From Acidocella sp. (GTDB lineage: Bacteria; Pseudomonadota; Alphaproteobacteria; Acetobacterales; Acetobacteraceae), in contig JARLIK010000001.1 in assembly GCA_031291755.1 (NCBI GenBank), positions 62,001 to 126,000 on the forward strand: a stretch of DNA of 64,000 nt, in the 5' to 3' direction. Position 1 is the stretch's first letter. The number at the start of each line of letters is the position of its first letter. This document shows positions 1 to 64,000 of this stretch, in pieces. The translations under genes were made by a program, and so were the position numbers. The notes under the pieces are model-generated. The model did not search any database and was not told where the DNA came from. It worked only from the letters and a program-made list of their open reading frames with translations.

Positions 1-802
1 CAGTGGCGGTGGCACCTTCGGGCAGTTTGCCGGTGAGTTTGAAGCCGATGACATCGGGGATCAGCATGGCGATCGGCTGGCCGAGCATGGCGGCTTCAGC
101 CTCGATGCCGCCGACGCCCCAGCCCAGCACGCCCATGCCGTTGACCATGGTGGTGTGGCTGTCAGTGCCGTACAAAGTATCAGGGTACACAAAGGTTGAA
201 CCGCCGTTCTCGGAGGTCCAGGCCACCTGGGCCAGATATTCCAAATTCACCTGATGGCAGATGCCGGTATCGGGCGGGACGACGCGGAAATTATCAAACG
301 CTTCCTGGCCCCAGCGCAGGAAGCGGTAACGCTCACCGTTGCGGTCAAATTCCATGTTGATGTTGGTGGCCAAAGCGCTGGCTGAACCGGCCACGTCCAC
401 CATCACCGAATGGTCGATGACCAGATCAACCGGCACCAGCGGGTTTACTTTCTCAGGCTTGCCACCGAGGGCCAGAATGCCATCGCGCATCGCGGCGAGG
501 TCAACCACGCCGGGGACGCCGGTAAAATCCTGCATCAGGATGCGGGCGGGCTTGAAGGGGACTTCGTTGGTGGAGGAGGCATTGGTGAGCCAGGCGACGA
601 TGGATTTGGCATCATTTACCGTGTAGCTGCCGCCATTCTCGAAGCGCAGCACGTTTTCGAGCAGAACCTTCAGGGTGCGCGGCAGCTTGGAGATGTCTCC
701 CAGCGCATCAGCGGCTTCAGCCAGCGAGAAATACTTATAGTCCTTGCCCTCAACGGTCAGGGTTTTCAGGGTTTTAAGGGTATCGTGGCCGATGGCTGTC
801 AT
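1..802 (-). CDS. acnA: aconitate hydratase, N-terminal part (runs off left edge)
   Basis: Aconitase A of the TCA cycle, interconverting citrate and isocitrate with a [4Fe-4S] cluster in the cytoplasm. About 267 residues are visible, starting at an ATG (CAT at 800-802); the remaining two thirds, including the cluster cysteines, lie outside the window. The start [15 protein letters not shown] and the motifs [24 protein letters not shown] and [11 protein letters not shown] are typical of the AcnA/IRP type. It is divergent from ccmA. The reading frame is open to the edge with no break. The family assignment is secure; only completeness is unknown. Confidence 0.95.
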
Positions 803-914
803 GGATTGATGTTACCTTCTATTAAAGCAGTAAATACCGTCCGGCTTTAACCATAGCTGGGGGGCTCCGTCCATTGATACGAAAGGTTTTCTTACACTGA
901 TATTAGCAGAAACT

Positions 915-1460
915 TTGGCGGTGTTTCGCGGGGAACGGCTGGTTTTCCGCGATGTTGGCTTTGCTGTGCCAGCGGGCGGGGCATTGCTGTTGCGCGGGCC
1001 GAACGGGGCTGGGAAATCATCGCTGTTGCGGGCGGTGGCGGGGCTGACACCGCTGGCAGCGGGGCGGATACTGTGGAACGGCGAGGATGCGCTGGATGAT
1101 CTGCCGACGCATGCCAAGCGGATTGCCTGGCTGGGGCATCTGGACGCCGTGAAACTGGCGTTGAGTGTGGGCGAGCATGTGGCCGATGCGGCGGCGTTGG
1201 CGGCGGTGGGGCTGGAATCCTTCCGGGATTTGCCGGCGAAATTGCTCTCGGCTGGACAGAAGCGGCGGCTGGCGCTGGCGCGGGTGATCGCCTCGAAGGC
1301 GCCGCTGTGGCTGCTGGATGAGCCGACCAACGGGCTGGATGCGCGCTCGATTGCCATGCTGGGCGCGGTGTTTGCCAGGCATATGCAGGGCGGCGGTATG
1401 ATTATCGCCAGCACCCATACCCCGCTGGATTTACCCGAAGCCGGGACTTTGAACCTGTGA
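915..1460 (+). CDS. ccmA: heme exporter ATP-binding protein CcmA
   Basis: ATPase of the CcmABCD system I complex that releases holo-CcmE during cytochrome c maturation at the inner membrane. Walker A GPNGAGKSS lies at residues 28-36, the signature LSAGQ at 111-115, and Walker B LWLLDEPT at 131-138. With the TTG start at 915 the protein is 181 aa, slightly short for a family near 200 aa, and the usual N-terminal strand (LAETLAVFRGER here) begins before it. In-frame upstream codons (CTG 897, ATT 873) are non-canonical, so the true start is uncertain. The stop overlaps the ccmB start by 4 nt, implying translational coupling. Confidence 0.9.
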   Translation: MAVFRGERLVFRDVGFAVPAGGALLLRGPNGAGKSSLLRAVAGLTPLAAGRILWNGEDALDDLPTHAKRIAWLGHLDAVKLALSVGEHVADAAALAAVGLESFRDLPAKLLSAGQKRRLALARVIASKAPLWLLDEPTNGLDARSIAMLGAVFARHMQGGGMIIASTHTPLDLPEAGTLNL

Positions 1461-2101
1461 GGCGGCTGTTAGGGCGGGAATTGCGGCTGGCCTGGCGCCA
1501 TGCGTCAGATACCGCGGCGGCTTTGCTGTTTTTTGTGATCGCGGCGACGTTGTTTCCGTTTGCGCTGGGGCCGGATGCCAAAACTTTGAGCGCGATTGCG
1601 CCGGGGATTGTGTGGGTGTGTGCGCTGCTGGCGGCGCTGCTGCCGCTGGATAGGCTGTTTGGGGCGGATTTTGAAGATGGCTCGCTGGATTTGCTGCTGC
1701 TCTCGGGGCTTTCGGCAGGCGGGGTGGCAGCGATGAAAACCCTGGCGCATTGGCTGACCACCGGCTTGCCGTTGCTGCTGATCGCCGCACCGCTGGCGGT
1801 GATGCTGCGGATGCCGGCGGAGGCCGTGCCGATGTTGCTGCTGACATTACTGCCGGGGACCATGCTGCTCTCGCTGCTGGGTACCATGGCGGGGGCGATC
1901 ACGCTGGGGGCGCGGCGCTCGGCGGTGCTGATGCCGTTGATTACGCTGCCTTTGATGATTCCCGTGCTGATATTCGGCTGCGCGGCGGTGACCTCACCGC
2001 ATCCTGAAGCGCCGTTATTGATGCTGGCGGCGATGCTGGCACTGGCGCTGCCGCTGGCACCGCTGGCCGGCGGCGCGGCGCTGCGGGCGGCGGCGGAGTA
2101 A
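1457..2101 (+). CDS. ccmB: heme exporter membrane protein CcmB
   Basis: Inner-membrane permease partner of CcmA in cytochrome c biogenesis. The 214-aa product has about six hydrophobic segments, the family start RELRLAWRHASD, and the CcmB-typical FEDGSLDLLLLS and RRSAVLMPLITLPLMIPVLI stretches. The GTG start at 1457 overlaps ccmA by 4 nt. ccmC does not follow; a VapBC pair lies immediately downstream, so the rest of the ccm set must be elsewhere. Confidence 0.93.
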   Translation: MRRLLGRELRLAWRHASDTAAALLFFVIAATLFPFALGPDAKTLSAIAPGIVWVCALLAALLPLDRLFGADFEDGSLDLLLLSGLSAGGVAAMKTLAHWLTTGLPLLLIAAPLAVMLRMPAEAVPMLLLTLLPGTMLLSLLGTMAGAITLGARRSAVLMPLITLPLMIPVLIFGCAAVTSPHPEAPLLMLAAMLALALPLAPLAGGAALRAAAE

Positions 2102-2106
2102 TTTGA

Positions 2107-2135
2107 TTGACGAGGGTATAGTTAATCGGTATGAT
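2107..2135 (+). promoter_or_regulatory. sigma70-type promoter of the vapBC pair
   Basis: TTGACG at 2107-2112 and TATGAT at 2130-2135 are separated by exactly 17 bp and sit 25 bp before the antitoxin ATG. A GAGGAGG ribosome-binding site follows at about 2147-2155. Short GATTAG/TTGATT repeats around the -10 could be the binding sites for autorepression by the antitoxin; that part is inference. Confidence 0.65.
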
Positions 2136-2159
2136 TAGGGTTGATTAGAGGAGGCCATT

Positions 2160-2462
2160 ATGGAAGCGCGCGTCTTGACGGCTCATGTTCCACTACCTAT
2201 GGCTGTAAAAATTGATGAATATGCTGACAGGTTGCAGCGCTCGCGGGGGTGGATCGTGAAACAGGCGCTGGCCGAATGGATGTCACGGCAAGAATCTGGC
2301 ATGGCGGTGCAGGCCACTGGCTTTGCTGAGGCGCAGGCCGGGTTCGGGGCGGCAGCGGCTCCGGCAGTCGCGCGGGCGGTTGAGACACTCAAAGCGCTGC
2401 GGCAAAATACCACGCTCGGCGATATCTCATGGCAGGAATTGCGTGACGCTGGCCGTCGTTGA
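2160..2462 (+). CDS. ribbon-helix-helix antitoxin of a VapBC-type module
   Basis: A 100-aa protein with an N-terminal ribbon-helix-helix (CopG/Arc) DNA-binding segment (about residues 5-45: strand RVLTAHVPLPMAVKIDEYA, then helix RSRGWIVKQALAEWM). The C-terminal half is likely the toxin-neutralising region. It has a strong GAGGAGG ribosome-binding site and a good promoter just upstream. Its 3' end overlaps the PIN toxin start by 20 nt, typical of antitoxin-toxin pairs. Expected role: neutralise the toxin and repress its own promoter. The exact antitoxin family was not determined. Confidence 0.82.
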   Translation: MEARVLTAHVPLPMAVKIDEYADRLQRSRGWIVKQALAEWMSRQESGMAVQATGFAEAQAGFGAAAAPAVARAVETLKALRQNTTLGDISWQELRDAGRR

Positions 2463-2856
2463 TTCGTCAGTGGCGTTAAGCTGGTGTTTTGCGGATGAAG
2501 CCTCGGCGGAGTCTGACCGGCAGTTGGATTATGTGCGTGACCATGGGGCATTGGTGCCGGGGCTGTGGTTTCTGGAAGTGGCCAATGTGCTGTTGCAGGC
2601 GGAAAAGCGGGGCCGGATTAGCGGCGCTGATGTTTTGCTGCGGCTGGAGCTGATTTCATCCCTGCCGATCATGGTGGACCAGAACGGCGTCGGGTTGGCC
2701 TGGGGCCCGGTGCTGGAAATGGCGCGGGCGGAGGGGTTGACCGTTTATGATGCGGCGTATCTGGAACTGGCCGCGCGGCGCGGGCTGGCGTTGTTCAGCC
2801 GGGATAGAGCGCTGGTGGCGGCAGCGACGCGGCGTGGTGTGGTGGTGAGTCTTTAA
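2443..2856 (+). CDS. vapC: PIN-domain toxin, VapC type
   Basis: Putative ribonuclease toxin of 137 aa. The four acidic PIN residues are visible: D7 in VVDSSVALSW, E45 in WFLEVANVL, D103 in VYDAAYLELA and D121 in FSRDRAL. I place the start at GTG 2443, which lies inside the antitoxin gene and gives the canonical PIN N-terminus; a longer upstream reading has no domain support. Its stop overlaps the convergent panC stop by 4 nt. VapC enzymes usually cleave tRNA or rRNA; the target here is unknown. Confidence 0.88.
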   Translation: MTLAVVDSSVALSWCFADEASAESDRQLDYVRDHGALVPGLWFLEVANVLLQAEKRGRISGADVLLRLELISSLPIMVDQNGVGLAWGPVLEMARAEGLTVYDAAYLELAARRGLALFSRDRALVAAATRRGVVVSL

Positions 2857-3680
2857 CCAACCGCGATATTATCGAGCAGGCGGATCGGGCCAAGTTTGGC
2901 GGCGGCCAGGATGCGGGCGGGGGCGGTGAGGGTTGTTATAGGTTCCAGCGAACGCGCATCAACCAGGTTGAAATAATCCGGGGCTAAACCAGCGGCGGTT
3001 AAATTATTGCAGGCCGCCTCAAGTGTTTTTGTAACATCCTCGCCAGCGCTGATGCTGGCGGCGGCGGTGCGTAAGCTGGCGTAGAATGCTGGTGCGCGGG
3101 CGCGGTCCTCGGGTGAGAGGAAGCGGTTGCGCGATGAGAGAGCGAGGCCGTCCGGCTCGCGGATGGTGGGGATGGCGATGATGTCCACCGGCAGCAAAAG
3201 GTCAGCCACCATGCGGGTGATGACCTGCACCTGTTGGAAATCCTTTTCACCGAAATAGGCGTGGCTCGGGCGGACCTGGCCGAATAATTTGGCGACCACG
3301 GTGGCGACTCCGGCGAAGTGGCCGGGGCGGAGGGCACCCTCCCAGCGCGTGGCCGGGCCGGTGAGCGTGATGGTGGTGGCAGCCTCGGGCGGGTACATGG
3401 TGGCAACGTCCGGTAGCCAGACCAGATGACAGCCGGCGGCTGCGAGTTTTTCAAGGTCAGCTTCCTCGGTGCGCGGGTAGCGGGAGAAATCCTCGCTCGG
3501 GCCAAATTGCGTAGGGTTGACGAAAATGCTGGCGGCAACCTTGGTATTTCTGGCCTTAGCGGCTTCAATGAGGGCGAGGTGGCCTTGGTGCAAGGCGCCC
3601 ATGGTGGGGACGAAGCCGAGTTCGGCGCCGAGGGTTGCGCGGGCGGTGGTGAGGTCTTGCAGTGTCCGGGCGATCAGCAT
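2853..3680 (-). CDS. panC: pantoate--beta-alanine ligase
   Basis: Last step of pantothenate synthesis: ATP-dependent condensation of pantoate and beta-alanine through pantoyl-adenylate, in the cytoplasm. The product is 275 aa from the ATG at 3680. The nucleotide-binding motif PTMGALHQGH is at residues 25-34, GEKDFQQ at 144-150 and SSRN at 182-185, all family signatures. A longer reading to 3749 adds an arginine-rich extension with no homology value, so I prefer 3680. It is divergent from cydD and convergent with vapC; panB is not nearby. Confidence 0.95.
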   Translation of the reverse strand: MLIARTLQDLTTARATLGAELGFVPTMGALHQGHLALIEAAKARNTKVAASIFVNPTQFGPSEDFSRYPRTEEADLEKLAAAGCHLVWLPDVATMYPPEAATTITLTGPATRWEGALRPGHFAGVATVVAKLFGQVRPSHAYFGEKDFQQVQVITRMVADLLLPVDIIAIPTIREPDGLALSSRNRFLSPEDRARAPAFYASLRTAAASISAGEDVTKTLEAACNNLTAAGLAPDYFNLVDARSLEPITTLTAPARILAAAKLGPIRLLDNIAVG

Positions 3681-3775
3681 GAGGCGGCGCTTTGCGCGAA
3701 ATTTCCCGGCACGTCCAGCCATTGTGAGGCGGCGGTACCTGTGCAGCATGGCGCGAACCGACTAATTACCCTGCC

Positions 3776-5455
3776 ATGAGTGTAAAAACCAAAGCCTGGG
3801 TGGCGGCAGAGAAGAAAATTGGACGCAAGGCGGCTTTGGTACCGGTGGCCTTTGGGCTCGGCCAGATGGCGGCTGGGGTGGGGCAGGTGTTTTTTGCGGC
3901 GAATTTGCTGGCATCAGTGCTTTTGCCAGCATCGCGGGGGCCGCACGTTGTGTGGGATGTAGCGGGATTTGTGGCCTGCGTGCTGGTGCGGGCCGCGTGC
4001 TTGCGCCAGGCCGAGCTGATGGGTTTCGAGCTGGGCGCGGCGGCGCGGCGGCGGTTGCGCAGCGATATGTTCCAAAAATTGCTGGCGGCGGGGCCGAATG
4101 GCTTGCGGGGGCGGCACTCGGCGGAGCTGGCTTCGGTGGCGGTGGACCGGGTGGAGGCGATGGATGGGTTTCATGCCCGCTGGATACCGGCCACCGATTT
4201 AGCGGTGCTGGGGCCATTGTTGATCGGGCTGGTGGCACTGGCCGTTGATTGGCGCTCGGGGCTGATACTGCTGGTGGCGGGGCTGCTGGTGCCGGTGGCG
4301 ATGGCGATGGCGGGCATCGGCGCGGGGCGGGCGGCAAGCCAGCAGTTTGTGGCGATGACGCGGTTGCAGGTGCGGTTTCTGGACCGGATCCGTGGGATTT
4401 CCACATTGGTGCTGGCCGGGCGCACTGCCGATGAAGCCGCGGCGCTGGGCAAGGCGGCGGATGAGTTGCGGGCGCGCACCATGCGGGTGCTGCGGGTGGC
4501 GTTTTTATCGTCAACCGCGCTGGATTTAGCGGCGGCGGCATCGTTGGTGGCGATTGTGATCCGTTTCGCCGGGCAATTGGGCGCACAACCGGCCTTGGTG
4601 CCGGTGGCATTGTTTTTGTTGCTGCTGGTGCCGGAGTTTTTTGCGCCCTTGCGGAGTTTTGCTTCGGTGTATCAGGACCGGATGGCGGCGCAGGCGGTGG
4701 CGGAGGATTTGGTGACTTTACCGCCGATGCCGGATTTGATCGGGGCGGTGGAAATTCGCAGCGTGGCGGCGCATGGGGTGACACTAGCCTTTGAGGATGT
4801 GAGCTTTGGCTGGGAGGATCGGGCGGTGCTGGAGCATTTGTCATTCCGGGTGCCCGCCGGGGAGACATTGCTGCTGACCGGCGCTTCGGGGGCTGGGAAA
4901 TCAACCATCATTGATTTGATTTTGGGGTTCATTGAACCGGCAGCGGGAAAAGTTACGTTTAACGGGATTGAACTGGCGACCGTGATCCCGGCGGCGCGGG
5001 AGCGGATGATCGGCTGGATTGGCCAGAAGCCGATGATTTTTGGTGGCACCATCGGCGAGAATATCAAATTTGCCCGGCCTGAAGCGAGCGATGAGGAGGT
5101 GGCGGCGGCGGTGCGGCTGGCGCGGCTGAGCGAGGTGATCGCCGCATTGCCACTGGGGCTGGAGACGCCGATCGGTGAGGCGGGGTTTGGGCTTTCCGGT
5201 GGGCAGGCGCAGCGGATTGCGATCGCGCGGGCATTTTTGAAGGATGCGCCATTGTTGTTGCTCGATGAGCCGACGGCGCATCTGGACCCGGCGGTGGAGC
5301 GTGATGTGCTGGAGAGTTTGAAGCGTCTGGCGATGGGCCGCACCGTGGTGCTGGCCAGTCATTCGGTACTGGCAATGGAATTTGCCCGTGATACCGGGGC
5401 GCGGCGGCTGGATTTGGACGCGATACGGCACGCCAAGTTGCGGGGTGTGGCATGA
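3776..5455 (+). CDS. cydD: thiol reductant ABC exporter subunit CydD
   Basis: Half of the heterodimeric CydDC exporter, implicated in periplasmic redox/heme balance and needed for assembly of cytochrome bd oxidase. The 559-aa product has an N-terminal six-helix transmembrane domain, then an ATPase domain with Walker A TGASGAGKST near residue 367, signature LSGGQAQRIAIARA near 471 and Walker B LLLLDEPT near 493. The ATG at 3776 overlaps nothing. The next gene starts within its last 4 nt. cydAB is absent from the window. Confidence 0.9.
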   Translation: MSVKTKAWVAAEKKIGRKAALVPVAFGLGQMAAGVGQVFFAANLLASVLLPASRGPHVVWDVAGFVACVLVRAACLRQAELMGFELGAAARRRLRSDMFQKLLAAGPNGLRGRHSAELASVAVDRVEAMDGFHARWIPATDLAVLGPLLIGLVALAVDWRSGLILLVAGLLVPVAMAMAGIGAGRAASQQFVAMTRLQVRFLDRIRGISTLVLAGRTADEAAALGKAADELRARTMRVLRVAFLSSTALDLAAAASLVAIVIRFAGQLGAQPALVPVALFLLLLVPEFFAPLRSFASVYQDRMAAQAVAEDLVTLPPMPDLIGAVEIRSVAAHGVTLAFEDVSFGWEDRAVLEHLSFRVPAGETLLLTGASGAGKSTIIDLILGFIEPAAGKVTFNGIELATVIPAARERMIGWIGQKPMIFGGTIGENIKFARPEASDEEVAAAVRLARLSEVIAALPLGLETPIGEAGFGLSGGQAQRIAIARAFLKDAPLLLLDEPTAHLDPAVERDVLESLKRLAMGRTVVLASHSVLAMEFARDTGARRLDLDAIRHAKLRGVA

Positions 5456-7080
5456 ACCCGGTTACAAAAATTCTAAGGCTGTGGCAGGTACATTTTTGGT
5501 ATCTGGCGTTTGGCGCGTTGCTGGCGCTGGCGGCTTTGGCGGCGGGCATCGTGCTGATGCAGAATGCCGGGCGTTATACCGCAATATCGGTGCTGGGTGG
5601 TGTGCTGCTGGTGCCGCTGGCGCTGCAAATGGCCGGTGTGGCGCGAGTGGTGCTGCGCTATTTGGAGCGGCTGGTCACGCATGATGCGATGTTCCGTGCC
5701 CTGGGTGGCGTGCGGGTGTGGTTTTTTACGGGGCTCGCACATAGCGCTGCCGGTGGTTTGGGAATGCGCCGCGCGGGTGATGCGCTGGCGCGGTTGGTGA
5801 ATGACGTTGAGGCGCTGGATGGCTTGTATCTGCGGATCATCGTACCGGGCTTGAGCGTGCTGATGCTGCTGCCGATTTTGCTGGTGGTGCTGCGCCATGA
5901 GAGCGCCTGGGCGTTGCTGGTGTTGCCATTGTTTGTGGTGGTGGCTGTGGTTTTGCCGTGGCGGGCAGCAAAGCTGGCGGGCGATAATGCCAGGCGGGCG
6001 TCATTGGCGATGGCGGGGCTGCGCAATGCCGCGCTGGATGCGTTGAGCGGTTTGCGGGAAGTGAAAATATTTGCAGCCGAAGGCCGGATGCTGGCGATGG
6101 TGCAGGCGCGAGAATCGGCGGTGCTGGCGGCGCAGCGTGAATTGGCAAGCCGGATCAGCCGCTTGAACGTGACCGGATTTTTGCTGGCACAAACCGGGAT
6201 TTTATTGGCGCTGCTGGTTGGCTTTATCTCCGGCCCGCTGGCGGCGGTGGTGGCGGTGTTTGTGCTGACAGCGGCATTTGAGGCGGTAAGCGCGATGCCG
6301 CGTGCCGGGGTGTTGCTTGGGCAATCACAGGTGGCGGCGGCGCGGGTGGTGGAGGCCGCTGAGGCGGGGCCAGCGGTGGCGGACCCGGTGAAGTCGGAGC
6401 CGACGCCAGCCGGTCATGCGGTGAGCTTCGAGCATGTGAGTTTTCGCTACGCTGATGATTTGCCGTTTGTGTTTGAGAATTTATCGCTGCAGTTACCGGC
6501 AGGGTCACGCACGGCAATATTGGGGCCTTCGGGAGCTGGCAAATCCACCATCGCGGCGTTGTTGTTGAAACTGGCGGCACCGCAGAGCGGAAAGATCAAG
6601 CTGGGGGCTGTGGATATTGCGGCCCTGCCGGCTGAGGCGGTGCGGAGCAAAATCGCGTATTTGTCGCAGAGCACGCATTTATTTGCTGATTCCATCCGCA
6701 ATAATCTGCTGCTGGGTGACCCATCTGCGGATGAGGCGCAGCTATGGGCCGCGCTGGAGACCGCGCAACTGGCTGATACCGTGCAGGCGTTACCAGAGGG
6801 GTTGGATAGCTGGCTGGGCGAGGGTGGTAACACGCTCTCCGGCGGGCAGGGACGGCGGTTAGCGCTGGCGCGGACGTTGCTCTCATCGGCGCCGATATTG
6901 TTGCTTGATGAACCTTGCGCGGGGCTGGATGCTGCTACCGAAATGGCGTTTTTCGAGACGTTGAATCAGGCGGCGAAGGGCCGCACTTTGGTGCTGATTG
7001 CGCATCGCCTGACCGGGGTTGAGAAACTCGATCGGATTTGGCGGCTGGCTGGCGGCTCGCTGGTACCCGCCGCGAATTAA
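5452..7080 (+). CDS. cydC: thiol reductant ABC exporter subunit CydC
   Basis: Partner of CydD in the heterodimeric exporter. 542 aa: an N-terminal transmembrane domain, then an ABC ATPase with Walker A GPSGAGKST near residue 357, signature LSGGQGRRLALART near 460, and Walker B LLLDEPCAGLD near 482. The ATG at 5452 overlaps the cydD stop by 4 nt, so the two are translationally coupled. The stop is 4 nt inside the end of the convergent ABC permease gene. Confidence 0.9.
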   Translation: MNPVTKILRLWQVHFWYLAFGALLALAALAAGIVLMQNAGRYTAISVLGGVLLVPLALQMAGVARVVLRYLERLVTHDAMFRALGGVRVWFFTGLAHSAAGGLGMRRAGDALARLVNDVEALDGLYLRIIVPGLSVLMLLPILLVVLRHESAWALLVLPLFVVVAVVLPWRAAKLAGDNARRASLAMAGLRNAALDALSGLREVKIFAAEGRMLAMVQARESAVLAAQRELASRISRLNVTGFLLAQTGILLALLVGFISGPLAAVVAVFVLTAAFEAVSAMPRAGVLLGQSQVAAARVVEAAEAGPAVADPVKSEPTPAGHAVSFEHVSFRYADDLPFVFENLSLQLPAGSRTAILGPSGAGKSTIAALLLKLAAPQSGKIKLGAVDIAALPAEAVRSKIAYLSQSTHLFADSIRNNLLLGDPSADEAQLWAALETAQLADTVQALPEGLDSWLGEGGNTLSGGQGRRLALARTLLSSAPILLLDEPCAGLDAATEMAFFETLNQAAKGRTLVLIAHRLTGVEKLDRIWRLAGGSLVPAAN

Positions 7081-8495
7081 AATGGCTTCGGCGTGACCGC
7101 CAGCCACGCGATGAACGCCCATAGGCTGCTGGCGGAGACTCCGAGGATGAGACCGAACACTGTTCCGGTCTGGGTTTTACCGAACGCTGGGCGGAGCAGC
7201 GGAATTGGGAAGCGCTGGCCCAGCAACAGGTTGCTTAAAATTGAACCGGCCATGGCGGCGAGCAGCACAGGCAGCATCTGGCCCGCGCGGAACAGCACGC
7301 CTAGCACCGGCAGCGCCATGATGATGAGGCAGGCGTAGGCCGCGGCGGCATAGGCGGCGCGGCGTCCGGTTTGCGGTAAGACGGGGGCGGCGGCGAGAAG
7401 GTCAGGTGATTGCTCACTGCCGATGATGATGGAGATGAAAAACAGCGCAAGTTGACCGGCCAGGAACACCAGCAGAGGAATCACTACGCCGGGGCCGGTG
7501 CCGATGGCGACACGGCCGGTGAGGATCATGGTGATCGGCACCAGGGTCAGCGAGCGATAGATCGTTTGTGTGACGAGTCCGGGAAAGCGCAGTAATAGCC
7601 GGAGGTTTTTTAGCATGGTGGCCGCGAAAGGGTTCTGCCGGAAGGTGCCGCCGCCGCGCCGCCGCGCCGGGCCGCTGCCATAGGCGGCGGCGCTGATGGT
7701 GCCGTCAGCGAATTGCCGGGCGCGGGTGAGGAGCACCAGCCAGAAGATAAACGCACAGACAACACAAAATAAAACCGCAGGGATAAATTCGCCGAGCAGG
7801 GCGCGGGCCGGGAACCAGATGGCGGCGTTGATGTTGCTGGCATCGGGCATGAAGGCCAGCCAGAGTGCCCGCAAATTTTGGGGCGCGATATAGCGCGGCG
7901 CCTGGCCGAGCGCGAAGATGAACAAGCCGATGAACAAAGCGATGCTGTGCGCGAACAGCCTGGCCTTGGCCGGACCGGTGCGGGCGACCAAAGATACCAC
8001 TGATAAAAACGCCAGCGCCGTGACCAGGGCAGCCACCATGGGAATGATGATATAAGCTGCCAGCGCCTGCGGGGTTCCGAACAATGCCAGAGCGTTGGCA
8101 AGTGCGGCGGCCAGTAACAACCAGGGTGCCGCCACGCTGGCGGCAACACCGATCATGCGGACCGCCAGGATGCGGATGGGTTTGATCGGAGAGGCCAGCA
8201 GGAAATCCGCGTCACCACGCGAATATAAAACATCGATGGCCGAGGTCATGGCGCGCGAGAGCATCAGGCCGCTGAGGAAAATTAAATTGATATTGGCAAT
8301 TAGAATCAGGATGGGCAGCGAGAGCGTCTGGGTTTGCAAGTACTTCACAATGAGAATGGCGATGGCCTGAAAGATGACTCCGACGGCGATGACCGGTACC
8401 AGCACATATTTGCTTGTTCGCAACAAAATCGAGCCGCGCCAAAGCAGGTTGATTTCATGCGCCAGCAGCCAGGGGAAGCTGGCCGGCTTAAACAT
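7077..8495 (-). CDS. ABC-2-like exporter permease, uncharacterised
   Basis: A polytopic membrane protein of 472 aa with roughly ten or more hydrophobic segments and no ATPase motifs. I set the start at ATG 8495 (MFKPASFPWLL), which overlaps the ATPase stop by 8 nt; a longer reading would be antisense-like, proline-rich sequence overlapping the ATPase gene in another frame. Paired with the upstream ATP-binding gene it forms a two-gene exporter of unknown substrate. A central cytosolic stretch near GSGPARRRGGG is basic and flexible. No closer subfamily was recognised. Confidence 0.75.
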   Translation of the reverse strand: MFKPASFPWLLAHEINLLWRGSILLRTSKYVLVPVIAVGVIFQAIAILIVKYLQTQTLSLPILILIANINLIFLSGLMLSRAMTSAIDVLYSRGDADFLLASPIKPIRILAVRMIGVAASVAAPWLLLAAALANALALFGTPQALAAYIIIPMVAALVTALAFLSVVSLVARTGPAKARLFAHSIALFIGLFIFALGQAPRYIAPQNLRALWLAFMPDASNINAAIWFPARALLGEFIPAVLFCVVCAFIFWLVLLTRARQFADGTISAAAYGSGPARRRGGGTFRQNPFAATMLKNLRLLLRFPGLVTQTIYRSLTLVPITMILTGRVAIGTGPGVVIPLLVFLAGQLALFFISIIIGSEQSPDLLAAAPVLPQTGRRAAYAAAAYACLIIMALPVLGVLFRAGQMLPVLLAAMAGSILSNLLLGQRFPIPLLRPAFGKTQTGTVFGLILGVSASSLWAFIAWLAVTPKPF

Positions 8496-9228
8496 CGGCG
8501 CGGGCGGTGAGGTGCAGGAACACATCTTCCAGGCTGGCGTTGGCATGTTGCCCGGCCTGGGTTTGTAATTCGGCAAAACTTCCCTCTGCCAGCAGATCGC
8601 CGCCGGAGAGAATCCCGATGCGGGTGGCCAGGCGTTCAGCCACTTCGAGGATGTGGGTGGTGATGATGATGGCGGCACCCTCGGCGGCACATTGGGTGAG
8701 GATTGATTTCACCAGTTTAGCGGCGGCTGCGTCCAGGCCGGTTAAAGGTTCGTCTAAAATAAATAACTTCGGCGTGTGAATCAGCGCACCCGCCAGCACG
8801 GTTTTTTGTTTCATGCCGCGCGAGTAACCCTCGCAGCGTTCATGCCGGTGTTGCCTTAGACAAAATGTTTCGAGCAACTTTTCAGCGCGAACGGCGGCGG
8901 TGGCGGGGTCAACCTGCCAGAGTCCGGCGACGAATTCGAGATATTCGAGGGCGGAGAGTTTGTCGTACAGCAGCGGCTCGTCGGGCAGCCAGGCCATTAT
9001 GGCTTTGGCTTTGAGCGGGGCGGTGAGGACATCGGTTCCGAATACCTCGATGCTGCCTGCATCCGGTTTCAGCAACCCGGCGATCATTCGCAAGGTGGTG
9101 GTTTTGCCGGCCCCATTCGGGCCAAGCAGGGCGTAAATTTCACCGGGTGCTATGGTGAGATCGAGATGATTGATGATCGGCTTCGTGAAAGATTTACATA
9201 AGCCGCGTACGGTAAGAGCATTGATCAT
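8488..9228 (-). CDS. ABC transporter ATP-binding protein
   Basis: Single-domain ABC ATPase of 246 aa. Walker A GPNGAGKTT is at residues 36-44, a CcmA/NatA-like signature YSRGMKQK at 135-142, and Walker B LFILDEP at 155-161 followed by LTGLD. The YSRGMKQK type of signature is common in multidrug or ABC-2 export systems. It lies directly upstream of, and overlaps by 8 nt, the polytopic permease 7077-8495, so the two are almost certainly one exporter. The substrate is unknown. Confidence 0.88.
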   Translation of the reverse strand: MINALTVRGLCKSFTKPIINHLDLTIAPGEIYALLGPNGAGKTTTLRMIAGLLKPDAGSIEVFGTDVLTAPLKAKAIMAWLPDEPLLYDKLSALEYLEFVAGLWQVDPATAAVRAEKLLETFCLRQHRHERCEGYSRGMKQKTVLAGALIHTPKLFILDEPLTGLDAAAAKLVKSILTQCAAEGAAIIITTHILEVAERLATRIGILSGGDLLAEGSFAELQTQAGQHANASLEDVFLHLTARADV

Positions 9229-9281
9229 TTGGCACCGCGCTGGCTTGAGATAATCCGTACGGTAAACGCTAGAGCTTTCCG

Positions 9282-10487
9282 TTACATCTGGTCAATTGAT
9301 CCGGCGAATGCTTGCGATAATAAACCGACACAATGACGTGCAATCATCGCTTCCTCATTGGTGGGAATGACCATCACCTCGACGGCAGAAGTTGCTTTTG
9401 AAATGACGGGCGCATTCTGGGCGTTGGCCAGCGGGTCGATGACAATGCCGAGCCATTGCAGTTTTGCACAGATGGCGGCGCGGATTTCAGGCGCATGCTC
9501 GCCGATGCCGGCGGTGAATACCAAGCCATCGAGGCCGCCGAGCGGGACGGTGAGGGCGGCGATATGCTGGGCGGCGGCGTAGGTGAAGGATTCCACCGCC
9601 TCGGCGGCTTCTGGGGCCTTCGAAGCCAGCAGCACCCGCATGTCGGACGAAATACCTGAGATACCGAGCAGGCCGGATTTTTTATAGACGATATCGGTGA
9701 TTTCATCTGCGCTCATACCGTGCGCCTGCATGAGGTACAGCACCACCCCGGCGTCGAGCGAGCCGGTGCGGGAGCCCATGATGAGGCCGTCCAGCGCGGT
9801 AAAGCCCATGCTGGAATCCAGGCTCTGGCCATTGCTCATGGCACAGGCGCTGGCGCCGTTGCCCAGATGTGCCGCGATCACCCGCCCGGAGGCGAGACCA
9901 GGCGCAATGGCGCGCAATTGCCCGGCGATGTATTCATACGATAGGCCGTGAAAACCGTAGCGGCGCACGCCTTCATCGCGCAGGTTGCGCGGCAGGGCAA
10001 AGCGGGTGGCGACGGCGGGCATGGTTTTGTGAAAGCTGGTATCGAAACAGCCGATTTGCGGCAGGCCGGGGCGCAGCGCCAAAGCGGCTTTGACGGCGGC
10101 GAGATTATGCGGTTCATGCAACGGTGCCAGCGGATCAAGTGTCGCAAGCTTGGCCAGTGCGGCATCATCGAGCCGGGTGGGGGCGGTAAAAATATCGCCG
10201 CCGTGGACAATTCGGTGGCCGCAGGCAACCAGCTTGTCAGGCCCTAGATGCTCATCAACCCATTCCAATACCGGGCTGAGCAAATCCTCGTGATTGAGGG
10301 CCTCACCATGTGGCCATGATTGTTCCAGCAGCAGTTCGCCGTGTGGACCGTGGATGGCGAAGTGCGGGATCTCGCCGATATCTGCCATTTCGCCGTGGGC
10401 GATGTTGGTGAGAGCGTGGTTGAATTTGAAGAGTGCAAATTTGATACTGGAGGAACCAGCGTTGAGCGTTAGAATCGCTTCAGACAT
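9282..10487 (-). CDS. ackA: acetate/propionate kinase
   Basis: Phosphotransfer between acetyl- (or propionyl-/butyryl-) phosphate and ADP, in the cytoplasm. 401 aa from the ATG at 10487, with the ASKHA motifs TLNAGSSSIKF (about 7-17), HRIVHGG, HLGNGAS and GLDGLVFTAGIGEH. The start overlaps the MaoC-Pta gene by 8 nt, so acyl-phosphate made by the latter is probably converted to acid plus ATP here. A reading extended upstream to 10910 is antisense-like sequence and is not used. Confidence 0.95.
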   Translation of the reverse strand: MSEAILTLNAGSSSIKFALFKFNHALTNIAHGEMADIGEIPHFAIHGPHGELLLEQSWPHGEALNHEDLLSPVLEWVDEHLGPDKLVACGHRIVHGGDIFTAPTRLDDAALAKLATLDPLAPLHEPHNLAAVKAALALRPGLPQIGCFDTSFHKTMPAVATRFALPRNLRDEGVRRYGFHGLSYEYIAGQLRAIAPGLASGRVIAAHLGNGASACAMSNGQSLDSSMGFTALDGLIMGSRTGSLDAGVVLYLMQAHGMSADEITDIVYKKSGLLGISGISSDMRVLLASKAPEAAEAVESFTYAAAQHIAALTVPLGGLDGLVFTAGIGEHAPEIRAAICAKLQWLGIVIDPLANAQNAPVISKATSAVEVMVIPTNEEAMIARHCVGLLSQAFAGSIDQM

Positions 10488-11880
10488 GGGCAGCCTGACG
10501 GGCAGCCATGATGACTGCGACGGCGCAGGAGGCAAGCCGTGTGCGGGTGTCATCGGCACGGCTGGTAAGGATGATCGGGACGCTGGCACCGAGCACAATT
10601 CCGGCGGCGTCGGCCCCGGCCATGAAGGTGAGTTGTTTGGCCAGAATATTGCCGGCTTCGATGTTGGGCACCACCAGGATATCGGCTTGACCGGCAACCG
10701 GTGAGGTGATGTTTTTCTCACGGGCGGCGATGGGGCTGATGGCGTTGTCGTAGGCCAGTGGGCCGTCGAGGATGGCACCGGTAATCTGGCCGCGTTCAGA
10801 CATTTTGCAGAGTGCGGCTGCATCAAGTGTGGCCGGCATGGCAGGGTTGACGGTTTCGACCGCCGCCAGAATGGCGACGCGCGGGGTGGCGATGCCGAGA
10901 GTGTGGGCAAGATCGATGGCGTTCTGCACGATGCTGACTTTGTCTTCGAGCGTGGGCGCGATATTGATGGCGGCGTCGGTCACCAGCAGCGGACGGCTGT
11001 AGGCAGGCACATCCATGACATACACATGGCTGAGGCGGCGGCCGGTGCGCAGGCCTGTTTGCGCCTGCATCACCTCATGCAGAAGTTCATCGGTATGCAG
11101 AGCACCTTTCATCAGTGCTTTGGCGTCACCGGCGCGCACCATGGCAACGGCGCGGGCGGCGCTGGCGTGGCTATGCGGGGTGGGCTCGATGCGCAGGCCG
11201 GTGATGTTGATGTTAAATTGTGCTGCCACGGTCCGGATTTTTATCTCAGGGCCGACCAGAATCGGGGTGATCAATCCGGCCTTGGCGCCCTCCACCGCGC
11301 CGCGGAGTGAAACTTCATCGCACGGATGCACAACGGCGGTGAGCAGCGCCATGCCTTGTGAGGCGCGGGTCAGCAGGTCGCGGAAGCCGGTGTGGCGGAG
11401 CAGCCGCACTTCGGGCAGCGCAATGGCGGTGCGGCTGATTTTTTCGGTGGGCGCCTGTACCGTGGCCTTGCCCCGCAGTACTTCCGCATTGTCCTGGTTG
11501 GTACAATGACAATCCAGAATCAGCCGGTGCTTTTCGGGGATGCGTTCGGTGACGGTGACAGTGGCGGTGATGGTGTCGCCGGGGCTAACCGGGGCGCGGA
11601 ATTGTAAATCCTGGCCAAGATAAATAGTGCCTGGGCCAGGAAGTTTGGTGCCCAGCACCGCAGAAATCAAACCCGCGGTCAGCACGCCCTGGCTGATGAT
11701 GTGGTGGAACATATCGGTGGCGGCGTATTCAGCATCGAGATGTGCCGGGTTGATGTCACCGGAGATGATCGAGAATAATTCGATATCCTGTTGGGTAACG
11801 CGGCGGCTGAGGCTGGCGGTGTCGCCGATGGCGATATCATCGAAGACGCGGTTCTCGATTTGCTGCATGGGCATATCCAT
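10480..11880 (-). CDS. bifunctional MaoC-like enoyl-CoA hydratase / phosphate acyltransferase
   Basis: A fusion of 466 aa. Residues about 10-150 are a MaoC hot-dog hydratase (FSIISGDINPAHLD, the hydratase-2-like Asp/His region, then QGVLTAG). Residues about 165-466 are a phosphate acetyl/butyryltransferase domain (DEVSLRGAVEGAKAGLITP, GALHTDELLHEV, DAAINIAP). It would hydrate enoyl-CoA and convert acyl-CoA to acyl-phosphate. It is coupled to ackA downstream and lies after phaC, linking polyester or fatty-acid intermediates to ATP generation. Similar fusions are known in Rhodospirillales; substrate chain length cannot be read from sequence. Confidence 0.9.
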   Translation of the reverse strand: MDMPMQQIENRVFDDIAIGDTASLSRRVTQQDIELFSIISGDINPAHLDAEYAATDMFHHIISQGVLTAGLISAVLGTKLPGPGTIYLGQDLQFRAPVSPGDTITATVTVTERIPEKHRLILDCHCTNQDNAEVLRGKATVQAPTEKISRTAIALPEVRLLRHTGFRDLLTRASQGMALLTAVVHPCDEVSLRGAVEGAKAGLITPILVGPEIKIRTVAAQFNINITGLRIEPTPHSHASAARAVAMVRAGDAKALMKGALHTDELLHEVMQAQTGLRTGRRLSHVYVMDVPAYSRPLLVTDAAINIAPTLEDKVSIVQNAIDLAHTLGIATPRVAILAAVETVNPAMPATLDAAALCKMSERGQITGAILDGPLAYDNAISPIAAREKNITSPVAGQADILVVPNIEAGNILAKQLTFMAGADAAGIVLGASVPIILTSRADDTRTRLASCAVAVIMAARQAAHV

Positions 11881-11892
11881 GTTGGTGCGCCT

Positions 11893-13593
11893 TCAACGTT
11901 GCAAAATATAATGGCCGGGGGCGGCGTCCAGAGCCGGGAAACCAGCCTCGGCGTTGCCCATTTCTGGCGGCGTGATGAGCGGGCTTGAGTGGACGATGAG
12001 CCATTCCACCCAAGGGGTCCACCATGAGCCTTCGGCGAGTGGCGCTGAAGCCTGCCAGTCTTCCGGGGCGTGATACTGGCCTTCCGGTGGGCGATGCTGC
12101 AGGCGGAAATGACGGTGCGGATGGCCGGGTTCACTGACCACCCCGGCGTTATGCCCGCCGGAAGTCAGCACAAATGTAATCTCACTGGCATTCATCAGGT
12201 GAATTTTATACACCGAATGCCATGGCGCAATATGATCGGTTTCAGTACCAATAACGAAGAATGGCACATGAATATCGGAGATCGAGACTTTGCGCCCGCC
12301 GGCTTGCAAGCGGCCTTCGGCGAGGTCGTTGTCGAGGAATAATTTATGCAGATATTCCGAATGCATTTTATACGGCATCCGGGTGGCATCCATGTTCCAG
12401 GACATCATATCGTTCGGGTGGTCAGCCTCGCCGAGATAATAGCGCCGCACCAGGCGTGACCAGATGAGATCGTTCGAGCGCAACATTTGGAAAGCGCCGG
12501 CCATCTGCGAGGAATCCAGATAACCTTTCGACCACATCACGTCATCCAAAAACGCCAGTTGCGCTTCGGTGATGAAAAGTTGCAATTCGCCGGCTTCGGT
12601 GAAGTCGGTTTGTGCTGCTAGCAATGTGAGGGTTGCTAAACGCTCGTCGTGGTCGCGCGCCATCGCGGCGGCGGCGATGCTGAGCAAGGTGCCGCCCAGG
12701 CAATAGCCGGTGGCGTGGATTTTGGCGCTGTTGCAAATGGCGCTGACGGCGTCGATGGCGGCCATTACGCCTAGCTTGCGGTAATCATCGAGCCCGGTAT
12801 CGCGCAGGGCCGCCGTCGGGTTGGTCCAGGAAATACAGAAAACAGTGAAGCCTTGCGCCACCAGATAGCGCACCATCGAGTTTTGCGGCGACAAATCAAG
12901 AATGTAATATTTCATGATCCAGGCAGGAACGATGAGAATCGGCTCGGGACGCACGGTCTCGGTGGTGGGCGTGTACTGGATCAGTTCGATCAGCTCGTTG
13001 CGAAACACCACTTGGCCTGGGGTGATGGCAACACCCTTGCCCGGTGTGAGAGGTAATTTGGTTTCACCGCTGGCATTTTTTATATCGTCCATGAAATTAT
13101 GCATACCGCTGGCCAAGTTGCTGGCATTGCTGGCGCGGGTGGCCTCGATCACTTCGGGGTTCAACATCGGCATGTTGGCAGGTGACATGATATCAAGCAA
13201 CTGCCGGGTCATGAACCCGACGCTGCGCTCATGCGGCTGCGAGAGACCGGGGATGCCGGTGGTGGCCTGCTTCCACCAGCGTTCGGTGCGCAGGAAGCTC
13301 TGGGCGGCGAGGGCAAATTTAGGGTCCTGCCAGCCTGGGTGGGTGAAGCGATGGTCTTGCTCGGTGGCCGTCAGCGGGGTGGTGGGCTGGCCGAGCGCCT
13401 GACACCATAGCGCGGTGGTATCCATGGCGGCTTGCTTAACGAGTTCGGCCTGCCGTCCGGGCTGGTTGGCTAGATGCAGCATCCAGTCGAGCCAGGCGAT
13501 GCCGATGGCGGCGGGTGAGATGCCGCCGGTCAGCTTGGCCTGGGCGGCGTGCAAGGCACGGTCGAAAACAGGAATTTCGGGGGTTTCAGTCAC
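11893..13593 (-). CDS. phaC: polyhydroxyalkanoate synthase, class I type
   Basis: Polymerises 3-hydroxyacyl-CoA into storage polyester at granule surfaces. 566 aa; the lipase-box-like GYCLGG with the catalytic Cys lies near residue 297, the Asp in GTETDHIAPW near 454, and the His in SGGHNAGV near 479. The PAWIMKYYILDLSPQNS block is also diagnostic. The start is GTG at 13593 with GGAG upstream. Next to FabI-like and MaoC-Pta genes it appears to form a storage or acyl-CoA balancing cluster. phaA/phaB are not in the window. Confidence 0.93.
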   Translation of the reverse strand: MTETPEIPVFDRALHAAQAKLTGGISPAAIGIAWLDWMLHLANQPGRQAELVKQAAMDTTALWCQALGQPTTPLTATEQDHRFTHPGWQDPKFALAAQSFLRTERWWKQATTGIPGLSQPHERSVGFMTRQLLDIMSPANMPMLNPEVIEATRASNASNLASGMHNFMDDIKNASGETKLPLTPGKGVAITPGQVVFRNELIELIQYTPTTETVRPEPILIVPAWIMKYYILDLSPQNSMVRYLVAQGFTVFCISWTNPTAALRDTGLDDYRKLGVMAAIDAVSAICNSAKIHATGYCLGGTLLSIAAAAMARDHDERLATLTLLAAQTDFTEAGELQLFITEAQLAFLDDVMWSKGYLDSSQMAGAFQMLRSNDLIWSRLVRRYYLGEADHPNDMMSWNMDATRMPYKMHSEYLHKLFLDNDLAEGRLQAGGRKVSISDIHVPFFVIGTETDHIAPWHSVYKIHLMNASEITFVLTSGGHNAGVVSEPGHPHRHFRLQHRPPEGQYHAPEDWQASAPLAEGSWWTPWVEWLIVHSSPLITPPEMGNAEAGFPALDAAPGHYILQR

Positions 13594-13609
13594 GAAAAGT
13601 TATGCTCCT

Positions 13610-14407
13610 TCACGCCATTAAATGCTGGCCGCCGTCGACGGGAATGACAGTACCGGTGATCATACGGGCAGAATCACTGACCAGAAAAGCCGCCAGACTG
13701 CCGACATCCTCGATGCTGCATAATTGCCGCTCCGGCGCCTGAGCCGCGGCGATGGCGAGCAGTTCGTCGAACTGATCAATGCCGCTGGCGGCGCGGGTGC
13801 GGATAGGGCCTGGCGAGATGGCGTTGGCGCGGATGCCCTGCGGGCCAAGTTCGGCGGCGATATAGCGCACCGTGGATTCCAATGCGGCTTTGACCGGGCC
13901 CATTAAATTGTAGTGTGCCACCACCCGTTCTGAGCCGTAAAATGTGACGGACAGCAGGGTGCCGCCGTCACGCATCAAAGGTTCGGCGAGTTTAGCGGCG
14001 CGGATGAAGGAATGACAAGACACATCCATGGCGGCGCTAAAGCCGGCGGCTGAGCAATCTGTCACCCGGCCATGCAAATCCTCGCGCGGGGCAAAGGCGA
14101 TGGAATGCAGCAAAAAATCCAATTTGCCCCATTCCTGCGTTATTTTAGCAAACACCGCTTCCAATGCGCCGGAGGTTTGAACGTCGCACGGCATGAAGAT
14201 CGGGCAGTTGAGGGCGGCAACAACCGGCGCCACGAAGGGCTTGGCTTTTTCGTTGAGATAGGTGGCAGCCAGGGTCGCACCCGCCGCCGTAAAGGCACAG
14301 GCACACCCAGCAGCGATGCTGTGTTCATTGGCGATGCCCAGAATCAGGCCATGCTTACCGGTAAGATCGATCACCGGCTTTACATACAACGGGCTAGCAC
14401 CCGTCAC
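13610..14407 (-). CDS. fabI: FabI-like enoyl-[ACP] reductase (divergent)
   Basis: A 265-aa SDR of the FabI type, expected to reduce enoyl-ACP with NAD(P)H. The cofactor site GIANEHSIA and the Y-x6-K catalytic pair (Y166, K173) are present. The residue aligned with E. coli Tyr146 appears to be Phe156 (followed by Tyr157), so this is not a textbook FabI. The GTG start at 14407 overlaps the small phasin-like gene by 4 nt. Its position in a PHA cluster suggests either a second FabI or an enoyl reductase tied to that pathway; which one is inference. Confidence 0.82.
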   Translation of the reverse strand: MTGASPLYVKPVIDLTGKHGLILGIANEHSIAAGCACAFTAAGATLAATYLNEKAKPFVAPVVAALNCPIFMPCDVQTSGALEAVFAKITQEWGKLDFLLHSIAFAPREDLHGRVTDCSAAGFSAAMDVSCHSFIRAAKLAEPLMRDGGTLLSVTFYGSERVVAHYNLMGPVKAALESTVRYIAAELGPQGIRANAISPGPIRTRAASGIDQFDELLAIAAAQAPERQLCSIEDVGSLAAFLVSDSARMITGTVIPVDGGQHLMA

Positions 14408-14667
14408 GCGGATGTGGAGTCCGGCTGTTTCGCGGCTTTGCTGGGGCCAATGTCATCGGCGGCAGGGCGCGCCATCATAGCCTCAAGCAATGCGGCATTC
14501 GCAGTCATGATCGTTTGGGCATAGGCGATCTGGGCGTCCAGCACGCGCCGGGTGGTTTGGGTGAGCGTTTGCGCCAGCCCGGCGTAGGGCATGAACTTCT
14601 GGTGGCCCAGAAACATGTCCTGGTAGGTGCTGAAAAGATTTGGTTCGCGCGGAACATTGGCGGACAT
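14404..14667 (-). CDS. small phasin-like protein of the PHA cluster
   Basis: An 87-aa helical protein (MSANVPREPNLFSTYQD at the start, then heptad-like QTLTQTTRRVLDAQIAYAQT). The start at ATG 14667 is fixed by an AGGAG 7 nt upstream. Its 3' end overlaps the FabI-like gene by 4 nt. Size, amphipathic helices and position before phaC suggest a granule-associated phasin or a PhaC accessory protein, but I see no firm family motif. Confidence 0.6.
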   Translation of the reverse strand: MSANVPREPNLFSTYQDMFLGHQKFMPYAGLAQTLTQTTRRVLDAQIAYAQTIMTANAALLEAMMARPAADDIGPSKAAKQPDSTSA

Positions 14668-14790
14668 GGTGATCTCCTGTGGAGAGTAAGCGCAAAGTGT
14701 AGCGCAATGACCATGTTTTGCATTGACCAAGATCAATAATCTTTGGTGAACCTGCAAAGCCATCCGACATACAGGAATGTTTTGGAATAA

Positions 14791-14867
14791 TGGTCGGAGC
14801 GGCGGGATTCGAACCCACGGCCCCCAGTCCCCCAGACTGGTGCGCTACCAGGCTGCGCTACGCTCCG
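14791..14867 (-). tRNA. tRNA-Pro (anticodon GGG)
   Basis: Read on the minus strand: 5' acceptor CGGAGCG pairs with CGCTCCG, followed by A and an encoded CCA. The anticodon stem CCAGT/ACTGG encloses the loop CTGGGGG, giving anticodon GGG. The T-loop GTTCGAATC is canonical. 77 nt including CCA. Confidence 0.97.
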
Positions 14868-14930
14868 ACCGTGGCAGAGGCTGTAGCAAGGCCGAGGGTG
14901 GGGCGCAATGCGGGTGGGGGTTACTAAGTT

Positions 14931-15713
14931 TCAGCGCGTTGAAACGAGTTGACGTTCTTTCACCGGGGCGGCCGGCTTGGCGGCGAGTGCTGCTTCCGTC
15001 AATTGGCGCCATTGGCCGCCTCGTAAGATTTCGCTGGGCCGGAATTTGGCTTTGTAGGCCATCTTGCGGCTCTCGGCGACCCAGTAGCCGAGATAAACGT
15101 AAGGCAATTCAAGCTCGACAGTGCGGTTGATCAACCAGAGAATCGCCTGGGTGCCAAGCGAACGTTCGTCGGCCTCAGGGCTGAAGAAGCTGTAAACGGC
15201 GGAGTAGCCGTCGCCGACGTGGTCGATCAGACAGGCGCCGAGCAGGCGCTCCTGGCGGTCGCGGAATTCGATGATCGAGGTTTCGATCGGGGTATCCTCG
15301 ACCATGGCGCGATAATCGTAAAAGCTCATGGTGGCCATGTCGCCATCACCGTGGCGGGCCTGCTGATAATGCTGGAAAAGTTGGTATTGCTCGGCGGTGG
15401 CGCGCGGCGGCATTTCCTGCACGGTAAGATCCGCATTCAGCTTGTTTAGCCGTTTATGGGTCCGGCTGGGGGTGAATTCCTGGGCGCGGATGCGGATGGG
15501 AATGCAGGAATTGCAGCTAGGGCAGACCGGCGCGTAGGCGATATTGTGGCTGCGGCGGAAGCCGCCGCGGGAGAGACGGTCGTGCAGGCTCTCGGCGCTG
15601 ACGCCGGCGAGTTCAGTAACAACCTTGCGCTCCGTGCGGCCAGCCACATACGGGCACGGCAGCGGCGCCGTGGTGTAGAAGAAATGCGGACGGCGGGCAG
15701 GTTTGAAGCTCAT
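14931..15713 (-). CDS. bpt: aspartate/glutamate leucyltransferase
   Basis: Transfers leucine from Leu-tRNA to N-terminal Asp/Glu of proteins, creating an N-degron for ClpS-ClpAP. 260 aa with the N-terminal cysteine cluster VCPSCNSC (C64, C67, C70) plus C20, the core RTHKRLNKLN, and the C-terminal GNAT-like part (YVYLGYWVAESRKMAYK). The ATG is at 15713. It stands alone between tRNA-Pro and an RDD-domain gene. Confidence 0.93.
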   Translation of the reverse strand: MSFKPARRPHFFYTTAPLPCPYVAGRTERKVVTELAGVSAESLHDRLSRGGFRRSHNIAYAPVCPSCNSCIPIRIRAQEFTPSRTHKRLNKLNADLTVQEMPPRATAEQYQLFQHYQQARHGDGDMATMSFYDYRAMVEDTPIETSIIEFRDRQERLLGACLIDHVGDGYSAVYSFFSPEADERSLGTQAILWLINRTVELELPYVYLGYWVAESRKMAYKAKFRPSEILRGGQWRQLTEAALAAKPAAPVKERQLVSTR

Positions 15714-15758
15714 ATGGTAGTATGTTTGTGCTTGTCCGTAGTCACGTCAAGCACTGTT

Positions 15759-16199
15759 TTAGGCGATTCGTATAATTACCAGCCCTGAGAACACATCATG
15801 CCCTGCGCGGTGGCGGGAGCCAACCAGCGCCATGGCAAAAGGCAGCCCTGCAAGTATGAAAAAGCTGAGCCAGAGCAGGATGGCCCAGACCAGCGCCTGC
15901 GCCGGAGAGGGGGCTGAGAGGTCGGCATCCTGGCGCACTGCCAGGCTGAAAATGCGCTGGCCAGGCGTGCCGCCGGTGGCAACCGCAAGCGTGTAATACA
16001 GGATCGGGAAAAAAGGCATGATGTGAAACATGAAAAAGCCGAGCCCGAAGGTGAATAAGCCAAAGATGAAGATGTTGGTGGCTACCACCCAGCCGATGAT
16101 GGCCATGAAAATGACATCCAGCACAAAGGCGCACAGGCGGCGGGCAATAACACCCTGGAACAGGGCAGGGGAGTCGAAGTTGGTAATTGTTTGGCTCAT
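15759..16199 (-). CDS. RDD family membrane protein
   Basis: A 146-aa protein with three to four hydrophobic helices and the RDD-family pattern: RRLCAFVLDVIFM (Arg/Asp in helix one) and GGTPGQRIFSLAVR after helix two. Function is unknown for most members; some are linked to ion homeostasis. It is followed on the same strand by bpt (45-nt gap) and divergent from the CoA-transferase gene. Confidence 0.82.
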   Translation of the reverse strand: MSQTITNFDSPALFQGVIARRLCAFVLDVIFMAIIGWVVATNIFIFGLFTFGLGFFMFHIMPFFPILYYTLAVATGGTPGQRIFSLAVRQDADLSAPSPAQALVWAILLWLSFFILAGLPFAMALVGSRHRAGHDVFSGLVIIRIA

Positions 16200-16275
16200 G
16201 TAAGCAGTTTCGGCTGATGGTATGGCGAAAATGCGGCGTGTTGTCGGGGCTGGATTGATCGTTTATGCGGATTTC

Positions 16276-17487
16276 ATGACAATAAAAACGCCAAGCGGCC
16301 CACTGACAGGGCTTAAAATTTTCGATCTCACCCGGGTTTTGGCCGGTCCGACCTGCGTGCAGATGCTGGCCGATATGGGGGCGGACGTCATCAAAATTGA
16401 AAAGCCCGGCAGCGGCGATGATACCCGCGGCTTTGCCCCGCCTTTCATGCCCGGCACCAGCGAGAGCGCGTATTTTTCCGGCGTGAACCGCAACAAGCGC
16501 TCAGTGGCGCTGGATATCGCGACGCCGGAGGGCCAGGAGATCGCCCGCAAGCTGCTCCTGCAATGCGATATTCTGGTGGAAAATTTCAAAGTCGGGGCGC
16601 TCGCTAAATACGGCTTGGGCTATGAGGATGTGCATAAAATCCACCCCGGCATGGTGTATTGCTCGATCACCGGCTTCGGCCAGACCGGCCCTTATGCGCC
16701 GCGCCCCGGCTACGACGGGCTGATACAGGCGATGGGCGGGATTATGAGCCTGACCGGCGACCCGGAGGGCGAGCCGCAGAAGGTGGGCGTGCCGGTGGCG
16801 GATGTTTTCGCTGGGCTGTACGGCTGCATCGGCGTGCTGGCGGCGCTGCGCCATAAGGAACGCACCGGGCTGGGTCAGCAGGTGGATATCGGGATGCTGG
16901 ATACGCATGTGGCGTGGCTGGCCAACCAGGGGATGAACTATCTGGCGACCGGCGTTTCGCCGGTGCGGCTGGGTAACAATCATCCGAATATCGTGCCCTA
17001 CCAGGTGTTCGCCACGGCTGATGGGTATATTGTGCTGTCGATTGGTAATGACCCGACCTTTGCGAAATTCTGCAATCATTTTGGGGCGCAGGCGCTGCTG
17101 GCCGATGAGCGCTTTATCACCAACGCGGCGCGGGTGATGAACCGGCAACTCGTCACCGACACGCTGGCCGCGATTATGAAAACCATGACTACGGCGGCGT
17201 GGATTGAAAAACTTGAGGCGCTGAAAATTGGCTGCGGGCCGATTAACACCCTTGAACAGGTGTTTGCCGATCCGCATGTCATTGCCAGGAATAATTTAAT
17301 TGAGATGCAGCATGGCAGCGGTATTGCGATGAAATTGGTTGCCAATCCGGTACGGCTTTCTGAGACACCGGCAGATTACCGTTTACCGCCACCGATTTTG
17401 GGCGAACATACTGATGAGGTGCTGGCCAGTTGGCTCGGATTTGATGAAGCGGCCCTTAGTGATTTGCGGGCCAAAAATATTATTTAG
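16276..17487 (+). CDS. CaiB/BaiF family (class III) CoA-transferase
   Basis: A 403-aa class III CoA-transferase. Visible family features are LTGLKIFDLTRVLAGP at the start, LLADMGADVIKIEKPG, GYDGLIQAMGGIMSLTG, and the catalytic Asp in VDIGMLDTHVAW near residue 209. I chose ATG 16276; a longer reading from 16222 adds a short segment with no family similarity. Acyl substrate is unknown (candidates: formyl-, succinyl-, itaconyl-CoA). The alpha/beta hydrolase gene follows after 11 nt and is likely co-transcribed. Confidence 0.88.
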   Translation: MTIKTPSGPLTGLKIFDLTRVLAGPTCVQMLADMGADVIKIEKPGSGDDTRGFAPPFMPGTSESAYFSGVNRNKRSVALDIATPEGQEIARKLLLQCDILVENFKVGALAKYGLGYEDVHKIHPGMVYCSITGFGQTGPYAPRPGYDGLIQAMGGIMSLTGDPEGEPQKVGVPVADVFAGLYGCIGVLAALRHKERTGLGQQVDIGMLDTHVAWLANQGMNYLATGVSPVRLGNNHPNIVPYQVFATADGYIVLSIGNDPTFAKFCNHFGAQALLADERFITNAARVMNRQLVTDTLAAIMKTMTTAAWIEKLEALKIGCGPINTLEQVFADPHVIARNNLIEMQHGSGIAMKLVANPVRLSETPADYRLPPPILGEHTDEVLASWLGFDEAALSDLRAKNII

Positions 17488-17498
17488 GGGTAAACATC

Positions 17499-18353
17499 AT
17501 GGCGCGTGCAGGCTCGGTTCAATATTTGCTCGGCACTGCATTTTACCGGCTGGCGTATGTTGAGTTTGGCAATCCAGCCGCCCCGGCGGTGCTCTGCGTG
17601 CACGGGCTGACCCGCAATGGCCGGGATTTTGACCCGCTGGCAATGAGGCTGGCCGAGCATTTTCATGTGATCTGCCCGGATTTGCCCGGGCGAGGAAAGT
17701 CCGATTGGTTGCCGAGCGGAGCGCTGTACCAGCCGCCGACCTATGTGACCGCGCTGGCGCATCTGCTGGCTGCCATCAACAAGCCGGTGGCATGGGTGGG
17801 GACGTCGCTGGGTGGCATTTGCGGTATGATGACCGCGGCTGCCGGCAATGCGCCAATCACCAGTTTGGTGCTGAACGATATCGGGCCGCATATCCCCAAA
17901 GCCGCCTTGGCCAGAATTCGCGATTACATGTCGGCCGCGCCACAGAGTTTCGCCTCGATGGCAGCCCTTGAGGCGCATTTGCGGTTAATCCATGCGCCGT
18001 TCGGCAATTTGAGCGATGCGCAATGGCATTATCTGGCACGGATTTCGGCGCGCTCGGTACTCGATCCGGCGGGCGGCAGCGCCTACGCGTTGCATTACGA
18101 CCCCAACATCATCGAGCCGATCCGGGATTCTACCCCGGCAGACGTGGATTTATGGCCGCTTTGGGGAATGATTAAAGCGCCGATATTAGCGATCCGGGGC
18201 GCCAGCAGTGATTTGCTGCTGTCTGAAACCTTTGAGCAGATGCAGGCCAGCGGCGCCAAAGCCTTGGTGGTGGGCGATGCCGGGCACGCCCCGGCTTTGA
18301 TGGATGAGTTGACCATCAATGAGATCGCGGCGTTTTTACAGCATTCCGCGTAA
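17499..18353 (+). CDS. alpha/beta hydrolase
   Basis: A 284-aa alpha/beta-hydrolase-fold enzyme. It shows an HGLTRNGRDFD oxyanion-loop segment, the strand-DLPGRGKSD region, the nucleophile elbow GTSLGG (Ser near residue 102), a late acid region and a C-terminal His in GDAGHAPAL. AGGGG precedes the ATG at 17499. It follows the CoA-transferase closely, so it could act on the same acyl compound as esterase or thioesterase. Its 3' end overlaps the convergent glsA by 18 nt. Confidence 0.85.
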   Translation: MARAGSVQYLLGTAFYRLAYVEFGNPAAPAVLCVHGLTRNGRDFDPLAMRLAEHFHVICPDLPGRGKSDWLPSGALYQPPTYVTALAHLLAAINKPVAWVGTSLGGICGMMTAAAGNAPITSLVLNDIGPHIPKAALARIRDYMSAAPQSFASMAALEAHLRLIHAPFGNLSDAQWHYLARISARSVLDPAGGSAYALHYDPNIIEPIRDSTPADVDLWPLWGMIKAPILAIRGASSDLLLSETFEQMQASGAKALVVGDAGHAPALMDELTINEIAAFLQHSA

Positions 18354-19352
18354 AAAACTGGAACCATGATTGAGGGCGTCAAACGCGTGCAGCCCAAGGT
18401 CATCGGCGAGCTTCGCGCAGCTGAGTTGGCCGCGGACCGAATTGCCGTTGGCATCCAGGCGGGGCGAAAATACCGCGACGCCGATCTGGCGGTTGACGAC
18501 TGCCAAAATACCGCCGCCGACGCCGCTTTTAGCGGGCAGGCCCACCTTACAGGCCCAATCGCCGGCACCGTCGTACATGCCGCAGGTGAACATCACGGAT
18601 AATGTCTGGCGTACCGCTTCCAGCCCAAAGACACGCTTGCCGGTCATCGGGTTGTTGCCGAGATTAGCCAAGGTGGCACCCATCACGGCAAGGTCGGCAG
18701 CGGTGACCAGGATCGAGCATTGTTTGAAATAAACATCCAGAACGTCATCAACCGGCAGGGTGTAAACATCAGCGGCGCGCAGTAAATGGCCGATGGCACG
18801 GTTGCGGTGGCCAGTTTCGCGCTCGGATTCAAAGACATTTTCATCAACATCGAGCTTGCGTCCGGCCGCCTGGCTGAACAGGTCAAGGATTTTGCTGAGA
18901 GCGTCTGTACCCAGCAACTCGCGCAGCTTACCCGCTACCGCGATGGCGCCGGTGTTCACCATCGGATTGAACGGGCGGTTGGTGCGGCCATCCAGTGAAA
19001 TGGTGTTGAACGGATCGCCGCTCGGCTGCACGCCGACCACCTTGGCGGTTTCATCCGCGCCGATCATGTCCAGCAGCAGCGCGTAGGTGAAGGCTTTTGA
19101 GATGGATTGGATGGTGAAAGGAACCTGGGCGTCGCCGACGGTGACGACACGACCACTCGGCAGACCTAGCGCGATGCCGAATTTGTTGGCGGGAACCTTG
19201 GCCAGTTCGGGTATATAATCAGCCAGCTCACCGCTTAAATTGCCTGAATATTGGGCATAAACCTTCTTGGCGATGATCTGCAACTCGTCGGTGGATAAAG
19301 GGTCGCTTTCAATGGCGGCTAACAGCGACCGGCGGCTGATTGTTTCATCCAC
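18336..19352 (-). CDS. glsA: glutaminase
   Basis: Hydrolyses glutamine to glutamate and ammonia; glutaminases can support acid resistance, which would fit an acidophile (inference). 338 aa with the beta-lactamase-like fold: the catalytic S-x-x-K in FTIQSISKAFTYAL, the asparagine region NPMVNTGAIA, and GVGGGILAVVN near the C-terminus. The start is GTG 19352 with AGGAGA upstream. Confidence 0.93.
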   Translation of the reverse strand: MDETISRRSLLAAIESDPLSTDELQIIAKKVYAQYSGNLSGELADYIPELAKVPANKFGIALGLPSGRVVTVGDAQVPFTIQSISKAFTYALLLDMIGADETAKVVGVQPSGDPFNTISLDGRTNRPFNPMVNTGAIAVAGKLRELLGTDALSKILDLFSQAAGRKLDVDENVFESERETGHRNRAIGHLLRAADVYTLPVDDVLDVYFKQCSILVTAADLAVMGATLANLGNNPMTGKRVFGLEAVRQTLSVMFTCGMYDGAGDWACKVGLPAKSGVGGGILAVVNRQIGVAVFSPRLDANGNSVRGQLSCAKLADDLGLHAFDALNHGSSFLRGML

Positions 19353-19501
19353 GAAGCATCATCTCCTGTACAGCTTGCCCGTCCCAGATACCAAAGACAG
19401 GCAGGCCCGGAAAATCCCGGAGCCTGTGACAGGATTGTTACAAGCAAACAGTGTGCCGCGTTAGCACCACCAATACATGGTTTGCAAAATACTCTAACTT
19501 A

Positions 19502-20119
19502 TCAGCCGCAGGCTTCGTGCTCAGCCTGGGCGATCGTGTCAAATTCGGCGCGGGTGAGGTGAACAGGATCGTAATGCCCGCCCAAACCGCTCAGCCAGCG
19601 ATGGAACGCCCGCAGATGATTGCGCGAACCTTGTTCAAGCTGGCCATATACCAAGCGCAAATCCGGCCGGCTGGTGCGTCCCGTGGCTTGCCGGAGGTCG
19701 ACAATATCCAGTTCCTCGATCAGCAGCCCGGTGCACACAGCCTCGGACTCACTCAGCAGGCCGCGGGCCAGCAGATCATCATGCAGCTTTTGCATCTGCG
19801 GGCTGTTGAATTCTCCAACATCGAGGCGGCGCACCGGGTCGGGCAGGCCGTGGCGGTTAAGCATGATCAGCAGCATATCCATATGTGATTGCTCGGACCC
19901 GCTGATATTGCCGAACGGCCGCAGACCCCAGCGGTCGAACAGGCGTAAATACACGTCACGCGCGACCTTCTCTTCCTCGCGCATCGCGGTCAGATCAGCC
20001 GTTTCGGCAGCGGTAAGCGGCACCGCCGACACGATGGCCAAGATAGGATCATCCAAGTTAAGATTGCCGCAGCCGCATTGACGGCGTCTTGGCTCCAAGG
20101 TTTGTAAAACATGACTCAT
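19502..20119 (-). CDS. DUF2202 ferritin-like protein
   Basis: A 205-aa protein with the DUF2202 pattern: MREEEKVARDVYLRLFDRWG, then SGSEQSHMDMLL, matching two halves of a four-helix ferritin-like metal site (E..., ExxH). The N-terminus carries a short RRRQCGCG cysteine segment. I place the start at ATG 20119 because the longer reading to 20326 overlaps the AhpD-like gene in another frame. Function is unverified; a di-iron oxidase or redox role is plausible. It is probably co-transcribed with the AhpD-like gene 7 nt upstream. Confidence 0.82.
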   Translation of the reverse strand: MSHVLQTLEPRRRQCGCGNLNLDDPILAIVSAVPLTAAETADLTAMREEEKVARDVYLRLFDRWGLRPFGNISGSEQSHMDMLLIMLNRHGLPDPVRRLDVGEFNSPQMQKLHDDLLARGLLSESEAVCTGLLIEELDIVDLRQATGRTSRPDLRLVYGQLEQGSRNHLRAFHRWLSGLGGHYDPVHLTRAEFDTIAQAEHEACG

Positions 20120-20126
20120 GGCGGCC

Positions 20127-20477
20127 TCAGGCTGCTGGAGTGGAGAGTTGATCAAACGCTTCGAGCGCCTTGGCGGCGTACATGGCAGATGGGCCAGCCC
20201 CCATGTAGATCGACATCGCCATGGTCTCGAGCACCTCGGCGCGGGTGGCACCCAGCCTGGCAGCGGCTTCGGCATGATAGGCGATGCAAGGCTCGCAGCG
20301 CGTGGCAACACCCAGGGCCAGAGCAATCAACTCCTTGGTTTTGTGGTCCAGCGCATCTCCGCTATGGGCGGCCTTAGCCATTTCCGAGAAGCTTTTCATG
20401 ACATCCGGAGAACCCTGGCGCAGGGTTTTCACGCCGCCGTTCATGTTAGTGATAAGGTCGCGCCAGTTTACGATCAT
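20127..20477 (-). CDS. carboxymuconolactone decarboxylase family (AhpD-like) protein
   Basis: A 116-aa AhpD-fold protein with the redox motif C-E-P-C-x3-H in VATRCEPCIAYHAEAA, typical of peroxidase-type AhpD relatives. The ATG at 20477 has GGAGA 7 nt upstream; a longer reading from 20504 lacks a ribosome-binding site. It probably acts in oxidative-stress thiol chemistry together with the downstream DUF2202 protein; that pairing is inference from the 7-nt spacing. Confidence 0.88.
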   Translation of the reverse strand: MIVNWRDLITNMNGGVKTLRQGSPDVMKSFSEMAKAAHSGDALDHKTKELIALALGVATRCEPCIAYHAEAAARLGATRAEVLETMAMSIYMGAGPSAMYAAKALEAFDQLSTPAA

Positions 20478-20552
20478 ATTCTGTCTCCAAATTTTATGGA
20501 GCAAGTATGGGCTGCTCGTGGCGGAATGCCCTTGACGTGAGTCAAAGTGCTA

Positions 20553-20591
20553 AAACAAAAAAACGGCCCCAGCGATGTGGGGCCGTTTTAA
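20553..20591 (-). terminator. Rho-independent terminator after the 20627-21292 hydrolase
   Basis: A 10-bp perfect stem (20561-20570 with 20579-20588, core ACGGCCCC/GGGGCCGT) with an 8-nt loop. Read on the minus strand it is followed by a T-rich run (TTTTTTTGTTTTA). Confidence 0.85.
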
Positions 20592-20596
20592 CAAAG

Positions 20597-20614
20597 TTCC
20601 CGCTTCAGCGGGAA
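20597..20614. repeat. short dispersed palindrome (TTCCCGC-N4-GCGGGAA)
   Basis: Perfect 7-bp inverted repeat with loop TTCA. The same core occurs at 41425-41444 and 50503-50520, always between genes. It resembles REP-like elements seen in many proteobacteria. Confidence 0.6.
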
Positions 20615-20626
20615 TAATCCAAAGGG

Positions 20627-21292
20627 TTAGTCGGCGGCCAGGGCCATTTGTTTGCGGGCGAGGGATTGGCTGACATAGCCTTCCACCGCTTCCGTCACTT
20701 TGTCGGCATGGTTGGCAAACACATGGTCAGCGCCTTCAAACACCCGGTAATCAATGGCCACACCCTTTTGCAGGTTCAGCTTATCCACCAGTTTACGCAC
20801 CGAAATTTCTGGCACCATTTCATCGGAATCGCCATGGATCATCAGGCCGCTGCATGGGCAGGGGGCCAGGAACCCGAAGTCGTAGTGCGCCGCCGGCGGG
20901 GCGACGGACACCCAGCCGGAAACTTCCGGCCGGCGCATCAAAAGCTGCATGCCCACGAAAGCACCAAACGAGTAGCCGGCAATCCACAGGCCGCCATGGC
21001 CCGGGTTAAGGGCCTGCATCCAGTCCAGCGCCGCCGCGGCGTCATTGATTTCGCCCATGCCGCCGTCAAACTTGCTCTGGCTGCGGCCCACGCCACGGAA
21101 GTTGAAGCGCATGACCGAGAAGCCGAGGCGCTGAAACACCTGATACATGGAATAGGTGATGCGGTTATTCATAGTGCCGCCATGCAGCGGGTGCGGGTGC
21201 AAAACCAGCGCTAACGGGGCGCCGCGTTCCTTGGCGTGGTGGTAACGACCCTCGAGACGGCCTTCCGGCCCGGCAAACATCACTTCAGGCAT
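20627..21292 (-). CDS. alpha/beta hydrolase (YqiA/osmC-neighbour-like small serine hydrolase)
   Basis: A 221-aa hydrolase with LVLHPHPLHGGTMNNRI, the MRFNFRGVGRSQ segment, the nucleophile elbow GYSFGAFVG, an acid in HGDSDEMVP and a His in FEGADHVFAN. These features match the family of short CocE/NonD-like hydrolases widespread in alphaproteobacteria and often annotated only as alpha/beta hydrolase. The name in the call is descriptive; no substrate is known. It is divergent from cysE and ends at a strong terminator. Confidence 0.82.
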   Translation of the reverse strand: MPEVMFAGPEGRLEGRYHHAKERGAPLALVLHPHPLHGGTMNNRITYSMYQVFQRLGFSVMRFNFRGVGRSQSKFDGGMGEINDAAAALDWMQALNPGHGGLWIAGYSFGAFVGMQLLMRRPEVSGWVSVAPPAAHYDFGFLAPCPCSGLMIHGDSDEMVPEISVRKLVDKLNLQKGVAIDYRVFEGADHVFANHADKVTEAVEGYVSQSLARKQMALAAD

Positions 21293-21475
21293 TCTATCAC
21301 TCGTCTTTCATCAAATCCGTGTCACGCGCGTAATCTCGCCATGGTTGAAACCGGCGGCGCGGAGAGCCATCTGGGCTTCCGGTGTCACGGCTGATCATGG
21401 GTAGATTACAGTTTGGGTTTCCCCGGGGTTGGTCTATATAGAGCGTTATTCACTGTTTTCCTACGGAAATGTCGC

Positions 21476-22132
21476 ATGGCCCTTATGTTTTTAACCGAGA
21501 CTGTCCGGGCATACCGTGAACGGGACCCGGCCGCCCGCTCGAACCTTGAGGTTTTGCTTTGCTATCCGGGCCTGCACGCGGTGGGTATTCATACGGTGGC
21601 GAATTTCTTCTGGCGGCATGGCTGGCGGCTGGCCGGACGGTTCACCTCGCACATTGGCCGGTTTTTGACCGGCATCGAAATCCACCCCGGCGCTAAATTG
21701 GGCCGCCGGTTTGTCATCGATCATGGCATGGGGGTGGTGATCGGGGAGACCGCCGAGGTGGGGGATGATGTCTATATTTACCATCAGGTTACCCTGGGCG
21801 GCACCAGCTCCAGCAAGGGCAAGCGGCACCCGACCATCGGCAATAACGTTATCATCGGTGCTGGGGCGAAGGTTCTGGGTGCCATATTGATCGGCGATAA
21901 TGCCCGCATTGGCGCCAATGCGGTGGTGGTGGCGGCGGTGCCGGCGGACACCACAGTCGTGGGGATTCCGGCCCGGCCGGTCGAGCGCCACGAGAAACCC
22001 TGCTTCGATCCGTACGGGATACCGTCCGACCCCTGCCTCGATCCGCTGCTGCACGAGGTGGATTTACTGCGCTCGGAGCTGACCGATTTGGAAAACCGGA
22101 TCGCCAAGGCCGCGCGCGAGCGTATTTTTTAA
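21476..22132 (+). CDS. cysE: serine O-acetyltransferase
   Basis: Makes O-acetylserine from serine and acetyl-CoA, the carbon precursor of cysteine. 218 aa with the helical N-terminal domain, then the left-handed beta-helix hexapeptide region ([37 protein letters not shown], catalytic His in both DHG and YHQ). I chose ATG 21476; ATG 21485 is also possible. It leads a four-gene run with a cysteine desulfurase, a ferredoxin and mnmA, so cysteine supply and sulfur use appear linked. Confidence 0.94.
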
Positions 22133-22138
22133 AACGCC

Positions 22139-23257
22139 ATGATTTACCTGGATGCCAACGCCAGTGAGCCGTTGCGGCCCGAGGCGCGGGCGGCGGCGCT
22201 GGCGGCTTTGGATGTAATTGGCAATCCGTCATCGGTGCATCAGGCTGGACGGGCGGCGCGGCGGGTGCTGGAGGGGGCTCGCGAGAGTCTGGCAGCACGC
22301 TTTGCGGCACGGGCGCAGGATATCGTATTCACATCAGGCGCCACTGAGGCCAACACGCTGGCTATTCATGCGCTAGGCCGGGGCCGCACCGTACTGATCG
22401 GTGCCACCGAGCATGATGCCGTGCGGGCGGCGGCGCCGAAAGCGGTGGTGATCCCAGTGCTGCCAAGTGGACTGGTGGATTTGCTGGTGCTGGACCAGAT
22501 GCTGGCGGCGCATCCAGGGGCGCTGGTGTGCCTGATGGCAGCCAATAATGAGACCGGCGTATTGCACGACATCGCCGCTGCCGCTTGGGTCTGCGCGGCG
22601 CATGGGGCGCTGCTGCATGTCGACGCCGCGCAAGCGGCCGGGCGCTGCCGGGAAGACTGGTTGCGGCTGGGCGCGGCCTCGTTCGCGCTCTCCGGCCACA
22701 AGGCTGGTGGGCCGCTGGGCGCTGGGGCACTGGTGTTTTCGAGTGCGCATGGTGAGCGCGTGGCACCACTCCTCAAAGGTGGCGGGCAAGAGCGCGGCTG
22801 GCGTGGCGGCACGCCGGGGTTGCCTGCGATCGCCGGAATGGCGGCGGCCCTGGATCAGCCGTATGAAACTCTGAGGATTGCCGAATATCGTGATGATATT
22901 GAAGCTTTTTGCGTAGATCTTGGCGCTCAGGTGATGGGGGCCGATGCGGCGCGGCTGCCCAATACCGTTTGCCTGGCCTTGCCGGGCGTGCGGGCGGATA
23001 CCCAGTTAATCGCGCTCGATATGGCCGGGGTGGCAGTGTCAGCGGGTTCAGCCTGTTCCTCCGGCAAGGTGGCGGCCAGCCATGTGCTGCTCGCGATGGG
23101 CATGGGCGCACTGGCCGGACAGGCGATCCGGGTTTCGCTGCCCTGGAGCGCCACCCAAGCAGACTGCTCCGCTTTCAAAGACGCTTATCAGGTGATGGCC
23201 AGCCGTGCCTTGCATCATGTGGCGGTTCCGCTTACCGAGGCGCGATCTACGAATTAA
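22139..23257 (+). CDS. cysteine desulfurase (NifS/IscS-like)
   Basis: A class V PLP aminotransferase-fold enzyme of 372 aa that takes sulfur from cysteine as a persulfide. The PLP lysine is in SGHKAGG (near residue 188) and the catalytic cysteine loop [10 protein letters not shown] is near 304. ATEHD and HVDAAQAAG are cofactor-contact motifs. It sits 6 nt after cysE and 11 nt before a ferredoxin, with mnmA next. No IscU or SufB is nearby, so a role in feeding MnmA is likely in addition to, or in place of, Fe-S assembly. Confidence 0.92.
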
Positions 23258-23268
23258 GGGTTTTATCG

Positions 23269-23598
23269 ATGCCTAAAATGGTTTTTATCGAGCGTAATGG
23301 CGTGGCGCGTGAGGTGGATGCGCCGGTCGGGCTGTCGGTGCTGGAAGTGGCGCATAAGCATGGGGTTGATATCGAAGGGGCGTGCGAAGGCTCTCTGGCT
23401 TGCTCGACCTGCCATGTGATTGTGGATGCGGCCTGGTTTGGTAAGCTCGCCAAGCCGACAGAGGACGAGGAAGACATGCTTGATTTGGCCTTTGGGCTGG
23501 AAAAAACCTCACGCCTGGGCTGCCAGATTGTGATGAGCGAGGCGCTGGACGGGCTGGTGGTGAAACTACCGAGCGCCACCCGGAACGCCGCCGGATGA
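23269..23598 (+). CDS. [2Fe-2S] ferredoxin, adrenodoxin/Isc type
   Basis: A 109-aa electron carrier. The four cluster ligands are visible: C39, C45, C48 in [10 protein letters not shown] and C85 in RLGCQIVMS. The acidic stretch TEDEEDMLD is the interaction helix typical of vertebrate-type ferredoxins. The start at ATG 23269 follows the cysteine desulfurase by 11 nt, and its stop overlaps mnmA by 4 nt. It probably supplies electrons for Fe-S or persulfide chemistry. Confidence 0.93.
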
Positions 23599-24656
23599 AA
23601 ATCGTCGTCGCCATGTCGGGTGGTGTTGATAGCTCGGTGGTGGCCGGGTTGATGCGCGAGGCCGGGCATGAGGTGATCGGCGTCACGTTGCAGTTGTACG
23701 ACCATGGCGCGGCGGTGGGCCGCAAGGGCGCCTGCTGCGCCGGGCAGGATATTCATGACGCCAAGCGGGTCGCCGATAAATTAGGCATTGCGCATTACGT
23801 GGTGGATGCCGAAGAGCGCTTCCGCGCCAGTGTGATGGCGGAATTTGCTGATAGCTATGCCAGCGGGCAGACGCCGGTGCCCTGCATTTCTTGCAACCAG
23901 CATTTGAAGTTCGGTGATTTGCTGGATATGGCGCGGGATTTGGGCGCCGATGCGCTGGCGACCGGGCATTATGTGCGGCGCGTCGATGGCCCAACCGGGG
24001 CCGAGTTGCATCAGGCGGTGGACGCCAGCCGTGACCAGAGCTGGTTTTTGTTCGCCACCACCCGGGCACAGTTGGAATTTTGCCGGTTTCCGCTGGGCGA
24101 TTACGCCAGTAAGGCGCAGGTGCGCGAGATCGCCGAGCGGATGGGCCTCGCGGTGGCCGCTAAGCCGGACAGTCAGGATATCTGTTTTGTACCAAGCGGC
24201 TCCTACGCCGATATCGTCGGCAAATTCCGGCCCGATGCGCTGGAAGCCGGTGAGATTGTCGGCGAAGATGGTGGCGCTTTGGGCACGCATCAGGGCATTG
24301 CCCGCTACACGGTAGGCCAAGCCAAGCGCCTGGGGTTGCCGGCTGATGCACAGGGTGAGGCTCTGGTAGTGCGGAAAATTGAACCAGGGACGCGCCGAAT
24401 TGTGGTGGGACCTCGGGCAGCGGCATCGCGGGTGGTGACATTGCGCGATGTGAACTGGCTGGCCCAGATCCCGCCAGAAGGCTTGCGCGCTCAGGTAAAA
24501 CTGCGCGCCCGCGAGACACCGCAGCCGGCGTTGATCATGGCCGAGAGCTGCGGCGCCGAACTGCTGCTGGACACGCCTGCACTGGCTGCTCCCGGACAGG
24601 CGGCGGTATTTTATGATGGTTCGCGCATCCTCGGCGGCGGCTTCATCACCGCTTGA
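23595..24656 (+). CDS. mnmA: tRNA-specific 2-thiouridylase MnmA
   Basis: Thiolates U34 of tRNAs for Lys, Glu and Gln using ATP and a persulfide. 353 aa with the PP-loop SGGVDSSV (residues 8-15), the first catalytic Cys in [11 protein letters not shown] (C97 or C100) and the second in DICFVPSG (near C197). The ATG at 23595 overlaps the ferredoxin stop by 4 nt. It ends the cysE-desulfurase-ferredoxin run, which suggests dedicated sulfur relay. Confidence 0.95.
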
Positions 24657-24727
24657 ATTCTGCTGGAAAAGTTTGGAGCACTTTATGATGGCACCAGGCT
24701 GGCATCCACAACTTAGGAGACTTGGCC

Positions 24728-25123
24728 TTGTATATTCTGGTTATTGAAGACGATGCCGATGTCTCAAAATTTGTGGTCACCGGGCTGCGGGAGTCCGGCC
24801 ATGTGGTGGAATTCGCCACCAATGGCCGGGATGGCATTATGCTGGCGCAGAGCAAGCATTTTGACGCGCTGATTATCGACCGGCAATTACCAGGTGGGGT
24901 GGACGGCGCTGATATGCTGCAGAGTTTGCGCGGCAATGGTATCAGCACGCCGGCACTGTTTCTCTCGGGGCTTGGCCAGATTTCGGATTGGACGAAAGGT
25001 CTGCAGGCGGGTGGCGATGACTATTTAGTCAAACCGGCGTCTATGGAGGAAATTCTGCAGCGGATTACAGCGATCACGGCGCCGAAGGCTACTTCGAAGG
25101 GGACGCCGGCAGGATCAGACTGA
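24728..25123 (+). CDS. stand-alone response regulator receiver protein
   Basis: A 131-aa single receiver domain: acidic pair at D8/D9, phospho-acceptor D51 in LIIDRQLPGG, switch Ser80 and K102 in YLVKPAS. No output domain follows. I chose TTG 24728, which lies 7 nt after AGGAGA; TTG 24722 is too close to it. It is convergent with, and overlaps by 35 bp, a histidine-phosphotransferase-like gene, so the pair may be one phosphorelay. Single receivers often act as phosphate sinks or shuttles. Confidence 0.87.
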   Translation: MYILVIEDDADVSKFVVTGLRESGHVVEFATNGRDGIMLAQSKHFDALIIDRQLPGGVDGADMLQSLRGNGISTPALFLSGLGQISDWTKGLQAGGDDYLVKPASMEEILQRITAITAPKATSKGTPAGSD

Positions 25124-25793
25124 TGGTTATGCGCCCTGGCTGGTGCGCGTCGAGAAAGGCCTGACCGCCGGATTGTTTGGCGAAGCCTTGAAGCGTGGCG
25201 AGTTCTAGATCGGCCTTAGAGTCATGAGTGGGTTTTTGGCATTTATATTGCAACGAAATGGCAACGTATTGACCGGGCGGGATTTCATGCGCTGGATTGC
25301 TGGTTTTTTTGATGGTGAGGTTGGCTGCCATCAGGACAACCGGCGTTGAAATTTGCGCGGTACTGCTTGCATATTTTGCAATATCGGCCAATGAACCTTC
25401 GAGTTTGAAGGCGTCGCAATACAGGTTATGAGTTGTTGCAGGACAATCAATTTGCAACTGCAATTGCTCACCCAGGATGGCGGTGAGTGGGGCTTCAAGG
25501 CTGGCAATGAAGCTTGGCGTGTGCAGTGTGGTGGGTTCGAGAATTTGCAGTCCGGCGATGGTGATCAGACGCTGGGTGAGAGCCACCCCGCGGCTGGCAG
25601 CGCTGCGGGAATTGGCCAGATAGATGTCGAATTCAGTGAGGCCCTGTTTGCTGGCGCGGCGTTCCAGCAACTCCAGGTTTCCCAAAATCCCGGTGAGAAT
25701 ATTGTTGAAATCATGCGCCAGGACGCTGGCGATATCGCTCACGGAACTGGCTATGGCGGTGGCATCACTGAATTTATAATCGGCGGTGCTCAT
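25089..25793 (-). CDS. histidine phosphotransferase / degenerate histidine kinase
   Basis: A 234-aa cytoplasmic protein. The N-terminal dimerisation helix carries a hybrid-kinase-style H-box, LAHDFNNILTGILGNLELL split here as H27 in AHDFNNIL. The C-terminal part has a Bergerat-like layout but lacks recognisable N, G1 and G2 boxes (DAFKLEGSLADIAKY replaces the Asn-containing N-box), so ATP binding is unlikely. This is the architecture of ChpT-type phosphotransferases. It is convergent with a lone receiver at 24728-25123. The ChpT comparison is by analogy, not alignment. Confidence 0.7.
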   Translation of the reverse strand: MSTADYKFSDATAIASSVSDIASVLAHDFNNILTGILGNLELLERRASKQGLTEFDIYLANSRSAASRGVALTQRLITIAGLQILEPTTLHTPSFIASLEAPLTAILGEQLQLQIDCPATTHNLYCDAFKLEGSLADIAKYASSTAQISTPVVLMAANLTIKKTSNPAHEIPPGQYVAISLQYKCQKPTHDSKADLELATLQGFAKQSGGQAFLDAHQPGRITISLILPASPSK

Positions 25794-25861
25794 GGGTGAG
25801 ACCTTCGCTGCTCGTTGCGCTAAACCTCATATGGGACGCCGTGCCACCCAATACACCTGTG

Positions 25862-27607
25862 TTAACTGATATTTGCCAGCGCATTGGGTGTAAGTGACAG
25901 GCGGCGGCTGGAGACCATATCCAGCTCGCGGTGCGTAATCGCGACAATGGTGGTGTTGGGCAGTTCCTTGGTGAGCAGCCGGTGCAGGCGGGCGGCCATC
26001 GGCGCATCGAGCGCGGATGTGGCTTCATCGAGGAACAGCCAAGAAGGTTTGACAATCAACGCGCGCGCCAGGGCGAGGCGCTGCTGCTCGCCGCCGGAGA
26101 GAATTTGTCCCCAGGGTTCGACCTCATTCAACCGGCCGACGAGATTGGGAAGCTCAACATCATTGAGCGCCTTGCACACGGTAGCGTCGCTGACATCGGA
26201 TTCCAGCGCCGGGTAGACCACCGTGCGCTTCAGGCTGCCGAGCGGGAAATACGGCCGCTGCGGCAGAAACAAGGCGCTGCCGGTGGGGCGGATGACCATG
26301 CCGCCGCCGAACGGCCAGATACCCGCGATGGCGCGGAACAACGTTGATTTGCCGGCGCCGGAAGGGCCGGTGAGTAAGATCGGCTCGCCCGGCGGCAGGG
26401 TGAGATTGGTGTCGTCAACCAGCTTGCGACCATCCGGCAGGCTGATGGTGAGGTTTTTGAACGTGAGAGACTTACCTTCCTTGGCAACTTGCGGCCCACT
26501 GCGTGAAACAGCCCGGGCGGCGGTGACAGCTTCCTGGAAACCGTACAAACGCGAGACGGTGGCGCGGTAGGTCACCAAATTCGGATAAGCCCCGACAAAC
26601 CATGAGAGTGCGCCTTGCACTTGTCCGAACACATTCTGGATTTGCGTCAAGCCGCCGAGCTTGATGGCGCCGCTGAAATAGCGCGGCAGTGCCACGATGA
26701 GCGGAAAGAATCCGGCAATCTGGCCAAAGCTGACGGTGAAAAAATTCAGCGCCTTGGTCCGGCGCATGATTTTCCACCAGTTGCCGCGGATGGCGGCAAA
26801 ACGTTCGGTCAGGCTTAGCATCTCGTCGTCTTCGCCATGATAAAGCGCAATAGCTTCTGGGTTCTCGCGCACCCGGATGAGATTATAACGGAAATCCGCT
26901 TCGACCTTTTGCTGGGTAAATGACAGACGGATCAACTGACGACCGATCAGATGCGTCAAACCGGTTCCTACCAGAGAGTAAATCAACGCAACCCACAGCA
27001 TGTAGCCGGGGATGGTGATGCCGAACAATTTTACCGAGCCGGAGATGGCGTACAGGATAAAAACGAAGCTGAACAAGGTGACAAGGTTGGAGATGAAATC
27101 CAGGCTGAGCGAGAGCGAATTGGTAGTGAAGTCACGCAAATCCTCGGAGATACGCTGGTCGGGGTTGTCGATACCCGTGGTCTCGGACGAACTCAGGCTG
27201 ATATTATAAAAAGCCCTGTCGGACAGCCAATTTTCCAGGTAATGCTTAGTGGCCCACTGGCGCCAGCGGATTTGCAGCATCTGGTTAAGATAGAAAGCGT
27301 ACACCGCGATGACGACATACACGACCAGGATTTCCACCAGGCCCGGCATCGGCAGCGACCCTGGCGCTGCTTGGTAGAGGAACAATAGCTGCACGGCGCT
27401 GTGGGAATCCATATTCTGGATCGCGTCGAAAAAATCGCGGTTCCAGTAGGTCAGGATGACGTTGAACGCCACCATTAACAAATTCAGCGCAATGATGGCG
27501 AGAAATAACCCGCGCGCCGCCCAGCGTTCCTCGGACCAAAAATACGGTTTGGCCAGGCTCCAGGCTTCGCGGACACCGGTGATGAAACTCGTCATGGTTT
27601 GGCGCAT
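25862..27607 (-). CDS. ABC transporter, SbmA/BacA-YddA type, fused membrane and ATPase domains
   Basis: A 581-aa ABC protein. Residues about 1-340 are a six-helix transmembrane domain of the SbmA/BacA-like (ABC_membrane_2) type (WRQWATKHYLENWLSDRAFY, DNPDQRISEDLRDFT are hallmarks). The ATPase domain follows with Walker A GPSGAGKSTLF near 413, signature LSGGEQQRLALARAL near 504 and FLDEATSALD. Relatives import peptides, vitamins or very-long-chain acyl groups. The start ATG at 27607 shares a base with the stop of the DUF1499 gene upstream (TAATG), so they are one transcript. Confidence 0.88.
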   Translation of the reverse strand: MRQTMTSFITGVREAWSLAKPYFWSEERWAARGLFLAIIALNLLMVAFNVILTYWNRDFFDAIQNMDSHSAVQLLFLYQAAPGSLPMPGLVEILVVYVVIAVYAFYLNQMLQIRWRQWATKHYLENWLSDRAFYNISLSSSETTGIDNPDQRISEDLRDFTTNSLSLSLDFISNLVTLFSFVFILYAISGSVKLFGITIPGYMLWVALIYSLVGTGLTHLIGRQLIRLSFTQQKVEADFRYNLIRVRENPEAIALYHGEDDEMLSLTERFAAIRGNWWKIMRRTKALNFFTVSFGQIAGFFPLIVALPRYFSGAIKLGGLTQIQNVFGQVQGALSWFVGAYPNLVTYRATVSRLYGFQEAVTAARAVSRSGPQVAKEGKSLTFKNLTISLPDGRKLVDDTNLTLPPGEPILLTGPSGAGKSTLFRAIAGIWPFGGGMVIRPTGSALFLPQRPYFPLGSLKRTVVYPALESDVSDATVCKALNDVELPNLVGRLNEVEPWGQILSGGEQQRLALARALIVKPSWLFLDEATSALDAPMAARLHRLLTKELPNTTIVAITHRELDMVSSRRLSLTPNALANIS

Positions 27608-28074
27608 TACTTCAATACTTTCGCGTTCAGGGCGTCGAGCCAGGCCAGAATATGTTCACGGTTTTTGCCGTAATCGCTTTCGCCGTAAATAGAGTGGGAA
27701 TAAAAAATCACACCGGACTTATTGTCCGGTTCCGCAACGACCGCGAGTTCCAGAATGTCGGGGAAATTGGCTGCGGGGGTGCGGATAACATACGCGGCTT
27801 GCAGGTTTTGCGGCAGGCTATCCAGCGGGAAGGTGCGGGGCAGGGTAAGGGCGACGGCCTGCAGGGTAGCGAACAAGGCCGCCGGGGGCAGGTTGTAAGC
27901 CGGGCTGGTGATGCCTGGGGCCGGTAAAAACCCTGCTGGCGCCGCCAGATATTCAGAATGGCCTTGCAGGTGCAGGTGCCCGAAATCGACAGTACCCGGC
28001 GGCGTGATGCCGATAGCGCCCAGCGTGCCGCAGAGCGGGAAGATGAAACTTAACAGCCACGGCAGCAGATTCAT
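27607..28074 (-). CDS. DUF1499 family protein
   Basis: A 155-aa protein with a hydrophobic N-terminus (MNLLPWLLSFIFPLCG, a likely signal anchor) and the DUF1499 C-terminal pattern of a polyproline-rich middle and SIYGESDYGKNREHILAWL. Function unknown. It is part of a minus-strand run with a flavoprotein, a DUF3253 protein and the SbmA-like transporter, coupled to the transporter by a one-base stop/start overlap. Confidence 0.8.
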   Translation of the reverse strand: MNLLPWLLSFIFPLCGTLGAIGITPPGTVDFGHLHLQGHSEYLAAPAGFLPAPGITSPAYNLPPAALFATLQAVALTLPRTFPLDSLPQNLQAAYVIRTPAANFPDILELAVVAEPDNKSGVIFYSHSIYGESDYGKNREHILAWLDALNAKVLK

Positions 28075-28077
28075 TGG

Positions 28078-28359
28078 CTAATCGCTGGCAGGGGCGAGGC
28101 GCAGGCGGATCACGCCGCGGGCGTCTTCCGGCGCGATCGGTTTGCCTTTGCGTAGAATTTGGATTTTGCCGGCTTTAGCCAGGCGCTGGGCGGCAAGGCG
28201 GATGGGCGAGAGGCTGCCGCGCCATTTTTCATCGGGCGGATGGCCCGCCAGAGCACGGGCAGCCTCGGTAGGGCAGATAGATTTATCCGGGCCTCGTGCC
28301 ATGACGAGGGCGAGGATGGCTTGTTCGGCGGGATCGTTGCTGGTGGGGTTTTGGCTCAT
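28078..28359 (-). CDS. DUF3253 protein
   Basis: A 93-aa protein matching the small DUF3253 winged-helix-like family (DPAEQAILALVMARGPDKSICPTE near the start and IRLAAQRLAKAGKIQILRKGKP). The ATG at 28359 overlaps the upstream flavoprotein stop by 4 nt; a longer reading to 28464 is antisense-like sequence. Function unknown; the pairing with the flavoprotein gene is seen as a common arrangement in my memory of alphaproteobacteria, not checked. Confidence 0.78.
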   Translation of the reverse strand: MSQNPTSNDPAEQAILALVMARGPDKSICPTEAARALAGHPPDEKWRGSLSPIRLAAQRLAKAGKIQILRKGKPIAPEDARGVIRLRLAPASD

Positions 28360-29315
28360 GCGGTCAGCCTTATGCCCAAAGAGCGGCCAGAGAGATAGGC
28401 GGCTTCGAGTTTTCCGGCCAGACACCAGTCTCCGCACAGGCCAAGCTGTTGCTGCGGGTCCCATAGGCAGTCTTCGCCCAGCGGCGCATCGGCCAGGGCG
28501 TAGCGCCAGCGATGCACGCTGGCAAAGGTGGCGGGCGCGGTAATCCTGGTAGCCTGCACAAAGGCCGCGCTCAGGGTTGCGATGACTTCATCGGCAGGGT
28601 GTTCCAGATGGGCGGCACTCCAGGCGGCGCTAGCATGGGTGGTGTAGCTGACCGGCGTTGGCGCGGCGCCTGGGCGGCTGTTTTCGCGGGCGATCCAACT
28701 AAGCGGCCCGGAGGTGGGTTTAACAATGTCCGGCCCTGGTGCTGCACCGGCAAAGCCTAGCATCAGCGCCCAGCACGGTGCCAGGTGGACCTTGGCAAGC
28801 TTAACGGCGAAGGGATGATCAATGGCGGCCAGCAGGGCGGCGGCCTGCGGGGCTGGGATGGCCAGGATGACGGCATCAAACGCAGGGGAGAGTTCGCCGT
28901 GCGGCTCGACCAGACTGGGCGGGGTGATGGCAGCATTATGCAGGTAAAGCCGCCAGCCAGCATCCTGCCGCGCCAGAAAACTGACATGAGTGCCAAGCTT
29001 GATATTCAACCCTGCGGCGAGCGAGGCCGCCAATAAAGCTATGCTGGGCTTGCCACTAAATTTATCACCCGTGGCGGGCCAGATTTCCGCGTGATTGGCA
29101 ATCAGCGCGGCGCGGAACCCGGCATCATGCGCACTGGCAAACTGACAGCCATGGTTGAACATGAAGCCGTCCTGCGATCGGGTGGCCATTCGCCCGCCCG
29201 GCTTGCGGCCTTTATCAAACAATGTGACGCCCCAGCCCGCCTGGGCCAGATGCGCCGCCGCGGTAAGCCCGGCCATGCCCGCGCCGATAACAGCGGCTGT
29301 TTTTGAAAGACCCAT
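28356..29315 (-). CDS. FAD-dependent amine-oxidase-like (renalase-type) oxidoreductase
   Basis: A 319-aa flavoprotein: N-terminal dinucleotide-binding GAGMAGLTAAAHLAQAG (residues about 11-27), the GGRMATRS segment after the second strand, and a C-terminal LCGDWCLAGKLEAAYLSG FAD-contact region. These fit the renalase-like NAD(P)/FAD oxidoreductases. Substrate unknown. The ATG at 29315 starts a run continued by DUF3253, DUF1499 and the SbmA-like gene. Confidence 0.85.
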   Translation of the reverse strand: MGLSKTAAVIGAGMAGLTAAAHLAQAGWGVTLFDKGRKPGGRMATRSQDGFMFNHGCQFASAHDAGFRAALIANHAEIWPATGDKFSGKPSIALLAASLAAGLNIKLGTHVSFLARQDAGWRLYLHNAAITPPSLVEPHGELSPAFDAVILAIPAPQAAALLAAIDHPFAVKLAKVHLAPCWALMLGFAGAAPGPDIVKPTSGPLSWIARENSRPGAAPTPVSYTTHASAAWSAAHLEHPADEVIATLSAAFVQATRITAPATFASVHRWRYALADAPLGEDCLWDPQQQLGLCGDWCLAGKLEAAYLSGRSLGIRLTA

Positions 29316-29352
29316 GGCGTGCAGGTGGCGGCTAACCGGCCAAACCGCAAGG

Positions 29353-30213
29353 TCAGAGGCGCTTCAAAAAATCCTCGGCGGGAACGGGCTGGGCAAAGTA
29401 GGGGCCCTGGGCTTCGTCGCAGCCGATTTCCTGCAACAGCCGGCTTTGCGCCTCACTTTCCACGCCGTCAGCCAGCACGCTGCATCCCATGGCGTGACCA
29501 GCCTCAATGGCGGCATGGACAATGGCGTTGTCGCCATAATCCTGACCCAAACGCTGCACCATCTGACGGTCGAGCTTAAGGGTGCTGAGCGGCAGGCGTT
29601 TGAGGGCGGCGAGGCTGGCATGGCCGGTGCCGAAATCATTCAGGGCCAACCGCGCACCCAGGCTGGCCAGCGCCTTGATGGTAAAAATCGTGTCAGGATC
29701 ATCATCAATCAGCATCGCCTCGCTGAGGCAAAGCTCCAGCCGCTCAGAGGCGAGACCGGTTCGGGTGAGCGCCTCGATGAGATGCTTGATCAGATGGCCA
29801 CTGCGTAATTGCCGGTGCGCCAGCCGGACCGAAACATTGGCCTGCGCCGGCCAGTGCGCGGCATCAGCGCAGGCACGGTGCAGCATCCAGGCGCCAATAT
29901 CGTTAATAACTTCAAAATGCTCGGCCACCGGCATGAAATGATGCGGCAGGATCAAGCCCCGGCGGCGGTGTTTCAGCCGGATGACCGCTTCCGCCCCCTC
30001 CAACCGGCCGGTTTTGAGATGCATATAGGGCTGGTAATGCAGCAAAAACCCCTCATGCGTGAGAGCCTGGCGCAACCGTTCGGCAATCCGGCGGCGCTCG
30101 CTGACATCGCGCCGCGCCGCGCGGGCACGCAATTCACGGGCTTCGGAATCGCCTGCTATGTCCGGGAAAGCCACGGACTGCGGTTCAAGAATGCCGGAGT
30201 TGTGGCCGGGCAT
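29353..30213 (-). CDS. degenerate EAL-domain protein
   Basis: A 286-aa protein; residues about 45-285 fold as an EAL c-di-GMP phosphodiesterase domain (LLHYQPYMHLKTGRLEGAE). Key positions differ from active enzymes: EAL is EAV (75-77), DDFGTG is NDFGTG (N192), and the AEGVE general base is ADGVE (D249). The conserved Asn (N127), E165 and KLDR (K213) are kept. It probably binds c-di-GMP or a partner rather than hydrolysing it. No sensory domain precedes it. Alignment positions are judged by motif, not computed. Confidence 0.82.
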   Translation of the reverse strand: MPGHNSGILEPQSVAFPDIAGDSEARELRARAARRDVSERRRIAERLRQALTHEGFLLHYQPYMHLKTGRLEGAEAVIRLKHRRRGLILPHHFMPVAEHFEVINDIGAWMLHRACADAAHWPAQANVSVRLAHRQLRSGHLIKHLIEALTRTGLASERLELCLSEAMLIDDDPDTIFTIKALASLGARLALNDFGTGHASLAALKRLPLSTLKLDRQMVQRLGQDYGDNAIVHAAIEAGHAMGCSVLADGVESEAQSRLLQEIGCDEAQGPYFAQPVPAEDFLKRL

Positions 30214-30319
30214 GGGAATATAACGGATACATGGCGCCGATCATGCGCCGGCTATGGTTAAGATGCGGAAAACAAAAACCCGCGGTGGAATTTTATTGTC
30301 ACACACACGTCCAGGCTGG

Positions 30320-31564
30320 TTACGCGACGTTTAACGTGACGCCATTGTGGAACGCATCTGTCAGTTCTGCAAATGCTGTTGTAATTCCGTAATATTTCTT
30401 GACATAATATAGCGCGTTTAACTCCGCGGCAGTGTCGGTCTGGCGTTGTAGAGATTGCAGGATCGCAGCATAAAAACTGAGTGAGTCAGCCGCCGCGATG
30501 AAGGGAGCGCGAGGGTCGGCGGCAAACCCCTGCAAGCTCAACGGGGTGGCGATGGTTGTCAGCCCATGGCGGGCGTAATCGAGCAGCTTGATTTTCAAAC
30601 CAGTGCCCACCCGCAATGGCGAGATCGCCAGGCTTGCCCGATGCAAATACGGACCAAGATCAACAACCCGTCCCACCCGGTTAACGCCCGCCGGTACGAT
30701 GCCATAGACGCTCGCGCAGTCGCCGATGAGGTCGAGCGTGATATCACGGCGGCCGTTGTACAAATGCGGCCAGACTTCATCAAAAAACCAGCGCAGTCCA
30801 TCAAGGTTGGGCAGCCCATCACCACCGACAAACACCAGACGGTTGGGCTGGCGTAAAATATTGGCCGGGCGCGGGCAGGGCAGCGCCGGCATCGAGGCCA
30901 CATATACCGGGGTTGTCGGGCACATCGCACGGAACTGCGCGGCTTCCTCCGGCTGAATCGCTACGATGCCCTGCGCCTTACCAAGCGTTTGCGCTTCAAA
31001 CTCCCGCGACAATTCGGCGGGATAAACCTGATAACCAGCGCTCGTTAAAATCCGATGCCGCTGATGAAACACATCATGTGCCAAAATCAGGGTTTTGATG
31101 CCGGCCAAACCAGAATCATCCAGCACCGCGGCGCGGAAAATAGTATCCACCAAAATCGCGTCCGGCTGCATCGCCTTAAGTCGCGCCTGGCACCATGCCG
31201 ACTGTGCCGATGTCATGAATGCACCCAGAATCGCATCAACCACGCCATACTGTCCGGCCCGGCCACGCTTGCGAATCCGACCCGCCAGCCCCACCGGCAA
31301 AGCCGCTAAAGCACGTTGCGCCAAAGTCGCCGCAATGTTACGCGGTGACCCACTAGCCACCAATCCGCGCCGCGCCATCACGCCAGGGCCAATCACCGCA
31401 AACCCTGCAAACCGTTCCACCGGCCAGCGCAAACGCGGCCGCACCAGCATGATCACCACCTCATGCCCTTGGCCACGCAGCCACTCCACCACCGCCGCAT
31501 TGAACGCCAAATGCCCTGCTGACCCAGGCCTCGGCAACTCATCCGTGACAAAGGCAATCTTCAT
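30320..31564 (-). CDS. glycosyltransferase, GT-B fold
   Basis: A 414-aa GT4/GT1-like sugar transferase. It begins MKIAFVTDELPRPGSAGHLAFN, with an Rossmann-like first half, and has a C-terminal donor-binding half: LVFVGGDGLPNLDGLRWF, LIGDCASVYG, and SLAISPLRVGTGLKIKLLDYA, the classic E/D-x7-like donor motif region. Substrate unknown; no other polysaccharide genes are nearby, so a single cell-surface or lipid modification is likely. Confidence 0.83.
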   Translation of the reverse strand: MKIAFVTDELPRPGSAGHLAFNAAVVEWLRGQGHEVVIMLVRPRLRWPVERFAGFAVIGPGVMARRGLVASGSPRNIAATLAQRALAALPVGLAGRIRKRGRAGQYGVVDAILGAFMTSAQSAWCQARLKAMQPDAILVDTIFRAAVLDDSGLAGIKTLILAHDVFHQRHRILTSAGYQVYPAELSREFEAQTLGKAQGIVAIQPEEAAQFRAMCPTTPVYVASMPALPCPRPANILRQPNRLVFVGGDGLPNLDGLRWFFDEVWPHLYNGRRDITLDLIGDCASVYGIVPAGVNRVGRVVDLGPYLHRASLAISPLRVGTGLKIKLLDYARHGLTTIATPLSLQGFAADPRAPFIAAADSLSFYAAILQSLQRQTDTAAELNALYYVKKYYGITTAFAELTDAFHNGVTLNVA

Positions 31565-31597
31565 GTCGAGGCGGTCCTGCGTGGTTTATGGAAGTCG

Positions 31598-31621
31598 GGC
31601 CAGGGGCAGCGCTCCCTGGCC
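31598..31621 (-). terminator. possible terminator after grxD
   Basis: An 8-bp perfect inverted repeat (GGCCAGGG ... CCCTGGCC) with an 8-nt loop, 18 nt beyond the grxD stop on the minus strand. There is no T-run, so intrinsic termination is uncertain. Confidence 0.35.
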
Positions 31622-31638
31622 TTACTCCCTCAACCCCC

Positions 31639-31977
31639 TCAAGCCGCAGCGTTGTGGGAGATGCCCTTTTCGGTGAGCATGGTTTGCAGCTCGCCGGACT
31701 GGTACATTTCGGTCACGATATCACAGCCGCCGATGAATTCGCCTTTAATGTAGAGCTGCGGAATGGTCGGCCAGCTTGAGAATTCCTTGATGCCATCGCG
31801 GATTTCCGGGTTTTCCAGCACGTTGACGGTTTTGTAGGGCACGTCGGCGTGTTTGAGGATTTGGATGACCCGGGCTGAGAATCCGCATTGCGGGAACATC
31901 GGGGTGCCTTTCATGAAGAGCATGACAGGGCTTGAGTCGATATAGGCTTGGATTTCGGCGAAAACGGGGTTGTCCAT
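31639..31977 (-). CDS. grxD: monothiol glutaredoxin Grx4 family
   Basis: A 112-aa CGFS-type glutaredoxin (Cys31 in PQCGFSARV, with the [14 protein letters not shown] and [17 protein letters not shown] family segments). It binds a bridging [2Fe-2S] cluster with glutathione and works with BolA in Fe-S trafficking. It follows the BolA gene by 9 nt and closes the pur-bolA run. Start ATG at 31977. Confidence 0.95.
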
Positions 31978-31986
31978 ACGAGGTCC

Positions 31987-32220
31987 TTATTCGGGGGCTG
32001 AGGTTTGCAGGGCGAGTGCGTGGAGTTCGCCGCCCATGCGCCCTTGCAGCGCCGCGTAAACGAGTTGGTGTTGGCGCACGCGGGGCATTCCGCGAAACGC
32101 TTCAGAGATGACGGTAGCCGCAAAATGGTCATTATCGCCAGCCAAGTCTTCGATGGTGATCTGGGCGTCCGGGAGGGCGGCTTTGATCAGTTTTTCGATC
32201 TCGGAGGCGGGCATAGCCAT
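31987..32220 (-). CDS. bolA: BolA family protein
   Basis: A 77-aa BolA-like protein (DLAGDNDHFAATVISEAFRGMPRVRQHQLVYAAL, with the invariant RxxRHQxVY-like block and the His in the beta-turn). It partners with CGFS glutaredoxin in [2Fe-2S] transfer. The start is ATG 32220; a longer reading to 32271 overlaps purL. It is placed between purL and grxD, which are co-directional. Confidence 0.93.
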   Translation of the reverse strand: MAMPASEIEKLIKAALPDAQITIEDLAGDNDHFAATVISEAFRGMPRVRQHQLVYAALQGRMGGELHALALQTSAPE

Positions 32221-32239
32221 AGTGGTTATCCTTGCAAAA

Positions 32240-34417
32240 TCACGCGAACCAGTTGGGGAAGAACCCCTCATGGGCGTCGCGCAGGGTAGCCAGAGATATG
32301 GGGTTGACGCCGGTTAGTGTCAAACTGTTGCCGCCAGTATGGCCGATGTGGCGGGCCGGAATGCCGGCGGCGTGGGCGGCGGTGAGAATAGGGGTAGGGT
32401 TGGCGACGGCGAGGATATAGCGGGCCTGGTCCTCACCAAACCAGTAGGCGTGGGCGGGGATATGCTCAGGTGAGGGGTGCAGGGTGAGACCGGTGGCGCC
32501 CGCCAGCGCCATTTCCACCAGGGCGATGGCGAGGCCGCCGTCGGAGAGGTCATGGCAGGCTTGCACGGCACCGCTTAGAATATGCTCGCGCACGAAATCG
32601 CCATTTTCGCGTTCGTTCAGCAGATTCACTTCCGGGGGCGCGCCATCCTCGCGGCCCAGGATTTCGCGCAGCCAGAGCGATTGGCCGAGTGCGCCTTTGG
32701 TGTCGCCGATCAGGATGAGTTGCTGGCCGGGGGCGATGGCAAGGCCGGTGGCAAGCGAGGCATCTTCAATCACGCCGACCGCGCCGATGGCGGGGGTGGG
32801 GAGGATGCCTTTGCCTTCGGTCTCATTGTAGAGCGAGACATTGCCAGAGACGACCGGGAAATCGAGAGCGGTACAGGCCGCCGCCATGCCTTTGATGGCA
32901 TCGACGAACTGGCCCATGATTTCGGGTTTTTCGGGGTTGCCGAAATTCATGTTGTCAGTGACGGCCAGCGGTAGGGCACCGGTGGCGGTGATGTTGCGCC
33001 AGGCTTCCGCTACGGCTTGCGCCCCACCGGCCTGCGCATCAGCGGCGCAGTAGCGGGGCGTGCAGTCGGTGGTGATGGCCAGAGCGCGGTTGGTGCCGTC
33101 GAGCCGCACGATGGCGGCGTCGGCTTGGGCTGGCCGTTTGACGGTTTGGCCACCGACGGTGGAATCATACTGGTCGAAAATCCAGCGGCGCGAGGCGATG
33201 TCCGGGCAGGCCATGAGTTTCAGCAGTGCGGCTTCAAAGCCAACCGGGTCGTGGGTTTCGCCAAGCGGGGCTGGTTTGGCGGCGCTGGCATAGGGGCGGT
33301 GGTAGAGCGGGGCTTCATCGGAGAGCGGGGCCAGTTCGATGTCAGCTTCAACCACGCCTTTATGGGTGATGACGATGCGGCCGGTGTCAGTGATTTTGCC
33401 GATGATGGCGTAGTCAAGGTCCCATTTTTCGATGATGGCGCGGGCCATTTCCGAGCGTTCGGGCTTCAGCACCAGCAACATGCGTTCCTGGCTCTCGGAG
33501 AGCATCATCTCATAGGCCGACATGCCGGTTTCGCGCTGCGGCACGGTATCGAGGTTCAGCTCGATGCCAACGCCGCCTTTGCCGGCCATTTCCACCGAGG
33601 AGGAGGTGAGGCCGGCAGCGCCCATGTCCTGGATCGCCACAATCGCGTCGGTCTGCATCAGCTCCAGGCAGGCTTCAATCAGAAGTTTTTCGGTGAATGG
33701 GTCGCCCACCTGCACGGTGGGGCGTTTTTCGGCGGAATTGGCGTCGAACTCGGTGCTGGCCATGGTGGCGCCATGGATGCCATCGCGGCCGGTTTTGGAG
33801 CCGACATACACCACCGGATTACCAATGCCCGCCGCTGCCGAGAGGAAGATTTTATCCTGGGCGGCAATGCCGACGGTCATGGCATTCACCAGCGGGTTGC
33901 CGTTGTAGGCCGGGTGGAAATTCACCTCGCCGCCGACAGTGGGCACGCCCACGCAATTGCCGTAACCGCCGATGCCGCGCACCACGCCATCAACCACCCG
34001 TTTGGTGACCGGCAGTTTTGGGTCGCCAAAGCGCAGCGCGTTGAGATTGGCGATCGGGCGGGCGCCCATGGTGAACACATCGCGCAAAATGCCGCCGACG
34101 CCGGTGGCGGCACCCTGGTAGGGTTCAATGAAGCTCGGGTGGTTATGCGATTCCATTTTAAAAATCGCGGCCAGCCCCTCGCCGATATCAATCACCCCGG
34201 CATTTTCGCCCGGCCCATGGATGACCCAGGGGGCTTTGGTCGGCAGGGTTTTCAGCCAGACGCGGGAGGATTTATACGAGCAATGCTCCGACCACATCAC
34301 CGAGAAGATGCCAAGCTCGGTAAAGCTGGGCGTGCGGCCCATGATGGTGAGAACTTTGGCATATTCCTCGGCGTTCAGGCCGAAGGATTTCGCGAGCGCT
34401 TCATTGACGGGTTTCAT
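32240..34417 (-). CDS. purL: phosphoribosylformylglycinamidine synthase subunit PurL
   Basis: Synthetase subunit of FGAM synthase (purine step 4) in the separate PurL-PurQ-PurS form. 725 aa with two AIR-synthase-like halves: [35 protein letters not shown], and LQDAGAAG-like [11 protein letters not shown], plus a C-terminal [10 protein letters not shown]. The ATG at 34417 overlaps the purQ stop by 4 nt. A large reading on the opposite strand is a shadow of this gene. Confidence 0.96.
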
Positions 34418-35076
34418 GCGGCTGCCAGTGAGTCAAAAAGAGGTTTGCCGTCAGAGCCGCCCATTAGCGGGTCAACCAGGTCCTCGGGGTGCGGCATCAG
34501 GCCCAGGATGCGATGGTTGGGTGAGTAAATTCCGGCGATAGCGCGGGCCGAGCCGTTGCGGTTTTCATCAGCATAGCGGAACGCCACCAGCCCTTCGCCT
34601 TCCAGCCGGTCGAGAGTCGCCGGGTCAGCAGTGTAGTTGCCGTCGCCATGCGCCAGTGGGGCGCGGAATACCTGGCCTTTTTGGTAGTGCGCGGTGAAGA
34701 TGGTGTCGTTACGTTCAACCCGTAGCATGGTGTCCATCGAGAGGAAGCGCAGGCCGGCATTGCGCAGCAGGGCACCAGGCAATAGGCCGGCTTCGGTGAG
34801 AATCTGGAAGCCGTTGCACACGCCCAGCACGTAGCCGCCGCGCGCGGCGTGGGCCTTCACCCCTTGCATCACCGGGCTATGCGCCGCCATCGCGCCACAG
34901 CGCAGATAATCGCCAAACGAGAAGCCGCCGGGGATGATGATGAGGTCCAACCCGGTCAGGTCGGTTTCCTTGTGCCAGATCATCCTCGGCGCTTTGCCAA
35001 AGCTCTGCTCAACCGCCATCGCCATATCGCGCTCGCGGTTGATGCCGGGGAAGATCAGAATGCCAGTGGCGAGCAT
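34414..35076 (-). CDS. purQ: phosphoribosylformylglycinamidine synthase subunit PurQ
   Basis: Glutaminase subunit of FGAM synthase, delivering ammonia to PurL. 220 aa, class I amidotransferase: nucleophile C87 in [10 protein letters not shown], His near 200 in GLMPHPEDL with the downstream acid. The [12 protein letters not shown] loop is PurQ-specific. Its stop overlaps purL by 4 nt; purS is 85 nt upstream. Confidence 0.96.
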
Positions 35077-35161
35077 GGAAAATGCCTTGAAAGTTTAAGC
35101 TTCATCTGCCTTCGCGCAAGGTCGATGTAAAGCGGTGCGGCGGGATGGTTGAGAGGCTGTT

Positions 35162-35404
35162 TCAGCCCGCAATTTCGACCTTGAAACTCTCGATCACGGT
35201 ATTGGCGAGCAGCGTTTTGGCCATATCCTCGACACCAGCTTTGGCGGCCGCCGGGTCAGTCTCGGTCAGGGTGATTTCGATGATCTTGCCAGCCCGCACA
35301 TCCCCCACCTGGCCGAAGCCGAGGTTGCTCAGGGCATGGCCGATGGCTTTGCCCTGCGGGTCGAGCACGCCGTCTTTCAGCATGATGGTGACAATGGCTT
35401 TCAT
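35162..35404 (-). CDS. purS: phosphoribosylformylglycinamidine synthase subunit PurS
   Basis: The 80-aa PurS subunit bridges PurL and PurQ. MKAIVTIMLKDGVLDPQGKA and the GDVRAGKIIEITL segment match the family. The ATG at 35404 is used; the 14 extra codons upstream lie over the REP-like hairpin. The gene is 57 nt after purC's stop direction and 85 nt before purQ on the minus strand. Confidence 0.94.
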   Translation of the reverse strand: MKAIVTIMLKDGVLDPQGKAIGHALSNLGFGQVGDVRAGKIIEITLTETDPAAAKAGVEDMAKTLLANTVIESFKVEIAG

Positions 35405-35433
35405 TTTATGATCCACAAGAAAGAAAGGCGTGG

Positions 35434-35456
35434 ATGGCCGGGTCAAGCCCGGCCAT
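35434..35456. repeat. REP-like palindrome between purC and purS
   Basis: A 9-bp perfect stem (ATGGCCGGG/CCCGGCCAT) with the loop TCAAG, followed by GACG. The core CCGGGTCAAGCCCGG resembles a widely dispersed alphaproteobacterial intergenic repeat. It could also attenuate or stabilise the pur transcript. Confidence 0.55.
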
Positions 35457-35470
35457 GACGGAAAAGCGGA

Positions 35471-36235
35471 TCATTGCATCATCTCCGGGCCCTTCATGTC
35501 GCGCGTACCAGCTTCGGGGAGAATCCCTAAGCGGCGCGCGACCTCCTGATAGGCCTCCTCAATTTTGCCAAGGTCGCGGCGGAAGCGGTCCTTGTCCATT
35601 TTCTCGTTGGTTTTGGAATCCCACAGGCGGCAATTATCCGGGCTGATTTCATCGGCCAACACAATTCGCATGTCTTCATTCTCAAACAGGCGGCCAAATT
35701 CGATTTTGAAATCGACCAAAGTGATGCCGACGCCGAGGAACAGGCCGGTGAGGAAATCGTTGATGCGCAACGTGAGATGCACAATGTCATCCATATCCGG
35801 CGGGGTGGCCCAGCCAAACGCGGTAATGTGCTCCTCCGCCACCATCGGATCACCGAGTTGGTCGTTTTTATAGTAATATTCCACGATGCTGCGCGGCAGG
35901 CGCGTGCCTTCGGGGATGCCAAGGCGCGATGAGAGCGAACCGGCGGCGATGTTACGCACCACCACCTCGACCGGAATGATCTCAACCTCCTTGATCAACT
36001 GCTCGCGCATGTTGAGGCGGCGGATGAAATGGGTCGGGATATTGATCTCGGCCAGCTTGATCATCAGGAATTCGCTGATGCGATTGTTCAGCACACCTTT
36101 GCCGGTGATGGTGCCCTTTTTCTGGGCGTTGAAGGCGGTGGCGTCATCCTTGAAATATTGCACGAGCGTGCCGGGCTCGGGTCCTTCAAACAGGATTTTT
36201 GCTTTGCCTTCGTAGAGCTGCCGGCGGCGGGCCAT
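35471..36235 (-). CDS. purC: phosphoribosylaminoimidazole-succinocarboxamide synthase
   Basis: Makes SAICAR from CAIR and aspartate using ATP (purine step 8). 254 aa; [45 protein letters not shown] and DFKIEFGR are SAICAR-synthetase signatures. First gene of a minus-strand purine run (purC-purS-purQ-purL) that continues into bolA and grxD. Divergent from an MFS gene. Confidence 0.96.
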
Positions 36236-36355
36236 GTGTGTCCTTTGGGATTCGTAAATGGAGAGGCGTGTATATCAACCATCCCGGTGCAACGCCATGG
36301 CTGGAGTGATTTTGCGGCACTTCCTGGCAGCATGGCTGTCCTCTATGAGCATCGA

Positions 36356-37540
36356 ATGAGCGATGAAAATACCTTCCTGCTGTATCGGGCAGCCAGTTGC
36401 GGGCTGCTGGCTATGCTGGTTGGCATTGGCATCGCACGGTTCGGCTATTCGCCGCTGGTCCCGGCCTTGGTGGCGGCGCATTGGTTCACTGCCGCCGCGG
36501 CCTTCTGGTTGGGGGCCACCAATTTGCTGGGATACTTAATCGGCGCGGCAGGTATGCGGGCTTGGCACCGGCCGATTTACACCCGTGCCGCCGTGACCAC
36601 GCTGATGGGGCTGACGGCGCTCAGCCTGATCGCCTCAGCATGGAATTTTGGGGTTTATTATGCAGGAATCTGGCGGTTGCTGACCGGTATCACCGGCGGC
36701 GCCTTGATGGTGCTGATGGCCGCCGCCGTGGTGGGCCGGGCGCCACCCGCCAAACGCGGCCAGGTGGGCGGCATCACCTTTGCGGGCATGGGCACCGGGA
36801 TGATGGTGTCTGGCCTATTGATTCCGCGGTTCCTGGCATTTGGCCTGCCGATGACCTGGGCGCTGCTGGGCGGCTTCAGCTTGCTGGCGACGGTGGCGGT
36901 CGCGGTGATGATGCCACCTGGAGTGATTACCCCGGCGGCCCGGCCGGTAGGACGGCAGGTTCTCAACAAGCCGGTGGCACTGCTGATGATTGGTTATGCG
37001 CTGTGCGCCTTCGGGTTTGTACCGCATATGCTGTTTTTGGCTAGTTTTGTCGCCATTGGGCTGCATCGCGGCGTGGCGGCGGGGGCGGATGTATCAGCCG
37101 TACTGGGTGTGGCAGCAGCATTAGGGCCTCCGATTTTGGGGCGGATTGCTGACCGGGTGGGGTTCTTGAAAACCTTGGTGGTGGCTTATCTGGTGATGGG
37201 GGTTGCGGTGGCGGTACCGTTATTCACTGGCAGCGTGCTGGGGCTGGCAATTTCGGCGTTCGGCGTGGGGGCCATAGCCTTGGGTGCGGTGCTGCTGACC
37301 TCCGGCGCGATTGCCTCGCTGGTGGCACCAAACCGGCTGGCCGCCAACTGGGGATTGGCCACCATGAGTTATGCGGTGATGCAGGCAGTGAGCGCGGCTG
37401 CCTTCTCCAGCCTGTTCCATGCCACGGAGAATTATGAAATTTTATTTGGCATTGGTACGATAGCGACGTTTGTATCAGCTATTTTTGTTTTACTTTCAGA
37501 GCGTTCAAGCCGGAAAATTGACCTAAATCATAGTTGGTAA
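36356..37540 (+). CDS. YbfB/YjiJ family MFS transporter
   Basis: A 394-aa, 12-helix MFS protein with the subfamily N-terminus GLLAMLVGIGIARFGYSPLVPAL and AWHRPIY between helices. I chose ATG 36356 (ATG 36332 is an 8-codon longer alternative); readings from 36029 run over purC. The substrate is unknown. It is divergent from the pur genes, with the 120-bp gap carrying the promoters of both. Confidence 0.82.
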   Translation: MSDENTFLLYRAASCGLLAMLVGIGIARFGYSPLVPALVAAHWFTAAAAFWLGATNLLGYLIGAAGMRAWHRPIYTRAAVTTLMGLTALSLIASAWNFGVYYAGIWRLLTGITGGALMVLMAAAVVGRAPPAKRGQVGGITFAGMGTGMMVSGLLIPRFLAFGLPMTWALLGGFSLLATVAVAVMMPPGVITPAARPVGRQVLNKPVALLMIGYALCAFGFVPHMLFLASFVAIGLHRGVAAGADVSAVLGVAAALGPPILGRIADRVGFLKTLVVAYLVMGVAVAVPLFTGSVLGLAISAFGVGAIALGAVLLTSGAIASLVAPNRLAANWGLATMSYAVMQAVSAAAFSSLFHATENYEILFGIGTIATFVSAIFVLLSERSSRKIDLNHSW

Positions 37541-37606
37541 TTGGTTGTTGCACTACATGAACAAGGTCCGGTAACGTGCCGGGCTTAACAATTCATTAGG
37601 ACGCAC

Positions 37607-39175
37607 TTGTCTCAGGCCACGCTCCCAGCCGTTCGTCCTGCTGTAGCGCAGATCAAGCCGGTTAGCCGGGAGGTGGAGCTTAAGTTTCTGGTCGGCGAAT
37701 CGGGCTTCAAGGCGGTGCAGCAATGGCCGCTGCTCGGGTTGAATGGACGCCGGGCGTCGAGCCGCCGCTTGCATACCGTGTATTTTGATACCGAACAGGG
37801 TGATTTGCAGCGCCATAAAATGGTGCTGCGGATGCGCAGTATGCCGCGCGGCCATATGATGACGCTGAAATGGAGCGGCGGGTTTCCCGGCGGTATTTTC
37901 GAGCGCGGCGAAATTGAAGTGATGACGACGCAATCTCTGCCCGACCCCGCCCTGTTTGGCGCCGAAATGGCCGGAATGATCCACGACGCCACCGGGGGCC
38001 GGGAATTGTCGGCGATTTATGCCACGGACATCCGCCGGGCGACGCATTTAATCCGCAACGAAACCAGCAACATCGAGATTGCCTTCGACGCCGGCGTGAT
38101 CGTAGCCGGCGAGGTGACGATGCCGGTCCGCGAGATCGAACTGGAACTGAAATCCGGGGAGGTGGCGGATTTATACCGGCTGGGCGTCGCGCTGGCTGAG
38201 CAATTTCCGGTCCGGTTGGGAATGCTCGCGAAGTCTGATCGCGGTATCATGCTGGCCGCCGGAACCAGGCCGGAACCGGTGCGCTCCCACGCCGCGCTGG
38301 ATGGCACGCCGACGGTGGATGAGGCGATTGGCCGGGCGATCAATAGTTGTCTCGCGCAATTTGCGGCTAATTGGCCGGCGTTTGAAGCGGGCGATGCGGT
38401 GGGCGCGGTGCATCAGATGCGGGTCGCGCTGCGGCGATTGCGGGCGATGCTGGGGCTGTTTCATCGGGCCTTTCCATGCCCCGAATTTATCAGCCTGCGC
38501 GAAGAGGCCAAGCAGATTGCCGCGGTGTTAGGCGAAGCCCGTAACCTCGATGTATTTATAGCACTGGTGCGCGAAGGCCCGCATGCTGCGTTTCCCGATG
38601 AAGCGGGTTTTGAGGAAATTATCGAGGACTGTGAACAGCGCCGGGAGGCCGCTTATGAGGCGGTGCGGCTGTTGCTGGCGGCGCCGGCTACCACGCGCTT
38701 TGTGCTTTCCGCCCAGGCGTTTGTGGCGAGGTCAGGCTGGCGCAATGCGCTGCCGGGTGAGGCGTTACCACGCCTGACGGTGCCCGCACAGGAATTTGGC
38801 AGTCAGAATTTAACGAGGCTGCATCATAAATTATTGAAACGCGGCAAGCATATTGTGGCGCTTTCGCCGCATCAACGGCATGAGCTGCGGATTGGTTTGA
38901 AGAAATTGCGTTATGTGGCGGAGTTATTCGGTCCGTTGTTCGACAACGCTACGCAGGTGAAAACCTATTCAAAATCCGCCGCGCGATTGCAGGACCAGTT
39001 GGGCATCTTCAATGACCTGAATGTTGCGATTGGGATGGTCCATCAGATTAGCGGTGCGAACTCACGGGCTGCCGGTATTGTTTTGGGATGGTGCGGCCGG
39101 GGGGCAGCTACTGATGACGGTGCGCTGAAAGATAACTGGCGGGCATTTCGAAAAGCCCGGCTGTTTTGGGATTAA
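37607..39175 (+). CDS. CYTH and CHAD domain protein (probable inorganic triphosphatase)
   Basis: A 522-aa protein. The N-terminal CYTH tunnel domain carries the E-x-E-x-K motif (EVELKFLVG) and hydrolyses triphosphates in relatives such as YgiF. The C-terminal CHAD domain has the histidine-rich helical repeats (AVHQMRVALRRLRAMLG, LHHKLLKRGKHI, HELRIGLKKLRYVAELF), which bind polyphosphate in studied members. Start TTG 37607 follows TAGGA. It ends at a strong bidirectional terminator. Confidence 0.88.
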   Translation: MSQATLPAVRPAVAQIKPVSREVELKFLVGESGFKAVQQWPLLGLNGRRASSRRLHTVYFDTEQGDLQRHKMVLRMRSMPRGHMMTLKWSGGFPGGIFERGEIEVMTTQSLPDPALFGAEMAGMIHDATGGRELSAIYATDIRRATHLIRNETSNIEIAFDAGVIVAGEVTMPVREIELELKSGEVADLYRLGVALAEQFPVRLGMLAKSDRGIMLAAGTRPEPVRSHAALDGTPTVDEAIGRAINSCLAQFAANWPAFEAGDAVGAVHQMRVALRRLRAMLGLFHRAFPCPEFISLREEAKQIAAVLGEARNLDVFIALVREGPHAAFPDEAGFEEIIEDCEQRREAAYEAVRLLLAAPATTRFVLSAQAFVARSGWRNALPGEALPRLTVPAQEFGSQNLTRLHHKLLKRGKHIVALSPHQRHELRIGLKKLRYVAELFGPLFDNATQVKTYSKSAARLQDQLGIFNDLNVAIGMVHQISGANSRAAGIVLGWCGRGAATDDGALKDNWRAFRKARLFWD

Positions 39176-39205
39176 AAAAGCCGGGGATAATACCCCGGCT
39201 TTTTT
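39174..39205. terminator. bidirectional Rho-independent terminator
   Basis: A 13-bp stem, AAAAAAGCCGGGG with CCCCGGCTTTTTT, and a 6-nt loop. It sits between the convergent CHAD-protein and Old Yellow Enzyme genes and can terminate both, since A-runs flank one side and T-runs the other. Confidence 0.92.
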
Positions 39206-39210
39206 GGTTG

Positions 39211-40275
39211 TCAGGCGGCCTGCATTTGCAAGGCCGGGTAGTCGGTATAGCCGGTGGCGCCGTGGGCATAGAAAGTTGCCGGGACGGGTTCATTCAGCGG
39301 CGCATCGGTTTTGAAGCGTTCCACCAAATCCGGGTTGGCGATGAATAATTTGCCCCAAGCCACGGCATCAGCCTCACCGGCATCGAGCGCAGCCTGCGCG
39401 GTTTCCTTGGTAAAGCCTTCATTGGCGATGTAGGTGCCGCCAAAGATTTTCTTCAGTTGCGGGCCGATCCAATCTTCCGCCTTATGTTCGCGGGCACAGA
39501 TGAACGCGATCCCGCGTTCACCCAATTCGCGGGCGACGTAGGAGAAGGTGCCGAGGCGGTCGGAATCGCCCATCGAGTGGGAATCCATCCGCGGGGCCAG
39601 ATGCATCCCCACCAGCCCGGCTTCCCACACAGACAGCACACCGTCGGTGACTTCAAGCATCAGCCGCGCGCGGTTGGCGATGCTGCCGCCGTAATCGTCG
39701 GTGCGGTGGTTGGAGCCATCCTGTAGGAATTGGTCAAGCAAATAGCCGTTGGCACCGTGGATTTCCACGCCGTCGAACCCAGCCATCTGGGCGTTCATCG
39801 CGGCTTTGCGGTAGGCTTCCACCACGCCGGGGATTTCCGAGGTTTCGAGCGGGCGGGGCACCACATAATCCTGCAGCGGGCGAACCAGGCTGACATGGCC
39901 TTTGGCAGCGATGGCGCTGGCGGAAACCGGCAACTCACCATTCAGGAACAAAGGCGCCGAGATACGGCCCACATGCCAGAGTTGCGCAAAAATCCGGCCA
40001 CCGGCTTGGTGCACCGCCTTGGTGACCAGCTTCCAGCCTTCAACCTGTTCTGCCGACCATAGGCCGGGGGTATCAGCGTAGCCGACGCCCATCGGAGTGA
40101 CCGAGGTGGCTTCGGAGATAATCAACCCAGCTGTGGCGCGTTCGGCGTAATATTGTGCCATCAGCGCGTTGGGGATGCGCTCAACCCCGGCACGGGCGCG
40201 GGTGAGGGGGGCCATGATGATACGGTTCGGCAGGGTGATGTCACCCAGGGCCAACGGGTCGAACAAAGAGGGCAT
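39211..40275 (-). CDS. alkene reductase, Old Yellow Enzyme family
   Basis: FMN enzyme that reduces electrophilic alkenes or nitro compounds with NAD(P)H. 354 aa: LFDPLALGDITLPNRIIMAPLTR at the start, the substrate-binding His region GVEIHGANGYLLDQFLQDGSN, RTDDYGGSIANRARLMLEV, and the FMN-phosphate GGTYIANEGF and AVAWGKLFIANPDL. This resembles NemA. The ATG at 40275 is used; a longer reading to 40455 overlaps the K+ channel gene. Confidence 0.92.
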   Translation of the reverse strand: MPSLFDPLALGDITLPNRIIMAPLTRARAGVERIPNALMAQYYAERATAGLIISEATSVTPMGVGYADTPGLWSAEQVEGWKLVTKAVHQAGGRIFAQLWHVGRISAPLFLNGELPVSASAIAAKGHVSLVRPLQDYVVPRPLETSEIPGVVEAYRKAAMNAQMAGFDGVEIHGANGYLLDQFLQDGSNHRTDDYGGSIANRARLMLEVTDGVLSVWEAGLVGMHLAPRMDSHSMGDSDRLGTFSYVARELGERGIAFICAREHKAEDWIGPQLKKIFGGTYIANEGFTKETAQAALDAGEADAVAWGKLFIANPDLVERFKTDAPLNEPVPATFYAHGATGYTDYPALQMQAA

Positions 40276-40351
40276 AGAGGGAGCCTTTAGAAGTTTGCGT
40301 TGAGCACTATGTAATGTTGCGTTGCGGAAAAATCGAGGGGCGATTTTGTAG

Positions 40352-41410
40352 TTAGCTGATCTTTGGACCACTCCGCCCGGAGCGAGTGATAAGCACCACA
40401 CCATCACCAGCCTCAATAACCGTGGCGGGGTCAGGACGGGAGAGAGTTTCGCCATTTTTGCGGTTGATGGCGATGACGAACAGGCTGCCGCTGGCCTGGT
40501 GCTCGGCGGCCTCGATTGAAGCCCCGGCGAGCGGGCTGTCAGGCGCTACCGCCAAAACTTCCAACTCCAGCCCGAGCGTGCGCAAGCCAACGCCCAAGGT
40601 ACGCATGCGCTCGGAATTATCAGAAAACGACGAGCTTTGCGGGTACATGATGAGCTGGCCGATCCGCTCGGCGCCGATATGCGCCGGTTCGACCACCGAA
40701 TTGGCGCCGGCTTGCAAGAGTTTGGACTTGGTGGTGCCGACTTCGCCGCGGGCGATGATTTCAAGATTTTTATTTAGATTGCGGGCAGAGAGGGTAATGA
40801 AAACGTTGGCGGCATCGTTTGGCACCACGCTGGCCAGGGTGCGGGCACGGGCGATTCCGACGGCTTCAAGCACGCTTTCATCAGTGGCGTCACCGCGCAC
40901 CGTTGGATTGCCGTGCGTCATTGATTCGTTGTAGCGCTGTTCGTTTAATTCCAGCACCACGAATTCCATGCCGCCGGCGCGTAATTCCTCGGACAGCATC
41001 TGGCCGATCCGGCCATAACCGCAAATAATCACATGGCCGGACATTTTATCGATCTGCGTTTTCATGCGCTTGGTCCCTAGCAGAATCTGAATCTGGGCGA
41101 TGGTGATGAACTGCACCAGCGCACCGGTGAGGAAAATGATGCCAGTACAGCCGAGGATGATGGTAGTGATGGTGATGGCGCGCAGGTCTGGTGTCGCGAT
41201 CGGGTGAATCTCGCCGTAGCCGACCGTAAATACGGTGATGATGACGAAGTAAAACGCATCACCCCAGGACCAGCCATCCAGCATATAGGCGATAGTGGCG
41301 CCGGTGACGATGACCAGCATGTAGGCCAACCCAAAGATCAGGTTGCGGGCTGGAGAATTGGCGAACCAATCGAGCCACGAGCGCGGGGTCCGCGGCCCGA
41401 CGATGTTCAT
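40352..41410 (-). CDS. potassium channel with RCK (TrkA-N) domain
   Basis: A 352-aa Kch/MthK-type channel: two transmembrane helices with the K+ selectivity filter TVGYGE (62-67), then an RCK N-domain starting at GYGRIGQMLSEEL (131-143) with an acidic turn, and an RCK C-domain (TrkA-C). It probably gates K+ conductance by nucleotide or ion binding to the RCK part. Start ATG at 41410; followed on the same strand by the Old Yellow Enzyme gene. Confidence 0.9.
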   Translation of the reverse strand: MNIVGPRTPRSWLDWFANSPARNLIFGLAYMLVIVTGATIAYMLDGWSWGDAFYFVIITVFTVGYGEIHPIATPDLRAITITTIILGCTGIIFLTGALVQFITIAQIQILLGTKRMKTQIDKMSGHVIICGYGRIGQMLSEELRAGGMEFVVLELNEQRYNESMTHGNPTVRGDATDESVLEAVGIARARTLASVVPNDAANVFITLSARNLNKNLEIIARGEVGTTKSKLLQAGANSVVEPAHIGAERIGQLIMYPQSSSFSDNSERMRTLGVGLRTLGLELEVLAVAPDSPLAGASIEAAEHQASGSLFVIAINRKNGETLSRPDPATVIEAGDGVVLITRSGRSGPKIS

Positions 41411-41424
41411 GCGCGATCAGGTAG

Positions 41425-41444
41425 ATTCCCGCTGGTGCGGGAAT
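41425..41444. repeat. short dispersed palindrome (ATTCCCGC-N4-GCGGGAAT)
   Basis: 8-bp stem with loop TGGT, the second copy of the element at 20597-20614, between the K+ channel and gltA genes. Confidence 0.6.
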
Positions 41445-41477
41445 AACAGCTTGAAAAAGCGTAGTTGGCTAGCTTCA

Positions 41478-42791
41478 TCAACCCCGCTTGTCGACCGGAA
41501 CATAATCGCGGGTAACGGCGCCGGTGTAAATTTGCCTTGGGCGGCCAATCCGCTGTTGGGGGTCTTCGATCATTTCCATCCATTGGCTGACCCAGCCGAC
41601 GGTGCGGGCCAGGGCAAAGATGGGGGTGAACATGGTGGTGGGGAAGCCAATGGCTTTCAGGATGATACCTGAATAAAAATCAACATTCGGATAGAGCTTG
41701 CGCTCGACGAAATACGGGTCCTCGAGGGCGATTTTTTCAAGCTCGATGGCGAGGTCGAGCATCGGATCGTTCTTGATACCAAGCTCACCCAGAACCTCGT
41801 AGCAGGTCTTCTGCATGATCTTGGCACGTGGGTCGAAGTTTTTATAAACCCGATGGCCGAAGCCCATAAGCTTGACGTTGGAGTTTTTGTCTTTCACCTG
41901 CTTGATGAAGGCCGGGATGTTATCCTTATGGCCAATTTCGGCCAGCATTTTCAGCACCGCTTCGTTGGCACCGCCGTGCGCGGGGCCCCAGAGCGAGGCA
42001 ATGCCGGCGGCGATGCAGGCGAACGGGTTGGCCCCGGTGGAACCAGCCAGACGCACGGTTGAGGTGGAGGCGTTCTGCTCATGGTCAGCATGCAGGATGA
42101 AGATACGGTCCATGGCGCGGGTGATGATCGGATTCGGCACATAGGTCTGGGGCGGCACCGCGTGGAACATATACAGAAAGTTTTCCGCGTAGCTGAGGTC
42201 GTTGCGCGGATACATGAACGGCTGGCCGGCGTTGTATTTATGTGCCCAGGCGGTGATGGTGGGGATTTTGGCGATCATGCGGAAGGCGCTGATCTCGCGC
42301 TGGCGTGGATCGTTGATGTCGATGCTGTCCGGATAGAAGGCCGACATGGCGCCGACGACGGAGCAGAGCATGGCCATCGGGTGAGCATCACGCCGGAAAC
42401 CGTCCCAAAAGCGGCGGATTTGCTCATGCAGCATGGTGTGCATGGTGATGCCGTTGGTGAATTCCGCCAATTGCGCGGTATCTGGTAGGTCGCCGCGCAT
42501 CAGCAGATAAGCGACTTCCAGGAAGGTCGAGTGCTCGGCCAGTTGCTCGATCGGGTAGCCGCGGTACAGCAGAATGCCCTCGTCACCATCAATGTAGGTG
42601 ATTGAGCTTTCGCAGGACGCGGTGGCACCGAAGCTGGGATCGAAGGTGAAAATGCCCAGATCGCCCTGGATTTTGCGGATATCCGCAACCGCTGGGCCCA
42701 TGGTGCCGCCAAGCAACGGGAGCGTGGCGGTCTTGTTGCCGAGCGTCAGGGTGGCGCTGCCGACTTGTTTGCTGGATGCCGTTTGAGCCAT
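41478..42791 (-). CDS. gltA: citrate synthase
   Basis: Condenses acetyl-CoA with oxaloacetate at the entry to the TCA cycle. 437 aa, hexameric type II class: [20 protein letters not shown] near the start, the His in [25 protein letters not shown] with the second His and the catalytic Asp region, and the [19 protein letters not shown] segment. Start ATG 42791. Together with acnA it gives two TCA enzymes in this window, though not linked. Confidence 0.97.
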
Positions 42792-42903
42792 GCGGATTTT
42801 ACCTCTGCATAATTTGTGGGGTGAGGACGACTACGAGGAAGGCTGCATTATTGCCCTATTAAATCTCCTATAGGACGAAAAGCAACCTTCGCGCCTGCAG
42901 CAA

Positions 42904-43425
42904 TTAACGCAGATCGGCGGGACGGATGAAACGTTGCAAGGTGGCGGTGCCCGGAGCGATCTTGTGCCACGGGGTTGTAATGAGGAATTCCGCGAGGCTG
43001 GCGGTGGGATAGCCTTCATTTATCAGGTTTAATTCAGGTTTGGCACTGGCGGGGCCGGCAAGGCTGACGGCTGACTCGTGAATGCCTGGGTTGTGGCCAA
43101 TGACCAGCACGCTGCGGATGGTCTCCGGCAGATCCCGCAGAATATCGCGAATCTGGCGGGCCGTGGCCATGTAAAGGCCGGGCAGCGTGTCGATATTGGG
43201 CCGCTCGTCCCAGACCGAAGCGGCTTCTAGGGATTCCAGTGTTTCCTGGGTGCGCAAGGCCGAGGAGACCAACACTACATCGGGCACCACGCCGGACTTG
43301 CGCATCACCTGCCCGATGGCAATGGCGGCGCGCTTGCCTTCCGGCGTCAGTGGGCGGTCGTGGTCGCTGAATTCAAGGCTGGGGCGGGCGGCCTTAGCGT
43401 GCCGGAGGAGAATTAGCTGATGCAT
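42904..43425 (-). CDS. sixA: SixA-type histidine phosphatase
   Basis: A 173-aa histidine-phosphatase-superfamily protein, phospho-His motif LILLRHAKAARP (H9) and second His in VLVIGHNPGIHE. SixA dephosphorylates His-phosphotransfer domains in E. coli; here the substrate is unknown, but the window also encodes a histidine-phosphotransferase-like protein. I start at ATG 43425; ATG 43446 would add seven codons. Confidence 0.87.
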   Translation of the reverse strand: MHQLILLRHAKAARPSLEFSDHDRPLTPEGKRAAIAIGQVMRKSGVVPDVVLVSSALRTQETLESLEAASVWDERPNIDTLPGLYMATARQIRDILRDLPETIRSVLVIGHNPGIHESAVSLAGPASAKPELNLINEGYPTASLAEFLITTPWHKIAPGTATLQRFIRPADLR

Positions 43426-43499
43426 AACGACATTGTGCCATGGCATGATCGTGCTGTCGCCCCTATCTACCGATTGAGTTCGAATGTGAGAGGGATGGG

Positions 43500-44144
43500 A
43501 TGGATCGACGGCGTTTTCTACTCAGCGCAGCCGCCTTTGCCCTGCCGATTCCGGCGGGTAACCAGATGGCCTTCAAGGTGTTACGCAACGGCACGCCGAT
43601 TGGCGAACATCATTTGTATTTTACCCAGACGGGTGATGGTCTGAGCGTTGAAATCAACATCCAGCTACTGGTGAAGCTGGCGATGATCCCGGTATTTCGT
43701 TACAATTTAAAGGCGGTTGAAAAATGGTCCGGCGGGGTATTCCAGAGCCTTGAGAGCAAGATCATCGAAAATGGTAACATACTGACCGTGCATGCTCAGA
43801 AAAACGCCGATGGTTATGAGGTAACCGGCACCAATCGCGATAATCCTGACAAAAATATGCCCACATATCAGGTGCCCTCCAATACGATGCCGCTGACCTA
43901 TTGGAACAAGCGGTTCATGGATGGCACGATTCTCAATATCCAGACCGCCCATACCTATCCGGCGGCGGTAAATTCGCCCGGCTGGAACAAAATGCCCACT
44001 GCCGAGGGCGGATTTATCGTCGCGCAACGATTTGATCTGACAGGTAAGCTGCATTTGAGTGTTTGGTACGACCAGAGCAATAGTTGGTCAGGTCTGGAGT
44101 TTCATTACAGCGGCGATGAGACCTACGAGAAAATTATCACGTGA
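43500..44144 (+). CDS. DUF6134 family exported protein
   Basis: A 214-aa protein beginning MDRRRFLLSAAAFALP, a probable twin-arginine-like signal with the double Arg in the n-region. The rest is a beta-rich domain of the DUF6134 type (NGTPIGEHHLYFTQTGDGL, LVKLAMIPVFRYNLKAVEKW). Function unknown. It leads an operon with a photolyase (4-nt overlap) and, before an IS insertion, an SDR gene; such neighbours suggest photooxidative-stress membrane repair, as inference. Confidence 0.75.
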   Translation: MDRRRFLLSAAAFALPIPAGNQMAFKVLRNGTPIGEHHLYFTQTGDGLSVEINIQLLVKLAMIPVFRYNLKAVEKWSGGVFQSLESKIIENGNILTVHAQKNADGYEVTGTNRDNPDKNMPTYQVPSNTMPLTYWNKRFMDGTILNIQTAHTYPAAVNSPGWNKMPTAEGGFIVAQRFDLTGKLHLSVWYDQSNSWSGLEFHYSGDETYEKIIT

Positions 44145-45622
44145 TACTGCGTGTTATTTTAGGTGACCAGCTATCAACTAATATCGCCGCCCTGGCCAGG
44201 CTAGATGTATCGCGCGATGTGGTGCTGATGGCGGAGGTGATGGGTGAATGCACCTATGTGCCGCATCATCCACAAAAAATTGCCTTGGTGATTTCGGCCA
44301 TGCGGCATTTTGCCGCTGCCCTGCAGGTGCGTGGTGTGCGCTTACGCTATATCAAGCTGGATGATCCGCTGAACACCCAAACATTGGATGGAGAATTATT
44401 GCGAGCGGTGCAGGAGTTACGACCGGAGGCGGTGGTGACAACGGCACCTGGCGAGTGGCGGGTTTTGCAGGCCATGCAAGGCTGGGAAGCGCTAACCGGC
44501 GTGGCCGTGGAAATTCGTGATGATCAGCGGTTTTTGGCGTCCCAGGTGTTTTTTCAAGATTGGGCCGCCGGGAAATCCAGCCTGCGGATGGAGTATTTTT
44601 ATCGTAAGATGCGCCAGGCTACGGGTATATTGATGGATGGCGCGGAACCGGCGGGCGGTAATTGGAATTATGACTCCGAAAATCGCAAAAAACTGCCGAA
44701 AAATGTAAAGCCACCTAGGCCAAAACGCTTTCCGCCCGATGCCATGACTCAAGAAGTGCTTGCCCTGGTCGGCGATAAATTCGCTCATCATTATGGCAGT
44801 CTGGCAGCGTTTGACTATCCGGTGACCAGCCATGAGGCGCTGGCCGGGTTTGAAGATTTTATCGAACATCGTTTGAGCGGGTTTGGTGACTGGCAGGATG
44901 CGATGGCGGCCGGCGAGCCTACGATGTTTCATAGCCTGGTTTCGGCACCGTTGAACTTGGGGTTGTTGGACCCGCTGGCATTATGTCAAGAAACTGAGAC
45001 GGCGTTCCGGGCCGGGCGGGTGCCGTTGAATGCGGCTGAGGGATTTATCAGGCAAATTCTGGGTTGGAGAGAATTTGTGCGCGGTATTTATTGGTTGCGA
45101 ATGCCGCATTACGCCAGCTTGAACAGCCTGAAAGCCACTGCGCCCTTGCCGGATTTCTATTGGACCGGTGCCACCAAAATGCGTTGTATGAGCGAAGCTA
45201 TCAACCAGACCATGAGATATGCTTATGCACATCATATCCAGCGTTTGATGATTACGGGCAATTTTGCACTGCTCGCCGGGCTGCATCCGGATGGCGTGGA
45301 TGAGTGGTACCTGGCGGTGTATGCCGACGCTTATGAGTGGGTTGAACTGCCAAATACCCGCGGCATGGCTTTACATGCTGATGGCGGCATTGTGGGCTCG
45401 AAGCCTTATGCTGCCTCGGGGGCTTATATCAACAAGATGAGCAATTACTGCGGCAGCTGCCATTATGATGTAAACGATGCAACCGGGGCACACGGTTGCC
45501 CGTTTAATGCGCTTTATTGGGATTTTATCGGACGCCACGCTGAACGCTTTGCGCAGAACCCTCGCATGGCGATGCCGGTACGGAGTTTGGCGAACATGGC
45601 ACCTAATAAAGTCAGTGGGTAA
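44141..45622 (+). CDS. Fe-S bacterial photolyase/cryptochrome (FeS-BCP, PhrB-like), 3' end altered by IS
   Basis: A 493-aa FAD photolyase-related protein; relatives repair (6-4) photoproducts or sense light. The four [4Fe-4S] ligands are in place: C349, C437, C440 and C453, with the C-x2-C in CGSCHYD. The GTG start overlaps the DUF6134 gene by 4 nt. The present stop TAA lies inside the left terminal repeat of the IS1595 element. Joining the flanks at the target duplication extends the frame 20 codons beyond KVS, ending at an ATGA overlap with the SDR gene. So the IS removed the last helix; activity may or may not survive. Confidence 0.9.
   Translation: MILRVILGDQLSTNIAALARLDVSRDVVLMAEVMGECTYVPHHPQKIALVISAMRHFAAALQVRGVRLRYIKLDDPLNTQTLDGELLRAVQELRPEAVVTTAPGEWRVLQAMQGWEALTGVAVEIRDDQRFLASQVFFQDWAAGKSSLRMEYFYRKMRQATGILMDGAEPAGGNWNYDSENRKKLPKNVKPPRPKRFPPDAMTQEVLALVGDKFAHHYGSLAAFDYPVTSHEALAGFEDFIEHRLSGFGDWQDAMAAGEPTMFHSLVSAPLNLGLLDPLALCQETETAFRAGRVPLNAAEGFIRQILGWREFVRGIYWLRMPHYASLNSLKATAPLPDFYWTGATKMRCMSEAINQTMRYAYAHHIQRLMITGNFALLAGLHPDGVDEWYLAVYADAYEWVELPNTRGMALHADGGIVGSKPYAASGAYINKMSNYCGSCHYDVNDATGAHGCPFNALYWDFIGRHAERFAQNPRMAMPVRSLANMAPNKVSG
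45609..45617. repeat. target-site duplication, left copy
   Basis: AAGTCAGTG, identical to 48063-48071 immediately after the right inverted repeat. Confidence 0.88.
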
Positions 45623-45640
45623 TAATATACTTGACTCAGT
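45618..45640. repeat. left terminal inverted repeat of the IS
   Basis: 23 bp beginning GGTAATAATATAC, exact reverse complement of 48040-48062. It contains the photolyase's current stop codon (45620-45622) and the -35 element of the transposase promoter. Confidence 0.95.
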
Positions 45641-45660
45641 AGGTGCTCTTGGGGTATAAA
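45631..45660 (+). promoter_or_regulatory. transposase promoter partly inside the left terminal repeat
   Basis: TTGACT at 45631-45636 and TATAAA at 45655-45660 with an 18-bp spacer. The predicted transcription start falls at about 45667, the transposase ATG itself, so the message would be leaderless or nearly so. Confidence 0.65.
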
Positions 45661-45666
45661 ATCCTT

Positions 45667-46626
45667 ATGAGCACAGAACCTCAAACTCTCGTTGAAGCCG
45701 TTCGCCACTTCGCCGACCCGGAAGTGACGCACAATACCATGGTAGGGCTTCGCTGGCCGTCCGGCGTTCATTGCCCGACCTGTGGCCGCACGGACGTGCG
45801 CTTCATCGCTACCCGCCGCATGTGGGAATGCAAGGAAAAGCACCCCAAGAAGCAGTTTTCGTCCAAGGTTGGTACCATTTTCGAGGATAGCCCGCTTTCC
45901 CTCGACAAGTGGTTTGTGGCCATTTGGCAGATTGCGAACTGCAAGAACGCGATTAGCTCTTACGAGTTGTCCCGCGCCATTGGTGTTACGCAAAAGACGG
46001 CGTGGTTCATGCTTCATCGTATCCGGCTAGCCATGCAGACCGGCGCTTTCATCAAGAGCGGTGGCGAGTTTGAAGCGGACGAAACCTTTATCGGCGGCCG
46101 TGCCAAGAACATGTCCGCTGCCCGTCGCGCCAAATCTATTCCTGGCAGTGGCGTTGCTGGCAAGCAGGTTGTTATGGGTGTGCTGAAACGTGGCACCGAG
46201 GCCGAACCCAGCAAGGCGGTTGCGGCTCATGTCATCAACCGTAAGAAGGCCACCGTCCAGGCTGCCGTCCGGGCTGTAGCGGAACCCGGCGCCGCGCTCT
46301 ACACCGACGCTCTGCGTTCCTATACCGATCTGGCTTCTGATTACATCCACGAAGTGGTTGACCATGCGGTTGAGTATGTTCGCGATCACGTCCACACGAA
46401 CGGCATGGAGAATTTCTGGTCCCTATTCAAACGTGCCCTAAAAGGCACCTACGTGTCGGTTGAGCCGTTCCATTTGGATGCCTATGTGAAGGAGCAGACC
46501 TTCCGCTTCAACGAGCGTAAGGACAACGACAATGGTCGCTTCCGCAAGGTGCTCGGTGCAGTTTCCGGTAAGGGGCTTACCTACAAGGAGTTGAAGGGCG
46601 ATGTCCGTTTCGCGGCCCCCACATGA
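45667..46626 (+). CDS. IS1595-family transposase
   Basis: A 319-aa transposase. The N-terminal zinc ribbon has CPTC (with RMWECKEKH) and the C-terminal ISXO2-like catalytic domain shows EADETFIGG, then LYTDALRSY, and the HTNGMENFWSLFKR segment with the conserved Asn/Glu of this family. I start at ATG 45667; an in-frame GTG at 45643 would lie upstream of the predicted transcription start. The family's usual SVEPFHL block is also present. It has no frameshift or stop, so it may be active. Confidence 0.93.
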   Translation: MSTEPQTLVEAVRHFADPEVTHNTMVGLRWPSGVHCPTCGRTDVRFIATRRMWECKEKHPKKQFSSKVGTIFEDSPLSLDKWFVAIWQIANCKNAISSYELSRAIGVTQKTAWFMLHRIRLAMQTGAFIKSGGEFEADETFIGGRAKNMSAARRAKSIPGSGVAGKQVVMGVLKRGTEAEPSKAVAAHVINRKKATVQAAVRAVAEPGAALYTDALRSYTDLASDYIHEVVDHAVEYVRDHVHTNGMENFWSLFKRALKGTYVSVEPFHLDAYVKEQTFRFNERKDNDNGRFRKVLGAVSGKGLTYKELKGDVRFAAPT

Positions 46627-46795
46627 AAAGCAAGACAGTACCGAGGGTGCCACAGTAGACAAACCGATGGATCGGTTCCGGCGCTTGGCGAGACACGTCA
46701 TCAATGCACTTCCGGAAGAAGTGGACGCGGAACGCAAAAAGTACGAGACTGAAAATGCGTTAAAAAACAAGCCTGAGAGTGGGAATAATGACTGA
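46601..46795 (+). CDS. small accessory protein of the IS1595 element
   Basis: A 64-aa, highly charged protein (MDRFRRLARHVINALPEEVDAE within it). Its ATG overlaps the transposase end by 26 nt. Small proteins with an FDRF...VPxxE-like core commonly follow IS1595 transposases, as I recall, and may modulate transposition. No function is proven. The last 8 nt overlap the next gene. Confidence 0.72.
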   Translation: MSVSRPPHEKQDSTEGATVDKPMDRFRRLARHVINALPEEVDAERKKYETENALKNKPESGNND

Positions 46796-47060
46796 TTCAG
46801 CGGCTAAACGAGCTAAAATGATCCTCCCGAACGGGGTGGAAGTCGAGGGCGCGGAGGTTCAGACGGTTGAATCAACTGAGCGCTGGAGCGAATTTACGCT
46901 TGATGACGGCACCGTTCTCCGGCTGAAGATGATGATAGCATCCTTCATTAGAGCGGACGGGCAGTATGACCAAGACGGCAACCCGGTCTATGCTGTAAAG
47001 GGCGCGCCCCAAATAACGTTTTTAAGCGTTCCTCAACAATATAAGCGGAAAACCCAATGA
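46788..47060 (+). CDS. small beta-rich passenger protein of the IS1595 element
   Basis: A 90-aa protein (MTDSAAKRAKMILPNGVEVEG), with likely small beta-barrel strands: WSEFTLDDGTVLRLKM, DQDGNPVYAVKG. I chose ATG 46788 (GAGAGTGGG upstream) over GTG 46779. I recall comparable short proteins next to other IS1595 transposases but know no function. The 3' end overlaps the next gene start by 4 nt. Confidence 0.7.
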   Translation: MTDSAAKRAKMILPNGVEVEGAEVQTVESTERWSEFTLDDGTVLRLKMMIASFIRADGQYDQDGNPVYAVKGAPQITFLSVPQQYKRKTQ

Positions 47061-47581
47061 TGGTACACGCTATTCCAGTACAATCCCTTCAAAGGAAGGT
47101 CATGTATCCAATAAGCCCTAGCCAACGAGCGTTTACGGCCGTTGTGTGGTTAGGAACCTGCGCAATGATTGCGACTGAAGTTGCAAATGCATTGCCATCA
47201 ACTGATTATTATCAAGTTGGCCCGGCTTTGTCGGCGCTACCGTGTGTGGAAGCTACCCACGCAGTAACGCAAGACTTTGTCGATATTAATCCATTGATTT
47301 TCAAAAAAAATGTCGATGAATGGAAAAAGAAAAGCCTCGCGATGTCGTCGATTACCGAGATGGCGATGCTGCCTGCATACCAAAGAATAATCGGGATGGG
47401 ACAATCAGCAATACCACTGCTTTTGGCGCAGTTGCGTTCTGAGGGAAATCAACCAGATATGTGGTTTTGGGCGCTTCAGGCTATCACCGGCGTTGACCCA
47501 GTGGGCAGTGAACATGCTGGCGACATGGTAGCAATGGCGACCGCTTGGCTCGACTGGGGCACTCGAAATAATGTGTCCTAG
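47057..47581 (+). CDS. passenger protein A: helical protein, unknown function
   Basis: A 174-aa protein if started at ATG 47057; ATG 47102 has a better ribosome-binding site (AGGAAGG) and gives 159 aa. The N-terminal segment RAFTAVVWLGTCAMIATEVANA is hydrophobic and could be a signal or anchor with an A-N-A cleavage site (shown as 20 or fewer: TAVVWLGTCAMIATEVANA). The C-terminal half is helical, HEAT-like: MLPAYQRIIGMGQSAIPLLL, then MWFWALQAITGVDPV and MATAWLDWG. It overlaps passenger B by 11 nt, so the two are coupled. It is strongly AT-rich compared with neighbours. Confidence 0.68.
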   Translation: MMVHAIPVQSLQRKVMYPISPSQRAFTAVVWLGTCAMIATEVANALPSTDYYQVGPALSALPCVEATHAVTQDFVDINPLIFKKNVDEWKKKSLAMSSITEMAMLPAYQRIIGMGQSAIPLLLAQLRSEGNQPDMWFWALQAITGVDPVGSEHAGDMVAMATAWLDWGTRNNVS

Positions 47582-48044
47582 TGTCGACCCGACTGATTTT
47601 CCCAACTTAATTGCCGGAAACCATAAAGACACAAGTCCACTCGACAATAGGTACAACTGCATCGCGTACGCAGCTGACGTTGATTCAAAGTGGTGGTGGC
47701 CGGACGCGATGAACCGAGGATATTGGCCACCCAATGTAACGCGCAAAGAGACTTTAGACGCTTTTATTGAGGCGTATGGAACCAATGGCTATGTTGTTTG
47801 TTCGGATGATTCCGTAGAACAAGGCTTCGAGAAAGTTGCCATATACGCGAAAGGGCCGCAGCAAGATCAGCCGACGCACGCAGCCAGACAACTACCTAAC
47901 GGTAAATGGACGAGTAAGCTTGGGAAGGCGGAAGACATAGAGCATGACACCCCCGCTGGTGTTGAGGGGCCGGGATATGGGCGAGCGGTTATTTTCATGA
48001 AACGGCCCACCCCAAAACCCGCAATGCAAACTCCACAAGACTGA
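47571..48044 (+). CDS. passenger protein B: Cys/His-containing protein (resembles DUF7689)
   Basis: A 157-aa protein with a conserved-looking core: YNCIAYAADVDSKWWWP, then TRKETLDAFIEAYGTNGY, PTHAARQLPNGKWTSKLG and EDIEHD. The single Cys in NCIAYA followed by His in THAAR and DIEH is reminiscent of papain-like or NlpC/P60 hydrolase layouts; that is inference. I recall similar sequences under DUF7689 next to passenger-A-like helical proteins in several bacteria, but could not search. The ATG 47571 lies inside the passenger A gene (11-nt overlap). Confidence 0.7.
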   Translation: MCPSVDPTDFPNLIAGNHKDTSPLDNRYNCIAYAADVDSKWWWPDAMNRGYWPPNVTRKETLDAFIEAYGTNGYVVCSDDSVEQGFEKVAIYAKGPQQDQPTHAARQLPNGKWTSKLGKAEDIEHDTPAGVEGPGYGRAVIFMKRPTPKPAMQTPQD

Positions 48045-48062
48045 GTCAAGTATATTATTACC
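48040..48062. repeat. right terminal inverted repeat of the IS
   Basis: 23 bp ending GTATATTATTACC, perfect reverse complement of 45618-45640. The passenger B stop is at 48042-48044, inside the repeat. Confidence 0.95.
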
Positions 48063-48071
48063 AAGTCAGTG
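48063..48071. repeat. target-site duplication, right copy
   Basis: AAGTCAGTG, same as 45609-45617. The rest of the original photolyase 3' end (about 48071-48133) follows it. Confidence 0.88.
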
Positions 48072-48133
48072 CATTGAAGGCACGGGCCGCCGACATACGA
48101 CACATCATCGAACAAGGAGGTACCGGCTTATGA
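48071..48133 (+). pseudogene. orphaned 3' end of the photolyase gene
   Basis: Reading from the right target duplication in the photolyase frame gives 20 codons (ALKARAADIRHIIEQGGTGL) and a TGA at 48131-48133. This stop overlaps the SDR ATG (48130) as ATGA. It is the natural C-terminus cut off by the IS insertion. Confidence 0.85.
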
Positions 48134-48897
48134 AAATACCAACACCGGCGGATGGCATTGCCTGGGTGACCGGGGCTTCCAGCGGTATAGGCCGGGAGTT
48201 GGCGGTGCAACTGGCGAAAGAGGGCTGGATTGTAGCGGTCTCGGCGCGGCTGGTGGCGGATTTGCAAAGCCTGTCGGATGGACATCCGGGCCAGATGATT
48301 GTGGCACCCTTGGATGTGACAGACCAAACCGGTGTAATGGCCGCTGTACAAAAAATTGAGGCCGAGTCGGGCCGGGCGATTGTGCGGGCGGTGCTGAATG
48401 CCGGGACCTACATCCGCGATACCGCGCCGGATTTTGATGTGGCGACCTTTAAAATGCAGGTGGACGTGAATTTGCTGGGAACCGCCAACTGCCTGGCGGC
48501 GGTGATGCCGGCCATGCTGGCGGCGCGACGCGGGCAAATAGCCATTGTGAGTTCGTTGGCGGGATTGGCCGGTCTGCCGGGAGCGGTGACCTACAGCACC
48601 ACCAAAGCCGGATTGCTGGCGATGGCGCAAAGCCTGAAGTTTGATCTCGACCGCGCCAATGTGGCGTTATCGGTCATTCTGCCGGGTTTCGTGAAAACGC
48701 CCTTGACCGAAAAAAACAAGTTTCCGATGCCGTTTTTGATGGCAGTGGCGGATGCCGCCAAGGCCATTTTGGAAGGACTCGATAACGGGCGGTTCCTGAT
48801 TGCCTTCCCTGGCGGGTTGGCGTGGCCACTGAGATTTTTACGAATTTTACCGGCACCGCTATATTTTGCGCTGGTGGCGCGCTCCACCAAATGGTGA
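48130..48897 (+). CDS. short-chain dehydrogenase/reductase
   Basis: A 255-aa classical SDR: cofactor motif TGASSGIG (14-21), catalytic Ser/Tyr/Lys region with Y155-x3-K159 in YSTTKAG, NAG in VLNAGTYI. Substrate unknown. AAGGAGG precedes the ATG at 48130. It was originally coupled to the photolyase by a 4-nt overlap; the IS now separates them, so its expression probably depends on read-through or on IS transcription. Confidence 0.88.
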   Translation: MKIPTPADGIAWVTGASSGIGRELAVQLAKEGWIVAVSARLVADLQSLSDGHPGQMIVAPLDVTDQTGVMAAVQKIEAESGRAIVRAVLNAGTYIRDTAPDFDVATFKMQVDVNLLGTANCLAAVMPAMLAARRGQIAIVSSLAGLAGLPGAVTYSTTKAGLLAMAQSLKFDLDRANVALSVILPGFVKTPLTEKNKFPMPFLMAVADAAKAILEGLDNGRFLIAFPGGLAWPLRFLRILPAPLYFALVARSTKW

Positions 48898-48911
48898 GGC
48901 CGCCCTAGTAA

Positions 48912-49199
48912 TCAGCCGAAATTCTTTTCCGGGTGGCGTAAATGCCAGAGGCGCTCATGTGCCGCCACCAGGCTCTCGATGCTCTTGCGGCGGTTGGTGT
49001 CAGGCGAGACGGCGCGCCGGGTCAGCATGTTTTCGAGGATAAACAGCAATTGCTCGGCAATCTCATAGTCAGCCTGATCGCAGGCGTGATGGAAGGCGAT
49101 GAGGATTTTATCGGACAAGCGTCTGCTATAACGGGGAGGGCCACCGCCCTGCCTTAAAAATTCAATGCCCGAAGCGTCAGTATCACTCACGTATGTCAT
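48912..49199 (-). CDS. conserved hypothetical protein
   Basis: A 95-aa predominantly helical protein with a core DKILIAFHHACDQADYEIAE and a C-terminal SLVAAHERLWHLRHPE. It is recognisable as a coding gene by composition, and I recall similar short proteins in Acetobacteraceae, but no function is known. The ATG at 49199 is preferred over a longer reading to 49250. It is convergent with the SDR gene (14-nt gap). Confidence 0.65.
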   Translation of the reverse strand: MTYVSDTDASGIEFLRQGGGPPRYSRRLSDKILIAFHHACDQADYEIAEQLLFILENMLTRRAVSPDTNRRKSIESLVAAHERLWHLRHPEKNFG

Positions 49200-49385
49200 T
49201 CCATTTCGATTTTCAGACTCCCACGAAACTGGCCGGCGAGACTCTAACACTCACGAAAAATTTGCACAGCTAATTCCATACCGCGAAACCAGCGCATGTT
49301 ACAACATTCTAAAAAAACGACGTAAGGGGCATTTTTGGGCTCCAAGCGGCACATTAGGGTTTTCTAATTTCAATAAATTCCATAA

Positions 49386-49423
49386 AATCCGGCCCCGCCA
49401 TGAGCCTGATGACGGGCCGGATT
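49386..49423 (-). terminator. terminator after nrdB
   Basis: A 10-bp stem (AATCCGGCCC with GGGCCGGATT) over an 18-nt interval, 8 nt past the nrdB stop on the minus strand, followed by TTTATGG. The T-run is short, so efficiency is uncertain. Confidence 0.6.
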
Positions 49424-49430
49424 GCCGCAA

Positions 49431-50471
49431 TCACTCGGCTGGCAGGATATTAGCGGGTTCAACAGTCTCAAAATCCGCGAAAGCATCTTCCCAGGTGCCG
49501 GTTGTTGAGGCCTTGCTGTATTCGGTTGAGCGGCTTTCAAAGAAATTGGCGTGCTCCACAGCGTTCAGCATCTCATCGAGCCAGGGCAGGGGGTTTTTAT
49601 CGACATGGAACAGGACGTTCAGCCCAAGCTGGGTCAAGCGGCGGTCGGCGATGTAGCGGATATAGCGCTTCACCCCCTCGGCAGTGAGACCTTCCACCGC
49701 ACCTAGTTCAAACGCGAGATCGATGAAGGCGTCCTCATGGTCAACGATGGTGGCACAGGTGAGATAGAGTTCCCGGCGTAGTTCCTCGGTCCAGATTTCC
49801 GGGTTTTCCTGCACGAAGGTGCGGAATAGCTTGATGATCGACTCGCAATGCAGCGATTCATCGCGCACCGACCAGGTGATGATCTGGCCCATGCCTTTCA
49901 TTTTATTGAAGCGAGGGAAATTCAGCAAAATGGCGAAGGAGGCGAATAATTGCAGCCCCTCGGTGAACGCGCCAAACGCCGCCAGGGTTTTGGCGATGTT
50001 GTGCTTACTGTCCATGCTGAAGGCATGCATATAGTCGTACTTATCCTTCATTTCCTTGTATTTAAGGAAGGCGGTATATTCCACTTCCGGCATGCCGACG
50101 GTATCGAGCAGATGCGAATAGGCCGCGATATGCACGGTCTCGATGTTTGAAAACGCCGAGAGCATCATCAGCACTTCGGTCGGTTTGAACACGTTGCTGT
50201 AGTGCTTCATGTAACAGTTGTTCACTTCGACATCCGCCTGGGTGAAGAAGCGGAAGATTTGGGTGAGCAAATTGCGCTCAGGCACGGTGAGGTTTTTGTG
50301 CCAATCCTTCACATCATCAGCCAGCGGCACTTCCTCGGGCAGCCAATGCACGCGCTGCTGGGTAAGCCACGCCTCATAAGCCCAGGGATAGCGGAACGGC
50401 TTGTAAACCGGGTTCTCGGTGAGGAGGTCGAGTCTCACCGGATATTGGTCGGGGGTGGTGTGCGCACTCAT
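49431..50471 (-). CDS. nrdB: ribonucleotide-diphosphate reductase beta subunit (class I)
   Basis: The radical-bearing R2 subunit. 346 aa with ADVEVNNCYMKHY and SNIETVHIAAYSHL, containing the E-x2-H iron ligands and the radical Tyr three residues later (Y in AAYSHL), plus the second ligand set DHEDAFIDLAFELG. The N-terminus (LDLLTENPVYKPFRYPWAYEAW) has no ATP-cone domain. Start ATG 50471; it lies 66 nt after the nrdA stop on the same strand, so they are one transcript. Confidence 0.96.
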   Translation of the reverse strand: MSAHTTPDQYPVRLDLLTENPVYKPFRYPWAYEAWLTQQRVHWLPEEVPLADDVKDWHKNLTVPERNLLTQIFRFFTQADVEVNNCYMKHYSNVFKPTEVLMMLSAFSNIETVHIAAYSHLLDTVGMPEVEYTAFLKYKEMKDKYDYMHAFSMDSKHNIAKTLAAFGAFTEGLQLFASFAILLNFPRFNKMKGMGQIITWSVRDESLHCESIIKLFRTFVQENPEIWTEELRRELYLTCATIVDHEDAFIDLAFELGAVEGLTAEGVKRYIRYIADRRLTQLGLNVLFHVDKNPLPWLDEMLNAVEHANFFESRSTEYSKASTTGTWEDAFADFETVEPANILPAE

Positions 50472-50502
50472 GAATTTAGCCTTAAGGCGTGAGAAAAGAA
50501 GC

Positions 50503-50520
50503 CTCCCGCTTACGCGGGAG
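50503..50520. repeat. short dispersed palindrome (CTCCCGC-N4-GCGGGAG)
   Basis: 7-bp stem with loop TTAC between nrdA and nrdB; third copy of the CCCGC-N4-GCGGG element, with outer bases differing from the other two (C/G rather than T/A). Confidence 0.55.
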
Positions 50521-50537
50521 TGACGATGGAGACAGGC

Positions 50538-52418
50538 CTACTGGCAGGCCAGGCATTCCTCGTAATCGGCTGAGGCGGCAAGAGGCCGGGGGGCGGCGCC
50601 GTCGTTGACGGGCGTGATGCCGGTAAATTCGTCAGGGCGGACGGCTTTTTCTGAGACCGTATCGGCGCGCTGGATCGAGAGCGAGCGGCAATAATACAGC
50701 GATTTCACGCCCTTCTTCCAGGCCTGATAATGGATTTGGTGCAAATCGCGCTTATTCACATTGGCCGGCACGAACACGTTGATCGACTGGCTCTGGCAGA
50801 TGAACGGGGCGCGGTCAGCGGCGTGTTCGATGATCCAGCGCTGATCGAGTTCAAACGCGGTTTTATAAACATCTTTCTCATGCTGGGTGAGGAAATCCAG
50901 ATGCTGGACGCTGCCCTTGGTGGTGGTGATTGAAGACCAGGTGTCCTCATCGTCGCGGCCATATTTTTCCAGCAGCTTTTGCAAGGGCCGGTTGCGCACC
51001 GAGAAGCTGCCGGAGAGGGTTTTTTGCAGGAATACATTGGCCGCAATTGGCTCGATGCCGGGCGAGGTGTTGCCGGTGATAATCGAAATCGAGGCGGTCG
51101 GGGCGATGGCGATTTTATATGAAAAACGCTCGTCGATGCCATAGTCGGCAGCATCCGGGCAAGCGCCGCGTTCAGCGGCCAGCTTCTTAGACGCAGCATC
51201 AGCACCGGCGCGTATGTGCTTGAACATTTTGGTATTCCACACCTTCGCCATAACGCTTTCGAATGGAATATTCTGGTCCTGCAGGAATGAATGGTAACCC
51301 ATGACGCCCAAGCCCACCGAGCGCTCACGCATTGCGGCGTATTTGGCTTTTTCCATCGAGTCCGGCGCTTTATCGATGAAGTCCTGCAGCACGTTATCGA
51401 GGAAGCGCATGGCGTCTTCGATGAACTGCTCGTTCTTGTGCCACTCAAACCAGTATTCGAGGTTAAGCGAGGACAGGCAGCACACGGCGGTGCGTTGTTT
51501 GCCGTGCTGGTCCAGCCCGGTCGGCAAGGTGATTTCGGCGCAGAGGTTGGAGGTTTTCACTTCCAGGCCGGCCAGCTTGTGATGCTCGGGGCGGGCGTTG
51601 TTCACATGGTCGGAGAAAATCAGGTACGGCTCGCCGGTTTCAATGCGGGCGGTGAGGATGCGCACCCACAAGGCGCGGGCCGAGATGGTGCGGACATGAG
51701 CGCGGTCCTTCGGCGAGGTCAGCATCCACTCGGAGTCGGTCTCGACGGCGCGCATGAAGGCATCGGAGAGCAGGATGCCGTGGTGCAAATTCAGCGCCTT
51801 GCGGTTAGGGTCACCGCCAGTGGGGCGGCGGATTTCGATGAACTCCTCGATTTCGGGGTGCCAGACCGGCAGATAAACGGCGGCGGAGCCACGGCGGAGC
51901 GAGCCTTGGCTGATGGCGAGGGTAAGGCTGTCCATCACCCGGATGAACGGCACCACGCCGGAGGTTTTGCCATTCTGGCCGACTTTTTCGCCAATCGAAC
52001 GCAAATTGCCCCAATAGGAGCCGATGCCGCCGCCCTTTGAGGCCAGCCAGACATTTTCATTCCAAAGACCGACGATGCCTTCCAGGCTATCGGAGGTTTC
52101 ATTCAAAAAGCAGGAGATGGGGAGGCCGCGGTCGGTGCCGCCGTTTGAGAGCACCGGGGTCGAGGGCATGAACCACATTTTGCTCATGTAGTCATAAATC
52201 CGCTGCGCATGAGCGGCGTTGTCGCCGTAGTAGGAGGCGACGCGGGCGAATAAATCCTGATAGCCTTCGCCGGGCAATAAGTAGCGGTCATCGAGCGTGG
52301 CGCGCCCGAAATCGGTCAACAGCGCATCACGTGACCTGTCAACCTGAACCTGGAAGCGGCCCGGCATCTGGATGGTATCATCCAACATCACAGCTTCATT
52401 TTTGGACATCATATTCAT
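50538..52418 (-). CDS. nrdA: ribonucleoside-diphosphate reductase alpha subunit, no ATP cone
   Basis: Catalytic R1 subunit of 626 aa, shorter than the about 760 of E. coli NrdA. Active-site motifs are intact: the first Cys in LPISCFLNE, N-x-C-x-E in SNLCAEITLP, the second Cys in AVCCLSSLNL, the Tyr pair in SLYYCRS, and a C-terminal CxxC in ECLACQ. The N-terminus (MNMMSKNEAVMLDDTIQ) shows no ATP-cone domain, so dATP overall-activity control is probably missing. It precedes nrdB. Confidence 0.95.
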   Translation of the reverse strand: MNMMSKNEAVMLDDTIQMPGRFQVQVDRSRDALLTDFGRATLDDRYLLPGEGYQDLFARVASYYGDNAAHAQRIYDYMSKMWFMPSTPVLSNGGTDRGLPISCFLNETSDSLEGIVGLWNENVWLASKGGGIGSYWGNLRSIGEKVGQNGKTSGVVPFIRVMDSLTLAISQGSLRRGSAAVYLPVWHPEIEEFIEIRRPTGGDPNRKALNLHHGILLSDAFMRAVETDSEWMLTSPKDRAHVRTISARALWVRILTARIETGEPYLIFSDHVNNARPEHHKLAGLEVKTSNLCAEITLPTGLDQHGKQRTAVCCLSSLNLEYWFEWHKNEQFIEDAMRFLDNVLQDFIDKAPDSMEKAKYAAMRERSVGLGVMGYHSFLQDQNIPFESVMAKVWNTKMFKHIRAGADAASKKLAAERGACPDAADYGIDERFSYKIAIAPTASISIITGNTSPGIEPIAANVFLQKTLSGSFSVRNRPLQKLLEKYGRDDEDTWSSITTTKGSVQHLDFLTQHEKDVYKTAFELDQRWIIEHAADRAPFICQSQSINVFVPANVNKRDLHQIHYQAWKKGVKSLYYCRSLSIQRADTVSEKAVRPDEFTGITPVNDGAAPRPLAASADYEECLACQ

Positions 52419-52447
52419 CGCCGACCTCGATTATTCATTGGAGCTAC

Positions 52448-52463
52448 ACACTACATGTTGGGG
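52448..52463. promoter_or_regulatory. candidate NrdR box upstream of nrdA
   Basis: ACACTACATGTTGGGG matches much of the palindromic NrdR consensus (ACACAATATATTGTGT) on its left half. NrdR sites normally occur in pairs about 31 bp apart; a second copy is not clear. Suggestive only. Confidence 0.3.
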
Positions 52464-52764
52464 AGATTTTATCAATTGAATACCACATCATGCTTTAAAA
52501 TTTTTATTAACTACGATTCCCGCCTCGATTCTTAACGGGCTGTCACTGCAGCGCAACATGAATGTTCATATTACGTTCTTGTGTGCCATGACGCAATAAC
52601 GCCGCATGCCGGCTCGACTCCAGAGAGCGGCGCCAGTCTATAGTGTTTTGATCTAACTCAATGCGCGATTGCCGCGAAGCGCCCTGAACTCGGGTTAAGT
52701 AGAGTCTCGATCAGAATCTCAACATGCTGGATGCCGCGCCGCCTCTGGTTGGTTTGAGCGGGTT

Positions 52765-52797
52765 CTTTCGCGACGATCTGAAATTTAAGCGCGAAAG
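52765..52797 (+). promoter_or_regulatory. 5' leader hairpin covering the PAS-gene ribosome-binding site
   Basis: CTTTCGCG (52765-52772) pairs perfectly with CGCGAAAG (52790-52797) across a 17-nt loop. The right arm runs into the ribosome-binding site AAAGGA (52794-52799) just before the ATG at 52807, so folding could block translation. Confidence 0.45.
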
Positions 52798-52806
52798 GAT
52801 TGCTGC

Positions 52807-53319
52807 ATGCTCAAGCCGATGTCGCCCCAGGATGTAACCGGGCCGTACCGCAGCTATGATCTGATGTTGTACGAGGAGGGGTCGCGGCATCTGTTGGTCA
52901 CTGACGAAGAGGTACCGTTTCCCGATGGAAGGCTGATCGTCTCGCGCACCGATACCAAGGGGATCATCACCCATTGCAACCAATCGTTCGTGGAAATGTC
53001 CGGTTACAGCAAGGAGGAGCTGACCGGCGCGGCACATTCGATCCTGCGGCACCCGGACATGCCGACGCTGGCCTTCAAGGGCCTGTGGGATGATGTTTTA
53101 GCCGGCAAAATTTGGCATGGCTATGTGAAGAATTTACGCAAGGATGGCCGGTTTTATTGGGTCTATGCGACGGTGATTCCCAATATCCGGCAGGGCCAAA
53201 TGGTGGGTTTCACGTCGGTGCGGCGCAAGCCATCGCGGGAAAAAATTAAATCCTCAATCGCCCTCTACCAGACCCTAAAGGCAGGTGAAGGTTCAAGCTG
53301 GGAAGGGCCAACCCAATGA
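52807..53319 (+). CDS. PAS-domain protein, Aer-like
   Basis: A 170-aa protein. Residues about 45-150 form a PAS domain of the aerotaxis-receptor Aer type (RTDTKGIITHCNQSFVEMSG, LRHPDMPTLAFKGLWDDVLAG, KNLRKDGRFYWVYATVIPN), which in Aer binds FAD and senses redox state. It has no HAMP, methyl-accepting or kinase domain. Its stop overlaps the next gene's ATG as ATGA, so they are coupled and probably act together. It may sense redox state and signal to the PhnD-like protein; that is inference. Confidence 0.85.
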   Translation: MLKPMSPQDVTGPYRSYDLMLYEEGSRHLLVTDEEVPFPDGRLIVSRTDTKGIITHCNQSFVEMSGYSKEELTGAAHSILRHPDMPTLAFKGLWDDVLAGKIWHGYVKNLRKDGRFYWVYATVIPNIRQGQMVGFTSVRRKPSREKIKSSIALYQTLKAGEGSSWEGPTQ

Positions 53320-54073
53320 ACGACGGCACGGTTTATCAGATGACGGTCAGCCCGGATTTCAGCCCGCACGGCTGGTGGGTTGGTATGTGTTCAACACCTG
53401 GTTGCAGCGCAGCCTGGAGATGCATTTTCACTGCGAGATGTACAATGATTTCGAGACGCAGCGGACGGCGATCCGGGCCGACAAGGTGGATTTGATCTAC
53501 GCCAACCCGCTGGATGCCACGATGCTGGTGCGCGAGAAGAATTTTACCCCGGTGGCGCGGGCGCAGGGTGTGACGGATGAATGCATCATCGCGGTGGCGG
53601 TAGGCAGCCCGGCGCAGAGCGTGGAAGACCTCAAGCCGCAGACGCGGGTGGCCTATACCAATGATGAGCACATTAATCTGATTGGCATGATCATGCTGGA
53701 ATCAGCTGATCTGGGGAAAGACAACATTGTTCCGGTGGTGGTGGATAATTACATCCTGATCGCCAAGGCATTGATCACCAATACGGCGGATATCGGATTT
53801 TTCCCGAAAGATACCTGGAATGAATTTTCCAACGCCATCCGCAAGGAATTGCGCCCGCTGGTGACAAGCCAGATTTCCGATATTCAGCATGTACTGATTG
53901 CCGGACCGCGGTTGGCGGCTTTGGTGCCGAAGCTGCGCGAGCAGTTGCAGAACATGGTGAGCGTGCGCAACGGCGCCTCAGTGCTGGAATCGCTGGGGTT
54001 CCAGGGTTGGGAGGCCTTAACCCAGGAAGATACCGAATTCATGATTGATCTGATTGATACGCTGAAGGCCTGA
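53316..54073 (+). pseudogene. PhnD-like substrate-binding-fold protein, broken by a one-base frameshift
   Basis: Reading from ATG 53316 gives MNDGTVYQMTVSPDFSPHG, the expected family start, then drifts off. The next frame from about 53372 gives LVGWYVFNTWLQ and continues to a stop at 54071-54073 with the rest of the domain (QRTAIRADKVDLIYANP, ARAQGVTDECIIAVA). Inserting one base in GGCTGG (53370-53375) restores a single 252-codon frame. No signal peptide is seen, so the intact protein would be cytoplasmic. It could be a true pseudogene, a sequencing error, or a frameshifting site. It is coupled to the PAS gene by an ATGA overlap. Confidence 0.85.
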
Positions 54074-54142
54074 CCCAGCAGGATTGCAGCGATGTGAAGC
54101 TGGTTGTTTGAGGCCGGCGCCAGGCTTGTTATGCCAGGAGCC

Positions 54143-55513
54143 ATGACCGAGACTCGCATTTACACGCATCAGGAGATTTTGCCGGTTATTCGCGGGGTCG
54201 CGCTGGCGATTTTGCTCTCGGCTCTCGACCAGACCATCGTGGTGCCGGCGGTGCCCAAAATGGCGGTGGATTTGCAGGGCCAGGGGCATCTCGCCTGGAT
54301 TGTGGCGGCGTATCTGCTCACCGGCACGGCGGCGACGCCGGTGTTTGGCAAGCTCTCGGATATTTTTGGACGCCGCAAGTTGCTGCAACCGGCGATTATC
54401 GTGTTCGTGCTGGCCTCAATGGGCTGCGCGATCGCGCAAAACCTGCCACAGATGATTTTTATGCGCGCCGTACAGGGGATTGGCGGTGCCGGGCTGATCA
54501 CCATCGCCCAGACCGCGATTGCCGATGTGGTGCCGCCGCGTGAGAGGGGGCGCTACCAGATATATATGAGCGGCATGTGGGGCATCGCCAGCATTGCGGG
54601 GCCGATTGCCGGTGGCGCGCTGACGGATTTACTGTCCTGGCGGGCGATTTTTTGGATAAATTTGCCGCTGGGTGTGCTGGCCTATGTGAGCAGCGGGCGG
54701 GCGCTGCGGGTATTGCCGCCGCATGCGCCGGGGCCGGTGAAGATCGATTATCTGGGGGCAGGGCTGCTGATGGCGAGCATCACCGCCTGGCTGGTGCTGT
54801 GCTCCTCAAGCGGGCGGGATTTTGCTTGGACCTCGCCGGTTGCCGGCGGCTTGGCGATGGGTGGCGCGGTGCTGACCGGGTTGGTGATCTGGCAGGAGCG
54901 GCGGGCAGCCATGCCCATGCTGCCGCTGCACATATTCGCCAATAAAATCGTGCTGGGTGGCTTGGCACTGTCGTTTACCAACTCGTTATGCACCTTTGGC
55001 GGTACGTTTTTACTGCCGCTGTATTTTCAGTATGTGCGGGGCACCAATGCGGCGGCCTCGGGGGCGTTTACCACGCCTTTTCTGCTGGCGTTTGTGGTGA
55101 TGTCCTACGCTGGTGGGCATGTGGCCCGATGGCTGGGGCGCACCAAGCCGACCATTTTGGTGGCGCTGAGCTTGTGTCTTGCCGGATTGCTGTTGCTGGC
55201 CAGCATGGGGCGCACGACGAATTTGGGCCTGTGCATTTTTTACATGGTGCTGCTGGGCGGCGGCATCGGGCTGGTGCAGCCCAATATCACCGTGGCGATT
55301 CAGAATGCGGCGGAGCGCCGCGATGTTGGGGTGGCAACCGGCAGCATGTTGCTGTTCCGGGCGATCGGCGGGGCGGCGGGGGCCACATTGGCCGGCACGA
55401 TGCTGCTGGCGCAGGGGTTTCATGCGGCCTTTGGAGCCTGCGCGGTGGCGGCGCTGCTGGCGCTGGGGATTGGCGCGGTGATGCGCGATATGTCGTTGCG
55501 CTCAGTCCATTGA
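54143..55513 (+). CDS. EmrB/QacA-type MFS drug exporter
   Basis: A 456-aa, 14-helix MFS transporter. Family motifs: LLSALDQTIVVPAVPKMAVDL (helix 1 motif D1), GKLSDIFGRRKLL (motif A), GVGFNA-like GGAGLITIAQTAIADVVPPRERGRYQ, and motif C in IAGPIAGGALTDLLSWR. AGGAG precedes the ATG at 54143; the longer reading from 54104 lacks support. Exported drug unknown. It convergently overlaps the methyltransferase by 12 nt. Confidence 0.9.
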   Translation: MTETRIYTHQEILPVIRGVALAILLSALDQTIVVPAVPKMAVDLQGQGHLAWIVAAYLLTGTAATPVFGKLSDIFGRRKLLQPAIIVFVLASMGCAIAQNLPQMIFMRAVQGIGGAGLITIAQTAIADVVPPRERGRYQIYMSGMWGIASIAGPIAGGALTDLLSWRAIFWINLPLGVLAYVSSGRALRVLPPHAPGPVKIDYLGAGLLMASITAWLVLCSSSGRDFAWTSPVAGGLAMGGAVLTGLVIWQERRAAMPMLPLHIFANKIVLGGLALSFTNSLCTFGGTFLLPLYFQYVRGTNAAASGAFTTPFLLAFVVMSYAGGHVARWLGRTKPTILVALSLCLAGLLLLASMGRTTNLGLCIFYMVLLGGGIGLVQPNITVAIQNAAERRDVGVATGSMLLFRAIGGAAGATLAGTMLLAQGFHAAFGACAVAALLALGIGAVMRDMSLRSVH

Positions 55514-56227
55514 AATTGCCGTGCCGTCACGCAGGATGGCGTTTGCCGCGGTGGTAATGCCGTTTTCGTCATGCAAAATCAGACCAGGCAGACATTGATC
55601 GGCGGCGCGGCTGCCCCGGCGGGCGGTGAGAATAATCTGCCCTGCCGCCTGACCAGCGCGCGGCCACAGCGGAAATAGTGTGATGGCACCGTATTTATGG
55701 GTTTTCAGGCCAATGATGGCATCGCTCACCGAGGCGGCGGGCAGGATGAGATAAATCCGCCCCCTGGGATGCAGGCAATTTGTCAGCCCATTGATCCAGG
55801 CGGCCAGCAGGCCCGGCTGGCTGTGGTGCGCCAGGGCGCGCTGCTCATCCGGAGATTTGGTGCTGGCCGGGTTGAACCAGGGCGGGTTGGCAATGGCGTG
55901 CTGGAAAATAGCGCCGAAAGGCGGGCGAGCGGCATCACCTTGGAGGCTAGCCATGCCGTTTAATCCATTGATTTTGAAGTTTTCATTGGCAAGAGTGACC
56001 AGAGTTGGATCAATCTCGATGCCGGTGCCGCTCAAGCCCGGAACGCGGTGGCCCAGGCATAGCAAAGCGGCACCCGCGCCACTGCCGGCTTCCAGCACCA
56101 GCTCTCCCGGTTTGGCGTTGACACTGGCGGCCAGCAGCACCGGCTCGAACCCGCTGCGGTGGCCGGAGGCGAATTGCCGGTAGGTGACCTTACCGCCAAG
56201 CAGCGTACCCTCGGTGATCTGGCTCAT
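55502..56227 (-). CDS. TrmN6-like methyltransferase
   Basis: A 241-aa class I methyltransferase with EGTLLGGKVTYRQFASGHRSGFEPVLLAA, SAM-binding LEAGSGAGAALLCL, and NPPW (the adenine-N6/HemK-type active site) in IANPPWFNP. The overall form matches tRNA1(Val) A37 N6-methyltransferase (TrmN6/YfiC). Start ATG 56227; its beginning overlaps the end of the DUF2007 gene by 4 nt. Confidence 0.83.
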   Translation of the reverse strand: MSQITEGTLLGGKVTYRQFASGHRSGFEPVLLAASVNAKPGELVLEAGSGAGAALLCLGHRVPGLSGTGIEIDPTLVTLANENFKINGLNGMASLQGDAARPPFGAIFQHAIANPPWFNPASTKSPDEQRALAHHSQPGLLAAWINGLTNCLHPRGRIYLILPAASVSDAIIGLKTHKYGAITLFPLWPRAGQAAGQIILTARRGSRAADQCLPGLILHDENGITTAANAILRDGTAISMD

Positions 56228-56430
56228 AACTCCCCTGCCTCTCGCAGCACGCGCCGGGCCTGATCAGCCTGCTGGCTTGGCACCATGATCCGGCGTTGAA
56301 TTGCCCCGGCGCTGCCTTCCAGCACCGACATATTCATATCATACAGCACCGGTTGCAGCCCGGCATCGCGCAGTAATGCCATTAAAAAGCTCAGGCGGAC
56401 CGGCTCGTTTGACGCAATGACCATTTCCAT
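56224..56430 (-). CDS. DUF2007 protein
   Basis: A 68-aa protein (MEMVIASNEPVRLSFLMALL, LYDMNMSVLEGSAG) of the small DUF2007 (signal-transducing PII-like fold) family often found next to polyprenyl synthase or methyltransferase genes. The ATG at 56430 is used; a longer reading to 56694 is antisense-like. Function unknown. It is coupled to the downstream methyltransferase. Confidence 0.85.
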   Translation of the reverse strand: MEMVIASNEPVRLSFLMALLRDAGLQPVLYDMNMSVLEGSAGAIQRRIMVPSQQADQARRVLREAGEL

Positions 56431-56445
56431 GTGGCAACCTCCTGC

Positions 56446-56473
56446 TTGACCCTGTTTCGCCCGGACCGATATG
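56446..56473 (+). promoter_or_regulatory. candidate promoter of the polyprenyl synthase gene
   Basis: TTGACC at 56446-56451 and GATATG at 56468-56473 with a 16-bp spacer, 40 bp before the TTG start. The -10 is weak. Confidence 0.4.
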
Positions 56474-56512
56474 GTGGCAAGAGTGGGATGAATAGCAAGC
56501 TGGGATGCGGGT

Positions 56513-57514
56513 TTGGACGGTACGACACCTTTGACGATTGATGCACTGACCCGGTTAACCGCGTCACTGGATGCGGATTTGCAGGCCACCAACCGGGCGA
56601 TCGTGGCCCGGATGGATTCGCCGGTGGCCCTGATCCCACAACTGGCGGCACATCTGGTGGCGGCTGGGGGCAAGCGTTTGCGGCCGTTGCTCACTTTGGC
56701 AGCGGCCCGGCTGTGCGGCTACGAGGGCGAACGCCATGTGCAACTGGCGGCCTGCGTGGAGTTTATCCACACCGCGACCCTGTTGCATGACGACGTGGTG
56801 GATGAGAGCGTGCTGCGGCGCGGGCTGGCCAGTGCCAATGCGGTGTTCGGCAACAAAGCCTCGGTGCTGGTGGGGGATTTCCTGTTTGCCCGCGCTTTCC
56901 AGATGATGGTGGCCGATGGTTCGCTAGAGGTGCTGCGGATTCTCTCGACCGCCGCTGCCACGATTGCCGAAGGTGAAGTGCTGCAACTGAGCACGCAGAA
57001 CGACATTGCCACCACCGAGGATAAATATTTCGAGGTCATCCGCGGCAAGACCGCCGCCTTGTTCGCCGCCGCTTGCGAGGTTGGCGCCGTGCTGGCAAAC
57101 CGGCCACCGGCAGAGTGTGCTGCTCTGGCAAACTACGGGATGGATCTGGGTATGGCGTTCCAATTGGTGGATGACGCGCTCGATTATAATGCCAACGTGG
57201 CCGAGCTTGGAAAAACCATCGGCGATGATTTCCGCGAGGGTAAATTGACCTATCCGGTACTGGCGGCGATCAGCGCGGGCGGCGCTGATGAGCAAGCGTT
57301 CTGGGCGCGGACGATAGGGGCCGGAGAGCAAACCGAGGCCGATCTGACGGCGGCCCTGGCGCTGATTGCCCGCCATAACGCCATTGAGCGCACCATTGAT
57401 AAGGCGCGTGAATTTGCCGGCGCCGCCAGCCGGGCGCTTGATATTTTTCCCGCATCCACACTGCTCGACAATTTACAGGAGATCGCATTGTACACCACCG
57501 CCAGGCGCTCCTGA
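56513..57514 (+). CDS. ispB: polyprenyl (octaprenyl/decaprenyl) diphosphate synthase
   Basis: Makes the long prenyl chain of ubiquinone. 333 aa with GKRLRP (53-58), the first Asp-rich motif DDVVD (93-97), the GDFLFARAF helix, and the second motif LVDDALDY with DDFREGKLTYP. Chain length cannot be fixed from sequence alone. The start is TTG 56513; TTG 56531 is possible. It is divergent from the DUF2007 gene and 10 nt before a YeiH-type gene. Confidence 0.93.
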   Translation: MDGTTPLTIDALTRLTASLDADLQATNRAIVARMDSPVALIPQLAAHLVAAGGKRLRPLLTLAAARLCGYEGERHVQLAACVEFIHTATLLHDDVVDESVLRRGLASANAVFGNKASVLVGDFLFARAFQMMVADGSLEVLRILSTAAATIAEGEVLQLSTQNDIATTEDKYFEVIRGKTAALFAAACEVGAVLANRPPAECAALANYGMDLGMAFQLVDDALDYNANVAELGKTIGDDFREGKLTYPVLAAISAGGADEQAFWARTIGAGEQTEADLTAALALIARHNAIERTIDKAREFAGAASRALDIFPASTLLDNLQEIALYTTARRS

Positions 57515-57524
57515 TGTCACCGCA

Positions 57525-58547
57525 ATGAAATCGCAGCTTGGTATATTGCCAGGGGTAATCCTGTGCGCGGTGATCACGGGTCTTGCCACACTGCTTGAAA
57601 TGCTTGAGGCACGGCTGGTGGGCGAGGCGTTTCTAGAGGCGCTGGTGCTGGCGATTTTGCTGGGCGTGATTATCCGCACCGCTTGGCAACCTGGAGCGAT
57701 GTGGCGTCCGGGAATTCATTTCAGCGCGAAAACTTTGCTGGAAGTGGCAGTGGTAATGCTCGGCGCCTCGGTCAGCGCCAAAACGGTGGCGGCTTTGGGC
57801 GTACCATTGCTGATCAGCATCGCGGTGGTGGTGGCGGTGGCAATTGTCATTAGCTACACGATTGGACGGTTGCTGAAACTGCCCCGGAAAATGGCGCTGC
57901 TGGTGGCGTGCGGCAATTCGATCTGCGGTAATTCGGCAATCGCGGCGGTAGCACCTGTCATCGGCGCCGATGGCCATGACATCGCCACTTCGATTGCCTT
58001 TACCGCGGTATTGGGCGTGATCACGGTGCTGGTGTTGCCGCTTTTGGTGCCGCTGCTGCATATGTCGCTGACCCAATATGGCGTGCTGGCGGGGTTGACC
58101 GTTTACGCGGTGCCGCAGGTGCTGGCGGCGACCTTGCCGATCGGTGCGCTCAGCAATCAGATCGGCACGGTGGTCAAGCTGGTGCGGGTGCTGATGCTGG
58201 GGCCGGTGGTACTGATGATCTCACTATTCGCCAGCAAGCTGAACGAACCAGGGACGGTGGTGGTAAAGCGCAAGCTGAAGCTGCAACAAATGGTGCCTTG
58301 GTTTATCGGCGGGTTTCTCGTCATGCTGCTGTTGCGTTCCGCAGACTTGATCCCGCATCTGGCGCTCAGCCCGATTAAGCATATCGCCTCGGTGCTTACT
58401 ACGGTCTCGATGGCTGCACTTGGTTTGGGCGTTGATCTTCGGGCAGTGGCAAAGGCCGGGGTTCGGGTGACCGCGGCGGTGACGATTTCACTGATCGTGC
58501 TGGGAGTAATCAGCCTCGGGCTGATCAGGCTACTCGCCATCGCCTGA
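57525..58547 (+). CDS. YeiH-type putative sulfate exporter
   Basis: A 340-aa membrane protein with about ten helices, matching the UPF0324/YeiH family (LLGVIIRTAW, GNSICGNSAIAAVAPVI with its repeated GNS motif, TVSMAALGLGVDLRAV). Function is only putative. The ATG at 57525 is used because earlier codons (from 57366) belong to the upstream gene in another frame. The stop is 1 nt from the convergent DUF3833 stop. Confidence 0.85.
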   Translation: MKSQLGILPGVILCAVITGLATLLEMLEARLVGEAFLEALVLAILLGVIIRTAWQPGAMWRPGIHFSAKTLLEVAVVMLGASVSAKTVAALGVPLLISIAVVVAVAIVISYTIGRLLKLPRKMALLVACGNSICGNSAIAAVAPVIGADGHDIATSIAFTAVLGVITVLVLPLLVPLLHMSLTQYGVLAGLTVYAVPQVLAATLPIGALSNQIGTVVKLVRVLMLGPVVLMISLFASKLNEPGTVVVKRKLKLQQMVPWFIGGFLVMLLLRSADLIPHLALSPIKHIASVLTTVSMAALGLGVDLRAVAKAGVRVTAAVTISLIVLGVISLGLIRLLAIA

Positions 58548-58548
58548 G

Positions 58549-59088
58549 TTACTGATGCACGAACGCAATCTGCACGTCGCCCAACGTAATTCCGAGTTTG
58601 CTGATGGTGGTGTGGTTGATCACCACGCCCGGGCTTTCGCGGAACATCCAGTCGCTCACCGAGACCTGATGGGTGCTGGAACCAGTATGTAGCTCGGTGA
58701 CGTAGGTCATATGAAACGCATTGCCATCCTGTTTGCCGGTAGCAACGCCGATGACATCGCCCGCTGTGCCTTCCCAACTGTTGGGGCCGGTTTTATGGAA
58801 ATGCCAAGTACGGCTGGTGGGTTGCCCGTTGGCGCCGCCGACATAAGTAAAATGCTCCTGCAAAATCATGGTGGTACCGTCCCAGCTGCCATGGCAATCA
58901 ACAGTGAACTGGTTTCGCACATTGCCGAAACGGTCGATGAAAATGCCGTAGGCAGTGGAATGGCCAGGAAAATAATCATTCAGCGCCATCGTGGGGGAGC
59001 CGCCAGAAAAATCCTGCGGCTGCATACTGGCACAGGCACTTAAGCTACAAAATGCAAGTGCTGGTAGGGTAAGGTTCAACCAACGCAT
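58549..59088 (-). CDS. DUF3833 lipoprotein
   Basis: A 179-aa lipoprotein: signal MRWLNLTLPALAFCSLSAC with lipobox LSAC and Cys19 acylated, then a beta-barrel-like domain (YFPGHSTAYGIFIDRFGNV, WDGTTMILQEHFTY). DUF3833 proteins recur in operons with DUF1365, cyclopropane synthase and FAD oxidoreductase genes, as here. Role unknown; likely periplasmic membrane-lipid related. Confidence 0.85.
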   Translation of the reverse strand: MRWLNLTLPALAFCSLSACASMQPQDFSGGSPTMALNDYFPGHSTAYGIFIDRFGNVRNQFTVDCHGSWDGTTMILQEHFTYVGGANGQPTSRTWHFHKTGPNSWEGTAGDVIGVATGKQDGNAFHMTYVTELHTGSSTHQVSVSDWMFRESPGVVINHTTISKLGITLGDVQIAFVHQ

Positions 59089-59099
59089 TTTAAAAACCC

Positions 59100-59780
59100 T
59101 TATGTGTTTTCAACTGGAATATCGATCCAGCTGAGATGACCCCCCTTGCCGGCACCGGTGTCGAGAAACACCGTGGTGCCGCCTTGCGCGCCACGCTTGA
59201 TGTAGGGCCGGTCGTCCAGACTGCGACGGTCGTGGCCGCAATACACAATCACATCTGCGGGAACGTGGTGCACCCAGCCAATCAGACGTTCCGGCCGGCC
59301 AGCGCCGGTGACCCGGCCGGTGGTCTGGCCGTAGAGGGCGCGGGCGAGCAGCGGGTCAGGGCGGGCTTCGGGAAAGTTTGGCGGCGGTGTTTCCAGCATG
59401 GCGGGGTGAAAGCCGCCATGGACGAAAAACCGATTTTTGTGTTTCAGCCAGGCTGGCGCCTGCATGATTTCAGATTGCGCCCGCGCCGCCTGGGTTGGTG
59501 ACAACGCCTCTAAGGTGCGATGCAGGCTGGGGGACTTGGTGATGAAATCGCCGCGTAAAGCGCGGGCGAGCTTGAAATCATGGTTGCCGAGCAGAAACAA
59601 ACCGCGTTTTTCATCCAACAGGCGGAACATGATGTCGAGCGTGCCGGGCGTGTCGGGGCCGTCATCAACCAAGTCACCCAGTTGAATGACGAATAAATCG
59701 GTATCGGCGGCGATGGCGAAAGCTTTGGTATCGCCGTGAACATCGCCGATAATACGCAAGCCACGGCCTTCTGGGATCAT
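59100..59780 (-). CDS. metallophosphoesterase
   Basis: A 226-aa calcineurin-like phosphoesterase with all metal motifs: GDVHGD (12-17), GDLVDDG (35-41), GNHD (65-68), and the later VHGGFHP and YCGHD. Substrate unknown. Start ATG 59780 overlaps the MFS stop by 4 nt; 11 nt separate it from DUF3833 downstream. Confidence 0.88.
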   Translation of the reverse strand: MIPEGRGLRIIGDVHGDTKAFAIAADTDLFVIQLGDLVDDGPDTPGTLDIMFRLLDEKRGLFLLGNHDFKLARALRGDFITKSPSLHRTLEALSPTQAARAQSEIMQAPAWLKHKNRFFVHGGFHPAMLETPPPNFPEARPDPLLARALYGQTTGRVTGAGRPERLIGWVHHVPADVIVYCGHDRRSLDDRPYIKRGAQGGTTVFLDTGAGKGGHLSWIDIPVENT

Positions 59781-61114
59781 GCGGCTCTGGTCTGCCTTAA
59801 CAAAATTTCGGTACGCAGTCGGTGCTGCTCAGGCTCACCAAGCGGGAAGCCGCGCAGGATTAAGGCACAGATGAGTTTCAAAGCGCTGGGCACGCCACAA
59901 TACATGATGAGTAGCGCGGCTTTTTGAAAGGGGCCATTTGCGCCATGGGTGGTAAAACCCACCAGTTGCAGGAGCGGGAAAGCGATGCCAACCGCCAAAG
60001 CATTGCCAGCTTTTTGCGCCATTGTGGAGGCGGCAAAGAATAATCCGGCACGCCGCTCCCCGCTTTGCAACTCATCCAAATCAACTACATCGGCCTGGAT
60101 AGCGGGCGGAATGGTAAAGTCGGCCCCCAGGCCAGAGCCGGTGAACACACTGATCAGGCCAAAGAACCACAGGCCGATATGTGGGACCAGCGGGACGAAT
60201 GAAAAGGCGAAGGCGGTGACCAGCAGCGAGGTGATCCAGGCGCGGTGCTTGCCGATCCGCACCGCCAGCCAGAGCCAGAGCGGCACGGCCAGCACGCCGG
60301 AGGCAAAATAGACCAGCAATAAGGGCCCTTGGGCGGCGGGGGCGTTGAGATACTGGGTGCAGATCATCAGGAACAACACCGCCGGCAAGCCATTGGCGAG
60401 GCCATTGATCAGCCAGGCGAAAATGAGCTTGCGAAACGGCGCGTTGGCTGCCGCCACCTTTAAGGCTGCCGCCAGACCGGCCGGTTTTCCAAGCTGGGTG
60501 GGGAGCGGGTCCGGCACCATAATCAAGGCGGCCAGCACGAAGGGGGTGGCGAGGCCGATGGTAAGGATAACCAGCAGATGCGCCTCACCTTCCGGGCTGG
60601 TGATGCCCAGCACCACCGGCGCTAATGCCGAGATAAGAATCCCGATGATGGTACCGCCTTCACGAAAACTGGTGATGCGCTGACGCTCCTTATATTCATC
60701 GGAGAGTTCAGCGCCCCACGCCCAGTAGGGAAGGGAGATCATGGTCCAGCCCCAGGTGACCAGGGCATTGAAGATGAAGAGCCACACCACGCCGGCGTGC
60801 AGCGGCGGAAAAAACAGCCCGACCGCACCCACCACGGCCATAGGAATTGCAAAGGCGATGAATGGTTTTCGGCGGCCAAAGCATGAGCGGCTCATATCGG
60901 AGAGGCGGCCAACGGTGGGGTCGAACACCGTATCCATGACGCGCACCAGGGTGAGCACAAAACCCACAGTAGCGAGGTTCATGCCCATCGGCCCGGCCCA
61001 AAAATTCGGCAGAATCACCAGCAGCGGCAGGCCCAGCATGCCGAGCGGCATCGCCGGGGCCGCATAGACCAGCAGAGTCTGCCAGCGCAGCTTCTCAGCA
61101 GCAGGCAGGCTCAC
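59777..61114 (-). CDS. MFS transporter, GPH/MelB-like
   Basis: A 445-aa, 12-helix transporter of the glycoside-pentoside-hexuronide type (GVVWLFIFNALVTWGWTMISLPYW, AWGAELSDEYKERQRITSFREG, the latter a hallmark of the MelB-like loop). In this lipid operon a sugar substrate is not a given; a lipid or related role is possible. Starts with GTG 61114 overlapping the CFA synthase stop by 4 nt. Confidence 0.83.
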   Translation of the reverse strand: MSLPAAEKLRWQTLLVYAAPAMPLGMLGLPLLVILPNFWAGPMGMNLATVGFVLTLVRVMDTVFDPTVGRLSDMSRSCFGRRKPFIAFAIPMAVVGAVGLFFPPLHAGVVWLFIFNALVTWGWTMISLPYWAWGAELSDEYKERQRITSFREGGTIIGILISALAPVVLGITSPEGEAHLLVILTIGLATPFVLAALIMVPDPLPTQLGKPAGLAAALKVAAANAPFRKLIFAWLINGLANGLPAVLFLMICTQYLNAPAAQGPLLLVYFASGVLAVPLWLWLAVRIGKHRAWITSLLVTAFAFSFVPLVPHIGLWFFGLISVFTGSGLGADFTIPPAIQADVVDLDELQSGERRAGLFFAASTMAQKAGNALAVGIAFPLLQLVGFTTHGANGPFQKAALLIMYCGVPSALKLICALILRGFPLGEPEQHRLRTEILLRQTRAA

Positions 61115-62343
61115 GCGCGATGCAGAATAATCTGGCCGACATCGGTCCAGCCAGCCTCAAAACCAACTTCGCAATAGCCCAAATAGAACTCCCAAAGACG
61201 TTTGAAGCGCTCGTCATATTGTGAGGAAATCCCGGTGATTTTGTCCCAGGCCGCCTGGAAGCTGGCCTGCCAGCGGCTGAGGGTTTCGGCGTAGTCGCGG
61301 CCAAACCAGAAGCTATCATGCAGGCTCATACCGGCGGCGGCGATTTCCTCTCGCAGCCGGGTGGGCGAGGGCAGCATGCCGCCGGGAAACACATGGCGTT
61401 GGATAAAATCGGCGGTTTTGCAGTAGTCGGCAAAAAACCGGTCGGCGATGGTAATGACCTGGATACCGGCCTGGCCGCCAGGGTGCAGACGGTCACGCAC
61501 CGTCTGGAAATACACCGGCCAATACTCCTCACCCACCGCTTCAAACATTTCGATAGAGGCAATGCGGTCAAAATGGCCTTGGGTGTCACGGTAGTCTTCA
61601 AGTTTCAGCGTGACTTTTTCAGCCAGCCCGGTTTTCTGCATGCGCTCCTGCGCGAAGGCGAGCTGTTCGGTGGAGAGTGTGATGCCGGTGACAACGGCGC
61701 CGAATTCGGCGGCGGCCACTTCGGCAAAACCGCCCCAGCCGCAGCCGATTTCCAGAACACTCATGCCGGGCTGGATATCGAGCGCACGGCACAGGCGGCG
61801 GTATTTTTCAATTTGCGCGGCTTGCAGATCATTCTCGCCTTTGCTGAACAAAGCGGCGGAATAGGTCATCGAGCCATCCAGCCAATGCGCATAAAAATCG
61901 TTGCCGAGATCGTAATGTTCGGCGATGTTTTTACGCGAACCTTTGCGGGTGTTGGGGCGCAATTTATGCATCATCCAGGAAGCGAACCGCGCCCAGTTTT
62001 TACCGCGCAGCATGGCGTCAAACGCCTGCTCATTGGCGGTGCCGAGGCGCAATACGTCAGTCACGTTGGGGCTTTCCCACATGCCATCCAGGTAGGCTTC
62101 TGAGAGGCCGAGGCAGCCACCGAAGGCGAGCTTGGTGATCATACGAGGATCGCGCAGCAGCATGGTTGCCGTTGGGCCCGGCTCGGGACCTTCGAAATGG
62201 TGCGTGCTGCCATCCGGCAAAACCAAGTTGAGCCTCCCGGCGCGGAGCAAGCGGGCAAATTGCAGTGCCAGTTGCAGCCGGCGGTCCCGTGGTTTGGCGG
62301 CGGGGAAATTCGTCATGGCATTGGCGGTCGTCGTCTCAGTCAT
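61111..62343 (-). CDS. cfa: cyclopropane-fatty-acyl-phospholipid synthase
   Basis: Methylates cis double bonds of membrane phospholipids with SAM, helping acid and oxidative-stress tolerance. 410 aa: N-terminal lipid-binding helices, then SAM motif VLEIGCGWGGFAE, GITLSTEQLAFAQ, the CFA-typical EDYRD and FDRIASIEMFEAVGEEYWP, and HVFPGGMLPS. Relatives with this neighbourhood also act on unusual (furan) fatty acids. The start overlaps the DUF1365 stop by 4 nt. Confidence 0.93.
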   Translation of the reverse strand: MTETTTANAMTNFPAAKPRDRRLQLALQFARLLRAGRLNLVLPDGSTHHFEGPEPGPTATMLLRDPRMITKLAFGGCLGLSEAYLDGMWESPNVTDVLRLGTANEQAFDAMLRGKNWARFASWMMHKLRPNTRKGSRKNIAEHYDLGNDFYAHWLDGSMTYSAALFSKGENDLQAAQIEKYRRLCRALDIQPGMSVLEIGCGWGGFAEVAAAEFGAVVTGITLSTEQLAFAQERMQKTGLAEKVTLKLEDYRDTQGHFDRIASIEMFEAVGEEYWPVYFQTVRDRLHPGGQAGIQVITIADRFFADYCKTADFIQRHVFPGGMLPSPTRLREEIAAAGMSLHDSFWFGRDYAETLSRWQASFQAAWDKITGISSQYDERFKRLWEFYLGYCEVGFEAGWTDVGQIILHRA

Positions 62344-63122
62344 TTACCCTCTCCGGCGATGATCGTTTCGCGATTGATTGGCGGTACCGGATGGAACTTG
62401 GCACCGCGCAGGTAAAGTTTTAGCGCCTGCCAATGAATCGCCATCATCACTTTCATTGGCGCAAACGGCATTTGGGCCAGCAAACGCAGAACTGACGCAT
62501 CTGTGAACGGCCGCGCGTTCAAAACCATCGTGGCGGTCATGCGTTTTTGCTCGGCTTCGCCGTATTGGATCGACACGGTAAGCTTCTCGGCCGGTGGGGA
62601 GAGGGCAAAGCGGTAGCCGCCGCGCATATCAAAAAATGGTGATACATACATGCGCTTGAGTGCGGACTGGCGGATCACCCCCTCGCCATGTACGGGCAGC
62701 AGATAGCCGGCCTGGCCGCCAAAGGTGTTTTTGACCTGATGCAGCACCGCACCAAGGCGACCCTCAGCATCGTAGCAATAATAAAAGCTAATTGGGTTGA
62801 AGGCATAGCCGAGCAGGCGTGGTATGGTAATGAATATGATCCGGGCGCTGAAGGCCTGCATATTTTGCTGCGCCAGAGCGTCCTCAACGAAAGCCCGCAG
62901 CGGGCGGCCATCACGAAAGCCGTGATCGCGGTCGGCAATGGCGATCAAGCCGGGCTTATTATGACTGAAAACCCGACTGGCGGCGGCAATCTCGTCAATC
63001 CGGTCGAGATCAACCGCCAGCATCCAAATCCGGTAATCAAACCGGTATCGGAACGGCGTGTGGCGGATATGCGCCACCCGGCCGGCATAGAGCGTGGCCG
63101 ATGCTGTTAGGAACTCTGCCAA
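62340..63122 (-). CDS. DUF1365 protein
   Basis: A 260-aa protein beginning YAGRVAHIRHTPFRYRFDYRI, followed by the DUF1365 family block FNPISFYYCYDAEGRLGAVL. DUF1365 genes accompany cyclopropane/furan fatty-acid genes and a flavoprotein; some are thought to be needed for the unusual fatty acid. Start TTG 63122 lies 16 nt inside the flavoprotein gene end. Confidence 0.88.
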   Translation of the reverse strand: MAEFLTASATLYAGRVAHIRHTPFRYRFDYRIWMLAVDLDRIDEIAAASRVFSHNKPGLIAIADRDHGFRDGRPLRAFVEDALAQQNMQAFSARIIFITIPRLLGYAFNPISFYYCYDAEGRLGAVLHQVKNTFGGQAGYLLPVHGEGVIRQSALKRMYVSPFFDMRGGYRFALSPPAEKLTVSIQYGEAEQKRMTATMVLNARPFTDASVLRLLAQMPFAPMKVMMAIHWQALKLYLRGAKFHPVPPINRETIIAGEGK

Positions 63123-64000
63123 GGTGCCTGCACCCCCAAAGCATTGGCGATCCGCACCGCCGAGGCGATGCCATCCTCATGAAAGCCCCAGCAGGTCCAG
63201 GCTCCCGCGAACCACAGCCGGTCGGCACCTTGCAGTCTCGGCAGTTCATCCTGCGCCTGCATGGCGGCGGCGTTGAATTGCGGATGGCGATAGATTTTGC
63301 GCAGCAGGATTTTAGCGGGGTCAATGGGAACCAAAGGATTCAGGCTGACCAGCAAAGGCAGCCTGGTTTGCATGCCTTGCAGCAGGTTCATCCAATAGGT
63401 CAGACACACGGCATGGCTTTGGTCATCCTTGGTGCAACTGAGATAGTTCCAGGACGACCAAGCCAGTTTTCGCTTTGGCATGAGCTTGCTATCCTGATGT
63501 AAAATGGCGATGTTGTTCTGGAATTTAATCGCACCAAGAATCTGCATCTCCTCCGGCACTGGCCTGGCGATCATCGCCAGCGCCTGATCGGCATGGCAGG
63601 CGAACACCACATGCGCAAAAGTCTCGAGCCCCGCCAGCGATTCAACGAGCACGCCAGCGTCGGTGCGGGTGACTTGCCGGACCGCGGAATCAAGTTTGAC
63701 ATCGGCAAGGTCCTGCAGAACCCGCTCGACATAAATTTTCGATCCGCCGGTGACAGTGCGCCACTGCGGCCGGTCCTTGAACTTCAATAGCCCGTGATTG
63801 ACGAAGAACCGGATGAAATTGCGAGCCGGAAACGCCTTCATGCCCTCCACCGAGGAAGACCAGATGGCAGCGCCCATCGGCAGGATATAATCTTCAATGA
63901 AAGCGGCGGAATAATTGTTGCGAGTGAGGTAATCGCCGAGGCTCAGCTCGGAGCTTGTCTCCAGAAGAGCAGGTGCGGCACGATTGAATCGCAGAATATC
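63107..64000 (-). CDS. FAD-dependent oxidoreductase, partial (runs off right edge)
   Basis: C-terminal 297 residues of an amine-oxidase-like flavoprotein of the type found beside DUF1365 and cfa genes: PMGAAIWSSSVEGMKAFPARNF, VTGGSKIYVERVL, HVVFACHADQALAMI and a C-terminal DRLWFAGAWTCWGFHEDGI FAD-contact segment. The N-terminal Rossmann part lies beyond position 64000. The frame is open to the last base. It is the likely first known gene of a six-gene operon running to 58549. Confidence 0.9.
   Translation of the reverse strand, partial: DILRFNRAAPALLETSSELSLGDYLTRNNYSAAFIEDYILPMGAAIWSSSVEGMKAFPARNFIRFFVNHGLLKFKDRPQWRTVTGGSKIYVERVLQDLADVKLDSAVRQVTRTDAGVLVESLAGLETFAHVVFACHADQALAMIARPVPEEMQILGAIKFQNNIAILHQDSKLMPKRKLAWSSWNYLSCTKDDQSHAVCLTYWMNLLQGMQTRLPLLVSLNPLVPIDPAKILLRKIYRHPQFNAAAMQAQDELPRLQGADRLWFAGAWTCWGFHEDGIASAVRIANALGVQAPWQSS

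Follow-up and report, generated by a model that had tools for sequence, protein, structure and literature searches.

The window (the whole stretch of 64,000 nucleotides that was analysed) contains a complete IS1595 element at positions 45618–48062, with a transposase, inverted ends and a direct repeat. The 23-bp terminal inverted repeats form an exact pair, the left one at 45618–45640 on the plus strand (GGTAATAATATACTTGACTCAGT) and the right one at 48040–48062 on the minus strand, and two such matches were reached in none of 100 shuffles. The sequence aagtcagtg, in direct reading, flanks the element on both sides (45609–45617 and 48063–48071); 8 or 9 of these 9 nt constitute the target-site duplication. 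The plus-strand gene at 45667–46626 encodes an ISXO2-like transposase of 319 aa, which scored over the curated cut-offs in Pfam (PF12762, DDE_Tnp_IS1595, E 4e-37; PF12760, E 2e-9) and NCBIfam (NF033547, transpos_IS1595, E 1e-51). Hence the element has both the DDE transposase of the IS1595/ISXO2 type and the inverted repeats with a target duplication, in agreement with the first-pass annotation, which had described it as an otherwise typical IS1595 element. It is present in one copy in the host assembly (2.59 Mb, 84% complete). Among plasmid-borne sequences, the host's ribonucleotide reductase is closest to those of Acetobacter (76% identity), in line with an alphaproteobacterial host. A photolyase-like ORF upstream has its stop codon (45620–45622) within the left inverted repeat, and the stop codon of the last gene of the element, B (48040–48044 region), lies within the right one.

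Five genes overlap in a single run on the plus strand: the transposase, orf2 (46601–46795, 64 aa), orf3 (46788–47060, 90 aa, no family match; gene X below), gene A (47057–47581, 174 aa) and gene B (47571–48044, 157 aa), with consecutive overlaps of 26, 8, 4 (ATGA) and 11 nt. The cargo had initially been described as two genes; A and B with their 11-nt overlap stand, while the third gene, orf3, had been overlooked. The extra genes are indeed more AT-rich than the host, as originally claimed: the GC content is 0.488 for A, the lowest of the genes, and 0.513 for B, compared to 0.571 for the transposase and 0.591 for the window, placing A at the 0.6th and B at the 3.5th percentile among equal-length pieces. 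The small ORFs orf2 (0.513) and orf3 (0.516) are AT-rich to the same degree as B. A simple promoter scan yielded three candidates versus 2.4 expected, none of them above chance, hence co-transcription of the cargo with the transposase is plausible; an Rfam scan found no RNA.

The small gene orf2 has no Pfam or NCBIfam family and no phmmer match in L132–L161; its weak match to a type I specificity model (PADLOC, E 0.014) was set aside. By eye, L161 and L170 have small ORFs of comparable make-up next to an IS1595 end or transposase, and orf2 is probably an IS1595-associated protein, that is, a part of the element and not cargo.

Genes A and B and their relatives

Gene B is a clear member of DUF7689 (Pfam PF24738; E 1.1e-41, 142.7 bits against a gathering cut-off of 22.6), so the kinship suggested in the first-pass annotation was borne out by the HMM search; no other family was found in Pfam or NCBIfam. 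The motifs NCIAYA, THAAR and DIEH are all there, and nine residues are invariant in all 24 aligned sequences (N29, C30, A32, H103, S115, K116, G118, H125, G137), including the Cys and both His of these motifs. Such conservation is what a Cys-His enzyme would show, with C30 and H103 as the candidate catalytic residues. By eye, the layout resembles that of the CHAP and NlpC/P60 enzymes, as the Cys of NCIA[WY]A is followed by a likely strand and then by THAARQ, and in the divergent member L010 the stretch PGDIVLY stands right before the His.

The suggestion of a papain- or NlpC-like hydrolase thus retains the invariant Cys and His residues but gains no sequence-level homology. DUF7689 was the sole common family in a Pfam scan of the 24 members, with no NlpC/P60 or CHAP match, and a profile search of the PDB gave no credible relative among solved structures. 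A comparison by hhalign with CHAP and NlpC (16 of 20 CHAP rows and three of six NLPC rows taken) produced no match either, but had no power, as the positive control, CHAP against NLPC, failed too. Compared to the CHAP and NlpC/P60 hydrolases, B shares the Cys in an NC-x-A-[WY] motif and a later His, but has neither a family or profile match nor a signal or hydrophobic segment (the best 19-residue mean hydropathy is 0.33). In the literature available, thin on subscription journals, we found no paper on DUF7689 or on TIGR04255, a family considered below; our description of the X-A-B layout, and of A as the partner of PF24738, is sequence-based.

Gene A consists of a variable N-terminal extension of 88 residues and a conserved core of about 85 residues, with the consensus PAYQ-IIGMG-A-PLIL-EL-PDHWFWAL-AITG-PV ... 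AWL-WG and with F82, W89, S97, A139, L140, W164 and W167 invariant in 19 aligned sequences. It has no match in PADLOC, Pfam or NCBIfam, chance-level matches only in PHROGs and no credible relative among solved structures, and 19 scanned members of the group have no family in common. The idea that A may be membrane-anchored or secreted is not supported: its N-terminus has a hydrophobic stretch with a mean hydropathy of 1.59 over the best 19 residues, but none of the 26 relatives measured exceeds 1.29. Two unusual architectures were observed: in L035 (1465–2208) the core is fused to a C-terminal domain without known kin, and no B adjoins it; in L052 a minus-strand frame of 477 aa contains the core together with a sequence that by eye is type I restriction specificity (HsdS)-like.

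A check of whether the two genes co-occur outside IS1595, proposed in the first-pass annotation, gave no refutation of the pair. Of the 42 distinct places with B (repeats removed), 36 have an A-like gene next to it, and these represent three phyla and viral contigs. In 35 of these loci A precedes B, and in the remaining one, L058, a weak A match (E 8e-7) follows it. A is missing from six B places, namely L010, L019, the near-identical L020 and L021, the broken L048 and the weak L054; A without B was found in L022 and L023, which are near copies, and in L035. The distances in the A and B trees are correlated (r = 0.585, 24 loci), a value reached in none of 2000 permutations.

The distribution of the pair is sporadic. 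B relatives came from genome contigs (five loci) and viral contigs (11 loci), and a search in 147 relatives of the host found B in two genomes, one being the host itself. PF24738 is present in 11 of 294 Planctomycetota genomes (17 places) and in four of 145 Omnitrophota genomes (four places), starting genomes included, and A stands beside B in 19 of these 21 places. A was found in three of 398 genomes of the host phylum Pseudomonadota, host included; further searches yielded 11 places in the five genomes of L004–L008 and two viral contigs. In total, eight viral contigs carry the A-B pair. We found no plasmid relatives of A, B or orf3, and no B relatives in phage records. In the surroundings of the module in L176, L011, L027, L004 and L032 there was neither a related transposase nor an inverted end within six mismatches. 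The pair is thus mobile as well as widespread and sporadic, and has IS1595 as one of several vehicles. By eye, a Rep-like gene and an integrase lie near the module in L176, the region around L025. In L051, a TIGR04255 fragment (819–971, E 7e-6) stands before A-B and B is broken by a stop, so this looks like a decaying module.

The gene preceding A

Relatives of orf3 directly precede A-B in L011, L012 and L025. A search with three orf3 sequences retrieved two of 299 genomes of the phylum, the host and the genome of L025, in both of which orf3 adjoins A-B; among viral contigs it retrieved only those of L011 and L012, both part of the query. Thus, orf3 adjoins A-B in all four places where it is known.

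More generally, we observed an X gene before A in 16 of the 36 A-B loci, and these genes fall into four families without detectable kinship: the orf3 family (the window, L011, L012, L025), TIGR04255 (L006, L038, L040, L041, L049, L056, L057), a family of 125 residues (L014, L015 and L047, the latter matching at E 1e-25 from outside the profile) and a family of about 230 residues (L013 and L039, 24% identical). The X gene of L006 is assigned to TIGR04255 by NCBIfam (E 1e-37), and a TIGR04255 profile built from 20 rows outside A-B loci recovered all seven X genes at E 1e-46 to 2e-61 together with the fragment of L051, which is excluded from the X count; a 27-row profile gave the same seven genes and the same fragment. 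No full X was recognised by the four profiles in the other 20 loci.

Where the junction between X and A was measured (n = 11), the genes overlap by 4 nt in nine cases (the window, L006, L038, L039, L040, L041, L049, L056, L057), abut in one and are 2 nt apart in one. The X types are clustered on the B tree, requiring 8 changes versus a shuffled mean of 13.0, with none of 200 shuffles as low. No SecB kinship of the X families was found: there was no Pfam match over the cut-off and, for TIGR04255, none among solved structures. The hhalign comparison of X with SecB (11 of 19 SecB rows kept) also gave no match, but it had no power, the CHAP-NLPC positive control having failed too. The X protein of L013 matched Pfam EAD1 (E 0.008) below the cut-off, and this match was set aside.

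The extension of A tends to be longer in the presence of X. Its median length is 61 residues in 15 loci with X, at least 47 in all of them, and 49 in 19 loci without X (range 13–113); a rank test gives p = 0.002, or 0.005 without the two B-less A genes, the rows being related and the start codons partly guessed. These 34 loci omit L012 (frame break), L051 (partial X), L052 (fusion) and L058 (divergent); in L047 the anchor column is I, not W, and L025 was counted from the second residue. A smaller set of 27 loci gave p = 0.0004. The X-free loci also include long extensions of 69–113 residues.

We found TIGR04255 at 21 places in 20 of 249 genomes from the host phylum, as well as in three plasmids and two viral contigs. 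For 23 of these 26 loci (L070, L075 and L076 omitted) we considered 37 nearby downstream proteins, some of them about 540 nt away. Pfam assigned four of them: a PemK toxin, a zeta toxin that also matches AAA_33, a HEPN protein and an HTH_3 protein. The other 33 have no family; altogether, 34 of the 37 match no toxin family. Among the family-less neighbours there are recurring partner groups of seven and six proteins, one of three and four of two. Thus, in three clear cases, those with PemK, zeta and HEPN neighbours, the X slot belongs to toxin-type operons, and TIGR04255 appears as if it were a general helper of toxin modules, although this toxin link of the slot is guilt by association and not proof. 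Similarly to these operons, TIGR04255 precedes A-B in seven distinct loci and, as a fragment, in L051, whereas the window has orf3 at that place. TIGR04255 was also seen as the first gene in many sets of two or three genes, the partners being diverse (L059–L061, L063–L083, L174, L175). One of the partner groups of two, near TIGR04255 in L064 (243–944, minus strand) and L065 (2756–3400), consists of related proteins that by eye appear to be permuted papain-like, with the His before the Cys.

A possible helper-dependent module and its alternatives

Coupled genes on mobile elements had been said at the outset to be often toxin-antitoxin or anti-phage modules. The toxin-antitoxin reading gains support because TIGR04255, which fills the slot before A in other loci, is also the first gene of operons encoding PemK, zeta and HEPN proteins; at the same time, neither A nor B belongs to a described toxin or antitoxin family, B being only DUF7689. 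PADLOC gave no match for A, B or the tested X genes. Built like a toxin with an antidote and an exchangeable helper, the module may represent a so far undescribed system of self-poisoning or of defence against phages.

The reading that we favour, tentatively and with somewhat less than even confidence, is a helper-dependent toxin-antitoxin module X-A-B with a papain-like toxin, acting as TAC (toxin-antitoxin-chaperone) modules do but in the reverse gene order. We infer the roles, the enzyme fold and the trigger as follows. B would be a cytoplasmic toxin, probably a papain- or CHAP-like enzyme using Cys30 and His103, and A its antitoxin, the conserved core of which would bind B. The variable N-terminal extension of A may make it dependent on the first gene, X, whose product (orf3, TIGR04255 or a member of either of the two other families) would serve as an exchangeable helper stabilising or folding A. 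If X were drawn away, by stress or by phage proteins, A would be degraded and B freed. Its vehicles would be IS1595 in the present host and, in other loci, phages or integrative elements.

The gene order in TAC modules is toxin, antitoxin, chaperone. Modules of this kind, such as HigBA1-SecB of M. tuberculosis and CmdTAC of E. coli, resemble the one considered here in having three coupled genes (16 of the 36 A-B loci considered here include the third) and a toxin plus an antitoxin, both proposed in our case, the latter with a sequence-variable extension that may here be tied to the third protein; here the set lies on mobile DNA. According to PMC5105189, the TAC chaperone is SecB-like, and a short extension of the antitoxin, differing in sequence between systems, imposes the need for it; the extension can be moved between systems, and it acted similarly when placed N-terminally on two unrelated proteins. 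In CmdTAC, as described in PMC11618068, the chaperone is drawn away by newly made capsid protein of the phage, which leaves the antitoxin to degradation by ClpP and the toxin free to act. On the other hand, the order X-A-B is the reverse of that in TAC, the extension of A is N-terminal rather than C-terminal, X has no SecB similarity at the sequence level, and B has no match to a nuclease or an ADP-ribosyltransferase family. As the fit is imperfect, given the long extensions in X-free loci and X without a sequence link to SecB, the module may be said to work like TAC, not to be TAC.

Instead of depending on X, A could be the antitoxin and B the toxin of a plain two-gene pair, the gene before A being an unrelated regulator or hitch-hiker. 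This would agree with A-B being the constant part and with the 20 of 36 loci lacking a full recognised X, but we consider it rather unlikely in view of the 4-nt X/A overlap at nine of the 11 junctions, the clustering of the X types on the B tree (8 changes versus 13) and the recurrence of TIGR04255 in front of other pairs, of which three include a known toxin family. The presence of known toxins at the corresponding position after TIGR04255 in three loci argues against the roles being reversed or there being no toxin-antitoxin system at all. B would then be a Cys-dependent modifying enzyme or protease and A its substrate or adaptor, for example, as a regulated effector that is activated on infection instead of being neutralised; we find this improbable, even though B is the enzyme-like partner, and A is found lacking B (L022, L023, L035) or as part of a longer frame (that of L035 and, by eye, the one with the HsdS-like sequence in L052).

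Several viral copies of A-B lie, by eye, among lysis- and tail-like ORFs, which would suit a phage function as well. A phage accessory role in lysis or superinfection exclusion, with B as a wall-cleaving hydrolase acquired later by other mobile elements, would be consistent with the eight viral contigs, in several of which the pair is surrounded by holin-, tail- and terminase-like ORFs, and with the CHAP/NlpC-like arrangement of Cys and His seen by eye. Nevertheless, B has no hydrophobic stretch, A accompanies it in 19 of the 21 Planctomycetota and Omnitrophota places (prophage status aside), and the TIGR04255 link points elsewhere, making such a role very unlikely.

If the helper-dependent module is real, both DUF7689 and TIGR04255, which have no assigned function, would acquire one, a Cys-His enzyme would join the toxin repertoire, and helper-dependent antitoxins would extend beyond SecB and beyond C-terminal tails. 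That the first gene can be exchanged suggests a single toxin pair fitted with different triggers. In this case simple insertion sequences of the IS1595 type would also be worth searching as carriers of defence genes.

IS1595 elements as cargo vehicles

IS1595 elements reportedly carrying passenger genes have been described by Siguier and colleagues. The element in the window is similar to them in its transposase, inverted ends, 8–9 bp repeat and passenger DNA, and differs in that the cargo is X-A-B, arranged in one overlapping run with the transposase and orf2. Our literature search on IS1595 together with toxin-antitoxin systems or passengers retrieved nothing on point, and the portion of PMC7371123 that could be consulted contains nothing on IS1595 cargo.

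Within the class, 31 of 337 genomes, the host among them, have relatives of the transposase. For nine of the 28 transposase loci with enough flank (one per genome), we observed an inverted repeat with a score of at least 16, exceeding all 15 shuffles, at 893–1470 bp past the transposase (L135, L136, L140, L146, L150, L152, L155, L158, L160). Thus, extra DNA is common in the IS1595 family.

Window-type ends were found at 11 loci in viral contigs, seven of which have no related transposase and probably are chance matches. In L161 (11338–12601), an exact window-type end is followed by a RelA_SpoT gene (E 1e-14), which matches the PADLOC defence candidate PDC-S33 (E 1e-111), and by a small IS1595-type ORF; the contig stops before the second end. 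L165 (4747–7533) is an IS1595 element whose ends have 2 and 5 mismatches of 23, with a cargo of a DUF3800 gene (E 1e-4) and a 153-residue protein that looks membrane-bound. L170 (11524–14424) has a transposase and one end (3 mismatches), the second end not being found, and the Fic (E 4e-15) and HNH genes past the transposase are candidates for placement inside the element. L167 retains one end and a partial transposase.

On a broader reading, X-A-B would be one branch of a large class of toxin-antitoxin systems, so far undescribed, in which the helper comes first; self-poisoning and defence genes of this sort would be carried between bacteria by an IS1595 lineage sharing one kind of ends. The class would comprise unrelated non-SecB helpers (TIGR04255, the orf3 type and the two other families) guarding antitoxins with exchangeable N-terminal tails against many toxins, with DUF7689 as a new papain-like toxin family; we regard this reading as doubtful.

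By eye, BRO/DinD-, KilA-N-, methylase-, GIY-YIG- and Cas2/VapD-like genes lie past the transposase in L132, L140, L147, L153 and L158; in just two of these five loci, L140 and L158, the gene is followed by an inverted repeat that exceeds the shuffles.
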